Below are positions 1 to 34,136 of a DNA stretch of 34,136 nt, in pieces. Numbering within the stretch: position 1 is the stretch's first letter; each line of letters begins with the position of its first letter. The notes beneath the pieces were generated by a model that had not been told where the DNA came from, did not search any database, and saw nothing but the letters and a program-made list of their open reading frames with translations. Source of the stretch: Candidatus Saccharimonadota bacterium (GTDB lineage Bacteria > Patescibacteriota > Saccharimonadia > Saccharimonadales > Saccharimonadaceae); assembly GCA_017652765.1 (NCBI GenBank), contig JAGCAJ010000004.1, forward strand, positions 1 to 34,136, written 5' to 3'. The position numbers were made by a program, and so were the translations under genes.

Positions 1-69
1 CAAAAATGAGGGTGTAAAATACTAACATAAACAAGGAAAACAAAGATGAGCTATGTGACTGATGGGACA
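1..69. repeat. Terminal redundancy, left copy (circular closure)
   Basis: The first 69 bases match 34068-34136. Shared anchors are AGGGTGTAAAA, TAACATAA and TGACTGATGGG in the same order and spacing. The left copy reads cleanly and contains the ribosome site and start of the first gene. The right copy is degraded. This shows that the contig closes into a circle or is circularly permuted. Confidence 0.9.
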
Positions 70-342
70 TTTTGGTTTACCATAATATTCGTCCTCGTTA
101 TTATTGGAACGCTCTGGTATACAGTAGAAAAGAAAATTAACAAACATACTGAAGCTTTAAACGAAAGCCTAAAAATAAGAGAAGATATGTTATCAGATGT
201 CCTCTATTTGATAGGGACATCCTACGAAATAATGGGTATTATAGAGAAACACTTAGGCAAAAAAGGCGAAACAGAAATAGAAGAGTTCTTCTCAAAAAAA
301 GAGGAGAAATTTAACGATATTATTAAAAAATACAAACTGTAA
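46..342 (+). CDS. Small membrane protein with coiled tail (moron-like)
   Basis: A 98-residue protein. Residues 8-26 form one strongly hydrophobic membrane helix after a short N-terminus, followed by a highly charged Lys/Glu-rich, probably helical cytoplasmic part to the C-terminus. The ribosome site AAGGAAAA precedes the ATG. It is AT-rich compared with the tail genes on the same strand and is bounded by a hairpin terminator at 346-368. A single foreign-looking gene between the tail operon and a convergent structural operon is the usual position of a moron. Superinfection exclusion or a spanin/holin accessory role are possible guesses. No family was recognised. Confidence 0.75.
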   Translation: MSYVTDGTFWFTIIFVLVIIGTLWYTVEKKINKHTEALNESLKIREDMLSDVLYLIGTSYEIMGIIEKHLGKKGETEIEEFFSKKEEKFNDIIKKYKL

Positions 343-371
343 AAAGCGCGCCCTTTCAACAGGCGCGCCTT
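341..371 (-). terminator. Intrinsic terminator between convergent genes
   Basis: The stem GCGCGCC (346-352) pairs with GGCGCGC (362-368) around a 9-nt loop, 7 GC pairs. On the minus strand the stem is followed by TTTTT, ending the 376-3741 operon. On the plus strand the U tract is weak, so action there is less sure. Confidence 0.8.
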
Positions 372-375
372 AAGC

Positions 376-3300
376 TTATTCAGAGTAAGTCCTCTGATAC
401 TCCGAGATAATCCCACGAATCTTGTTTAGCTTCTGTTGCCTAATTGTCTCGTTGTCCCTTGGTAATGGCACATAAGCTTTGCCGATATTCTCCGCCTCGT
501 CTTTGGTTACATTAGCGCCAGAGAGCATATAACCTACTTGCTGCGCTAGGCTCTTAGCGGCAGTTTCGTAGCTATTCCCGCCTAGTGTGGCAATGCCACC
601 AATCACTGGTATATCTGATAAGTTGTAGGCGGTATCAGGCGTCAGTTGTTCTAGCTCATCTAATGCTAGTGCCGCTGCATTAGCTTGGCGTTGTTTATCG
701 GTCAGTTTTGCCTGTTCGGTACTTGTGTTAGATTGCTTAGCTGCCGCCTCTTGATACATTTGTAGAAGCGCTGCATAGGCAGCTGCATTGTTATCATCAA
801 GCGCCATTTGCATAGCCCTACCAAGCAAATCGGTATAGTAATCGCCAGAAGTCATTGTGGTTTGCCCAGTCGAAGTGCTCGCCGGCGAAGATGTAGTTGT
901 ACCATTAAGCGCATCGTAAACCGCAGTAGAGGATGTGCCTTGTGTGTTGTTGTCTATAGCAACAGGCTCGGCATTATTCGCTGCTTCGGTAAGGTAATTA
1001 GCTGCGGCTTGTTCACCTTGTATCTCACCCTCAGTCCGCCCGATAGCGTTATAGATTTGCGTTGCTGGATTGTAGGCAGTATCGCTTACAGAAGGCGTAG
1101 CTGCTGTTGATGGAGGTGTATTGCCTCCAACCTTTGCGGCTAAATTGCCCGCACCTTCTACAACCTTACCGGCCGCATTGGTGAGTCCACCAGCTATTGG
1201 CGCCACGGTGTTCTTCAGTAATGTGTTGACCGGCTGGTCTAGTCCTGTAGCGTTCCACACTCTTGTAAATGGGTTTGTCGGCGCTTTTGATGCCGATCTG
1301 GTGTACTTTTCGGCTTCGATTTGCGTACCCATATCGCGAGCCTGTTCAAAGAGAGACGAACGCCGAATATAATCAGTAATGCTCGGCGCTTTGCCATCGA
1401 CAGCCTCTGTGTAGTAATCTTGAATAGCCTCATTGGCGCCCATCTTGGCTAAGCCCTTAGCGATATTGTCGTTAGTTAGGTCGCCAGTCAGCTCTGAGTT
1501 TTCTAGAGCACTAGCCGCCAAATCTCGCAAAGTGTATTTAGCGTCTGTCAAGGCAGTTCTTAGCGTGTTCACATCGTCGGTATTGCCTCGTAGGTTTGCA
1601 GCCTTGTTGCCAAGTTCTCTCGATTTTTGGAGCAAATAGCCTGCGGAATATTCATCTGGGTTAGAACCATCTGGAATAATTTGCTTGATATAACTATTGT
1701 ACTTTTTGGCAGCCGGTTCAGACATAATTACATCTACATTGTCTAGTGATAGTCTATCCACAAGATCGGGTACATTAACCTTGACATTACTCTGCTCTGC
1801 TAAATCTGAGACTACTTTGTTCACATAGTCAGATGTTTTAGCAGCCTCTAGGTAATTTTCTGGGCGCGCACCGAGTTTTGTCAGTGTTTCAGGAGCACCG
1901 GTCTTTACTGCTCTTGCTGCAGTTTTGGCATCCAATGAGTCATACAGAGCACCATATTTTTGTGTTTTTGCCGCTGTTTGAAGTTGCTGGCCTACAGACT
2001 GTAGTTTGTTGCGATTCTGAATAGTCTTATTAGCGTCTGGCTCAAACACCGATGTCAAATCATTGACATTTTGCTCATTCTGTGGTATACTAGAATCAAT
2101 CGGCATATCGTTTTGGGCATTGCCGGGAATAGACTCAGTGCCGGAGACTTTGGTATACCTGGAGTCTCCCGATATGGGAGTATCCGCATCAAACGCAGTG
2201 ATAACCCACTGTTTTTTGTTGCCATTATAATCTAGCTCGATTACTCCATCACCATTTTTGCTAGACATAAATAGTCTTTTGCTGCCGGCTTTCGTGTACA
2301 CATCTCCATCCTTCAAAATATCTGGAATTTTGTAAAGTGCATCTGTGCCGTGTTTTTCTGCTATATGGGCAAGCCCATAACCATTTTTCCCACCTCTTCC
2401 ATAAACCAAATCTATATCACCATTTCCAGTAACGTTTGCAATTGTTGAGCTCTTTACTGCTCCCTCTACCTCTCCGCCGCCTCTTTTCATAAGATAATCA
2501 ATAGATTTTATCGGGTCATTTGCAAACTGATTATATCTTAGCCCAATATCTTCATAGTTCGCTGGCTCCGCTCTAAAATCATTTATCTTATTGCCAATCC
2601 AACTATCGCCAGAGTCGCGCGTATTAGCCCAGCGTTCTTTGAAATTGTCGCCGCTGCTCTGCCAGTCTTGGTTAGCTTGGTTGACCTTCTGCATAAACGG
2701 AGTCTTATTTATCGCCATATTAGCACCAGCCATAGCAGTGCCAGCCAATGCGCCTTGTCCGGCACCCTGAGCTGCGCCCTGGAATGTGTTGGCAATACCT
2801 TGCCCAAGTTCTACGCCATTAAGCGCGGACTGCAAACCGGCGCCAGTGGCACCACCCACAGCACCCGAAATCGCACCACGCCCTGCGCCAGTAGCGAGGG
2901 TAGATATCCCACGCCCAACAGCCGTCTTGGAGCCAAGATTATTAAGCCCTTGCGTAAGCTTATTCCCACCACTAAATAGGTTTCCGCCCTTCTTTGCTAA
3001 GCTGTTGCTAATACCCTTGTTAACTAGCCCCGCAACAGCCCCGGTAGCAGCTCCAGTTAGCGCATTTTGTGCAGCTCGGCCAGCATCAAAGTTGTCCCAG
3101 TTCTTGGCAGACCAATCACCACCAAAAAGAGGGGTGTCTATCGTGCCACCGTTTTGCTCAAGTTCATCTGCAAAGCCTTCGATTGCTCCTTGTACAGCAT
3201 TCAGGCCTGGTGTAGCCGTAATCCCAGTTAGGTCGGCTGCGGTAGATAGGGTGTTAATTGCCGAGCCTAAGAATTTGGTGTTGTCTTGATTGACCTTCTG

Positions 3301-3741
3301 CCCCACATAACTGTTCTCGCGATAATTTTGCCAATTCTTTGCAGCCTGGTTAGCGTTATCTGCATTAGCTTTTGCCTGCGCTTGCAGTTCTGGTGTAATA
3401 ATATTGTCTATTCTGTCAAGTGTAGCATTATCCCCAGACGCCTCCGCCGCATCTCTGGCGTCCCACACATCATTGTATGTGTTATAGCCATATTTTTTTG
3501 CAATGTTATTCATGCTAGTTTTGTAGTCTTGGAGTCGCTGTTCTATTGCCCTATCCTCATTAGCAGTGTCAATAGCGCTAACTATTGCCGCGCCGGTGGT
3601 ACCTAGTGCGTTTTCGACAGACTTAGCCCGTTTCGTAAAGAAATTGTCGTTAGCGCCAGCATTGCCGCTCAGAGCGTTATACATATCCATTGAACCGTTA
3701 TTATTTAGTACAAATTTGTTACCTGATAATTGATATCCCAT
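376..3741 (-). CDS. Large virion protein with BECR-type nuclease-like domain
   Basis: An 1121-residue protein. The start was chosen at the ATG preceded by AAGGAGG rather than the upstream in-frame ATG at 3786. Residues about 30-430 are Ala/Gly-rich with long amphipathic and glycine-rich segments typical of internal (ejection) proteins of short-tailed phages. Residues about 440-530 form a distinct unit with the motif HIAEKHG near residue 460, then IPDILKDG and a beta-rich tail. This resembles the phage Barnase-EndoU-ColicinE5/D-RelE-like nucleases found in MuF-type and other virion polyproteins. The rest is helical and Ala/Gln-rich. It is encoded directly after a coiled-coil virion protein (overlapping none, 8 bases apart). 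Role as ejected internal protein or cargo nuclease is inferred. Confidence 0.7.
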   Translation of the reverse strand: MGYQLSGNKFVLNNNGSMDMYNALSGNAGANDNFFTKRAKSVENALGTTGAAIVSAIDTANEDRAIEQRLQDYKTSMNNIAKKYGYNTYNDVWDARDAAEASGDNATLDRIDNIITPELQAQAKANADNANQAAKNWQNYRENSYVGQKVNQDNTKFLGSAINTLSTAADLTGITATPGLNAVQGAIEGFADELEQNGGTIDTPLFGGDWSAKNWDNFDAGRAAQNALTGAATGAVAGLVNKGISNSLAKKGGNLFSGGNKLTQGLNNLGSKTAVGRGISTLATGAGRGAISGAVGGATGAGLQSALNGVELGQGIANTFQGAAQGAGQGALAGTAMAGANMAINKTPFMQKVNQANQDWQSSGDNFKERWANTRDSGDSWIGNKINDFRAEPANYEDIGLRYNQFANDPIKSIDYLMKRGGGEVEGAVKSSTIANVTGNGDIDLVYGRGGKNGYGLAHIAEKHGTDALYKIPDILKDGDVYTKAGSKRLFMSSKNGDGVIELDYNGNKKQWVITAFDADTPISGDSRYTKVSGTESIPGNAQNDMPIDSSIPQNEQNVNDLTSVFEPDANKTIQNRNKLQSVGQQLQTAAKTQKYGALYDSLDAKTAARAVKTGAPETLTKLGARPENYLEAAKTSDYVNKVVSDLAEQSNVKVNVPDLVDRLSLDNVDVIMSEPAAKKYNSYIKQIIPDGSNPDEYSAGYLLQKSRELGNKAANLRGNTDDVNTLRTALTDAKYTLRDLAASALENSELTGDLTNDNIAKGLAKMGANEAIQDYYTEAVDGKAPSITDYIRRSSLFEQARDMGTQIEAEKYTRSASKAPTNPFTRVWNATGLDQPVNTLLKNTVAPIAGGLTNAAGKVVEGAGNLAAKVGGNTPPSTAATPSVSDTAYNPATQIYNAIGRTEGEIQGEQAAANYLTEAANNAEPVAIDNNTQGTSSTAVYDALNGTTTSSPASTSTGQTTMTSGDYYTDLLGRAMQMALDDNNAAAYAALLQMYQEAAAKQSNTSTEQAKLTDKQRQANAAALALDELEQLTPDTAYNLSDIPVIGGIATLGGNSYETAAKSLAQQVGYMLSGANVTKDEAENIGKAYVPLPRDNETIRQQKLNKIRGIISEYQRTYSE

Positions 3742-3749
3742 GTGCCTCC

Positions 3750-4571
3750 TTATCTTGCAATTGGTATAATGCCGAGCGTATCCCACATACTATTGCCCGT
3801 TTGAATATTTCTTACATTCGGCTCGAATCTAAGGCCGTCTGACATCAAGTTATAGACAACGGCAGAGTAATAATCTCCATCACCGTTTTGTGCTGCTTGG
3901 CGCAGTCTATTATATAGAGCATTATTAAAGTCACCACCATCTGCTTGCGCTACCGCCGAGATTTTAACTGCATTCCCATCTGGATCGTACCAGTTGTAGC
4001 CACCATACATATTTTTGTTCGAGTCAAGCGAGTAGCTTCTTTGGTTGTTCTTTGCTGCTTCCATCAGGTACTGGTAATACGCATTTTGTGCGGCTTGAGC
4101 TTCTCTCTGAGCTTGCAGCTGAGCTTGGCGGTTTCGTTCTGCTTCTTGGTCGGAATAATACTGCGCCAAGGCTTGCTGATTTGCCTGCGCCTGTGTATTC
4201 GCTAATTGTGAGTTCAGGCTATTTCTTAAGTCGTCGTTTGCCTGTCTTGCTGAGGCTAAGTCGTTAGCCTGGTTGGTCTTCATTTGCGTTACAGCCGGCA
4301 CAAAAGTCTTGTCATAATATCTCCTATTCGCTAGATTTGCCGAGCCACCAAAAGAGCCGCCGGAACCCGCCGCCTGCATAGACGCTGATTCGGCTGCCAT
4401 ATTCCGTTGTCGGTTAAGGTCAGCCTGTTGCTGTACATAATTCCTGTTTATCTGTTCGTTTGTATTTGCCAACTTCCCCTCAAGCGAGTCAAGCTGGGAT
4501 TGTAAAGCATTAGTCGCCGGCTGATAGGCTTGTGTAGCCTTGGCAACATACTCTTCTAGTGACGCTGTCAT
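3750..4571 (-). CDS. Coiled-coil virion (internal/ejection) protein
   Basis: A 273-residue protein. Residues 1-175 are almost continuous Gln/Ala/Asn-rich helix with repeated LxxQLxxxxxQ patterns, broken by a GSGGSFGGS linker near residue 70. The C-terminal 90 residues are globular with NMYGGYNWYDPDG. Composition and its place just before the 1121-residue protein suggest an internal head or ejection protein of a short-tailed phage. The ATG lies 22 nt after the leader ATG of the MAVR box, with no good Shine-Dalgarno of its own. The exact family is not recognised. Confidence 0.6.
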   Translation of the reverse strand: MTASLEEYVAKATQAYQPATNALQSQLDSLEGKLANTNEQINRNYVQQQADLNRQRNMAAESASMQAAGSGGSFGGSANLANRRYYDKTFVPAVTQMKTNQANDLASARQANDDLRNSLNSQLANTQAQANQQALAQYYSDQEAERNRQAQLQAQREAQAAQNAYYQYLMEAAKNNQRSYSLDSNKNMYGGYNWYDPDGNAVKISAVAQADGGDFNNALYNRLRQAAQNGDGDYYSAVVYNLMSDGLRFEPNVRNIQTGNSMWDTLGIIPIAR

Positions 4572-4574
4572 TTA

Positions 4575-4609
4575 GATTCCAACGCACCGCCATTACCTTG
4601 ATTATATCA
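4575..4609 (-). promoter_or_regulatory. Structural promoter with MAVR start box (copy 1)
   Basis: Minus strand: extended -10 TGATATAAT, 7 nt, then ATGGCGGTGCGTTGGAATC beginning at 4593, where transcription is predicted to start. No -35 hexamer is visible at 16-18 nt. The leader ATG opens a 27-codon frame (MAVRWNLND...), which runs in another frame into the 3750-4571 gene. The same arrangement occurs at 10561, 12397, 17666 and 29237. Confidence 0.75.
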
Positions 4610-4628
4610 TATATCTACTGAAATGAAG

Positions 4629-4651
4629 AAAAAGCCCTCATCAAGAGGGCT
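4629..4651 (-). terminator. Intrinsic terminator overlapping a stop codon
   Basis: On the minus strand AGCCCTC and GAGGGCT pair around a 5-nt loop and are followed by TTTTT. The TGA of the upstream gene (4641-4643) lies at the loop and the rising stem codes for its last residues. Confidence 0.85.
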
Positions 4652-5054
4652 CGTGATAGAACTTGCGTACAATGGCTAACTGTTTTTTAAGGGCATCCGC
4701 CGTAGGCTGCTCAACACAGTCGAAGAGCGCGATGAACACTTCGAGCCTACGCTGAATCGTGTCATTCTCGCCGATTACGCCATAGAACTCTAGTGAACGG
4801 AGTTGGTCTAAAGCGCTCTGTGCATTGATATGACTCGGCGCCGGGACATCTCCCACGAACTCGTGAATCATCCGGTGCAAAGTGTTCCTTGGTATCATTA
4901 CGACGGCGTATGGATGATGCCTTAGCACCGTCAGCGCACCGTTTTTGTAGTGTCTGCCTTGGTAAAATACATGGTGACGGTCTTTTGCTTGGTCGATTAC
5001 TGCTCTTGGCGTGGGCCTTACTCTACGGTAATATCTCCGCCTCTTCTTAGACAC
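4641..5054 (-). CDS. Basic unknown protein
   Basis: A 137-residue protein. The first 20 residues are very rich in Arg and Lys (KKRRRYYRR). Then comes a His-rich block, residues about 28-65, with RHHVFYQGRHY, LRHHPYAVVMIP and TLHRMIHEF, followed by a helical Leu-rich C-terminus. The GTG start follows GGAGGT by 7 nt; an upstream ATG at 5069 lacks a ribosome site. The His spacing recalls small HNH/His-Me nucleases, but no full motif can be assigned, so function is left open. It has its own promoter and a long structured leader. Confidence 0.6.
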   Translation of the reverse strand: MSKKRRRYYRRVRPTPRAVIDQAKDRHHVFYQGRHYKNGALTVLRHHPYAVVMIPRNTLHRMIHEFVGDVPAPSHINAQSALDQLRSLEFYGVIGENDTIQRRLEVFIALFDCVEQPTADALKKQLAIVRKFYHEPS

Positions 5055-5081
5055 AATTCTCACCTCCATTCGTGCCTAGTT

Positions 5082-5125
5082 ATCACGTTTTTCCACCGAA
5101 AAATGTGTAAAAAATCACGTTTTCC
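5082..5125 (-). repeat. Direct repeat pair, possible operator
   Basis: ATCACGTTTTTCC at 5082-5094 and ATCACGTTTTCC at 5114-5125 on the plus strand are spaced 32 bp, about three helical turns. They sit just upstream of the GTG of the 4641-5054 gene in an AT-rich leader. A protein or RNA binding pair is possible; no such regulator is known here. Confidence 0.4.
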
Positions 5126-5169
5126 GAAGGATTTTAATGCGATTCAACACAATTTAACGCAAGTTTTTA

Positions 5170-5290
5170 ATGTACTCTCGCGGCTCTAAGACCGCAGATT
5201 CTAGGCTGGAGGAGTTACGCCCAGCCCAGAACCCACTGCCCTAGAAGCCCCTCTCTTGCTCTTTCCTTCGAGAAGGGCAGGTCATACATG
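5170..5290 (-). ncRNA. Structured leader RNA or small RNA
   Basis: Three hairpins on the minus-strand transcript: CTGCCCT with AGGGCAG (5236-5280), a 13-bp stem pairing 5221-5233 with 5197-5209, and GCGG with CCGC (5180-5195). Two pairs of the 13-bp stem are G-U only when read as minus-strand RNA and would be A-C on the other strand, which fixes the transcribed strand. No U tract follows, so it may be the 5' leader of the 4641-5054 gene. No known RNA family was recognised. Confidence 0.55.
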
Positions 5291-5333
5291 AAGATTTTTG
5301 TTTTGGAAATACGAAAACTTAATTAGAAAGTTA

Positions 5334-5362
5334 TTATTAGTGTGCAGTTTCTTAAGGTGCAA
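5334..5362 (-). promoter_or_regulatory. Promoter of the structured leader
   Basis: Minus strand TTGCAC, a 17-nt spacer, then TAATAA(T). It lies upstream of the three-hairpin RNA, with predicted start near 5327. Confidence 0.5.
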
Positions 5363-5377
5363 TAAGAGCTAATTAAA

Positions 5378-5392
5378 TGGTGAAGCCCACCT
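5378..5392 (-). terminator. Weak terminator after the holin gene
   Basis: On the minus strand GGTG and CACC pair around GGCTT and are followed by ATTTAATT, just after the holin stop. The stem is short and the U tract interrupted. Confidence 0.35.
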
Positions 5393-5399
5393 TGCGGCA

Positions 5400-5618
5400 T
5401 TATTCAGTATCTTTGTTGTCATTAGAATATTTAGCAATCCCTAACACTACCCCGATGAATGTCTCTACGGCCGCAAAGGTTGACAGAATTGCATCAATAG
5501 GCAAGTCCCAGCTCCAAGCCGCATTTAAGGCGGCGATTAGCGTAGCTGTAGCAGGCAAGACAATCCAGGTGAACCACCGTAGGATTTCATAGCATACAGG
5601 ATTAAGAGTGAATTTCAT
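5400..5618 (-). CDS. Holin, r1t/Dp-1-like
   Basis: A 72-residue protein with two hydrophobic segments, residues about 15-35 and 43-63, separated by WSWDLP, with a charged C-terminus (SNDNKDTE). The pattern NPVCYEILRW...VLPATATLIAAL...ETFIGVVLGI matches the small holins of Gram-positive phages of the r1t type as I know them. It follows the endolysin in the same operon, completing a lysis cassette. The holin would permeabilise the membrane to release the amidase. The ribosome site AGGAG lies before the ATG. Confidence 0.82.
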   Translation of the reverse strand: MKFTLNPVCYEILRWFTWIVLPATATLIAALNAAWSWDLPIDAILSTFAAVETFIGVVLGIAKYSNDNKDTE

Positions 5619-5642
5619 AATTCTCCTTTCTGAAGTCTCATG

Positions 5643-7505
5643 CTAAACCCTCCTCAGATTGTAGGTATTAACTGCGGCATAAACCACACCATCCATATCG
5701 TCGGCTCGCAGTACTGCCCGGTTTCCATTAATCTCGCTGACATAGTAGAAATCGCGAGTCTGCTTTAGCGGAGTGCCATTGTAGTCTACCCATTTGATTG
5801 GGAGAACCTTATCGCCAACCTTGATCTCGCCAGATGGTTCTGGTGCTGGCGCTGGCGCATCGCCACCGACTTTTTCCAAGTTGTTTACATTGGCGGCGCA
5901 GTATACTGTCCCGTCCATAGAGTCAGCTCTCAACACTGCTCTATCTCCGTTGATTTCGCTTACAAAGTAGAAGTCTCTGGTCTGTCTAAGTGGAGTGCCG
6001 TTATAGTCAACCCATGTCTTTAAGACTACTTTGTCACCAACCTGAATCCCAGGTGTTGGTGTTGGCGGAGTCGGTGGGGTTGGCCCTTCGTTGATTTTGT
6101 TGGCTTCATCGGCGATATATTGCATCCTATCACGTAAATAATCGCCTGGACAAGTCGTCGCCGCAAACATTGAATGCCAAGTAAGGTTCTGGCCTGGCAC
6201 GAGATGGCCTAGACCATTACGCTTAGCAATATCTGCTACTAGTTTGATGCATGAATTGAGTGTTGCATCAGAAACAGGCCAATCCCCACCAGTTTCACAG
6301 TTCGAGTTCTCAATCGTCACCGAACACTGGTTGGAAGGCCAATTAGAATTAGTCCACGCCACGCAGTCCTCGTCTACATACCACGCTATCTCGCCGTCTA
6401 CGCCGATACCATAATGCGACGAGCCATTACGCCCAGGGCGCTGAAAAATAGCACCACACTGCGCTGCCGATAGAACACCAGCACAATTGCCAACTATAGA
6501 TGTGTAGCCGTTTTGTCTGATAAGAATATACCCACTAGGCACTTCCACACAAGAAACCAGCGCTTCCCGCTCTACAAAATTTGACCGCCCAGAGATAGTG
6601 CGATCTATACGCTCCTTATATGTTAAAAGGTGTTTGCCAGACTGGATAGTGCCAAAGCCATTTATTGCAAGAACTGCAGCCACAACATCTTTGTTTTGCT
6701 GGATAATGCTGGTATACCTTCTTTCAATAGTTGAGTCATGCTCAATACGGCATCCATCCCAACGAGTTAACGCATCAGCAAAATAGTCGGCTTGTTCTTT
6801 GGACATATCAAGCAAGTGCCAGCTAAACACCTTCTCGCCATATTCACCAATAAGCCAGTCGGATATGAGTTTTTTTGCCAATTTGTCATTCACTCTAAAA
6901 GAAACACCCCCATCAGGATGATATTTATCAGAAATATTTTTTTCGATATAACTGTAAGAAAGCGAATTCAGTAAACTACGGCACAGCTCAATTTTCCGCT
7001 TCTTATAAAATCTTAATACAGGCGTATTATAATCCATATAAGCATCTGCTTGAACCATAGCAAGAAATTCAATTTCAAATTGGTCTAGCGGCACGCCTTC
7101 AAAATTGGCAAACCCAGCATTTGGAATATAGTCAGAACACTTTGTAGAAAGAATCTCGCCAAGTGTTTTTGTTGAATACCCATCTGAGTTTTGAGTTCGA
7201 GCGAGCATCCGATGCTCCTTTGTTGCGATAATACCGCGGCCATCATACACAACATCTTTTCTAACGGGGACAACAGCTAGAACTGAGTCAAATTTTAAGT
7301 TCAGATGTTCGTCAGATGTCATAACAGTATCGCCAACTTCTATAGCCGACAGGGACTTCCACCCATCAGGAGTCAATAGCTCCGTTTCATCAATTGGCAA
7401 ACAGTGATGGATGGTGATCGCGGTGATATTGGTGCGATACGCTGGGTCGCTATAATTACTCGGGTCTGCCGGATAGGCTTCTGTTGCTAAAGGTGATACT
7501 GCCAT
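5643..7505 (-). CDS. Endolysin: N-acetylmuramoyl-L-alanine amidase with intein
   Basis: A 620-residue precursor. Residues 1-34 plus 341-475 form an Amidase_2 (T7 lysozyme/PGRP type) domain with zinc ligands expected at His34, His444 and Cys452 and the conserved Tyr365. An intein occupies residues 35-340, inserted straight after the first zinc-ligand His. After a TPPTPPTPTP linker come two near-identical 50-residue modules with VGDKV, WVDYNGTPL, TRDFY, SEING and RAVLRAD, which probably bind the cell wall. Splicing would give a 314-residue enzyme that cuts the amide between MurNAc and L-Ala. It overlaps a 23-codon ORF upstream by one base (TAATG) and is followed by the holin. Confidence 0.92.
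   Translation of the reverse strand: MAVSPLATEAYPADPSNYSDPAYRTNITAITIHHCLPIDETELLTPDGWKSLSAIEVGDTVMTSDEHLNLKFDSVLAVVPVRKDVVYDGRGIIATKEHRMLARTQNSDGYSTKTLGEILSTKCSDYIPNAGFANFEGVPLDQFEIEFLAMVQADAYMDYNTPVLRFYKKRKIELCRSLLNSLSYSYIEKNISDKYHPDGGVSFRVNDKLAKKLISDWLIGEYGEKVFSWHLLDMSKEQADYFADALTRWDGCRIEHDSTIERRYTSIIQQNKDVVAAVLAINGFGTIQSGKHLLTYKERIDRTISGRSNFVEREALVSCVEVPSGYILIRQNGYTSIVGNCAGVLSAAQCGAIFQRPGRNGSSHYGIGVDGEIAWYVDEDCVAWTNSNWPSNQCSVTIENSNCETGGDWPVSDATLNSCIKLVADIAKRNGLGHLVPGQNLTWHSMFAATTCPGDYLRDRMQYIADEANKINEGPTPPTPPTPTPGIQVGDKVVLKTWVDYNGTPLRQTRDFYFVSEINGDRAVLRADSMDGTVYCAANVNNLEKVGGDAPAPAPEPSGEIKVGDKVLPIKWVDYNGTPLKQTRDFYYVSEINGNRAVLRADDMDGVVYAAVNTYNLRRV
6486..7403 (-). mobile_element. Intein with LAGLIDADG-like endonuclease region
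   Basis: 306 residues, from Cys35 to Asn340 of the precursor, followed by Cys341 as the +1 nucleophile. Block A is CLPIDETELLTPDG, block B is IIATKEHRMLAR with the splicing His, and block F ends GYTSIVGN. The residue before the terminal Asn is Gly, where most inteins have His. The middle holds two weak dodecapeptides, FLAMVQADAYMD and FADALTRWDGCR, typical of a LAGLIDADG homing nuclease, somewhat degenerate. Removal restores the amidase motif HHCAG. Confidence 0.92.
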
Positions 7506-7576
7506 TACTCCTCCTCTCCCATATCAGTTGGTATTTCCCCTGGACCAATTGGGTCATTAAAGTTCTCTTCTTGCAT
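7505..7576 (-). CDS. Acidic 23-residue peptide upstream of endolysin
   Basis: A 23-codon frame with strong ribosome site AAAGGAG, start ATG at 7576. It is rich in Glu and Pro (ends DMGEEE). Its GAGGAGGAG end supplies the ribosome site for the endolysin, and its TAA overlaps the endolysin ATG by one base. It may be a true peptide or mainly a translational coupling device. Confidence 0.55.
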   Translation of the reverse strand: MQEENFNDPIGPGEIPTDMGEEE

Positions 7577-7619
7577 ATTCTTCACTCCTTTCTTTTATTA
7601 ATTAAATATGCGCTCACGA

Positions 7620-8738
7620 TTACGTGCTATGTCCAAACCCCTGGTAAATCAGCTTAGCTTCTCCATTTACTGAACCATATATCTTGGTTACCAAATTAGC
7701 CTGTCCATTACTGGAGCAGTATAAATCTACTATTTTTTGCGTCTGCCCACTTACCGAGCCATAAAGAGTTGCCTCTGGGCGTAAATCTGCAGTTACGGTT
7801 GTTCCAGCAGTTGAGCCCACAGTGGTAGTTACTTTTGTCAATACAGTGTATACACTATTCTGTGTAAGTCCAGAGATAGTAAACGAACCAGAAGCAGCCG
7901 AACCGCTCGTAATGGTAGCAAAGGTTGTCCAGGTAGACCCGTTGTCTATACTATAAGCTAAAGTCTTGTTGTAATATCCGCCATCAGCTGGGGCAACATA
8001 ATCAAGAGTGACAGAAGTTGTAGTTTTAGAACTAATCGAAACTTGTGGGCCCTCGGCCGCAGTTACAAACTGCCCAGATATTGTGCTCGTAGACATCTGC
8101 AAGTTGTTTGCACCTCCGCCGTAATAATATTGAGTATTAGGCTTTATGGCTAAGGTTTGGGTCTGCGTAGATGTATTGTCCACTGTTATGCTTGCACTAA
8201 GGGTATTCTGGGTTATTGCGCTCCTAAGTGATGGACTTTGCCACGCATTTTGCCCAGCAATTCCCGCCTCTATCCAACGTCCGTCAGTCGAGGGAGGGTT
8301 GCCATAGGAAGAAATACTAACATCAAAGGTCGCCCCATGCGGAGTAATGTTGTACGGAGCGGAGACGGTTAATCCCGTAGGTGGAGTTGACCCACTTGGG
8401 AAACCAACTGTAAATGAACCGTTCCAACCGTCAAATGAAGCCCAGCTGACACTGGCACTAGTCTGCGTATCGGATACGCTGAACGACGTGTTATTTAGTT
8501 GGTACGACCCCAAATCCAAGCCATTTGCATATACCGTATAATCGGTCTGCGTGCCATTGACTATGAACCACTGCGCTTCTTGCCCCCACGATGAATAACG
8601 CGATGTAAGTGTTAAAACCATATCCGACAGAGTCACGGTATTCCCGCTTCTCGTCACTGAGCCAGTTAGAGTGGCATAAATGTAATTATCTTGAGTACTC
8701 CACCAACCCACTTGAACGCCGTTTAGAAATGTTGCCAT
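7620..8738 (-). CDS. Tail fibre/adhesin with Ig- or FN3-like repeats
   Basis: A 372-residue protein, Ser/Thr/Gly-rich, almost no Cys. Residues 1-125 form an N-terminal beta domain (FLNGVQVGWWS). Residues about 125-320 contain two fibronectin type III or Ig-like beta-sandwich segments (NTQYYYGGGANN and TQNSVYTVLTKVTT). Near residues 325-365 a short motif is duplicated: LYGSVSGQTQKIV and IYGSVNGEAKLIY. No transmembrane segment or signal peptide is seen. Position between the collagen-like fibre and the endolysin suggests a host-binding appendage. Confidence 0.7.
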   Translation of the reverse strand: MATFLNGVQVGWWSTQDNYIYATLTGSVTRSGNTVTLSDMVLTLTSRYSSWGQEAQWFIVNGTQTDYTVYANGLDLGSYQLNNTSFSVSDTQTSASVSWASFDGWNGSFTVGFPSGSTPPTGLTVSAPYNITPHGATFDVSISSYGNPPSTDGRWIEAGIAGQNAWQSPSLRSAITQNTLSASITVDNTSTQTQTLAIKPNTQYYYGGGANNLQMSTSTISGQFVTAAEGPQVSISSKTTTSVTLDYVAPADGGYYNKTLAYSIDNGSTWTTFATITSGSAASGSFTISGLTQNSVYTVLTKVTTTVGSTAGTTVTADLRPEATLYGSVSGQTQKIVDLYCSSNGQANLVTKIYGSVNGEAKLIYQGFGHST

Positions 8739-8748
8739 CTATGTCTCC

Positions 8749-10167
8749 TTATGATAAGAATTCAATAATATAACCCCACCAACTTAGGTTAGTAGTTACT
8801 TGTCCATTGTACATATTGCTTCTTTGAAGCATAATCTCGCCACTCGAATTTATAGTACCTGAGATGTTTATCGCACCATCAGTGCAAGCACCTCCACCAC
8901 CTCCAAAGAACACATTATTAGTGTCTAATTGTGATGGTGCTGAACATACTCTTCCATACGCCCAAGTATTTCCAGCCAAAGTTAATTCACTTATGCCACT
9001 TACAGTATAAAGAACTACATTATCTGACAGTACAGTTCTTCGCCAGTTATTGGTGTCAGCTGCTGTTGTAAGATGAATATCCGAGGATTGTGTCTTTGCG
9101 CTTGAGCCATATACAGCCACAAAGTTGTTAGCCGCTAGTGCCGAACCAGCTCCCGGGTCTGTATCAGTTACGGTCACCACAGGCGCCGAGAGAGCTATCG
9201 TCTTAGCCGAAGCGGTGTTCGTAGTAAACGAGTCTACAGTTGTACCGTTATTGGTGAACGTAATGGTTGAGTTGTTTACTGTTGGTATTGAGATTGTGTC
9301 CCAATTCCCATCTGATTTAAGGTATTTTGCTGTCTCTCCCGAAGCTGGTGCAGGGACTAAACCTGCTGTCCCGGCGGCACCAGAACTAGCGCCAACAAAG
9401 GCCGAATAAGTTGTATCTGTAGCTGAAATAGTAGTGCCATTTATCTGTATATTTGACCCGGCAGAGTAAGTTGTACCAGGAGGCGTCCCCCAAGCCCCAT
9501 CAGCTTTCAAGAATTTGCCCGCATCGGTAGTGGCTGGAGCTGGCACCAAACCGGCTGTTCCAGCATCAGAACCATCCGTACCAGTAAAATTAGAATAGGT
9601 TGTGTCCGTAGCGCTTATAACGTTCTGAGCAGATATAGACACGTTACTACCAGCCGTCAATGTAGCTTGCTTCGCATCCAAAGCGTTTTTAAGGTCAGTC
9701 TGGTTACTTAAGGTGCCCTGAATATCGCCCCAAGTAGCTACTGATCCACCAGTAGCTCGTATCACATTACCAGCAGTGATTTCAATACCAGTCCCCGCTG
9801 TATATTGTATTGCGCCATCTTTACCAGGAGCACCGGTCGCACCTGTTTCACCCTTCGGGCCTTGTGCGCCAGTCGCGCCAGTATCTCCTTTAGGGCCTCT
9901 CGCGCCTTGTGGGCCTTGCTCACCAGTATCTCCTTTATCACCTTTCGGAATGTGGAAGTTAAACACCGCTGCGCTGGAAGTCCCTGTATTTTCCACATAC
10001 GGATTAGAGCCAGCCGGGAGGGAATAAGCTTGCCCAGCCGTAACGGTCGCTGCTTCGCCTGGTATGCCTTGTGGGCCCTCGGCTCCGCGCTCGCTATCCT
10101 TCACTACCATTCTAATGGTCTGTGAATCACCAGAGCCTCCTACGATTTGCTTAATAACTGTTCTCAT
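8749..10167 (-). CDS. Tail fibre with collagen-like shaft
   Basis: A 472-residue protein. Residues about 25-40 and 75-115 carry Gly-X-Y triplets (KGDKGDTGEQGPQG, GPKGDTGATGAQG), a trimeric collagen-like shaft. Residues about 195-290 contain two copies of a module TYSxFxGxxG...AGTAGLVPAPA...KFLKADG, also present once in the fibre at 10644-11930. The C-terminal 130 residues form a beta-rich, Gly- and Asn-rich tip with GGGGGAC. Its ATG overlaps the preceding stop as ATGA. Probably a receptor-binding fibre; the shared module suggests recombination among fibre genes. Confidence 0.82.
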   Translation of the reverse strand: MRTVIKQIVGGSGDSQTIRMVVKDSERGAEGPQGIPGEAATVTAGQAYSLPAGSNPYVENTGTSSAAVFNFHIPKGDKGDTGEQGPQGARGPKGDTGATGAQGPKGETGATGAPGKDGAIQYTAGTGIEITAGNVIRATGGSVATWGDIQGTLSNQTDLKNALDAKQATLTAGSNVSISAQNVISATDTTYSNFTGTDGSDAGTAGLVPAPATTDAGKFLKADGAWGTPPGTTYSAGSNIQINGTTISATDTTYSAFVGASSGAAGTAGLVPAPASGETAKYLKSDGNWDTISIPTVNNSTITFTNNGTTVDSFTTNTASAKTIALSAPVVTVTDTDPGAGSALAANNFVAVYGSSAKTQSSDIHLTTAADTNNWRRTVLSDNVVLYTVSGISELTLAGNTWAYGRVCSAPSQLDTNNVFFGGGGGACTDGAINISGTINSSGEIMLQRSNMYNGQVTTNLSWWGYIIEFLS

Positions 10168-10529
10168 TTTTCTCCTTTCTCTCGTTTAAGCAATGCTTTA
10201 TACCATCCCGTGTCTACCTTATGCGTAACCGCCCATTTATGAAATGGTGCCCACGCCTCAGCGTTACCACCTAGTTCGATAAAATACCTCTGGGCGGTAG
10301 CCTCTATCGCATCCTCATTGCTAGGCTGAGTTTTCATCAAAAAGAACAGCTGTAACCGAGTCGTCGCGAGTTCATTCCTGTCGCATTTCTTTTCGATTCG
10401 ATTAAGCTGTTCTTCGTATATCTTCAGTTTGTTGTGTTTAGCATCATAGCGAGAGATCATATACTGCGCAAAACCAAATAGCCCCGCAGAGCCCAAAATA
10501 GCTACGAATACCGACGCGCCTATGTCCAT
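10164..10529 (-). CDS. Membrane-anchored small phage protein
   Basis: A 121-residue protein. Residues 6-25 form one membrane helix with a short outer end. Residues 28-60 form a charged coiled coil (KLKIYEEQLNRIEKK), then QLFFLMKTQP and a helical C-terminal domain. The strong ribosome site AGGGGGA precedes the ATG. Its place at the head of the fibre-lysis operon, downstream of the MAVR promoter at 10561, suggests a lysis-accessory or virion-related role. No named family was assigned. Confidence 0.6.
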   Translation of the reverse strand: MDIGASVFVAILGSAGLFGFAQYMISRYDAKHNKLKIYEEQLNRIEKKCDRNELATTRLQLFFLMKTQPSNEDAIEATAQRYFIELGGNAEAWAPFHKWAVTHKVDTGWYKALLKREKGEK

Positions 10530-10560
10530 GTTCCCCCTAAAAGATTATTTGCCACGTTGT

Positions 10561-10593
10561 TTCCAACGCACCGCCATTGATTTAATTATACCA
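10561..10593 (-). promoter_or_regulatory. Structural promoter with MAVR start box (copy 2)
   Basis: Minus strand TGGTATAAT, 7 nt, then ATGGCGGTGCGTTGGAA from 10577. The mini-frame reads MAVRWKQRGK and stops (TAA) 16 nt before the ATG of the 10164-10529 gene, with AGGGGGA between, so here reinitiation at a normal ribosome site is likely. There is no -35 box. Confidence 0.75.
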
Positions 10594-10600
10594 CAGAATA

Positions 10601-10624
10601 GAAAATGCCACCCATTTCTGGGTG
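10601..10624 (-). terminator. Terminator after YadA-like fibre gene
   Basis: On the minus strand CACCC pairs with GGGTG around AGAAAT, followed by GCATTTTC. It separates the 12,4xx fibre unit from the next promoter at 10561-10593. Confidence 0.5.
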
Positions 10625-10643
10625 ACTAATTCTTTAGAGCTTT

Positions 10644-11930
10644 CTAAGCTCCAATGTGCGGGATATTGGTAGACAGTGCTGTATTAATCGCGTCGATAGT
10701 GGCGTTCACTTGTTCAACGGTTACAGCATCATGTGACGATTGGCCATCATGCACGCCACCAATCACACGATAAATGGTGTTATTATATCCATAGGCAGTA
10801 GAATCAGAGCCAACATTAACCTCGCCAGCTCGTGTAGGGTATGCTCCTCTCCCCAATGCAACTGAACCTATTTGGTACACCTCTGTACTAGCACCAATCG
10901 CAATCGCAGAATCCTCCATAGCTTTTGCAGCATTTCCTAAAGAAACACCATAACTCCTAGCCCTTGTTTCTGCTCCTATAGAAACATAGCTGAAGTAATT
11001 ATTGAATGAAGCGCCTTCTGCAGAGTTCGCCATTCTTCCAACAGAAATCGAGTTTTCACCTGCAAGGCTCTGAAGCCCTATTGCTATCGAGTTAGTTTCT
11101 GCCTGTGATTCTGGACCTAGCATAACATTGTTAGCACGTGAGCTAAACGGCTTCCCAAAAATGTTAATTGAATTATTCCCTGGGATAGTTGTATTTGAAT
11201 ATGGTAAAGCCCAAAAATATTTATAATGGTCATCAGTAGAGGTTGGGTCAGCTTGCTCTGTTTGAGTAGTGTCTAGATTTCCTATGTAGACAGCACCACC
11301 ATTAGCAACATTAGATGTTGTTTTGTCTGAATAAACGGTATCGCCGCCGCCACCACCGCCAGCAGTGCCCCAAGTCCCGTCAGCTTTAAGGAACTTGCCA
11401 GCATCAGTAGTAGCTGGAGCTGGGACTAGACCAGCCGTGCCAGCCACTGTTCCGTCCGTGCCAGTGAAAGCGGAATAAGTAGTATCGGTCAAAGCAATCG
11501 TGGTGTCATCCGCATCATTAGCCGTGAATGTCCCCGCTGATACACCATTTTGCGTAATTGTTAGCGTGGCATCGTTCACGGTCGGGAGAGTTGGGGTGCC
11601 ACTGAGGTCACTATATGCGCCAGTTGTAGCCACGGTAGCCAAGCTCCCTGATGTTACGAAACCGCTATCATTGCTAAGCTCAGAAGTCTTGGTTGGCACC
11701 TTTGGGATATTGGTGCTACCCGTCATCGTAGTGCTGTTATACTTCGGTCTATTAGTGAGCTGGTTGAAGTTGTTGGTGCCACCACCGCCTCCCCCACCAT
11801 TCTCGGCAATTGCGTTTAAATATAACTCCTCTCTTGATGCGGGGGTCGGCAACTCCTCGATGCTCATGCCCGCTGCCTTTGCCAGATAAGTCTCTTTCCT
11901 ACTCTCTGGATTTGGTAATTCGTCTGCCAT
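10644..11930 (-). CDS. Tail fibre with YadA-like head repeats
   Basis: A 428-residue protein. The first 30 residues hold a duplicated motif (NPESRKETYLAKAAGMSIEE and TPASREELYLNA), then a poly-Gly hinge. Residues about 120-195 include the module TYSAFTGTDG...LVPAPATTDAGKFLKADG shared with the collagen-like fibre. Residues about 265-385 show 14-residue repeats of the type NSIAIGLQSLAGE, DSAIAIGAST and GSVALGRGA, characteristic of the trimeric beta-roll head of YadA-type adhesins. A C-terminal helix (VTVEQVNATIDAINTAL) resembles a trimeric stalk. Likely a trimeric receptor-binding fibre. Confidence 0.85.
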   Translation of the reverse strand: MADELPNPESRKETYLAKAAGMSIEELPTPASREELYLNAIAENGGGGGGGTNNFNQLTNRPKYNSTTMTGSTNIPKVPTKTSELSNDSGFVTSGSLATVATTGAYSDLSGTPTLPTVNDATLTITQNGVSAGTFTANDADDTTIALTDTTYSAFTGTDGTVAGTAGLVPAPATTDAGKFLKADGTWGTAGGGGGGDTVYSDKTTSNVANGGAVYIGNLDTTQTEQADPTSTDDHYKYFWALPYSNTTIPGNNSINIFGKPFSSRANNVMLGPESQAETNSIAIGLQSLAGENSISVGRMANSAEGASFNNYFSYVSIGAETRARSYGVSLGNAAKAMEDSAIAIGASTEVYQIGSVALGRGAYPTRAGEVNVGSDSTAYGYNNTIYRVIGGVHDGQSSHDAVTVEQVNATIDAINTALSTNIPHIGA

Positions 11931-11947
11931 TCTTTATTTCCTTTCTT

Positions 11948-12343
11948 TTATTCTCCACCCGCTTCAGCGTTATTTGGGTGACCAATTATATTAAATGTCC
12001 CGTATGCTAGCATTTCGGCATTGCTCGTCCCATCACTATCAGTGGCGATAATGTCGAAATAATATGGCATCACATCCGGGTCTTGATAAGTATTCTCTTC
12101 TGAGAGCGTAAACACTACCCTCCCTGGCTCTTTTGTAGCGTCCGGGATAGTCCCTTCCACCTTAAACACTGCGTCTGAATCGTCTGCGTCCATGTCCCAT
12201 GGTGTAGTTTTAGCCGTCAAAAACAACCGCTTGGAGGTCAAATCTTTGTAGCTTCCCTCTTTGTCTACCTGCTCAAAAACAATGGTCTTTACGCAACCAC
12301 GGAAAATGGGATCCAGCTGTATTGGCTGCATACCACCGAACAT
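11948..12343 (-). CDS. BppU-N-like virion protein
   Basis: 131 residues. The start was chosen at the ATG with GGGGGGA upstream; a GTG 15 bases earlier is also in frame. The body is one Ig-like beta domain with FRGCVKTIVFE, DLTSKRLFLTAKT, GRVVFTLSEENTYQ and YYFDIIATDSDG. This order of strands resembles the N-terminal domain of BppU-type baseplate proteins and other fibre-attachment domains. It directly precedes the YadA-like fibre, so it may join fibres to the tail. Confidence 0.65.
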   Translation of the reverse strand: MFGGMQPIQLDPIFRGCVKTIVFEQVDKEGSYKDLTSKRLFLTAKTTPWDMDADDSDAVFKVEGTIPDATKEPGRVVFTLSEENTYQDPDVMPYYFDIIATDSDGTSNAEMLAYGTFNIIGHPNNAEAGGE

Positions 12344-12396
12344 ATTATTTCCCCCCACAAGATTTCTTTTTGCGATTTGGCATTATTTGTACCTAT

Positions 12397-12423
12397 CGCA
12401 CCGCCATTAGCTTAATTATACCA
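12397..12423 (-). promoter_or_regulatory. Structural promoter with MAVR start box (copy 3)
   Basis: Minus strand TGGTATAAT, 7 nt, ATGGCGGTGCG from 12407, giving MAVR then stop. It lies directly after the T tract of the last RNA of the array. A second mini-frame (MPNRKKKSCGGK) follows, ending TAATATG into the BppU-like gene. Confidence 0.75.
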
Positions 12424-12440
12424 CAAAACTAAGCCAAAAG

Positions 12441-12572
12441 AAAAAACCACCGCCCTCAACCCGACCAGATACCCAGTCCAGTGGTGGCGGTGGCCGAGTC
12501 TATTTCTGGATGGCTAGAGCGTCTAGCTTCCCTTACGACATCTTATGTCAGCCTACTCAGCCTCTCAGCTGT
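12441..12572 (-). ncRNA. Array RNA R7 (about 132 nt)
   Basis: Promoter TGATATAAT (12579-12587), predicted start near 12572. Hairpins include GACAT-AAG-ATGTC and CTAGA-CGC-TCTAG. It ends in an 8-bp GC stem, CCACCGCC with GGCGGTGG (12447-12454 and 12486-12493), enclosing a 31-nt insert, then TTTTTT. Part of the stem, CACCGCCA, is complementary to TGGCGGTG of the MAVR box. Confidence 0.65.
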
Positions 12573-12588
12573 GATTCTATTATATCAC

Positions 12589-12662
12589 AAAAAATGGAGC
12601 GCCCGCTCATTTGAGTTCCACTACTGCTAGTTGAGTGGCTTAACCCTGTCAGGTCGGGTGCT
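12589..12662 (-). ncRNA. Array RNA R6 (about 74 nt)
   Basis: Promoter TGGTATAAT (12669-12677), start near 12662. It carries ACCCGACCTGACA, a 13-nt string also found in the sRNA at 29088-29155. A CCACT/AGTGG hairpin follows, then GAGC-GGGC-GCTC and TTTTTT. The terminator stem is short. Confidence 0.6.
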
Positions 12663-12704
12663 ACCCATATTATACCATGTTGGTGACATTTATGTCCTCA
12701 ACAT

Positions 12705-12851
12705 AAAAAAGAACCGCCCCGAATGTAATACTACCTTCCAATGAGCGGTTCTTTTTACAGCGCTGATTCTCTCGTTGGCCATTACCCAACTCTACAGGAG
12801 GAGAGACTCCCTCAGGCTTTCCCTGACTCGTCCCCAGGCATGACAAGGGGC
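12705..12851 (-). ncRNA. Array RNA R5 (about 147 nt)
   Basis: Promoter TGGTATAAT (12858-12866), start near 12851. Small stems include CAGG/CCTG, GGAG-TCT-CTCC and GTTGG/CCAAC. It ends in a 12-bp stem (12706-12717 with 12745-12756, GCGGTTCTTTTT) that has T tracts on both strands and so could work in both directions. Confidence 0.68.
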
Positions 12852-12867
12852 GTCTTTATTATACCAC

Positions 12868-13083
12868 AAAAACTCCCCAGAGGGAGTTGATTGTGTACAA
12901 AGATGGCTTTTCACCTCAGTTGTGGAATTTCCGACAGGGACTATTTCTACCGCAGGTAGGTTTCGCTACGCTGTCGACTGCGTACTACCCCTCGTTACGT
13001 GATGAAGTGTTAACATAGGCCTTGCGCAACATCCTATGCCCGTTACTCCATCGCCCATTCGTTGATGACGATTTACAATGTAC
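12868..13083 (-). ncRNA. Array RNA R4 (about 216 nt)
   Basis: Promoter TGGTATAAT (13090-13098), start near 13083. Stems visible: ATCGTC/GGCGAT (with a G-U), CATAGG/CCTATG, and CGACAG/CTGTCG enclosing CTACC-TGC-GGTAG. It ends with AACTCCC/GGGAGTT and TTTTT. It is the longest RNA of the array and looks multi-branched. Confidence 0.68.
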
Positions 13084-13099
13084 TATCTCATTATACCAC

Positions 13100-13288
13100 A
13101 AAAAAGAACCGCCGTACCCTTTATCTCTCCTAATATAGGTCGATGGGCTTCATCGGCGGCCTTATAGTGAACACTACGCATGGCAGGTCCGTAGTAGCGT
13201 GAGGCTAGGTCTGTGCTATTTGTTGCTGCTGCCTCCCCGGATATACGCTCCCCCTCACAAACTAGGGTGACTACCCGTCAGGTGCTAC
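13100..13288 (-). ncRNA. Array RNA R3 (about 189 nt)
   Basis: Promoter TGGTACAAT (13295-13303), start near 13288. Stems: GGGT-AGTC-ACCC, GTGAGG/CCTCAC around a large insert, ACTACG/CGTAGT, TAGTG-TT-CACTA, CGATG/CATCG and CCTA-TAT-TAGG, closed by GCCGCC/GGCGGT before a T6 tract. Its 5' end GTAGCACC resembles that of R6. Confidence 0.68.
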
Positions 13289-13306
13289 GCTTTTATTGTA
13301 CCACAA

Positions 13307-13338
13307 AAAACATATAACTTTGTGTCTTTATATGTTTT
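13307..13338. terminator. AT-rich hairpin terminator between R2 and R3
   Basis: An 11-bp stem, AAAACATATAA with TTATATGTTTT, with a 10-nt loop. The minus strand continues in T, giving a second terminator behind R2 and the T tract of the R3 promoter. The plus strand also ends in T. Confidence 0.6.
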
Positions 13339-13341
13339 TAC

Positions 13342-13410
13342 AAAAAACTCCCGGAAGGGAGTTTCTTGCGAACTTTTTGAGAGTATCACGCATTAAAGCG
13401 TAACGACTTC
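13342..13410 (-). ncRNA. Array RNA R2 (about 69 nt)
   Basis: The -10 TATAAT (13417-13422) overlaps the stop of the 39-codon gene. GAGAG can pair with CTCTC around TTACGC-TTTAAT-GCGTGA. It ends with AAACTCCC-TTCC-GGGAGTTT and TTTTTT. Confidence 0.62.
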
Positions 13411-13417
13411 CTCTCTA

Positions 13418-13537
13418 TTATACTACAAAATTCATTATAGCGGCTATTATTGTTACGATAATTATTCCCAATGCAATGAAACCAAACACGCCAGCCGTTT
13501 CTTTCACATATCTAAGTAACGGGTCGTCTTCTTTCAT
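13418..13537 (-). CDS. Leaderless 39-residue membrane peptide
   Basis: The frame reads MKEDDPLLRYVKETAG, then a continuous hydrophobic segment (about residues 17-39) to the C-terminus (MNFVV). TGGTATAAT ends 6 bases before its ATG, so the A of the ATG is the predicted first transcribed base and there is no room for a ribosome site. It would be a single-pass peptide with an acidic N-terminus. The end of the frame, GTAGTATAAT, doubles as the next -10. Possible holin-, antiholin- or toxin-like peptide; the function is unknown. Confidence 0.6.
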   Translation of the reverse strand: MKEDDPLLRYVKETAGVFGFIALGIIIVTIIAAIMNFVV

Positions 13538-13553
13538 AACACCATTATACCAC

Positions 13554-13614
13554 AAAAAATCGCCTCTGGTGGGACCAAAAGCGATGATTTTGACAAATAC
13601 ACTAAACCATTTGT
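13554..13614 (-). ncRNA. Array RNA R1 (about 61 nt)
   Basis: First unit of the array. ACAAAT/ATTTGT forms a hairpin, then a 12-bp stem ATCGCTTTTGGT/ACCAGAGGCGAT with a CCC loop, followed by TTTTTT. Two of its pairs are G-U only on the minus-strand RNA. Confidence 0.68.
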
Positions 13615-13620
13615 AGTCTT

Positions 13621-13649
13621 ATTTTATATCATTTTTTTAGTGGTGTCAA
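13621..13649 (-). promoter_or_regulatory. Consensus promoter leading the RNA array
   Basis: Minus strand TTGACA, 17 nt, TAAAAT, immediately behind the T tract of the capsid terminator. It is the only unit of the array with both hexamers. Confidence 0.75.
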
Positions 13650-13652
13650 TAC

Positions 13653-13675
13653 AAAAAACTCCCCGAAGGGAGTTT
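13653..13675 (-). terminator. Terminator after the major capsid gene
   Basis: Minus strand AACTCCC-TTCG-GGGAGTT with a T6 tract; UUCG loop. The same AACTCCC design recurs in R2 and R4. Confidence 0.9.
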
Positions 13676-13698
13676 CTTGTTCACTGTTGACGCAACGA

Positions 13699-14538
13699 TT
13701 AGCTAGAGATGGCGCTACCGTCTACGATGGAAGCTACACCATTCTCTTTGCCCTTCAAGATAAAGGAGCCGAAGATGAAGCGGCCAAGGAGGATAGAACC
13801 AGACACAAACTCAGAATCAGTGATGATGCGAGTTTCGGTTACCTGGCGCACACCAAGCAAGCTATCACGATGAGTCATGAGAGCTTTCACACCAGTTGGG
13901 AAGTAGCTGGTCGGGACCTTGACTACAGGCACGCCATCGAGCTCGCCAACGAAGCCCTTGCCAACCAACTTGTCGTTATAGCCAGAAGCCAAGATGTTGG
14001 TGGTGATAGCGGTCTTGATAAGGTTGTACTCAGCTGGAGTGACCCAGAGAACACGACCCTCAAGCGGAGCCTTGCACTCATCGAGATACTCGTTGAGCTT
14101 TAGAGTATCCTGATATGCATCAGTCGTTGCAGTTACAGCCTGCGATACAGCGGTAGCACCAGCGGCGACAGTTGCCAAGCGGTCTTTATCAATCATAGGA
14201 ATGATTTGCTCATTCATCTGATATTTCATGACCTCGCCGGCCTTTTTCGCACGCATGCCCTGCTCATAGTTACCACGGTCAATCGCAATCTTGAACGATT
14301 TATCCTTGGTAAGAGTATAGGTAGCGATGGTGTCCTGAAGTTCGTTGTTGCCGCCAAAGCGATCACCAGTGCCAGACCGGTTGTAGTCGGTTGGAGCCAC
14401 AGTAGTCACCGTGTAAACCTTCACGACGTTCACGCCATCGAAGTCATACTTTTTATTGATCCAGTTGTCAGTGTAAGAAGCATGTGTCCAGATCTGGTCT
14501 AACTGAGACGCATACTTTTGTGCTAAATTAACAGCCAT
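13699..14538 (-). CDS. Major capsid protein
   Basis: A 279-residue protein of HK97-type composition. The N-terminus is MAVNLAQKYASQLDQIW. Central strands with YTLTKDKSFKIAIDRG, a helical MNEQIIPMIDKDRLATV spine and LWVTPAEYNLIK are typical of N4-gp56/P22-like coat proteins of short-tailed phages. PVVKVPTSYFP and RFIFGSFILKGKENGVAS form the C-terminal beta part. It follows the scaffold gene and precedes a strong terminator, the usual order. Ribosome site AGGAG lies 7 nt before the ATG. Confidence 0.88.
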   Translation of the reverse strand: MAVNLAQKYASQLDQIWTHASYTDNWINKKYDFDGVNVVKVYTVTTVAPTDYNRSGTGDRFGGNNELQDTIATYTLTKDKSFKIAIDRGNYEQGMRAKKAGEVMKYQMNEQIIPMIDKDRLATVAAGATAVSQAVTATTDAYQDTLKLNEYLDECKAPLEGRVLWVTPAEYNLIKTAITTNILASGYNDKLVGKGFVGELDGVPVVKVPTSYFPTGVKALMTHRDSLLGVRQVTETRIITDSEFVSGSILLGRFIFGSFILKGKENGVASIVDGSAISS

Positions 14539-14598
14539 TTTAGTTCTCCTAAAACGTTAAAATTGATAGTCGTTACCGATTTGGCTGTTATGAGTTAC

Positions 14599-15405
14599 TT
14601 AGTCTCCGAATAATCCAGAGACAAACTCGTCGTCAGCCGTTTTCGGTTGAGCAAATTGCGTAGAGTTCGTTGCGAGAGCATTAGGACTCTTTGCGCTTTG
14701 CTTGGCTGCGATTTCATTAGCAACGGCAGTCTTTAATTCCTGCTTCACGGCATCAGCTTTGAAACTATCACCGCCCACAAGCCTAAAGACATCATCATAA
14801 GTAAGGGCGCCCATATTTACCAAAAAGTTATTGGTGAGTGGTCTGCCTTGAGCGTCCGTCTGTGGCACACCGTTTGACACGAGTGGCCTCTCCAGATACT
14901 CAATCATCTTTGCCTCTACTTCGGGAGATGGGTTTTTAGCTGCTTTCCATTCCTTTACGGCGGTTAGTTGCCTATCGGCGGCTAATTGCCTCTCTAGGTT
15001 CTGGATACGCTCCATCGGGTCATTTGTTGGCTTGGTTGGCGCTTGCTGAGCGTTCATCCGCTCGAGTCGCCTCTCTAGCTGCGCATTTTCCTGCGATTTT
15101 CTTGAAAAGCCTTTCTCAACGTTCCAATACATCTCTGCGACTTTTCGGAGTACATCCGGGTCATCAGACTTGATGTGCTTGTTTTCCATAAATTTGTCGA
15201 AGTCAAAGACCTCTTCTTCTTCGTCTCCGGTTTGTGATTCGTTTGCGTTTTGATTTGTCGAATCTTCCTTTGACTCCGATGACTCATTTATGTTCGTCGG
15301 TTGCTCATTGGAATCCTCGACTGCTGGGCTGCCCACTTCTGGGGTTTGGTCGGTCGCAAAATCCGACTCCTCAAAAACAAGTTGCTCGTTTACAGTTTCA
15401 TCCAT
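14599..15405 (-). CDS. Capsid scaffold protein
   Basis: A 268-residue, very acidic and helical protein, Glu/Asp/Gln/Asn-rich N-terminus (residues 1-75), predicted coiled coil about residues 85-145 and a short basic/helical C-terminus, as in phage scaffolds. The ATG with AGGAG 8 nt upstream was chosen; an in-frame TTG lies 6 bases earlier. Position between the small structural protein and the coat gene supports the call. It would guide procapsid assembly and leave before or during packaging. Confidence 0.82.
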   Translation of the reverse strand: MDETVNEQLVFEESDFATDQTPEVGSPAVEDSNEQPTNINESSESKEDSTNQNANESQTGDEEEEVFDFDKFMENKHIKSDDPDVLRKVAEMYWNVEKGFSRKSQENAQLERRLERMNAQQAPTKPTNDPMERIQNLERQLAADRQLTAVKEWKAAKNPSPEVEAKMIEYLERPLVSNGVPQTDAQGRPLTNNFLVNMGALTYDDVFRLVGGDSFKADAVKQELKTAVANEIAAKQSAKSPNALATNSTQFAQPKTADDEFVSGLFGD

Positions 15406-15411
15406 AAACAA

Positions 15412-15578
15412 TTCTCCTATTAGTTGTTAATGTTACGCGTTGTGGAGTTTCCTCCACCAGCCCAGCATCTCTCGCGTTATGGCGGCGCGGCACCCCTTGG
15501 TGCTTTAAGTGATAAATTCTATGCAACTTAACTAGAGATACTGGATTGGTAGCCACCTATTCCAACTACGACAACTTG
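15412..15578 (-). other. Structured leader upstream of scaffold gene
   Basis: No gene is seen. On the minus strand there is GTGGAG-GAAA-CTCCAC with a GNRA-type loop nested within CGCG/CGCG, and GCACC-AAG-GGGTGC. No clear promoter. It may control the high scaffold/coat expression or be an RNA processing site. Confidence 0.4.
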
Positions 15579-15824
15579 TTATTTCTTCCCGCCTTTGTCC
15601 TCCTTTTCGTCAATCTTGACCACTGCCTCAATGTCTTGTAGCACCGAATCAAACCCATTCGCAATTGCCGCATACCTGAACGCACTATCCCGGTCGGTAG
15701 AGCCCATCGCCGCTTGAAGTAACTGCTTTTTGGTATCCTCCATCCGCTGGATATACTTCTTGCCAATCTTACCTTCCCAGAACTTCTTTAGCTCTGCCAT
15801 TTCATCTTTAGACCATTTGTCCAT
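15579..15824 (-). CDS. Small helical structural-region protein
   Basis: An 81-residue, highly charged and almost wholly helical protein (KWSKDEMAELKKFWEG; C-terminus KEDKGGKK). It overlaps the portal stop by 17 bases and lies before the scaffold gene, so it is probably translated with the portal. A role in head assembly is inferred from position only. Confidence 0.6.
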   Translation of the reverse strand: MDKWSKDEMAELKKFWEGKIGKKYIQRMEDTKKQLLQAAMGSTDRDSAFRYAAIANGFDSVLQDIEAVVKIDEKEDKGGKK

Positions 15825-17655
15825 TGAAAACTCCTTCTTCTGGCGTCATCGGCGACACCTCTGTTAATTGTTGTTCGTTACTAGGCACGGCCATCGGCGT
15901 ACTTGCCTCTGGGCTCTGTGCCGGTGTAATAATTTGTTCGATTTCCTCATCGGTGAGACTCGGCATCATCTTCTTGTAGAGAATTTGCTTTGCAGCAAGT
16001 AGATTATTGGTTGGGTCTTGGATAATCATCTGGTATGCGTCAATATAAGCCTGCTGTTGCTGGGCTTCTTCGTAGCGCTTCTGAATGTCTAGGGTTACCA
16101 TTGGCGTATAATCACCTACAAATCGGCTCATGTCTACCTTTTCAAAGGTCACATTGGCGTCTTGGATGGTGCGCACATAAAGTTTGTCCGGCGCATAAAG
16201 TTGCAAGAGTTTAAGTACGATCTTTGCCTCTTGGAAGAAGAAATCATTCGCCAGCGTCTGTGCCTTTTCGGTGATTCTTTGGTCAGCTTGCCCCATCTGT
16301 GCCTTAATTTCAGTCGCGGTGGTCTTATCGGTCATCGCTACGCCCTTATTCACCTCGGAAACGGCCACAGATTCACGCATTTCCGCTTTGATATTTAAGC
16401 GCTCATTAAATGCGTTAGTCGGGATGGTTGGTGGCGTATTCCAGATCATTGCGCCAGCAGGGAGCGGGTAAACCTTCCCAGGTCGTGGGCTTAGGTCATT
16501 CGCCCAAGTAGCATACTTCGGGTCTAGCGTCTTCTCTGGGTAGAGCGTATAAAGCACCGCCTCGATATTGAGCTCGGTCATATCATTCAGAAGCTCTTGC
16601 TGGTCGGCAATAATATCTACATCTGAATCACCATAAGTCAGCGAAATATCCTCGTAGTCGCGCCCGTGCGCAAACGGCAAAAAGCCAGCCATCTCTTCAT
16701 TAAAGTCAGCCTTGAATTCCGGCTTTTCCACAGGGAACTCGCCAATATCTTGCCCACTCATTGTAAGTGTCATCTGTCTCTGCGCGTTCCAGTCAGCTAG
16801 CCCTTGTTCGTATTCAAGCATGTCGAGTTCATACTCAGCCTTCTGGCGCTCAAAATGCGCCTTCTCGAGCCTATAATACGGGTTCTCCTTCTCCTCTATG
16901 ATAGTGTTGCGGTTGGCAATTACTACCACCTTCTTACGCGTCCAAATCTCCACGCACTCAATAATATCTTCATCGCCTGGCGCAGTGGCACCGATGGTCT
17001 GGTCTTTCTTTACCTTATCCGACTCGTAATCAGTTAGCGAGCCACTAGGCTGTACATCTTCAAGGTTTTTGAATCGCTTGACCTCCTTCTGCCTTTCAAA
17101 ATCCCAGCACTTCTCTTTCTTGAGCCATTTTTTAGACGCAAAATATCTACGCCCCACATAGCGCCAATCTCGGTACGAGTGGCTCTGCGGGTCGATGATC
17201 ATATCGCGAATCGGCACTACTTCCTTATGAACATAGCCGCCATCTTTATCGTCTTTCCATTCATAGAAGCAAGCGAAATTACCGGTAATTAGCCCTTGCT
17301 TGCCGTTTATTTTATTCTTTTGCACCCAGTTGTCTTTGCGGGCGAAGTCATCATAAATCTCATTGAGGACTGCCGTGTCCGCTTCCTGATCCGGATGGTT
17401 CGGAATGTATTTAACCGACGGATTATTATTGAATAAAGCCGCTACCATCGTATTTACGGTGGAGTTCACCATCGGCACAAAAGTCTTTACCACGCCGTCA
17501 TGCGAGCGTTTAACACGAATGTTATGGTAGAGTTTCCAGTTTCTTTCCCACCTCTGATGATAGTTTTGTTGGGCATAAAGCCAAGAATCTTCAAACTTCT
17601 GCAGCCATTTCTGCAGATGCCTGTCTGTTTTAGATTGTGATTTGCGTTCCGCCAC
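15808..17655 (-). CDS. Portal protein, P22-like
   Basis: 615 residues from a GTG at 17655. An upstream in-frame ATG at 17697 lies before the predicted transcription start and is discounted. The N-terminus is helical with WERNWKLYHNIRVKRS and VNSTVNTMVAALF. The middle contains the stem region (DYEDISLTYGDSDVD, LLNDMTELNIEAVLYTLYPE, ESVAVSEVNKGVAMTDKTTATEI), and the C-terminus a long helical barrel-like part. Size and motif order fit portals of short-tailed phages with P22-type morphology. The dodecamer would form the packaging channel and head-tail vertex, working with the terminase at 18947. Confidence 0.85.
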   Translation of the reverse strand: MAERKSQSKTDRHLQKWLQKFEDSWLYAQQNYHQRWERNWKLYHNIRVKRSHDGVVKTFVPMVNSTVNTMVAALFNNNPSVKYIPNHPDQEADTAVLNEIYDDFARKDNWVQKNKINGKQGLITGNFACFYEWKDDKDGGYVHKEVVPIRDMIIDPQSHSYRDWRYVGRRYFASKKWLKKEKCWDFERQKEVKRFKNLEDVQPSGSLTDYESDKVKKDQTIGATAPGDEDIIECVEIWTRKKVVVIANRNTIIEEKENPYYRLEKAHFERQKAEYELDMLEYEQGLADWNAQRQMTLTMSGQDIGEFPVEKPEFKADFNEEMAGFLPFAHGRDYEDISLTYGDSDVDIIADQQELLNDMTELNIEAVLYTLYPEKTLDPKYATWANDLSPRPGKVYPLPAGAMIWNTPPTIPTNAFNERLNIKAEMRESVAVSEVNKGVAMTDKTTATEIKAQMGQADQRITEKAQTLANDFFFQEAKIVLKLLQLYAPDKLYVRTIQDANVTFEKVDMSRFVGDYTPMVTLDIQKRYEEAQQQQAYIDAYQMIIQDPTNNLLAAKQILYKKMMPSLTDEEIEQIITPAQSPEASTPMAVPSNEQQLTEVSPMTPEEGVFNGQMV

Positions 17656-17665
17656 TATGTGACCT

Positions 17666-17694
17666 AACGCACCGCCATTACCCATATTATAACA
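17666..17694 (-). promoter_or_regulatory. Structural promoter with MAVR start box (copy 4)
   Basis: Minus strand TGTTATAAT, 7 nt, ATGGCGGTGCGTT from 17678, giving MAVR then TAG. The portal GTG starts 23 nt after this ATG with a weak AGGT ribosome site. No -35. Confidence 0.75.
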
Positions 17695-17716
17695 CACCTA
17701 ATAAGTTATTACTAAT

Positions 17717-18382
17717 TTAATCTTGCACCATACCGCTATTCTTCGCCCAGAGCTTGCGGTCGTTCACGTAGTCTTGTGTAGCCTGCCATGATAAGCTCCC
17801 CTCGTGAGGCCAGTTATATCTTTTCAACACGATTCCAGTAAACGCTTCTCTAGGATTCTTAGCGTAAAGAGCATGGCTAAATGGACTATCTTCCTTATAT
17901 TTGTGATCTGGCACTCTTGTATCGCCTAAGAACTCACGCCGGATGAACTTTACAGCACCTACGTATTCATTTTTGGTTTTCTCGTTTACGTGCCATACCG
18001 AGCCATCATTTACTTCCAAATCGAAGTAAACCAAGTCATTCTTGCCGTCTAAATATTTCTCAAACTCGAAAAAGCCGGTCAGATAATAGTCATCGCTAGA
18101 TAGCGACACGATATACTCACCTTCTGCTAAGCTAAAACCAAGATTCATAGCTGCTGCTACGCCATGGTTATCGGTCCACCGGTGGATTAGCGAACTTGGA
18201 TGGATTTGGTTCCGATGTGTGTCATACCAGTCTATGGCTATCTGCCAAGATTTGTCAGTAGAACCGTCATCGAGCAGAATTATCTGATAGTTCTCCGATA
18301 GCGGTAAGCTGTGCAACGCTCGTGGCAGCAATTCCTCTTGGTTATATACCGGCATTATTACGCTAATTTTTGGTTTATTCAT
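17717..18382 (-). CDS. Glycosyltransferase family 2 (GT-A)
   Basis: A 221-residue protein. The N-terminus is KISVIMPVYNQEELLPRAL, then LLDDGSTD at residues 36-43, NHGVAAAMNLGF and the SSDDYY acidic pair that binds metal and nucleotide sugar. The C-terminal acceptor domain is short. It lies between portal and terminase genes, translated with the preceding zinc-ribbon gene (8-base overlap, ribosome site GGAGG). It probably glycosylates a phage or host surface component; acceptor unknown. Confidence 0.85.
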   Translation of the reverse strand: MNKPKISVIMPVYNQEELLPRALHSLPLSENYQIILLDDGSTDKSWQIAIDWYDTHRNQIHPSSLIHRWTDNHGVAAAMNLGFSLAEGEYIVSLSSDDYYLTGFFEFEKYLDGKNDLVYFDLEVNDGSVWHVNEKTKNEYVGAVKFIRREFLGDTRVPDHKYKEDSPFSHALYAKNPREAFTGIVLKRYNWPHEGSLSWQATQDYVNDRKLWAKNSGMVQD

Positions 18383-18617
18383 TTTCCTCCTCTAGTTTTT
18401 TACTTTCTCCCCCGATATTCTCATCGCCAATTACGTCTATGATATGCTTCGGCTTTTTGCATTTTCCACAGATGTTTCCTATAAGCGTGTGTGTCATGCA
18501 CCAGCAATTTCTGCAGAGAGATATATTTGGACCTTCGTTACCATCTTCTGATACATTCTCCAAACTCTCACGCTTGAATGCTTTGCTAATCAATTCTTTC
18601 AAATACTCAGTATCCAT
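18375..18617 (-). CDS. Small zinc-ribbon protein
   Basis: An 80-residue protein with CRNCWC and CGKCK, about residues 35-58, a four-Cys zinc ribbon. The rest is acidic and helical. Located in the terminase-portal interval with overlapping ends, its function is unknown. Confidence 0.6.
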   Translation of the reverse strand: MDTEYLKELISKAFKRESLENVSEDGNEGPNISLCRNCWCMTHTLIGNICGKCKKPKHIIDVIGDENIGGESKKLEEENE

Positions 18618-18622
18618 TTAGA

Positions 18623-18937
18623 TTACTCCTCCATAGTAAAATCATATAAATCCTCAAGACTATGCACGTTAGGGTGCTTACCTTCCATGTTGCATACACC
18701 ATCATTAAACTTCGCGAAATCGCCATCGCACTCATAGAAATAATACGAGAAATCATCGCCAAGCAATTCTAGAACTGCTCCCATAATAATACCGGTCTCT
18801 TCTGATAGACCTAAAAAGTCCGTGCTTAGTCCATACTTTTTTGCGGTCTGGCGTACAGTATCTTGCAGTTCATATTCGTATTCTCCCTGCCGAATATACG
18901 CCTCAGCAAGTTGTACATATTGTTCTTTTGAAATCAT
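18623..18937 (-). CDS. Unknown acidic protein
   Basis: A 104-residue protein, acidic, Tyr-rich, helical N-terminus (ISKEQYVQLAEAYI), DDFSYYFYECDGDF in the middle. Ribosome site GGAGG. It lies directly after the terminase stop (10 bases). No family was recognised. Confidence 0.55.
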   Translation of the reverse strand: MISKEQYVQLAEAYIRQGEYEYELQDTVRQTAKKYGLSTDFLGLSEETGIIMGAVLELLGDDFSYYFYECDGDFAKFNDGVCNMEGKHPNVHSLEDLYDFTMEE

Positions 18938-18946
18938 TTTACCTCC

Positions 18947-20248
18947 TTAAAACCCAGTTGTTTGTTCACCGCTAAACGCCTTGGGTGTGAATGTCTTAAA
19001 TTTGATATTAGTTGTCACCTCCACCTGCTCGGTTTCGGCTATAAGCGAATAAATAAATGCATCGGCTGCGTGGCTAGACCAGTCATGCTTCGGGCGGTCT
19101 TTCAAGAGCTTATTTTTCTCGTCATACTCATAGTGGTACGCCGCCAAGCACTCCAGAAGCCTGGCACATTTCTCTTGGTCAAACCAGCAACGGCTAAACT
19201 TAGGTCTAGCGACCATATTTATATCATCCTGCCCAAAAGCGTGGCTAGATGGGCGCAATATTGTCACATTGGCGTAGCCGTGGTCTCTAAAGAACTCCTC
19301 GCGCGTCTTGCCGGTCTGCAACTCCCTAGCCCTAGCATCGTGTGGCAAGAATATCTGCCGGTATTCCCATGGCTTGTTCGCAAGTACGCTAATATAATGC
19401 GCCAAATCCTCGCCAGCGCTCTCGTAGTAGTCAATAAAATGTATTTCTTGCCCAACGGTCTGAAAGAAACAAATAGCCGTGGAATCACCGACGCCAAGGT
19501 CTAACGCAGCATATACTGGCGCAGAGCCATCATAAGGCACCTTACCGATGCGACCTTCTTCTCTAGCTTGGGCGAGTTGCTTCCCATAGATCGAGCCGGT
19601 CGTAACCGTGAGCGGTTGCCCGAGCCAAACGTGCGCGAATAGCTCCGGGTTATCTTTGCGCATCTTCTCGCGCTCTGCAATGATTTCTGGCGACAACAAC
19701 GCTTCTACCTCATCACTATTTACTTGGCGCACATAAGTTCGCTCATCTGGATGTCCGGCTACTCTTTCCCAAACTGGGTCATTCTCGGCTAATCGGTTGA
19801 ATGTCCAGATAAAGAACGAGCCTTGCTTACGGATGGTCGGGATAAGAATGTCTATCGATTCAGTAGACACTGTTTGGGCTTCTTCTACCCAACAAATATC
19901 GATGCCTTCCAAAGACTTAATACTCTGGGCGTTGCCACGCAGACCCTTAAAAATAAACTCCGAGCCGTTGCGATTGCGTATGGTTTCACGAGCGATTTCC
20001 CAGCCTGGCAACTTGTACTTAATTATTTGGTCTGCTAACAATTTATGTACTGATTCAGCGATAGAGTTCTGGACTTCGCGGCAACATAATATACGTTTCT
20101 TCGCGTTAGTCCCAAAGGCGCCCAATACCGAGCCTACCGTGGTAGACTTCGTACTCGACCTCCCACCATGGTAGCAATAATGACGCCATGGCCTACTGGG
20201 CTGTACTAACTCGATAAATGCGTCCGGTATGTCAATCTGCGCTTCCAT
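18947..20248 (-). CDS. terL: Terminase large subunit
   Basis: A 433-residue protein. Walker A HGGRSSTKST at residues 27-36, Walker B IDICWVEEA at 116-124, coupling motif FIWTFN at 146-151. The C-terminal nuclease begins with ALDLGVGDSTAI (Asp250, Asp255) and the last acidic residue lies in SHAADAFIYSL. This is the PBSX/Terminase_3-type motor that cuts and pumps DNA into the prohead. Its ATG overlaps the end of a small repeat ORF and has GGAG upstream. Partners: small subunit candidate at 21017 and portal at 15808. Confidence 0.95.
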   Translation of the reverse strand: MEAQIDIPDAFIELVQPSRPWRHYCYHGGRSSTKSTTVGSVLGAFGTNAKKRILCCREVQNSIAESVHKLLADQIIKYKLPGWEIARETIRNRNGSEFIFKGLRGNAQSIKSLEGIDICWVEEAQTVSTESIDILIPTIRKQGSFFIWTFNRLAENDPVWERVAGHPDERTYVRQVNSDEVEALLSPEIIAEREKMRKDNPELFAHVWLGQPLTVTTGSIYGKQLAQAREEGRIGKVPYDGSAPVYAALDLGVGDSTAICFFQTVGQEIHFIDYYESAGEDLAHYISVLANKPWEYRQIFLPHDARARELQTGKTREEFFRDHGYANVTILRPSSHAFGQDDINMVARPKFSRCWFDQEKCARLLECLAAYHYEYDEKNKLLKDRPKHDWSSHAADAFIYSLIAETEQVEVTTNIKFKTFTPKAFSGEQTTGF

Positions 20249-20369
20249 GTGACTTCTCCATGTATTCGTGCTTTTCCAATTGCTCTCTATTTGTTTTATC
20301 TCTATTTTCCATCTCTCTATTGGTTTCTCTATTGTCCATCTCTCTATTGGTATAATCTCTATTTTCCAT
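20232..20369 (-). CDS. 45-residue peptide with tandem ENRD/TNRE repeats
   Basis: The frame encodes three degenerate repeats of the form MENRDxTNRE, then a helical end overlapping the terminase start by 17 bases. Ribosome site AGGAGG lies 8 nt upstream of the ATG. At DNA level the repeat unit is about 30 bases (CTCTATT on the plus strand). Extremely hydrophilic. It may only couple translation to the terminase. Confidence 0.5.
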   Translation of the reverse strand: MENRDYTNREMDNRETNREMENRDKTNREQLEKHEYMEKSHGSAD

Positions 20370-20508
20370 CTCGTTCCTCCTTCACCATAAACTCATCATA
20401 ACCATCACTTCTCAGAGTATTTTTTATATCTTTTAGATTATCTTCATCGGCCCAAGTCAAACAGCTTTTTTCTGGACCATAGGCTACTATCTTATAACTT
20501 TTACCCAT
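20359..20508 (-). CDS. Small unknown protein (49 residues)
   Basis: A 49-codon frame (MGKSYKIVAYGPEK...) with a beta-alpha pattern, overlapping neighbours by 8 and 11 bases. The ATG has GAGAATG-proximal purines. The dense overlap argues for translation. Function unknown. Confidence 0.5.
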   Translation of the reverse strand: MGKSYKIVAYGPEKSCLTWADEDNLKDIKNTLRSDGYDEFMVKEERDGK

Positions 20509-20815
20509 TCTCTTCCTTCACAAAGCTCCCCTCAATCACTTTTCCAGTTCTTCCTCGTATCTCTTTATACGCCATGTTTATACACTCCGACAAATCCATA
20601 TCCAAGTGGTGTGCCATTCCGACCAGCGTTACGAATATATCACCAATAGCATCCCTCATTTCCTCGGAGTCCTTGCGCCCTCTGGTTAGCTCGTGGGCCA
20701 TTTCGCCAATTTCCTCGTTGAGCTTAGCAAATTGCATTACTGGATCGTGCAAACCTTTTTCATCAAACCAAGCATATATTCGCACAGTTAAGTCGTTTAT
20801 ATCGTAGTCAATCAT
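20501..20815 (-). CDS. MazG-like nucleotide pyrophosphohydrolase
   Basis: 104 residues in a four-helix pattern. The acidic EEIGEMAHE (about residues 31-39) and RDAIGDIFV (about 54-62) are the metal-binding motifs of the MazG/dUTPase-like superfamily. It would hydrolyse a nucleotide triphosphate or alarmone during infection. The substrate cannot be told. The ends overlap the neighbours. Confidence 0.8.
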   Translation of the reverse strand: MIDYDINDLTVRIYAWFDEKGLHDPVMQFAKLNEEIGEMAHELTRGRKDSEEMRDAIGDIFVTLVGMAHHLDMDLSECINMAYKEIRGRTGKVIEGSFVKEENG

Positions 20816-21033
20816 TTTTCTCCTCTTTCGTATGTAAAATCAATCTCCCACTTTTCATCTGTAGATCGTTCATCGCCAAATACCCTGACGCCATTGAGCA
20901 AGCTATCATCATAGCCTATAGATTTCTCATCAATATTGTTTACCTTAATCCACTCCATAAGAAGATGTTCTTGGCTTTCTCTCAATAGGCTTCTTAACGG
21001 TATCTTTGGCTTTTCCTTATGTTCGATTCCCAT
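20812..21033 (-). CDS. Unknown small acidic protein
   Basis: A 73-residue charged protein with LRESQEHLLMEWIKVNNI and EKWEIDFTYERG. It overlaps the small terminase candidate by 17 bases and mazG-like by 4. No family was recognised. Confidence 0.5.
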   Translation of the reverse strand: MGIEHKEKPKIPLRSLLRESQEHLLMEWIKVNNIDEKSIGYDDSLLNGVRVFGDERSTDEKWEIDFTYERGEK

Positions 21034-21418
21034 CGTTTTCTCCTTTGCTAAAGTTCTTTACATTTATCGTGATGCCGGACACTTCGCCAGAGAACTCAAC
21101 CTCGCTCTTGGTAGCCAAAGGCCCATAAGCCTCAGCTTTCATGGCCTGCCAGGCTTTATAGTCACCCTTGCGCAAAAGTTCCACCATAACTCGCGCATCA
21201 GCAGCCGTCTCAAGGTCTGCATCGGTTACGTCAATCCCCATCTTCTCTAGGTTCGCCTTGAGCTTTGGATCTTTGACGGCCAGCGCAAAGAGTTCCTGTA
21301 TGCGTTTGTGGCGATCACGCTTCTCCCGGCGAGCCTTGCCACTTGCAATTCCGCCCCTCTTCTGTTCCTCTTGACTTAACTTATACTCCGATGGTCTAAG
21401 ATTTTGTTCATTCGCCAT
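21017..21418 (-). CDS. Terminase small subunit candidate
   Basis: A 133-residue, basic and helical protein. Residues about 13-45 read LSQEEQKRGGIASGKARREKRDRHKRIQEL, seen in many small terminase-like DNA-binding proteins of phages of Gram-positive hosts. A middle helical part and ITINVKNFSKGEN end follow. It lies upstream of the large subunit in the same operon, separated by four small genes. Recognition of pac DNA is inferred. ATG overlaps the preceding stop by one base. Confidence 0.6.
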   Translation of the reverse strand: MANEQNLRPSEYKLSQEEQKRGGIASGKARREKRDRHKRIQELFALAVKDPKLKANLEKMGIDVTDADLETAADARVMVELLRKGDYKAWQAMKAEAYGPLATKSEVEFSGEVSGITINVKNFSKGENDGNRT

Positions 21419-21570
21419 TATTCTTCACCTCCTTCTATAGTTGCTAATGTTTCCAGTGCATCTATTATCATTGCGTCAATCATTATACCGACCACAAATG
21501 CTATAATTGCCACGACTACGTCTCCATTTATCGCCCGCTCAATGGCTATAACTGAACATATAAAACTCAT
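21418..21570 (-). CDS. Small membrane protein (50 residues)
   Basis: The frame encodes a hydrophobic helix, residues about 19-40 (VVVAIIAFVVGIMIDAMII), with acidic ends and TAATG coupling to the next gene. GGAGGTGAAG at its end supplies the next ribosome site. Function unknown. Confidence 0.5.
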   Translation of the reverse strand: MSFICSVIAIERAINGDVVVAIIAFVVGIMIDAMIIDALETLATIEGGEE

Positions 21571-21767
21571 TCTTTACTCCCACAAGTAAACTTATATGGT
21601 GGTTCAAGTGTCGGCTCTTTTGAGTAATATGGTTGTAGTGGAGCTGATGGGTATGTGGGAATAACCTTCTCTGGGCATTTGTTCTGAAGCTTTACAAGTT
21701 CTTTTAGTAGCTCTACTTCAGTTTCTAGATGTTCTACTCTTTTTTGCAATTCTTCTATTTTACTCAT
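21567..21767 (-). CDS. Coiled-coil protein (66 residues)
   Basis: Residues 1-28 are a heptad coiled coil (IEELQKRVEHLETEVELLKEL); the rest is Pro/Tyr-rich and ends in FTCGSKE. It overlaps neighbours by 4 bases. No family was recognised. Confidence 0.55.
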   Translation of the reverse strand: MSKIEELQKRVEHLETEVELLKELVKLQNKCPEKVIPTYPSAPLQPYYSKEPTLEPPYKFTCGSKE

Positions 21768-21949
21768 TCTTCACCTCCTTTCCCGATATAACATTCATGG
21801 CCTGGCACGTCGTACCACTCCAGGTCGAAATAATCTGCCACGGCGCCTAATTTTTGTACTAACTCGGCGTTTGCCTCTTCCAGCTCTCTAACTCGTGCTT
21901 TCAATGGTTCTATTTCCAGTCTTAAAATCCTGTATTCGTCACTGTTCAT
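21764..21949 (-). CDS. Coiled-coil protein (61 residues)
   Basis: A helical N-terminal heptad region (RLEIEPLKARVRELEEANAEL) and an acidic Trp-containing end (FDLEWYDVPGHECY). It sits in an overlapping run of small genes. Function unknown. Confidence 0.55.
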   Translation of the reverse strand: MNSDEYRILRLEIEPLKARVRELEEANAELVQKLGAVADYFDLEWYDVPGHECYIGKGGEE

Positions 21950-22031
21950 TTTCTGCCTCTTTTAATTGCTTTGATATTTGTTGCCATACATCGTTCTGGC
22001 CTCGTAGTCTTTCGATAGTCGGGCTGCTCAT
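21939..22031 (-). CDS. 30-residue helical peptide
   Basis: MSSPTIERLRGQNDVWQ... with ribosome site TAGGAGG 8 nt upstream; its stop lies 11 bases inside the next gene. Helical and charged. Probably real from its strong ribosome site and overlap. Confidence 0.5.
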   Translation of the reverse strand: MSSPTIERLRGQNDVWQQISKQLKEAENEQ

Positions 22032-22033
22032 TC

Positions 22034-22417
22034 TTAACCTCCTAGTAATTCTGGATTTTCATGTACATTGCCGATAATTGTATAGTCAAAGTGTCTTTTT
22101 GATTTTTTGCTAACAAGTGGCATTGTCCCACCATGTCTTACCTTAATTCTATACATTAAGAGTTCGTCATCAAAATACACTTCCGCTTTCCCGCAACAAG
22201 TTTGCAGAATATCCCCCTCATAAATCTCTTTGCCGTTCTTGTCTTTTAAGCCTGTGTATTGCTCGATGATGAATTTATGTTTTATATCTTTCAGCCACCA
22301 GACAATTCTGGATATAATTCCCAATCCAAAATGTTCATCTACAACTTCACCAATTCCATAAACTTTATGATCCTTGCTTGTCTGGTCATAAACTCTAAAC
22401 TTAATTTCTCTACTCAT
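22034..22417 (-). CDS. YopX family protein
   Basis: A 127-residue protein. The family pattern is clear: REIKFRVYD at the N-terminus, QYTGLKDKNGKEIYEGDIL near residues 53-71, and IIGNVHENPELL at the C-terminus. YopX proteins are common in phages of Gram-positive bacteria and form a decameric/pentameric beta fold of unknown biochemical role. Ribosome site AGGAGG. Confidence 0.92.
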   Translation of the reverse strand: MSREIKFRVYDQTSKDHKVYGIGEVVDEHFGLGIISRIVWWLKDIKHKFIIEQYTGLKDKNGKEIYEGDILQTCCGKAEVYFDDELLMYRIKVRHGGTMPLVSKKSKRHFDYTIIGNVHENPELLGG

Positions 22418-22429
22418 CTTCCTCCTTTT

Positions 22430-22483
22430 CTAAGCAATTTCAATATTTAATTTCGTACATATATGGCTTATAGCATCATTCAT
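22430..22483 (-). CDS. Possible 17-residue peptide
   Basis: MNDAISHICTKLNIEIA, starting within ATGA of the preceding stop (4-base overlap). It could be a coupled peptide or the displaced end of the preceding protein after a frameshift. Weak evidence. Confidence 0.25.
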   Translation of the reverse strand: MNDAISHICTKLNIEIA

Positions 22484-22623
22484 TGGACACCAAAGGCGCA
22501 AAACAGCCTTTTTCTCTTTAGCCCATCAACCCATTCTGACTCGCAGATATCACCGATGTCACTCCTTACCCAATAATAGACATCGCCATTCTGTGGCCAT
22601 AGTTCATTACTTGATTTTCCCAT
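22480..22623 (-). CDS. Small Trp-rich unknown protein (47 residues)
   Basis: MGKSSNELWPQNGDVYYWVR..., resembling small phage proteins that begin with LWPQxGDxYW. Such proteins usually run longer, and the frame ends abruptly in an A-rich stretch (AGAGAAAAAGG), so a frameshift is possible. Ribosome site AGAGG. Confidence 0.5.
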   Translation of the reverse strand: MGKSSNELWPQNGDVYYWVRSDIGDICESEWVDGLKRKRLFCAFGVQ

Positions 22624-22759
22624 TATTACCTCTTAATTCCCGCACCATCTTCTTGGCGCTATTTATATTGTCAAACTCCCCCACTTTTTCCCATTCCCCC
22701 TTGTTCTTTACTTGTATCTGGTATGCTTCGCCCAGGCGCATTACCCTATACTCGCCCAT
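22607..22759 (-). CDS. Small unknown protein (50 residues)
   Basis: The frame reads MGEYRVMRLGEAYQIQ... with VGEFDNINSAKKMVREL, a beta-beta-alpha pattern like small phage proteins that modify or bind host factors. TAATG overlap with the RNA ligase gene. No family was assigned. Confidence 0.55.
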   Translation of the reverse strand: MGEYRVMRLGEAYQIQVKNKGEWEKVGEFDNINSAKKMVRELRGNNGKIK

Positions 22760-23466
22760 TATTTACCTCCTTCCTCTCTCAAATAATCTTTGTTTTTAAT
22801 TTTTACAATCACCCTACCTCCTTTCTGATCGCGACATTCAGCTAGCGGTGTGGCCACAATACCTTCCCAATTCTTAAAATCACCCCGCCCCACTCGCTCA
22901 ATCAAAAATGCAAGAGAGGCAGGTTGGCCAAATCCGCCTTCCATGAGATCATGGACAGTGCGAAGCCCAAAGTACTTTGCAATTTCAATAACATCTTCTT
23001 CCTCAAGCCAAGTCCCATCAATATTCACATCGTAAAGTATAAACTCATCTTTCTCTAGGCCAAGCTCATTGCCCTGCACCTTGGGGCCCATATGCTCACC
23101 AAATAAAGTGACAATTTTATCACGACCAAACTTTTCCTCAAATATCTCTTCGATAAAGGTTTTGTTCATATATTCAGTCAATTGAGAACCACAACAGAAA
23201 TTATTACTTTTACCATTCCATAATGCCTGTTCGCCATTCCACTGCACTCGCAAATTAGCCCCGTCTATTTTACGCGTATAGCTCCATAAGTTATCAGACA
23301 AATAAGCAATCAATTTAGAACGGTATATTTCTAAATTGGAGTTAGTGGCATTTGGAATACACAGTCTGCGAGACTTGTGTTCTTTGCCCCACTCGTTATC
23401 TTGTACAGTTGGCGCATCTATATGATGATAAGCCATATCAAATGCGCCCTGCATTGTTTTTCCCAT
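22759..23466 (-). CDS. RNA ligase, nucleotidyltransferase type
   Basis: 235 residues from the ATG with GGAGG upstream (an upstream in-frame ATG exists at 23478). Motif I is RKIDGANLRV (Lys nucleophile near residue 62), motif Ia/III LFGEHMG and FILYDV, motif IV NWEGIV near 203-208, motif V VIVKIKNKDY at the end. This is the RNA_ligase (Rnl2-like) fold, lacking a large extra domain. It would seal nicked RNA, perhaps tRNA cut by host defences. No kinase partner is recognisable. It overlaps the gene upstream by 29 bases. Confidence 0.9.
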   Translation of the reverse strand: MGKTMQGAFDMAYHHIDAPTVQDNEWGKEHKSRRLCIPNATNSNLEIYRSKLIAYLSDNLWSYTRKIDGANLRVQWNGEQALWNGKSNNFCCGSQLTEYMNKTFIEEIFEEKFGRDKIVTLFGEHMGPKVQGNELGLEKDEFILYDVNIDGTWLEEEDVIEIAKYFGLRTVHDLMEGGFGQPASLAFLIERVGRGDFKNWEGIVATPLAECRDQKGGRVIVKIKNKDYLREEGGK

Positions 23467-24130
23467 TGTTACCTCCATCTATTTTATTTAGTTCTTCTTG
23501 CAGTATTTTGGCGGCATCCCTATTGTCCAGCACTGCTGTGGAGTCACAGTGGTACCTAGTTTCAATAGGCGACAGCTCGCACCCAAGAACTTGAACTTCT
23601 TGAGCACAGCGGTCGATGGCGTATGCTCGCCTATACTGCGCGATTTCTTTAAGCATCTTATCCCGAGGCATAGAGCTAAAGAAATCAACTTTGTCGGGAC
23701 CCAAGACACTGGGGTCGGTCATACTCTTTCTAACCCACACATTCCCGACAAAGCAGGTCTCTTTAGTTTTCTCTTTTACTCTAAATTTCTTCACATACTC
23801 GGTATCAATAGACATTGGGAGTAGCACGGTGTGCCCAGAATAAATCACTGACTTTAGCGTATATTCGCTCGAACATACTAAGACCAAATCCTTGTACTTC
23901 TTAAGCCACTGATAATTCCACGGCGTAGAGTTATCGTGCAAAAACACAATCATGTGGTCGCACATGCCGGAAAGCTCGCGCCCTACCGTGTTCCAATCAC
24001 GCCAAGTACTAACATTTGGTATGATATTCTTTACAATCTCACGCGAATAATAATAGCAACCATTATATTTACCATTGCCACATTTCTTACGAATAGCCTC
24101 ATATTCTGGATGGTTGTGATCAATTACCAT
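23438..24130 (-). CDS. Glycosyltransferase-like protein (tentative)
   Basis: A 230-residue protein. MVIDHNHPEY, then YYYSREIVKNIIP, MIVFLHDNSTPWNYQWLKKYKDLVLVCSSEYT and TVLLPMSIDTEYVKKF, which follow the pattern of a GT-B-like Rossmann fold with SID motif. TCFVGNVWVRK follows as a nucleotide-site-like turn. The C-terminus is acidic. Could act on cell-wall polymer or virion; could also be an unrelated Rossmann protein. It sits with the RNA ligase in the early block, not with the tail genes. Confidence 0.45.
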   Translation of the reverse strand: MVIDHNHPEYEAIRKKCGNGKYNGCYYYSREIVKNIIPNVSTWRDWNTVGRELSGMCDHMIVFLHDNSTPWNYQWLKKYKDLVLVCSSEYTLKSVIYSGHTVLLPMSIDTEYVKKFRVKEKTKETCFVGNVWVRKSMTDPSVLGPDKVDFFSSMPRDKMLKEIAQYRRAYAIDRCAQEVQVLGCELSPIETRYHCDSTAVLDNRDAAKILQEELNKIDGGNNGKNNAGRI

Positions 24131-24255
24131 TCTTCACCTCCAAAAAGTTCTATACTTGCTCTTTCAAATGCCTCCCTCCAACTGCACCCGCTTTCTTTCT
24201 GAATTTTGCAAGCTAGCTTATCTTCTTCTAGTTTATCTTTTAAGCTATTTTCCAT
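24124..24255 (-). CDS. 43-residue helical peptide
   Basis: MENSLKDKLEEDKLACK..., charged amphipathic with two Cys, overlapping both neighbours. ATG at 24255. Function unknown. Confidence 0.5.
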   Translation of the reverse strand: MENSLKDKLEEDKLACKIQKESGCSWREAFERASIELFGGEEW

Positions 24256-24445
24256 CTTTATCTCCTAATTGGATTCTGATAAGAGCTGCTAGATTTTGAG
24301 TGGCTGTGTTGTTATCGTACAGTGCTTTAAGAATCGCCTGATTACGTCCATCTTGCAATTCAATCATGAAATCACTTATAGCTGCTTGTGCAATAGCTGC
24401 TTTTCTCAAAATACGATATTTATTTTCAAGTGAGATGTTGCTCAT
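24245..24445 (-). CDS. Small unknown helical protein (66 residues)
   Basis: Helical throughout (KAAIAQAAISDFMIELQ, NLAALIRIQL), start overlapping the preceding stop (ATGA). Function unknown. Confidence 0.5.
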   Translation of the reverse strand: MSNISLENKYRILRKAAIAQAAISDFMIELQDGRNQAILKALYDNNTATQNLAALIRIQLGDKDGK

Positions 24446-24723
24446 TCTTCACCTCCTGAAAATAGCAAGTCTAGGTCATCTATTATCTCGTGTATTTTTG
24501 GTGGAACACCTCTCCATCTAGCTAAGAATTCATAAGTTCCATTGCAATTCTTTCGCCAACCATAAAACTCAACCCCTTTATCTTTCAACCTTTTCCAAGC
24601 CTTGAGCTTTTCCACAAATTCTGTATGTAAAACATCCCCCATGTAGTTCAAATACCAATGCCCTTTCAATTCTTGAGCTTGGTTTTCGGTGAGCCCACCA
24701 AATCTATCCTTAAAACTACCCAT
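24442..24723 (-). CDS. Unknown protein (93 residues)
   Basis: Basic, Trp-rich middle (VEFYGWRKNCNG, FLARWRGVPP) and an acidic C-terminus (EIIDDLDLLFSGGEE). It overlaps the nuclease gene by 8 bases. No family was recognised. Confidence 0.5.
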   Translation of the reverse strand: MGSFKDRFGGLTENQAQELKGHWYLNYMGDVLHTEFVEKLKAWKRLKDKGVEFYGWRKNCNGTYEFLARWRGVPPKIHEIIDDLDLLFSGGEE

Positions 24724-25114
24724 TTATTTCCTTTCTTATTGCTTCCACAAACTTTATGGCTTCGTCAGCGCCCTTGCAGACTGCGCACATAGCGCCAGAC
24801 GCTTGTAATACATCCAGCCATGCTAGCTGTTCTCTAGAAGTCGTGGAACCCTTCCGGCGCTTCATCTCAATGGCGCACATTTGGTAGCAATCAATATGAC
24901 CGGTGGCGCCACAGACCGGAATAAATACCAGCAAATCTGGGAATCCTTTACTCGTGCCCATCTTTTTCATCTTGCGACCACGCGCTTTAATTGCGGCAGT
25001 AGACCCACCCAATTCGTTTCCGCTGTGGTGTACTAAGATGTCATTCAATTTACACCACTGCACAAAAGCAATCTGCTCATCTTCTTCGAAAGGAATTATG
25101 CTTACTTTACGCAT
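24716..25114 (-). CDS. VRR-NUC domain nuclease
   Basis: A 132-residue protein in the PD-(D/E)XK superfamily. GFPDLLVF (Asp near residue 59) and CAIEMKRRKG (Glu-x-Lys near 84-86), followed by SREQLAWLDVL and a final helix, are VRR-NUC features. Stand-alone phage VRR-NUC proteins act as structure-specific or Holliday-junction nucleases, probably together with ERF recombination here. The ends overlap both neighbours. Confidence 0.88.
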   Translation of the reverse strand: MRKVSIIPFEEDEQIAFVQWCKLNDILVHHSGNELGGSTAAIKARGRKMKKMGTSKGFPDLLVFIPVCGATGHIDCYQMCAIEMKRRKGSTTSREQLAWLDVLQASGAMCAVCKGADEAIKFVEAIRKEING

Positions 25115-25499
25115 TCTCTTCCCCTACCGAAGTCTTACCGTGACGAAATAACTTCTGCCATAGATGGATATTTTCGCGAGCTGCGCCTTCTGGCACGATT
25201 TTTTCTACGACTTCTTTTTTCGGCCTGCCACACTTATAAAGACTACCATCCGCATTTATTGCTCTGCCGCTAGAATCTCTTTTAGCTGGTCCTCGGCGGC
25301 TCTTAAACCCACCAATCGCTCCCGCCATCCTTGCTCTTTCACGACCGGTCAATCCGTCTTTACCTACTACGTCAGATGCAAATCCACCCGTACGACTATT
25401 ATGACCGCCCTTTTTACCAATGCGAGCATAAAAGTCTTCCCCATGCCTCTCTTTATTTGTTGCCGCCGCTTTTTTACCTCCCTGAAGTGTGCCTACCAT
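25107..25499 (-). CDS. KGG-motif basic protein
   Basis: 130 residues from the ATG with AAAGGA upstream. The N-terminus is GGKKAAATNKERHGEDFYARIGKKGG, then TGGFAS and AIGGFKSRRGPAKR. The KGG repeats are those of YciG/general-stress proteins and many phage DNA-binding proteins. The C-terminus is basic with GRPKKEV. The 26-base overlap with the HNH gene suggests the latter inserted nearby. Nucleic-acid binding is inferred. Confidence 0.65.
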   Translation of the reverse strand: MVGTLQGGKKAAATNKERHGEDFYARIGKKGGHNSRTGGFASDVVGKDGLTGRERARMAGAIGGFKSRRGPAKRDSSGRAINADGSLYKCGRPKKEVVEKIVPEGAARENIHLWQKLFRHGKTSVGEENA

Positions 25500-25941
25500 A
25501 AATTGTCCTTTCACTTTGATTAACAAATTTTAGTGCGTCATTAAGCGTATCAAATCGACGCCTAATTGTTTTTGTGCCTACATATTTCTCTCTTGTCTTG
25601 TCGTAAGACACACCTTTTGGCAAATCGTAAACAGTGTGTACCCTTCCTATACATTCGGCATTCCAGCAATTAATCATTTGCCCAACACTACGTAAATTCT
25701 CTTTTCGGTTATCTAATTTATTACCGTTGATATGGTCTGTCACTAGACCCTTTGGTGTACCATTTATGAGCGCGTGCATCCTTATACTGATGCTCTTGCC
25801 ATTTATCTTTGTCTTTTTCACGGCATATCCTTGGTCGTTCTCATGCCAAGGGCTGAGCTTATTAACTATGTCAAAGTCGTCTTCATCGACTATGGCATAG
25901 TTGCCGGTATTACGCAGCAGCACCTCTTTAGTCCCGCTCAT
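25474..25941 (-). CDS. HNH homing endonuclease with AP2-like domain
   Basis: A 155-residue protein. HNH motif: MHALING, then VTDHINGNKLDNRKENLR at about residues 67-84. A C-terminal AP2-like DNA-binding unit has GVSYDKTREKYVG and RRFDTLNDALKFV. Free-standing HNH/AP2 endonucleases move between phages as selfish genes. Strong ribosome site GGAGG. A second HNH lies at 32074 and a LAGLIDADG-like region in the intein at 6486. Confidence 0.88.
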   Translation of the reverse strand: MSGTKEVLLRNTGNYAIVDEDDFDIVNKLSPWHENDQGYAVKKTKINGKSISIRMHALINGTPKGLVTDHINGNKLDNRKENLRSVGQMINCWNAECIGRVHTVYDLPKGVSYDKTREKYVGTKTIRRRFDTLNDALKFVNQSERTIYGRHTSGR

Positions 25942-25962
25942 TTTTACCTCCTTATTTGTTAA

Positions 25963-26259
25963 TTAACCCTTAAATTTCCTTAGTATTTCACGTCGAGCCT
26001 CTTCTGCCTTCCGCTTATACCTGCCTTTGTGCTCAAATCCATCCCAGATAGGGGAATCGAAACAACTGATTTTGTCTAGTTTGCGATCAATTTGAAGCGC
26101 TCTCACTCTACCTAGTTCTTGCGACATTTGTTTGCGATTTACTCGCTTCTCAAGCCATGCAACCGCTTCGTTTAGCACATCATTAGGCAACAACGCCCAC
26201 TGCATCAGCCGCCACAAAGCGTTTACCTGAGCCTTAGTTGGTCCATCGCTCCACGCCAT
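25963..26259 (-). CDS. Unknown basic protein (98 residues)
   Basis: Helical and Arg/Lys-rich. Trp-rich N-terminus (MAWSDGPTKAQVNALWRLMQWALL), then AVAWLEKRVNRKQMSQELGRVRAL. It overlaps ERF by one base and probably works with recombination. Family not recognised. Confidence 0.5.
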   Translation of the reverse strand: MAWSDGPTKAQVNALWRLMQWALLPNDVLNEAVAWLEKRVNRKQMSQELGRVRALQIDRKLDKISCFDSPIWDGFEHKGRYKRKAEEARREILRKFKG

Positions 26260-26768
26260 TATTCTTCTCCTAGCTGCGCTTTGCGCTTAGCAAAATCCAC
26301 CTTTAGTATGTTCGCCTGGCCTTCGGTAAGGTCCAGCTCTTTCCAATAGTTATTTAGTTCAGTGACATTCTCAATTTCACCTAATTTCTCCCGCACCTCT
26401 GAAAAATTGACCTTATTATTAGTCCTATATACTTTCCCGGTAGCCACAGGTGCGCCCTTAGTCTTTTCAAGCTTAGCGTCATCATCACATGCTAGCCCTA
26501 GAGCCATCTGTGCGGTATAGCGCCTGGCATAAGTAAGTGCTGAACCCATCGCTTGTGCGGCGTTCATCCCCTTCATCTCAGGTACAATGAGCGGAGCACC
26601 TTGATGCCACTCCCCCTTATCATCTAACCACCCCATAAATGTAGTGCCCTCAATAACCTTGGTCTCCATGATGGGCAACTTGAATCCTTGGTTTACAATA
26701 TCTGCGAGCGAAGCGTAGTTGTATCCGTACGCTTTTGACTCGCTTTTAACAATCTGTCTATCACCCAT
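26259..26768 (-). CDS. erf: ERF family single-strand annealing protein
   Basis: A 169-residue protein. YASLADIV near residue 20 and the family signature GSALTYARRYTAQMALGLACDDDAKL at about residues 76-101, with an annealing fold around it. The C-terminus is basic and helical. ERF proteins anneal complementary strands for recombination and for circularising phage DNA, consistent with a circularly permuted genome. Ribosome site AGAGG. Confidence 0.9.
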   Translation of the reverse strand: MGDRQIVKSESKAYGYNYASLADIVNQGFKLPIMETKVIEGTTFMGWLDDKGEWHQGAPLIVPEMKGMNAAQAMGSALTYARRYTAQMALGLACDDDAKLEKTKGAPVATGKVYRTNNKVNFSEVREKLGEIENVTELNNYWKELDLTEGQANILKVDFAKRKAQLGEE

Positions 26769-26770
26769 GG

Positions 26771-26944
26771 CTATATCCTCTCCAAGTTACGCTTAGTAAA
26801 CGCACCATTCCACGCCAGGACGACCATGATGGCACCTAGCGCCATCGCCTGTACCCACCACATTGATAGATCGTTAAGCTCACTTACGAGCACTACCGCT
26901 GCCGGTGTTCCAATTATTAAACTAATTATTGTCTTAATACTCAT
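26771..26944 (-). CDS. Small membrane protein (57 residues)
   Basis: Start chosen at the ATG with TAGGAG upstream; a longer in-frame ORF extends to 26971. Two hydrophobic helices (about residues 4-22 and 29-47), then a basic end (FTKRNLERI). Function unknown. Confidence 0.55.
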   Translation of the reverse strand: MSIKTIISLIIGTPAAVVLVSELNDLSMWWVQAMALGAIMVVLAWNGAFTKRNLERI

Positions 26945-26952
26945 GTCGGCTC

Positions 26953-27057
26953 CTAAAATGGCAAAGACCATCCTCCCAAATTAATTAGCCGACCATCGCC
27001 GAGCCTCACCATCTCATAGACAGTGCCAGACTCCTCATATTCAACTTTGATTTTCAT
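26953..27057 (-). CDS. 34-residue peptide
   Basis: MKIKVEYEESGTVYE... with strong ribosome site AAGGAG 6 nt upstream; beta-rich (GGWSLPF end). It stops 8 bases before the start of the membrane protein (TAGGAG). Function unknown. Confidence 0.55.
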   Translation of the reverse strand: MKIKVEYEESGTVYEMVRLGDGRLINLGGWSLPF

Positions 27058-27066
27058 ATTAACTCC

Positions 27067-27156
27067 TTAAGTAGCTGGTGGCATAGGTGGTACACCACCA
27101 GCATATGTGGAAGGTCGGCCTCGGTTTTGATTTGTTATCCCGTTTACCAAAGCCAT
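27067..27156 (-). CDS. 29-residue Pro/Gly-rich peptide
   Basis: MALVNGITNQNRGRPST... ending in GGVPPMPPAT. The ribosome site is weak (GGTGG). A near-palindrome CTGGTGGTGTACCACC lies within it and may instead be a regulatory hairpin. Confidence 0.35.
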   Translation of the reverse strand: MALVNGITNQNRGRPSTYAGGVPPMPPAT

Positions 27157-27191
27157 TTACTTGGCACCACCCTTCCAATTAAATTGATAAA

Positions 27192-27320
27192 TTACTTATT
27201 AAATGTTTTCTCAGCATGTTTTCTGCCGAGCATGAAGCCTTCATTAAAGGCATTGACAAGTGTTTTGACTGCTTCGGCTTTATAGGCCTCTATTGCGTCA
27301 ATCACTTCCTTCTCTTCCAC
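27192..27320 (-). CDS. 42-residue helical peptide, first gene of the early operon
   Basis: GTG start with AAGGAG 6 nt upstream: VEEKEVIDAIEAYKAEAV..., amphipathic helix. It is the first gene behind the 380-nt early leader. Could be a small regulator; no family. Confidence 0.5.
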   Translation of the reverse strand: MEEKEVIDAIEAYKAEAVKTLVNAFNEGFMLGRKHAEKTFNK

Positions 27321-27354
27321 GTCTTTCTCCTTCCACTTTTAAATTTGATATTGG

Positions 27355-27406
27355 TAGCAGTGGCTATCAAAACGAGGAAAAATGCAAAGACGCCACTGCT
27401 ATTTTT
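27355..27406 (+). terminator. Hairpin in the early leader (plus-strand terminator-like)
   Basis: TAGCAGTGGC and GCCACTGCTA pair over 10 bp around a 27-nt loop; only the plus strand continues as TTTTT. No plus-strand gene is upstream, so it may stop stray transcription or simply fold in the leftward leader. Confidence 0.4.
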
Positions 27407-27420
27407 AAGGTGCTGTATCC

Positions 27421-27438
27421 TTCGGCTAAGAAACGAAG
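27421..27438 (+). repeat. Inverted copy of the sRNA 5' end (site C)
   Basis: TTCGGCTAAGAAACGAAG on the plus strand, identical to the 5' end of the minus-strand sRNA at 29137-29154. A leftward transcript therefore carries its perfect complement, in a hairpin CCTTCG-loop-CGAAGG whose 9-nt loop is complementary to the sRNA loop. Confidence 0.85.
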
Positions 27439-27452
27439 GCCAGACCAGCATC

Positions 27453-27479
27453 AAAAAAACGGTTTTATACAAAACCGCC
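27453..27479 (-). terminator. Intrinsic terminator in the early leftward leader
   Basis: Minus strand CGGTTTT-GTAT-AAAACCG followed by TTTTTTT. It lies about 225 nt behind the predicted early start and before the first early gene, so early expression would need read-through or antitermination. Confidence 0.85.
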
Positions 27480-27582
27480 TTAAATCAATCAATTCTCTTG
27501 GAAGTCGGCCGTGTCTTCATGGTGCACCAGCGCGCTTCATTCGCATTGCTCTATCAGCTAGCCCCAAGAACAAAACAGTTAA

Positions 27583-27658
27583 GGGGTGTTAGCTCAGTTG
27601 GTAGAGCGACTGGTTCGCAATCAGTAGGTCAGGGGTTCGAATCCCCTACACTCCACCA
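27583..27658 (+). tRNA. tRNA-Ala(CGC)
   Basis: 76 bases including encoded CCA. Acceptor GGGGTGT with ACACTCC; D arm GCTC..GAGC; anticodon stem ACTGG/TCAGT with loop TTCGCAA (anticodon CGC); T arm AGGGG-TTCGAAT-CCCCT. The G3-U70 pair, the alanine identity element, agrees with the anticodon. It lies beside the integrase, so it may be part of attP or an expressed phage tRNA. Its strand is opposite to the early leader that crosses it. Confidence 0.93.
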
Positions 27659-27666
27659 AGATTTAA

Positions 27667-27675
27667 TTCGGCTAA
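27667..27675 (+). repeat. Short inverted copy of the sRNA 5' end (site A)
   Basis: TTCGGCTAA, the first nine bases of the shared 18-mer, near the start of the early leftward transcript. Short enough to be chance alone, but notable beside site C. Confidence 0.45.
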
Positions 27676-27710
27676 TGTATTTAATTGTAAAACTGCTTTT
27701 TGATATTTTC

Positions 27711-27739
27711 ATTATAGCACAGATTTTTGTTATTTGCAA
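27711..27739 (-). promoter_or_regulatory. Early leftward promoter
   Basis: Minus strand TTGCAA, 17-nt spacer, extended -10 TGCTATAAT. Predicted start near 27704. Transcription would pass antisense through the tRNA, site A, terminator and site C into the early genes. Confidence 0.78.
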
Positions 27740-27748
27740 TGCTTAAGT

Positions 27749-28615
27749 TTATGCAGTATGGAACATTTCATACTGCTTTTTTAGATCGTTATCCACAACA
27801 TGGGTGTATATTAAAGTGGTATTTATAGATGCGTGACCTAGCATAGGGCTTAGGTACCGGATGTTCCCTCCTTTTCGAATGAAATCAGTAGCAAATGAAT
27901 GCCTAAGAAGGTGTGGAAAAACATTTTTTTCGATGCCAGCGCGCCTAGCAGAGTTCTTTATTAAAAGCTGTATATTGGTCGGCGTCATTCTCGCCTTATA
28001 TTTGGCAGATACGATGAGAGCTGGGCAATTATCGCTTCTGCTCGCTAAATATTCATTCATTATCTTCTCTGTGCGCTCATCTATAAAACAAGTGCGCATC
28101 TTTTTCCCTTTGCCGACCACAGTGAATTGCCTATCGTAAATCGAGTCTCTATCTAATTGTATTAACTCTGATAACCTAATACCAGAGGCGTAGAATAAAG
28201 AAATAACGAGTTTATTCCTTAGGCTACTAGCATTTTCTATCATCGCATCCACTTCTTCTGGCGTTAAAAATCCCCTCCGAGTATCTTCTCGTTTGGGGAT
28301 TGGTATCAATTCAGGATTTAGGCACTCATGGCCGAGTATTCTCACGTAGCGAAGCACCATTTTTAACCTAATCAGATCGTTCCGAATAGTGTTGTTACGT
28401 CTTTCTTGTAGTGCGCCATCAGGCAATAATCTAAAATGCAGCGTATTGTTCCATCGCGACACATCTTCTAATGTTAGCTCCTCTATAGTTATGTCCCCCA
28501 AAGCTTTAACTATCCTATTTTTTACATAGTCTTGGTTTTCCAGCACCCTTTTAGATAAACCTTTGACAAACATATAGTTATTTTTATAGAGGTCAAACGC
28601 CTCTGATATCTTCAT
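27749..28615 (-). CDS. int: Tyrosine recombinase / integrase
   Basis: 288 residues from the ATG with AAAGGAG upstream (the in-frame ORF extends to 28711). An N-terminal SAM-like core-binding domain (about residues 1-110) precedes the catalytic domain: ASGIRLSEL (Arg147), HLLRHSF (His235, Arg238), LGHASI (His261) and the nucleophile in IYTHV (Tyr270). XerC/D-like size. It lies next to a tRNA gene, so site-specific integration is likely. Its 3' end doubles on the other strand as a terminator for the tRNA transcript. Confidence 0.95.
   Translation of the reverse strand: MKISEAFDLYKNNYMFVKGLSKRVLENQDYVKNRIVKALGDITIEELTLEDVSRWNNTLHFRLLPDGALQERRNNTIRNDLIRLKMVLRYVRILGHECLNPELIPIPKREDTRRGFLTPEEVDAMIENASSLRNKLVISLFYASGIRLSELIQLDRDSIYDRQFTVVGKGKKMRTCFIDERTEKIMNEYLASRSDNCPALIVSAKYKARMTPTNIQLLIKNSARRAGIEKNVFPHLLRHSFATDFIRKGGNIRYLSPMLGHASINTTLIYTHVVDNDLKKQYEMFHTA
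27753..27782 (+). terminator. Terminator of the tRNA transcript, within int 3' end
   Basis: GCAGTATG and CATACTGC pair around an 8-nt loop, followed by TTTTTT on the plus strand. The same bases encode the last residues of the integrase (KKQYEMFHTA). Confidence 0.8.
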
Positions 28616-28641
28616 AGTTTCTCCTTTCTGCAACGGAGAAT

Positions 28642-28965
28642 CTAATAACCAAGTAAAGCCATTTCTTTTTTTGCGCAGTAAGTAAAGTACCTCTTTGGAG
28701 ACTTGATCCACGGTCTATTGGCGGACTCCAGTAGTTTCTCTCTTGTGTCATAAGGCAAGTGGTACATCACCTTTAAGAAAAACTCTCTGCACTCAGGTGC
28801 TCCCAATAAACGAATATACCGTTCAGCTCCACTTTCAGCTTCCTTATCACTGCATAATTTAGCTCTACTAGAACCTCTTTCAATGAAATTGAAGTTCCTT
28901 TTTAAGGAACTTTCATTGTCCTTTTCAATTTCATTGATAGTGACTTTTTCCCCGTTGACTAGCAT
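28642..28965 (-). CDS. Unknown 107-residue protein upstream of integrase
   Basis: Start at the ATG with AGGAGG. Charged, helical, with CREFFLKVMYHLP and a basic C-terminus (SPKRYFTYCAKKEM). Codons about 9-28 contain a large hairpin (28881-28936). It lies behind the terminated sRNA leader and before int. It could be an excisionase, regulator or accessory integrase factor; no family was assigned. Confidence 0.5.
   Translation of the reverse strand: MLVNGEKVTINEIEKDNESSLKRNFNFIERGSSRAKLCSDKEAESGAERYIRLLGAPECREFFLKVMYHLPYDTREKLLESANRPWIKSPKRYFTYCAKKEMALLGY
28881..28936 (-). repeat. Long hairpin inside a coding region
   Basis: CAATGAAATTGAA (28881-28893) and its inverse at 28924-28936 form a 13-bp outer stem; AAGTTCCTT with AAGGAACTT makes a 9-bp inner stem. 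It lies inside the 28642-28965 gene near the start. Confidence 0.7.
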
Positions 28966-29087
28966 ATTACCTCCTAGCACTACCAAGTAACCCGCTCGGT
29001 ATTACACGAGTGCTTATATTAAATTTAATATGTAGTTTTCCACAAGCTCCGAGCGGAAGCTGCTTCAAACATCTGGATGATTGGGGC

Positions 29088-29155
29088 AAAAAGACCCAAC
29101 CATCTTCCCGGTGAAACCGGGTTTGTCAGGTCGGGTCTTCGTTTCTTAGCCGAAT
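29088..29155 (-). ncRNA. Terminated regulatory sRNA, P4-immunity-like
   Basis: About 68 nt behind a consensus promoter. It begins TTCGGCTAAGAAACGAAG, a hairpin with loop GCTAAGAAA, then AAGACCC pairs with GGGTCTT around CCCGGT-TTC-ACCGGG, and ends in TTTTT. The 5' 18-mer is the exact inverse complement of site C in the early leader. ACCCGACCTGACA in its middle recurs in array RNA R6. A trans-acting antisense role is inferred; attenuation of the gene at 28642 is an alternative. Confidence 0.75.
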
Positions 29156-29161
29156 ACTTAC

Positions 29162-29190
29162 ATTATATCAAATCGACAACTAAAAGTCAA
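29162..29190 (-). promoter_or_regulatory. Consensus promoter of the sRNA and int unit
   Basis: Minus strand TTGACT, 17-nt spacer, TATAAT. The strongest match in the window. Predicted start at 29154-29155. Confidence 0.9.
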
Positions 29191-29236
29191 TACGCGTAAT
29201 GAGGCGTTATTAGAGCAAGAATAATTGAACTATATA

Positions 29237-29271
29237 TGGTATAATGTACTTAATGGCGGTGCGTTGGAATC
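29237..29271 (+). promoter_or_regulatory. Structural promoter with MAVR start box (copy 5)
   Basis: Plus strand TGGTATAAT, 7 nt, then ATGGCGGTGCGTTGGAATC from 29253. It opens a 20-codon frame MAVRWNLNG... ending TAA inside the next gene. The adaptor ATG starts 22 nt after this ATG, as in copy 1, with no good ribosome site. The only copy on the plus strand. Confidence 0.78.
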
Positions 29272-29274
29272 TTA

Positions 29275-29922
29275 ATGGATTACACGCTCGAAACACTCAA
29301 GAATCTCCTGCGTAAACGGTTGCAGGACGAGGACTTTGACGGTGACACGCTCACCCATTTCTTAAACCAATCGCTAAATGAGATACTCGGCGAGGACAAA
29401 TACCCATTCATGCAGCGTATAAGCGAATACGGCACTGATTACAAAGGCACTGCTTTGCTGCCACCATACTATGCCGGCACCTTCTATATCTACGCCAAAA
29501 AGGACGAGAAAGGTCAGCCGCGGCACGAATTACAATATATCTCCCCAGAAGAGTTCTTTGAAAACACCCACTCCCACACTATGGTTTATACCATCTTTGC
29601 CAACAAGCTATTCTGGCGCATCTATAAAGACGGCGAAGACGATGACTTTATTGTGACGCACCTATATCTAGTCAACCCGATACCATTAGTTAAAGACACG
29701 GATAGACCCCCAATCCCGCCGGAATACATGGAAGCGCTACTTCTTGGCGCTTTGGCACGAGCTGAGCAACTGCGCGATAATTTCGATTTCGCTCAAATCT
29801 ACGAGAACAAACAAGACCAAATCCTGACCAACATGAAGCTCCGCTATGGTCCTGGCAATTTAACTGCCAAGAACCGAGCCAGACTACCATATTTTGGAGG
29901 ATACGCCGATGGCAGGTTCTAA
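29275..29922 (+). CDS. Head-tail adaptor (P22 gp4 / tubular-A type)
   Basis: A 215-residue protein. Helical N-terminus (LETLKNLLRKRLQD, HFLNQSLNEILG), then PFMQRISEY, a central beta part, and the late helix EYMEALLLGALARAEQLR with DQILTNMKLRYG, the layout of head-completion/tail-tube adaptors of podoviruses. It follows the MAVR promoter and is translated with the nozzle gene. It would form the dodecameric ring under the portal. Confidence 0.7.
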   Translation: MDYTLETLKNLLRKRLQDEDFDGDTLTHFLNQSLNEILGEDKYPFMQRISEYGTDYKGTALLPPYYAGTFYIYAKKDEKGQPRHELQYISPEEFFENTHSHTMVYTIFANKLFWRIYKDGEDDDFIVTHLYLVNPIPLVKDTDRPPIPPEYMEALLLGALARAEQLRDNFDFAQIYENKQDQILTNMKLRYGPGNLTAKNRARLPYFGGYADGRF

Positions 29923-32074
29923 TTTTTCCAAAGCACGCAGAATCCCAAGCGTAACAACAAAAAAGTCTAATCCAACTACTACCAACTTTGCTAAGGGCAT
30001 CTATACTTACAAGCCAAACGACACTATGGATTTTGACGAAATCTATCTTGCCCAAAATGCCCGATTTGACAGAATTGGGGAGTATAAGACGCGCCGAGGG
30101 CTTGCTCCTCTCTGCGAGCCTATCGGTAAGACCAAGGCTCAGGACACCTACACTACGACCTATGATATGGTAAATGAGACAAATGTCTCATTAGCTATTT
30201 CTAGCGCCGACCCAATTTATTCCATTAACCTTACTGTGGCCGCGAGTAATGCTACTGACTATGGTGTACTCCAAATATCGCTCCTAGACGCAAATAATGA
30301 CGTTGTGGCCACGTCTTGCGCCCAAAACCTTACAACTACACCCACGGACACTGAATTCGTGTTTAAGGACGCGCCAAAGGGCAATTTCACGCTCAAACTT
30401 GCACCACAAGGCACCAGCAAGCAGACGTTCACAGTCGCTTGTCCGAGTGGCACTACGCCAATGTACAAGCTAAACACTGCTACTGCCGGCCATGTCACCA
30501 ACCTCTTTGAAGCCAACATAGATGGCGCTAAAACCATTCTATTCACCTTTAAGACCTCTACCGGTACGACCACACTCTACCGTATGGCAGCAAATGGCAC
30601 CATCACTTTAATTCGCACGCTTCCATCCGGTGTGGAAAAAGTTAGGTTTTCGCAGAATGTAAATAAAATTCGCTACGCCGATGGTAAAGAAGCCCCCCAC
30701 ATCATAGACCCTTCCACTTGGGCTGATTCTGCTATCCCAACCACCGATCTTAAATCTGGTGAGACGCTCACGCTCAATGTGTCAAATATACTTGCTGGTA
30801 CGCAAGACAACATGATGTACTTTGATGCCGATACCACTACGCAAGCGGTCTGGACTTACCCATACGGCTTTGAATACGCTCCAGAAGCCGATTACGAGAC
30901 TAGCGCAGCACTAAATGAGTATGTGCCCGGCTCTACGACCACCACAACGATTGACACTTCTACACTTACTCCAGTATCTAGCACGCATTTAGTTCCTGCT
31001 ATCGAGACTGGCGACATCATCATAGACGACAACAATAACTACGGCGAGGCCACGGCTATTTCCGGGAGTTCTATAACAGTAACCAGCATTTCGCATATTG
31101 CTACCGCAATAGAAAGTTATGACGCTTTCGACCGTGACTTCAGACAGAACTTCCCGGCCATTAAAACCGGCGATCCACTGACCGCTATGTTCAACCTCGG
31201 CGGCACTGTGTATTTCTTAACCAGGCGCAATAAATACTATATGTATAGCCAAACTGCCGATGTCTGGACGCAGCGAGCATCGTCTGCCCAGCACGGCACC
31301 TTCAGCCAAGAATCGTGCGTGTGCGACTTAAACTATGCTTACTACGCAAATGATGATGGTATTTACATTTTCGACGGTTCATCGGAAGGAAGCCTCACCC
31401 AGAACACCATTCAAGGCACCTATGACGCAATCGCTGGCAAAGAGTCCATCACCCTGGAGCTATACAATAACCGACTCTATGTGTTCTATTCCAGCACCGG
31501 CAATGGTCTTAACGATTCGTGCCTCGTGTATAACATCAACTTGAAGCTGTGGGAGTCTTTTGACACAGGACTACCTGTCTCCGCCACAATAGCCCGCCAA
31601 ACCGCTTCAAACCGCTTTATTTGCGGTTCTAGCCAGTTCGGGCAATTATATAGCTTCGAGACCACGACTAACGACTATGCTGACTTAGGCGCGCCCATAG
31701 ACTTTGACCTAGAAACTGCCTATCTTCACTTTGGGACTCCGAGCCAGCTACATCGCATTACCAAGTGGCGCCCGGAGTTTGCTAAGGTAGATGGCAACTA
31801 CACAATAAAGTGTGGTTATGCCCTAGATTTCACGGATGATGTCAAATACGCCTTTTCGATTAACCTCCACAATAACACACCGATAAACGAGCACTATGTA
31901 TGGGACAACCCCCCAGATTATGGCAACGCCGTAGCGCCAACTAAACTAACCCATATCCCGCAAGTTAATGGCCAATTCTACCGATGCCAACTACGCTACC
32001 AGCATCACGCGGCTTTTGAACCAACAAACTTTAAGGCGCACACCCTAAGTTGCGAAACTCAGAGGTTACGATAA
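29909..32074 (+). CDS. Tail nozzle / hub protein (P22 gp10 / tubular-B type)
   Basis: 721 residues from ATG with GGAGG upstream (14-base overlap with the adaptor). Early PNDTMDFDEIYLAQNARFDRIGEYKTRRGL is typical of podovirus tail-tube/needle-adaptor proteins. There follow beta-propeller-like repeats (IYIFDGSS, LFKINLK-type strands with ETYNNRLYVFYSS), and a beta-rich end. It would attach below the adaptor and hold fibres. Size and early motif fit the family. Confidence 0.72.
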   Translation: MAGSNFSKARRIPSVTTKKSNPTTTNFAKGIYTYKPNDTMDFDEIYLAQNARFDRIGEYKTRRGLAPLCEPIGKTKAQDTYTTTYDMVNETNVSLAISSADPIYSINLTVAASNATDYGVLQISLLDANNDVVATSCAQNLTTTPTDTEFVFKDAPKGNFTLKLAPQGTSKQTFTVACPSGTTPMYKLNTATAGHVTNLFEANIDGAKTILFTFKTSTGTTTLYRMAANGTITLIRTLPSGVEKVRFSQNVNKIRYADGKEAPHIIDPSTWADSAIPTTDLKSGETLTLNVSNILAGTQDNMMYFDADTTTQAVWTYPYGFEYAPEADYETSAALNEYVPGSTTTTTIDTSTLTPVSSTHLVPAIETGDIIIDDNNNYGEATAISGSSITVTSISHIATAIESYDAFDRDFRQNFPAIKTGDPLTAMFNLGGTVYFLTRRNKYYMYSQTADVWTQRASSAQHGTFSQESCVCDLNYAYYANDDGIYIFDGSSEGSLTQNTIQGTYDAIAGKESITLELYNNRLYVFYSSTGNGLNDSCLVYNINLKLWESFDTGLPVSATIARQTASNRFICGSSQFGQLYSFETTTNDYADLGAPIDFDLETAYLHFGTPSQLHRITKWRPEFAKVDGNYTIKCGYALDFTDDVKYAFSINLHNNTPINEHYVWDNPPDYGNAVAPTKLTHIPQVNGQFYRCQLRYQHHAAFEPTNFKAHTLSCETQRLR

Positions 32075-32604
32075 TGGAAGAGTGGAAGCTGATACCAGGC
32101 TCTGGTGGGATATATAGAGTTTCTAATTTTGGTAACGTGCAAAGTAGAAGAAACATTAACGGCAAAATTATAACGAACACATGGCGCAATATATCAATAT
32201 GCAAAAGGGGTAATTATCTGTTTGTGGTGCTGTACAAAGCTAAAAAACGTTGTCAAATATCTGTCCATCGTTTAGTTGCCGAAGCATTTATCCCAAACCC
32301 AGACAACAAACCCCAAGTCAACCATATAAACGGCCATAAGTATGACAATAGGGCGTCCAATTTAGAATGGGCCACATCAAGCGAGAATATGCTGCATAGT
32401 ACACACATTTTACATCCGAATATGTTTGAAAAACGAAAGCGAAAGATCATACAAAAATATATTGACGGCACCGTAGCGAAAATATGGGATTCTGCTGCTG
32501 ATGCTGCACGCGCCTTAAGTATCACTCGAACAAATATAATACATTGTTGCCAAAATAGAAAAAACTTTAGAACAGCCGGTGGATATAAATGGGAATATAA
32601 ATAA
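32074..32604 (+). CDS. HNH homing endonuclease with NUMOD domains
   Basis: 176 residues from the ATG in TAATG; a longer in-frame frame begins at 32050. NUMOD4-like WKLIPGSGGIYRVSNFGNVQS, then VHRLVAEAF and HNH motif QVNHINGHKYDNRASNLEWATSSEN, then a NUMOD1-like helix-turn-helix (WDSAADAARALSITRTNI) and NFRTAGGYKWEY. Classic free-standing homing endonuclease inserted between tail genes. AT-rich compared with both neighbours. Confidence 0.93.
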   Translation: MEEWKLIPGSGGIYRVSNFGNVQSRRNINGKIITNTWRNISICKRGNYLFVVLYKAKKRCQISVHRLVAEAFIPNPDNKPQVNHINGHKYDNRASNLEWATSSENMLHSTHILHPNMFEKRKRKIIQKYIDGTVAKIWDSAADAARALSITRTNIIHCCQNRKNFRTAGGYKWEYK

Positions 32605-32613
32605 GGAGGAATT

Positions 32614-32895
32614 ATGCTAAATTACATCCCGATTTCGAGTAAAGCCAACCTGCCAGACGCCCTAAAGCTTATAAATGATTATTTCCAACAAATAGCCGCC
32701 GAAAACCAGACCAAGACCGTAGCCCAAAGCGGCGGCTTAGCACTACAAGAAGGCAAGCAACAGAACGGTACTTACGGAATCGCGCTAAGTGACCCAAATA
32801 ACACTCCCCGCATACTTATTGGTTTCCATAAGAATGGGCAACCGGTGATTGCGGTGACGAAAAATAAAAATGTCTTTGACGCACTAGGAGAATAA
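32614..32895 (+). CDS. Small virion-region protein
   Basis: A 93-residue protein. Helical N-terminus (KANLPDALKLINDYFQQI) and beta C-terminus (GIALSDPNNTPRILIGFHKNGQPVIAV), as in small tail-trimer proteins that end fibres or needles. Ribosome site AGGAGG 6 nt upstream. Directly follows the HNH gene. Function unknown. Confidence 0.55.
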   Translation: MLNYIPISSKANLPDALKLINDYFQQIAAENQTKTVAQSGGLALQEGKQQNGTYGIALSDPNNTPRILIGFHKNGQPVIAVTKNKNVFDALGE

Positions 32896-33609
32896 ATGGC
32901 TAAAGTAGACCCTAGAGATTTCCTGCTAAATACAGACTTTGGGATGGATAAAATTATCTATTACAAAGACTATAACACTAGCGTCTCTGACATCACTACT
33001 ATAACTATCCCTCATGGTTTGCCTACGGTTCCACTCGTATTCGGCGTATGGGCTACCAACCCTGACTTTGTTGGTTCCCGTAATTTAGATGAAGGCAAAG
33101 ATCCGTGGAACCGCGTGCTAGAGTGCTCTGCCTACGCCGATATGCAGAATGTCTACCTCAGATTAACGCCCGACTATAATGCGCAAGGCTATGTGCAGAC
33201 GGACTTCTATGTGCGCATCTTTGGTTTTGAACCTGGCTCGAATTGGGACGGTCTAGTTTTAAAAGGCAAAAAAATAGCGCCAACCAGTAAGTACGCAAAA
33301 GAGTTCATTATCAACACCGATTACAATTATCTCAAGCTCGTCAAGGCTGGCGAAATCACCACTACCTATGACCCCGCTGACCAAAGCTGGCGTTTCCCAC
33401 ATAATCTTGGCTATGTGCCCCAAGTATTGCTCTGGTGGTCATTTGGCGCAGACGAGGACAACAATATAGAGTTTAATATCGAGCAAGGCTTCTCCTATAC
33501 CGAAGATAACAACAAGAGCGGCTACTTTATAGACGACAAGAATGTTTACATGTACATGGGCATTCTCCCTCATTCCACAGAGATAAGGCTATACGGAGAT
33601 GAAGCATGA
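32896..33609 (+). CDS. Virion protein with duplicated domain
   Basis: A 237-residue protein. Two halves share DFLLNTDF/EFIINTDY openings and a HGLPTVPLVFGVW/HNLGYVPQVLLWW strand pair (about residues 8-110 and 131-235), so it arose by internal duplication. Each half looks like a beta jelly-roll. The start joins the preceding stop (TAAATG). The motif recurs once in the next gene. Probably a tail tip or decoration protein. Confidence 0.65.
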   Translation: MAKVDPRDFLLNTDFGMDKIIYYKDYNTSVSDITTITIPHGLPTVPLVFGVWATNPDFVGSRNLDEGKDPWNRVLECSAYADMQNVYLRLTPDYNAQGYVQTDFYVRIFGFEPGSNWDGLVLKGKKIAPTSKYAKEFIINTDYNYLKLVKAGEITTTYDPADQSWRFPHNLGYVPQVLLWWSFGADEDNNIEFNIEQGFSYTEDNNKSGYFIDDKNVYMYMGILPHSTEIRLYGDEA

Positions 33610-34004
33610 GACCAAACGATTTTATTATGAATTCCGACTACCTTACTCTGGCGAATATAGAAAACTGCACTTTTGAAGCGTTTGTGCCAGGCGGCCCGAC
33701 ACCCGCCTCGGGGCTATACACTGCCGAGTTTAACTTCAGATACCAGAACATCCCCCAGACCATCTCGCGTACCTATATACACCACAGCATGTGGTCTAAC
33801 CCTAATCTCTGGGGCATTGGTTCACACGGTGATAGCACCTTTTCCGATAGCAGCGGGACTTTCTACGAGCGGATGTTTGTCTCTACTCCAGCCAATGATA
33901 CGGTAAATCTAAAGGTGGAAATCCAAGGCACCACTGGCGCTACCATCCCAGCACATACTGTGACCATAAAGGTATTCCGGTTTAAAGTGCCAAATCTGTT
34001 CTAA
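33606..34004 (+). CDS. Small virion protein related to the duplicated domain
   Basis: A 132-residue protein. PNDFIMNSDYLTLANI repeats the opening of the two domains of the preceding protein. Beta-rich and Ser/Thr-rich afterwards. The ATGA overlap couples it to its neighbour. Probably a paralogous single-domain tail component. Confidence 0.6.
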   Translation: MRPNDFIMNSDYLTLANIENCTFEAFVPGGPTPASGLYTAEFNFRYQNIPQTISRTYIHHSMWSNPNLWGIGSHGDSTFSDSSGTFYERMFVSTPANDTVNLKVEIQGTTGATIPAHTVTIKVFRFKVPNLF

Positions 34005-34067
34005 CTCACCTGTCTACAATTTTCCACAGGGCTTTTCGGAACCCCCTTGACTCGGGGGGGGGGGGGG
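34005..34067 (+). other. Terminator-like sequence ending in an artefactual G run
   Basis: GGAACCCCC-TTGACTC-GGGGG starts a hairpin whose closing half is replaced by 15 G (34054-34068). TTGACT at 34047-34052 could also be a -35 for TAAAAT at 15-20 across the join, once the true spacer is known. The G run is likely sequencing failure. Confidence 0.55.
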
Positions 34068-34136
34068 GTAAAATTAGGGTGTAAAAAAATAACATAAAAA
34101 AGGAAAAAAAAAATGAGCTAAGTGACTGATGGGAAA
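34068..34136. repeat. Terminal redundancy, right copy (degraded)
   Basis: Same 69 bases as 1-69 with several changes, mostly to A, and preceded by poly-G. One change would put a stop in the first gene (ATGAGCTAAG versus ATGAGCTATG), so the right copy is not the true sequence. Confidence 0.88.

Follow-up and report, generated by a model that had tools for sequence, protein, structure and literature searches.

A putative trans-acting antisense RNA and its early-leader target in temperate phages of Saccharibacteria

The phage described here appears to encode a short antisense RNA that would act in trans to silence the early operon and so give sequence-specific immunity, a reading to which we assign a probability of about two in three. 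The same arrangement of RNA and leader target, always with different sequences, is present in 25 phages and prophages (this one included) of ruminant Saccharibacteria and their relatives. Because both halves of the pair vary among relatives and still match, an RNA switch for dormancy or for the exclusion of rivals is very probable. This conservation and covariation strongly support the view that the RNA pairs in trans with a temperate phage's early leader, and we regard the predicted pairing as well established on comparative grounds. We infer the expression of the RNA, repression as the direction of its effect, immunity and the route via boxA.

The window is the whole of a 34,136-base contig (G000:C21) from a genome of the same genus as a goat-ileum Saccharibacteria MAG. 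Its DNA gave no match to known phages; the recognisable phage genes are those for portal, terminase, endolysin, holin, ERF recombinase and tyrosine integrase. One set of structural genes extends leftward from the terminase region and another rightward from 29275; the early genes head leftward from about 27320. The contig closes (34050-34136) with an error-rich copy of its beginning, which follows a run of G and is probably a circular overlap of low quality; since the end repeats the start, the phage genome is probably circular or circularly permuted. The sequence TAATGGCGGTGCGTTGGAATCT, whole or in part, recurs as a leader element ahead of four gene blocks, in both directions (4574-4596, 10561-10578, 17666-17682 (-) and 29251-29271 (+)); three relatives (G273, G295 and G296) carry it too, and it is possibly a common late promoter or leader element. 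Positions 376-3786 encode a 1136-aa protein with a PBECR1 (Barnase/EndoU/ColicinE5-like) nuclease domain. The same genome bin holds a second related phage fragment of 12,993 bases (G000:C20, L110), whose terminase is 71% identical, and a phage of this Saccharibacteria type is found on a contig labelled as a Paludibacteraceae MAG (L149), probably through a binning error.

The small RNA locus of the window phage

The first-pass annotation had described a TTGACT-17-TATAAT promoter and a terminated RNA of about 68 nt whose first 18 nt are the exact complement of a site (C) in the early leftward leader and whose first nine also match a site (A) near the leader's start, with a strong terminator between the two sites; each of these elements was found again (Table 1). 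The sequence TTCGGCTAAGAAACGAAG occurs exactly twice in the window, at 27421-27438 (+) and 29137-29154 (-). At up to three mismatches 0.05 matches would be expected in the window, and two copies arose in none of 100 shuffles, these chance figures, like our E-values, being local to the regions searched. The T-run closing the RNA's terminator lies at 29092-29088 (-).

That annotation had also envisaged kissing hairpins with complementary 9-nt loops. Such hairpins can be drawn for both (TTCG-GCTAAGAAA-CGAA and CTTCG-TTTCTTAGC-CGAAG), and the predicted fold of site C is the drawn one, with a hairpin at this site in most phages. The minimum-energy fold of the small RNA differs: the terminator stem is used instead of the 9-nt-loop hairpin, and the 5′ end is mostly open, as it largely is in the predicted folds across phages.

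Between the terminator of the small RNA and the next ORF lies a further hairpin, CCGCTCGG...CCGAGCGG, at 28980-29085 (-), which G296 and G273 also have and which is perhaps an attenuator of the ORF–integrase transcript. The ORF itself is conserved and could be a protein regulator; it had no database match, and its C-terminal helices, although confidently predicted, had no meaningful match in the PDB. Its first codons (28877-28940) contain short iterated motifs and inverted repeats (TCAATGA-like), and each of the relatives looked at has its own, different iterated motif at the start of this ORF; these may constitute a protein-binding array inside the coding region. Searches of Pfam and PHROGs recognised no protein repressor, in line with the earlier remark that none was apparent despite the integrase. 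In Rfam, tRNA alone scored above threshold, and no described RNA family was matched.

Table 1. Features of the putative immunity region of the window phage
Feature	Position	Strand	Remarks
First early ORF after leader	27192..27320	-	42 aa, GTG start; similar ORFs in G273 and G295
Site C, target of the small RNA	27421..27446	-	hairpin with 9-nt loop; positional homologue in 25/25 phages
Leader intrinsic terminator, AGGCGGTTTTGTATAAAACCGTTTTTTT	27480-27453	-	between A and C; ends 7 nt ahead of site C region
attP core, CATTCGCATTGCT	27538..27550	+	probable; 13 bases, common to anticodon loop of host tRNA-Ala(CGC), G000:C19
Phage tRNA-Ala(CGC)	27583..27658	+	complete; leader runs antisense through gene
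Site A, TTCGGCTAA	27668-27676	-	9 nt, complements small RNA nt 1-9; at leader 5′ end
Leftward early promoter, TTGCAA-17-TATAAT	27739-27711	-	10/12 consensus matches; directly past integrase stop codon
Tyrosine integrase	27749..28711	-	
ORF between small RNA and integrase	28642..28965	-	107 aa from its ATG; four-helix C-terminal part
Antisense small RNA	29088..29155	-	~68 nt, ~29155 to 29088; 3′ intrinsic terminator; predicted from sequence
Small RNA 5′ part complementary to site C	29129..29154	-	18 nt exact, 26 nt at 92%
Small RNA promoter, TTGACT-17-TATAAT	29190-29162	-	11/12 consensus matches, extended -10

Matched pairs in related phages

A search for the same inverted pair in related phages, which the first-pass annotation had suggested, is what returned the 25 cases. 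Relatives were found via terminase and integrase (a single-sequence integrase query gave no hits, and an alignment query retrieved them), set in integrase orientation and searched for complementarity between the 1.2 kb upstream and the 1 kb downstream of the integrase. An exact 18-mer search of viral contigs gave no match, as expected of a pair that has diversified. In 24 phages, including the window's, the region ahead of the integrase holds a stretch, 17-39 nt long, that is complementary to a site about 200-420 nt past the gene, beyond attP and usually beyond an intrinsic terminator. One of these pairs (L125, which is G296) was set by hand, the automatic best pair there being a second small RNA and site A. 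The 25th case is a prophage, G225, for which the small RNA was recognised first and its target then located 30 kb off at the opposite prophage end: predicted blind from the RNA alone, site C lies 34 nt inside attL.

The placement of the promoter relative to the complementary stretch is the same in the relatives as in the window. For 24 of the 25, the -10 box ends 5-11 nt ahead of the stretch (median 6), implying that the small RNA starts with its pairing region; a promoter of such quality is found just upstream of about 10% of random positions. The only exception was L135, where the distance is -3 and the match is over-extended. The predicted RNAs range in size from about 40 to 85 nt across the family.

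The cognate duplex was the best or tied for best in 24 of 25 cases. Cognate energies average -41 kcal/mol, those between groups -19 kcal/mol; of 1000 shuffled small RNA segments, none reached the cognate energy. By duplex energy the 25 phages, which share descent, fall into 19 specificity groups, a count that depends on the energy threshold of 6 kcal/mol. Among nine related, alignable phages, eight duplex positions have changed on both sides with pairing kept. At other tyrosine-recombinase loci of the same genus (L196-L206), used as negative controls, there was no comparable pair: the best scored 37, in an AT-rich stretch, where most true pairs score 41-57 and the weakest 34 (L125) and 29 (L140). 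No pair was found in L143 or L145, whose integrases are 37% and 31% identical, the latter contig being almost without downstream sequence.

An 18-bp inverted repeat on both sides of a tyrosine recombinase gene might also be a DNA element: arm-type sites of the integrase, sites for an excisionase, or the ends of an invertible segment with the integrase gene inside it. We give this almost no credence. The arm sequences are wholly different between phages whose integrases are 55-65% identical, one arm always starts where a promoter would initiate transcription and leads into a terminator, and in integrated prophages the two arms are at opposite ends and were never seen inverted. Mismatches between the arms are, moreover, asymmetric: an A in the small RNA opposite a C in the leader recurs in an L126-like group and, separately, in L138 and L141, and, as judged by inspection of the sequences, the mismatched C forms a base pair in the leader hairpin, which means that the substitution to A would open the small RNA while the target stays folded. 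This asymmetry is expected of an RNA, unlike a symmetric DNA site. We reject the DNA-inversion and integrase-arm readings on the grounds of sequence divergence, asymmetry and prophage layout.

Leader architecture, boxA and integration

Read from the early promoter, the elements of the region are the 5′ end of the leader, a whole or partial tRNA gene containing the att core, the terminator, site C and, in most of the phages, TTAACAA. In most relatives, as in the window, a consensus-like promoter directly follows the integrase stop codon. An intrinsic terminator near site C was detected by script in most phages, usually ending 1-18 nt upstream of the site. Pairing at C by itself therefore cannot increase termination there, and the initial suggestion that pairing triggers the leader terminator is unlikely, since the terminator precedes site C.

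What follows site C is a boxA-like element, 0-50 nt downstream in most relatives. The heptamer TTAACAA occurs within 65 nt past site C in 21 of 25 phages, as against about 0.014 expected per phage. A fuller form of the motif, TTTAACAATTTGG, resembles AGTTTAACAATTTAGT, which lies 77 nt before the 16S gene in a genome of the same genus (used for this comparison because the window's own genome contains no 16S) and is likely the host rrn boxA; bacterial rrn boxA elements look like these two sequences. For the 11 leaders that could be aligned, covariation supports an arrangement in which boxA is preceded by the target hairpin and a second one and followed by a third. No clear boxA follows site C in the window phage (which has only TTAAAAAT), L125 or L142, and that of L140 is degenerate. 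Given this and its leader, shorter than those of its relatives, a route through boxA is less secure in the window phage than in the family at large. Neither an N-like protein nor a boxB was identified; conserved hairpins follow boxA in the relatives.

These observations suggest how the RNA could act. A strong promoter of its own, heading the ORF–integrase segment, would drive its synthesis, and its largely single-stranded 5′ end would pair, loop first, with the hairpin that site C forms in the leader. Pairing would most likely keep the early transcript unproductive by acting on its elongation: assembly of a boxA antitermination complex may be prevented, the transcript exposed to termination, or the duplex cleaved. 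With site C immediately upstream of boxA in most relatives, remodelling of the leader could work either way, and the small RNA might instead be a positive factor that aids the antiterminated state and activates the early genes. We find this improbable: a self-activating RNA would be under no pressure to split into 19 specificity groups, and an RNA made with the integrase segment goes more naturally with lysogeny. Rapid splitting of this kind is the outcome that immunity selects for, and is better explained by immunity than by activation. It is highly improbable that the RNA blocks translation of the first early ORF by simple antisense pairing close to a ribosome site. The first ORF of the window phage does start only about 100 nt past site C, but in the relatives the distance is 200-500 nt or more, indicating that site C is not a ribosome-binding site.

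Pairing at site A was detected in a minority of the 25 phages, the remainder showing C alone. A single RNA matches both sites only in the window phage and L124, between which site A covaries (TTAGCCGAA / CGTAGCCGA). In G273, G295 and G296, a second promoter-led unit ahead of the small RNA encodes another small RNA, which matches a stretch within the first ~40 nt of the leader, so that some phages would have two RNA locks.

The attP core of the window phage lies between site A and site C, and at least 12 of its 13 bases are also found in G295, L123 and L124. The complete phage tRNA-Ala(CGC) beside this host-shared core makes it a candidate for tRNA-dependent lysogeny. The host tRNA-Ala(CGC) locus (G000:C19) is intact, and the window phage is thus not seen integrated. 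Integrated relatives show what this position of attP entails. The 31-kb G225 prophage is bounded by 47-bp repeats of a tRNA-Gly 3′ half (contig positions 21531-21577 and 52478-52524), with the early promoter, integrase and small RNA at its right end and site C, boxA and the early genes at its left. G273, integrated at a tRNA-Thr, shows the same split but lacks a clean tRNA repeat at its right junction. Because attP sits past the early promoter and ahead of site C, integration cuts the promoter off from the early genes and leaves sites A and C at opposite ends of the prophage.

This geometry could also mean that pairing mainly controls integration and excision and has little to do with immunity, the leader titrating or destroying the small RNA, or the small RNA reporting whether the element is integrated or excised. 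The RNA does head the ORF–integrase segment, and in the cases examined attP lies between promoter and target, so that integration switches the target-bearing transcript. We nevertheless consider this unlikely, since after integration site C stays with the early genes rather than with int, from which the small RNA is in any case separated by its own terminator. Under the immunity reading that we prefer, a lysogen's early promoter is already cut off from the early genes, and the small RNA would serve there mainly to give immunity to superinfecting phages whose site C is the same; it would also silence transcripts that enter the prophage from host DNA. Immediately upon infection, it would help to establish lysogeny together with the integrase.

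Relation to known systems and implications

The first-pass annotation had likened the locus to phage P4, whose CI RNA arises by processing of the leader, in which it is flanked by its two targets (PMC4825925). As an analogy this is fair: in both, a short antisense RNA is directed against early-leader sites of a temperate element (seqA/seqB/seqC in P4) with no protein repressor recognised, and in the window phage and L124 one RNA matches two leader sites, A and C. The P4-style mechanism as first stated is not supported. The RNA is not processed from the leader but has a promoter and terminator of its own, about 1.5 kb off on the far side of the integrase, and would have to work in trans; attP splits the promoter and site A from site C, which is usually followed by a boxA element; and pairing at A is found in a minority of the family, in some members through a second small RNA.

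The C4 RNA of P1 and P7 (immI) is encoded in the c4-icd-ant operon under its control, and that operon is also repressed by the C1 protein (PMC8198154). An antisense RNA that controls a phage immunity operon is what we propose here too; in Rfam, however, no C4-type family and nothing else beyond tRNA matched above threshold. The hairpin-flanked boxA-like element in the early leader, resembling that of the host genus's rrn leader, is reminiscent of lambda-type nut sites and rrn boxA, although the lambda-type partners (N-like protein and boxB) were not identified and the window phage has no clear boxA. In mycobacteriophage BPs, attP lies inside the protein repressor gene and immunity is integration-dependent (PMC4557955); here, too, attP is within the proposed immunity control circuit and integration would alter its output, but attP lies between the early promoter and an RNA target rather than in a repressor gene, none being recognised. 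Some mycobacteriophages carry a complete tRNA and a short core common to a host tRNA (Guerrero-Bustamante and Hatfull 2024, PMC10865867), as the window phage does with its 13-bp core and a tRNA of the same isotype as the host's, both tRNA-Ala(CGC); what differs is that the window phage is known only beside an intact host locus.

The present system would work like P4 CI and P1 C4 yet is a separate kind. Because it has a feature in common with each of these systems and corresponds only in part to the definitions of the RNA-immunity families, we treat it as a separate variant of RNA-based phage immunity. In the part of the open literature that we covered, no description of such a system in Saccharibacteria was found.

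RNA-only immunity has so far been a speciality of P4 and, in part, P1, and to our knowledge almost nothing is known of lysogeny in Saccharibacteria phages. More broadly, and at somewhat below even odds, we propose that phages of the candidate phyla radiation may decide between lysis and lysogeny with no repressor: a trans antisense RNA, in at least 19 specificity groups, would set immunity through boxA-dependent antitermination, and integration at attP would unplug the early promoter, so that an RNA and a recombination event together replace the protein repressor. Saccharibacteria phages would have an independently organised and apparently widespread version of RNA immunity, in which antisense control, antitermination and site-specific integration are linked within one short region. 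The family would supply many ready-made orthogonal RNA pairs, and its immunity groups would be directly predictable from sequence.
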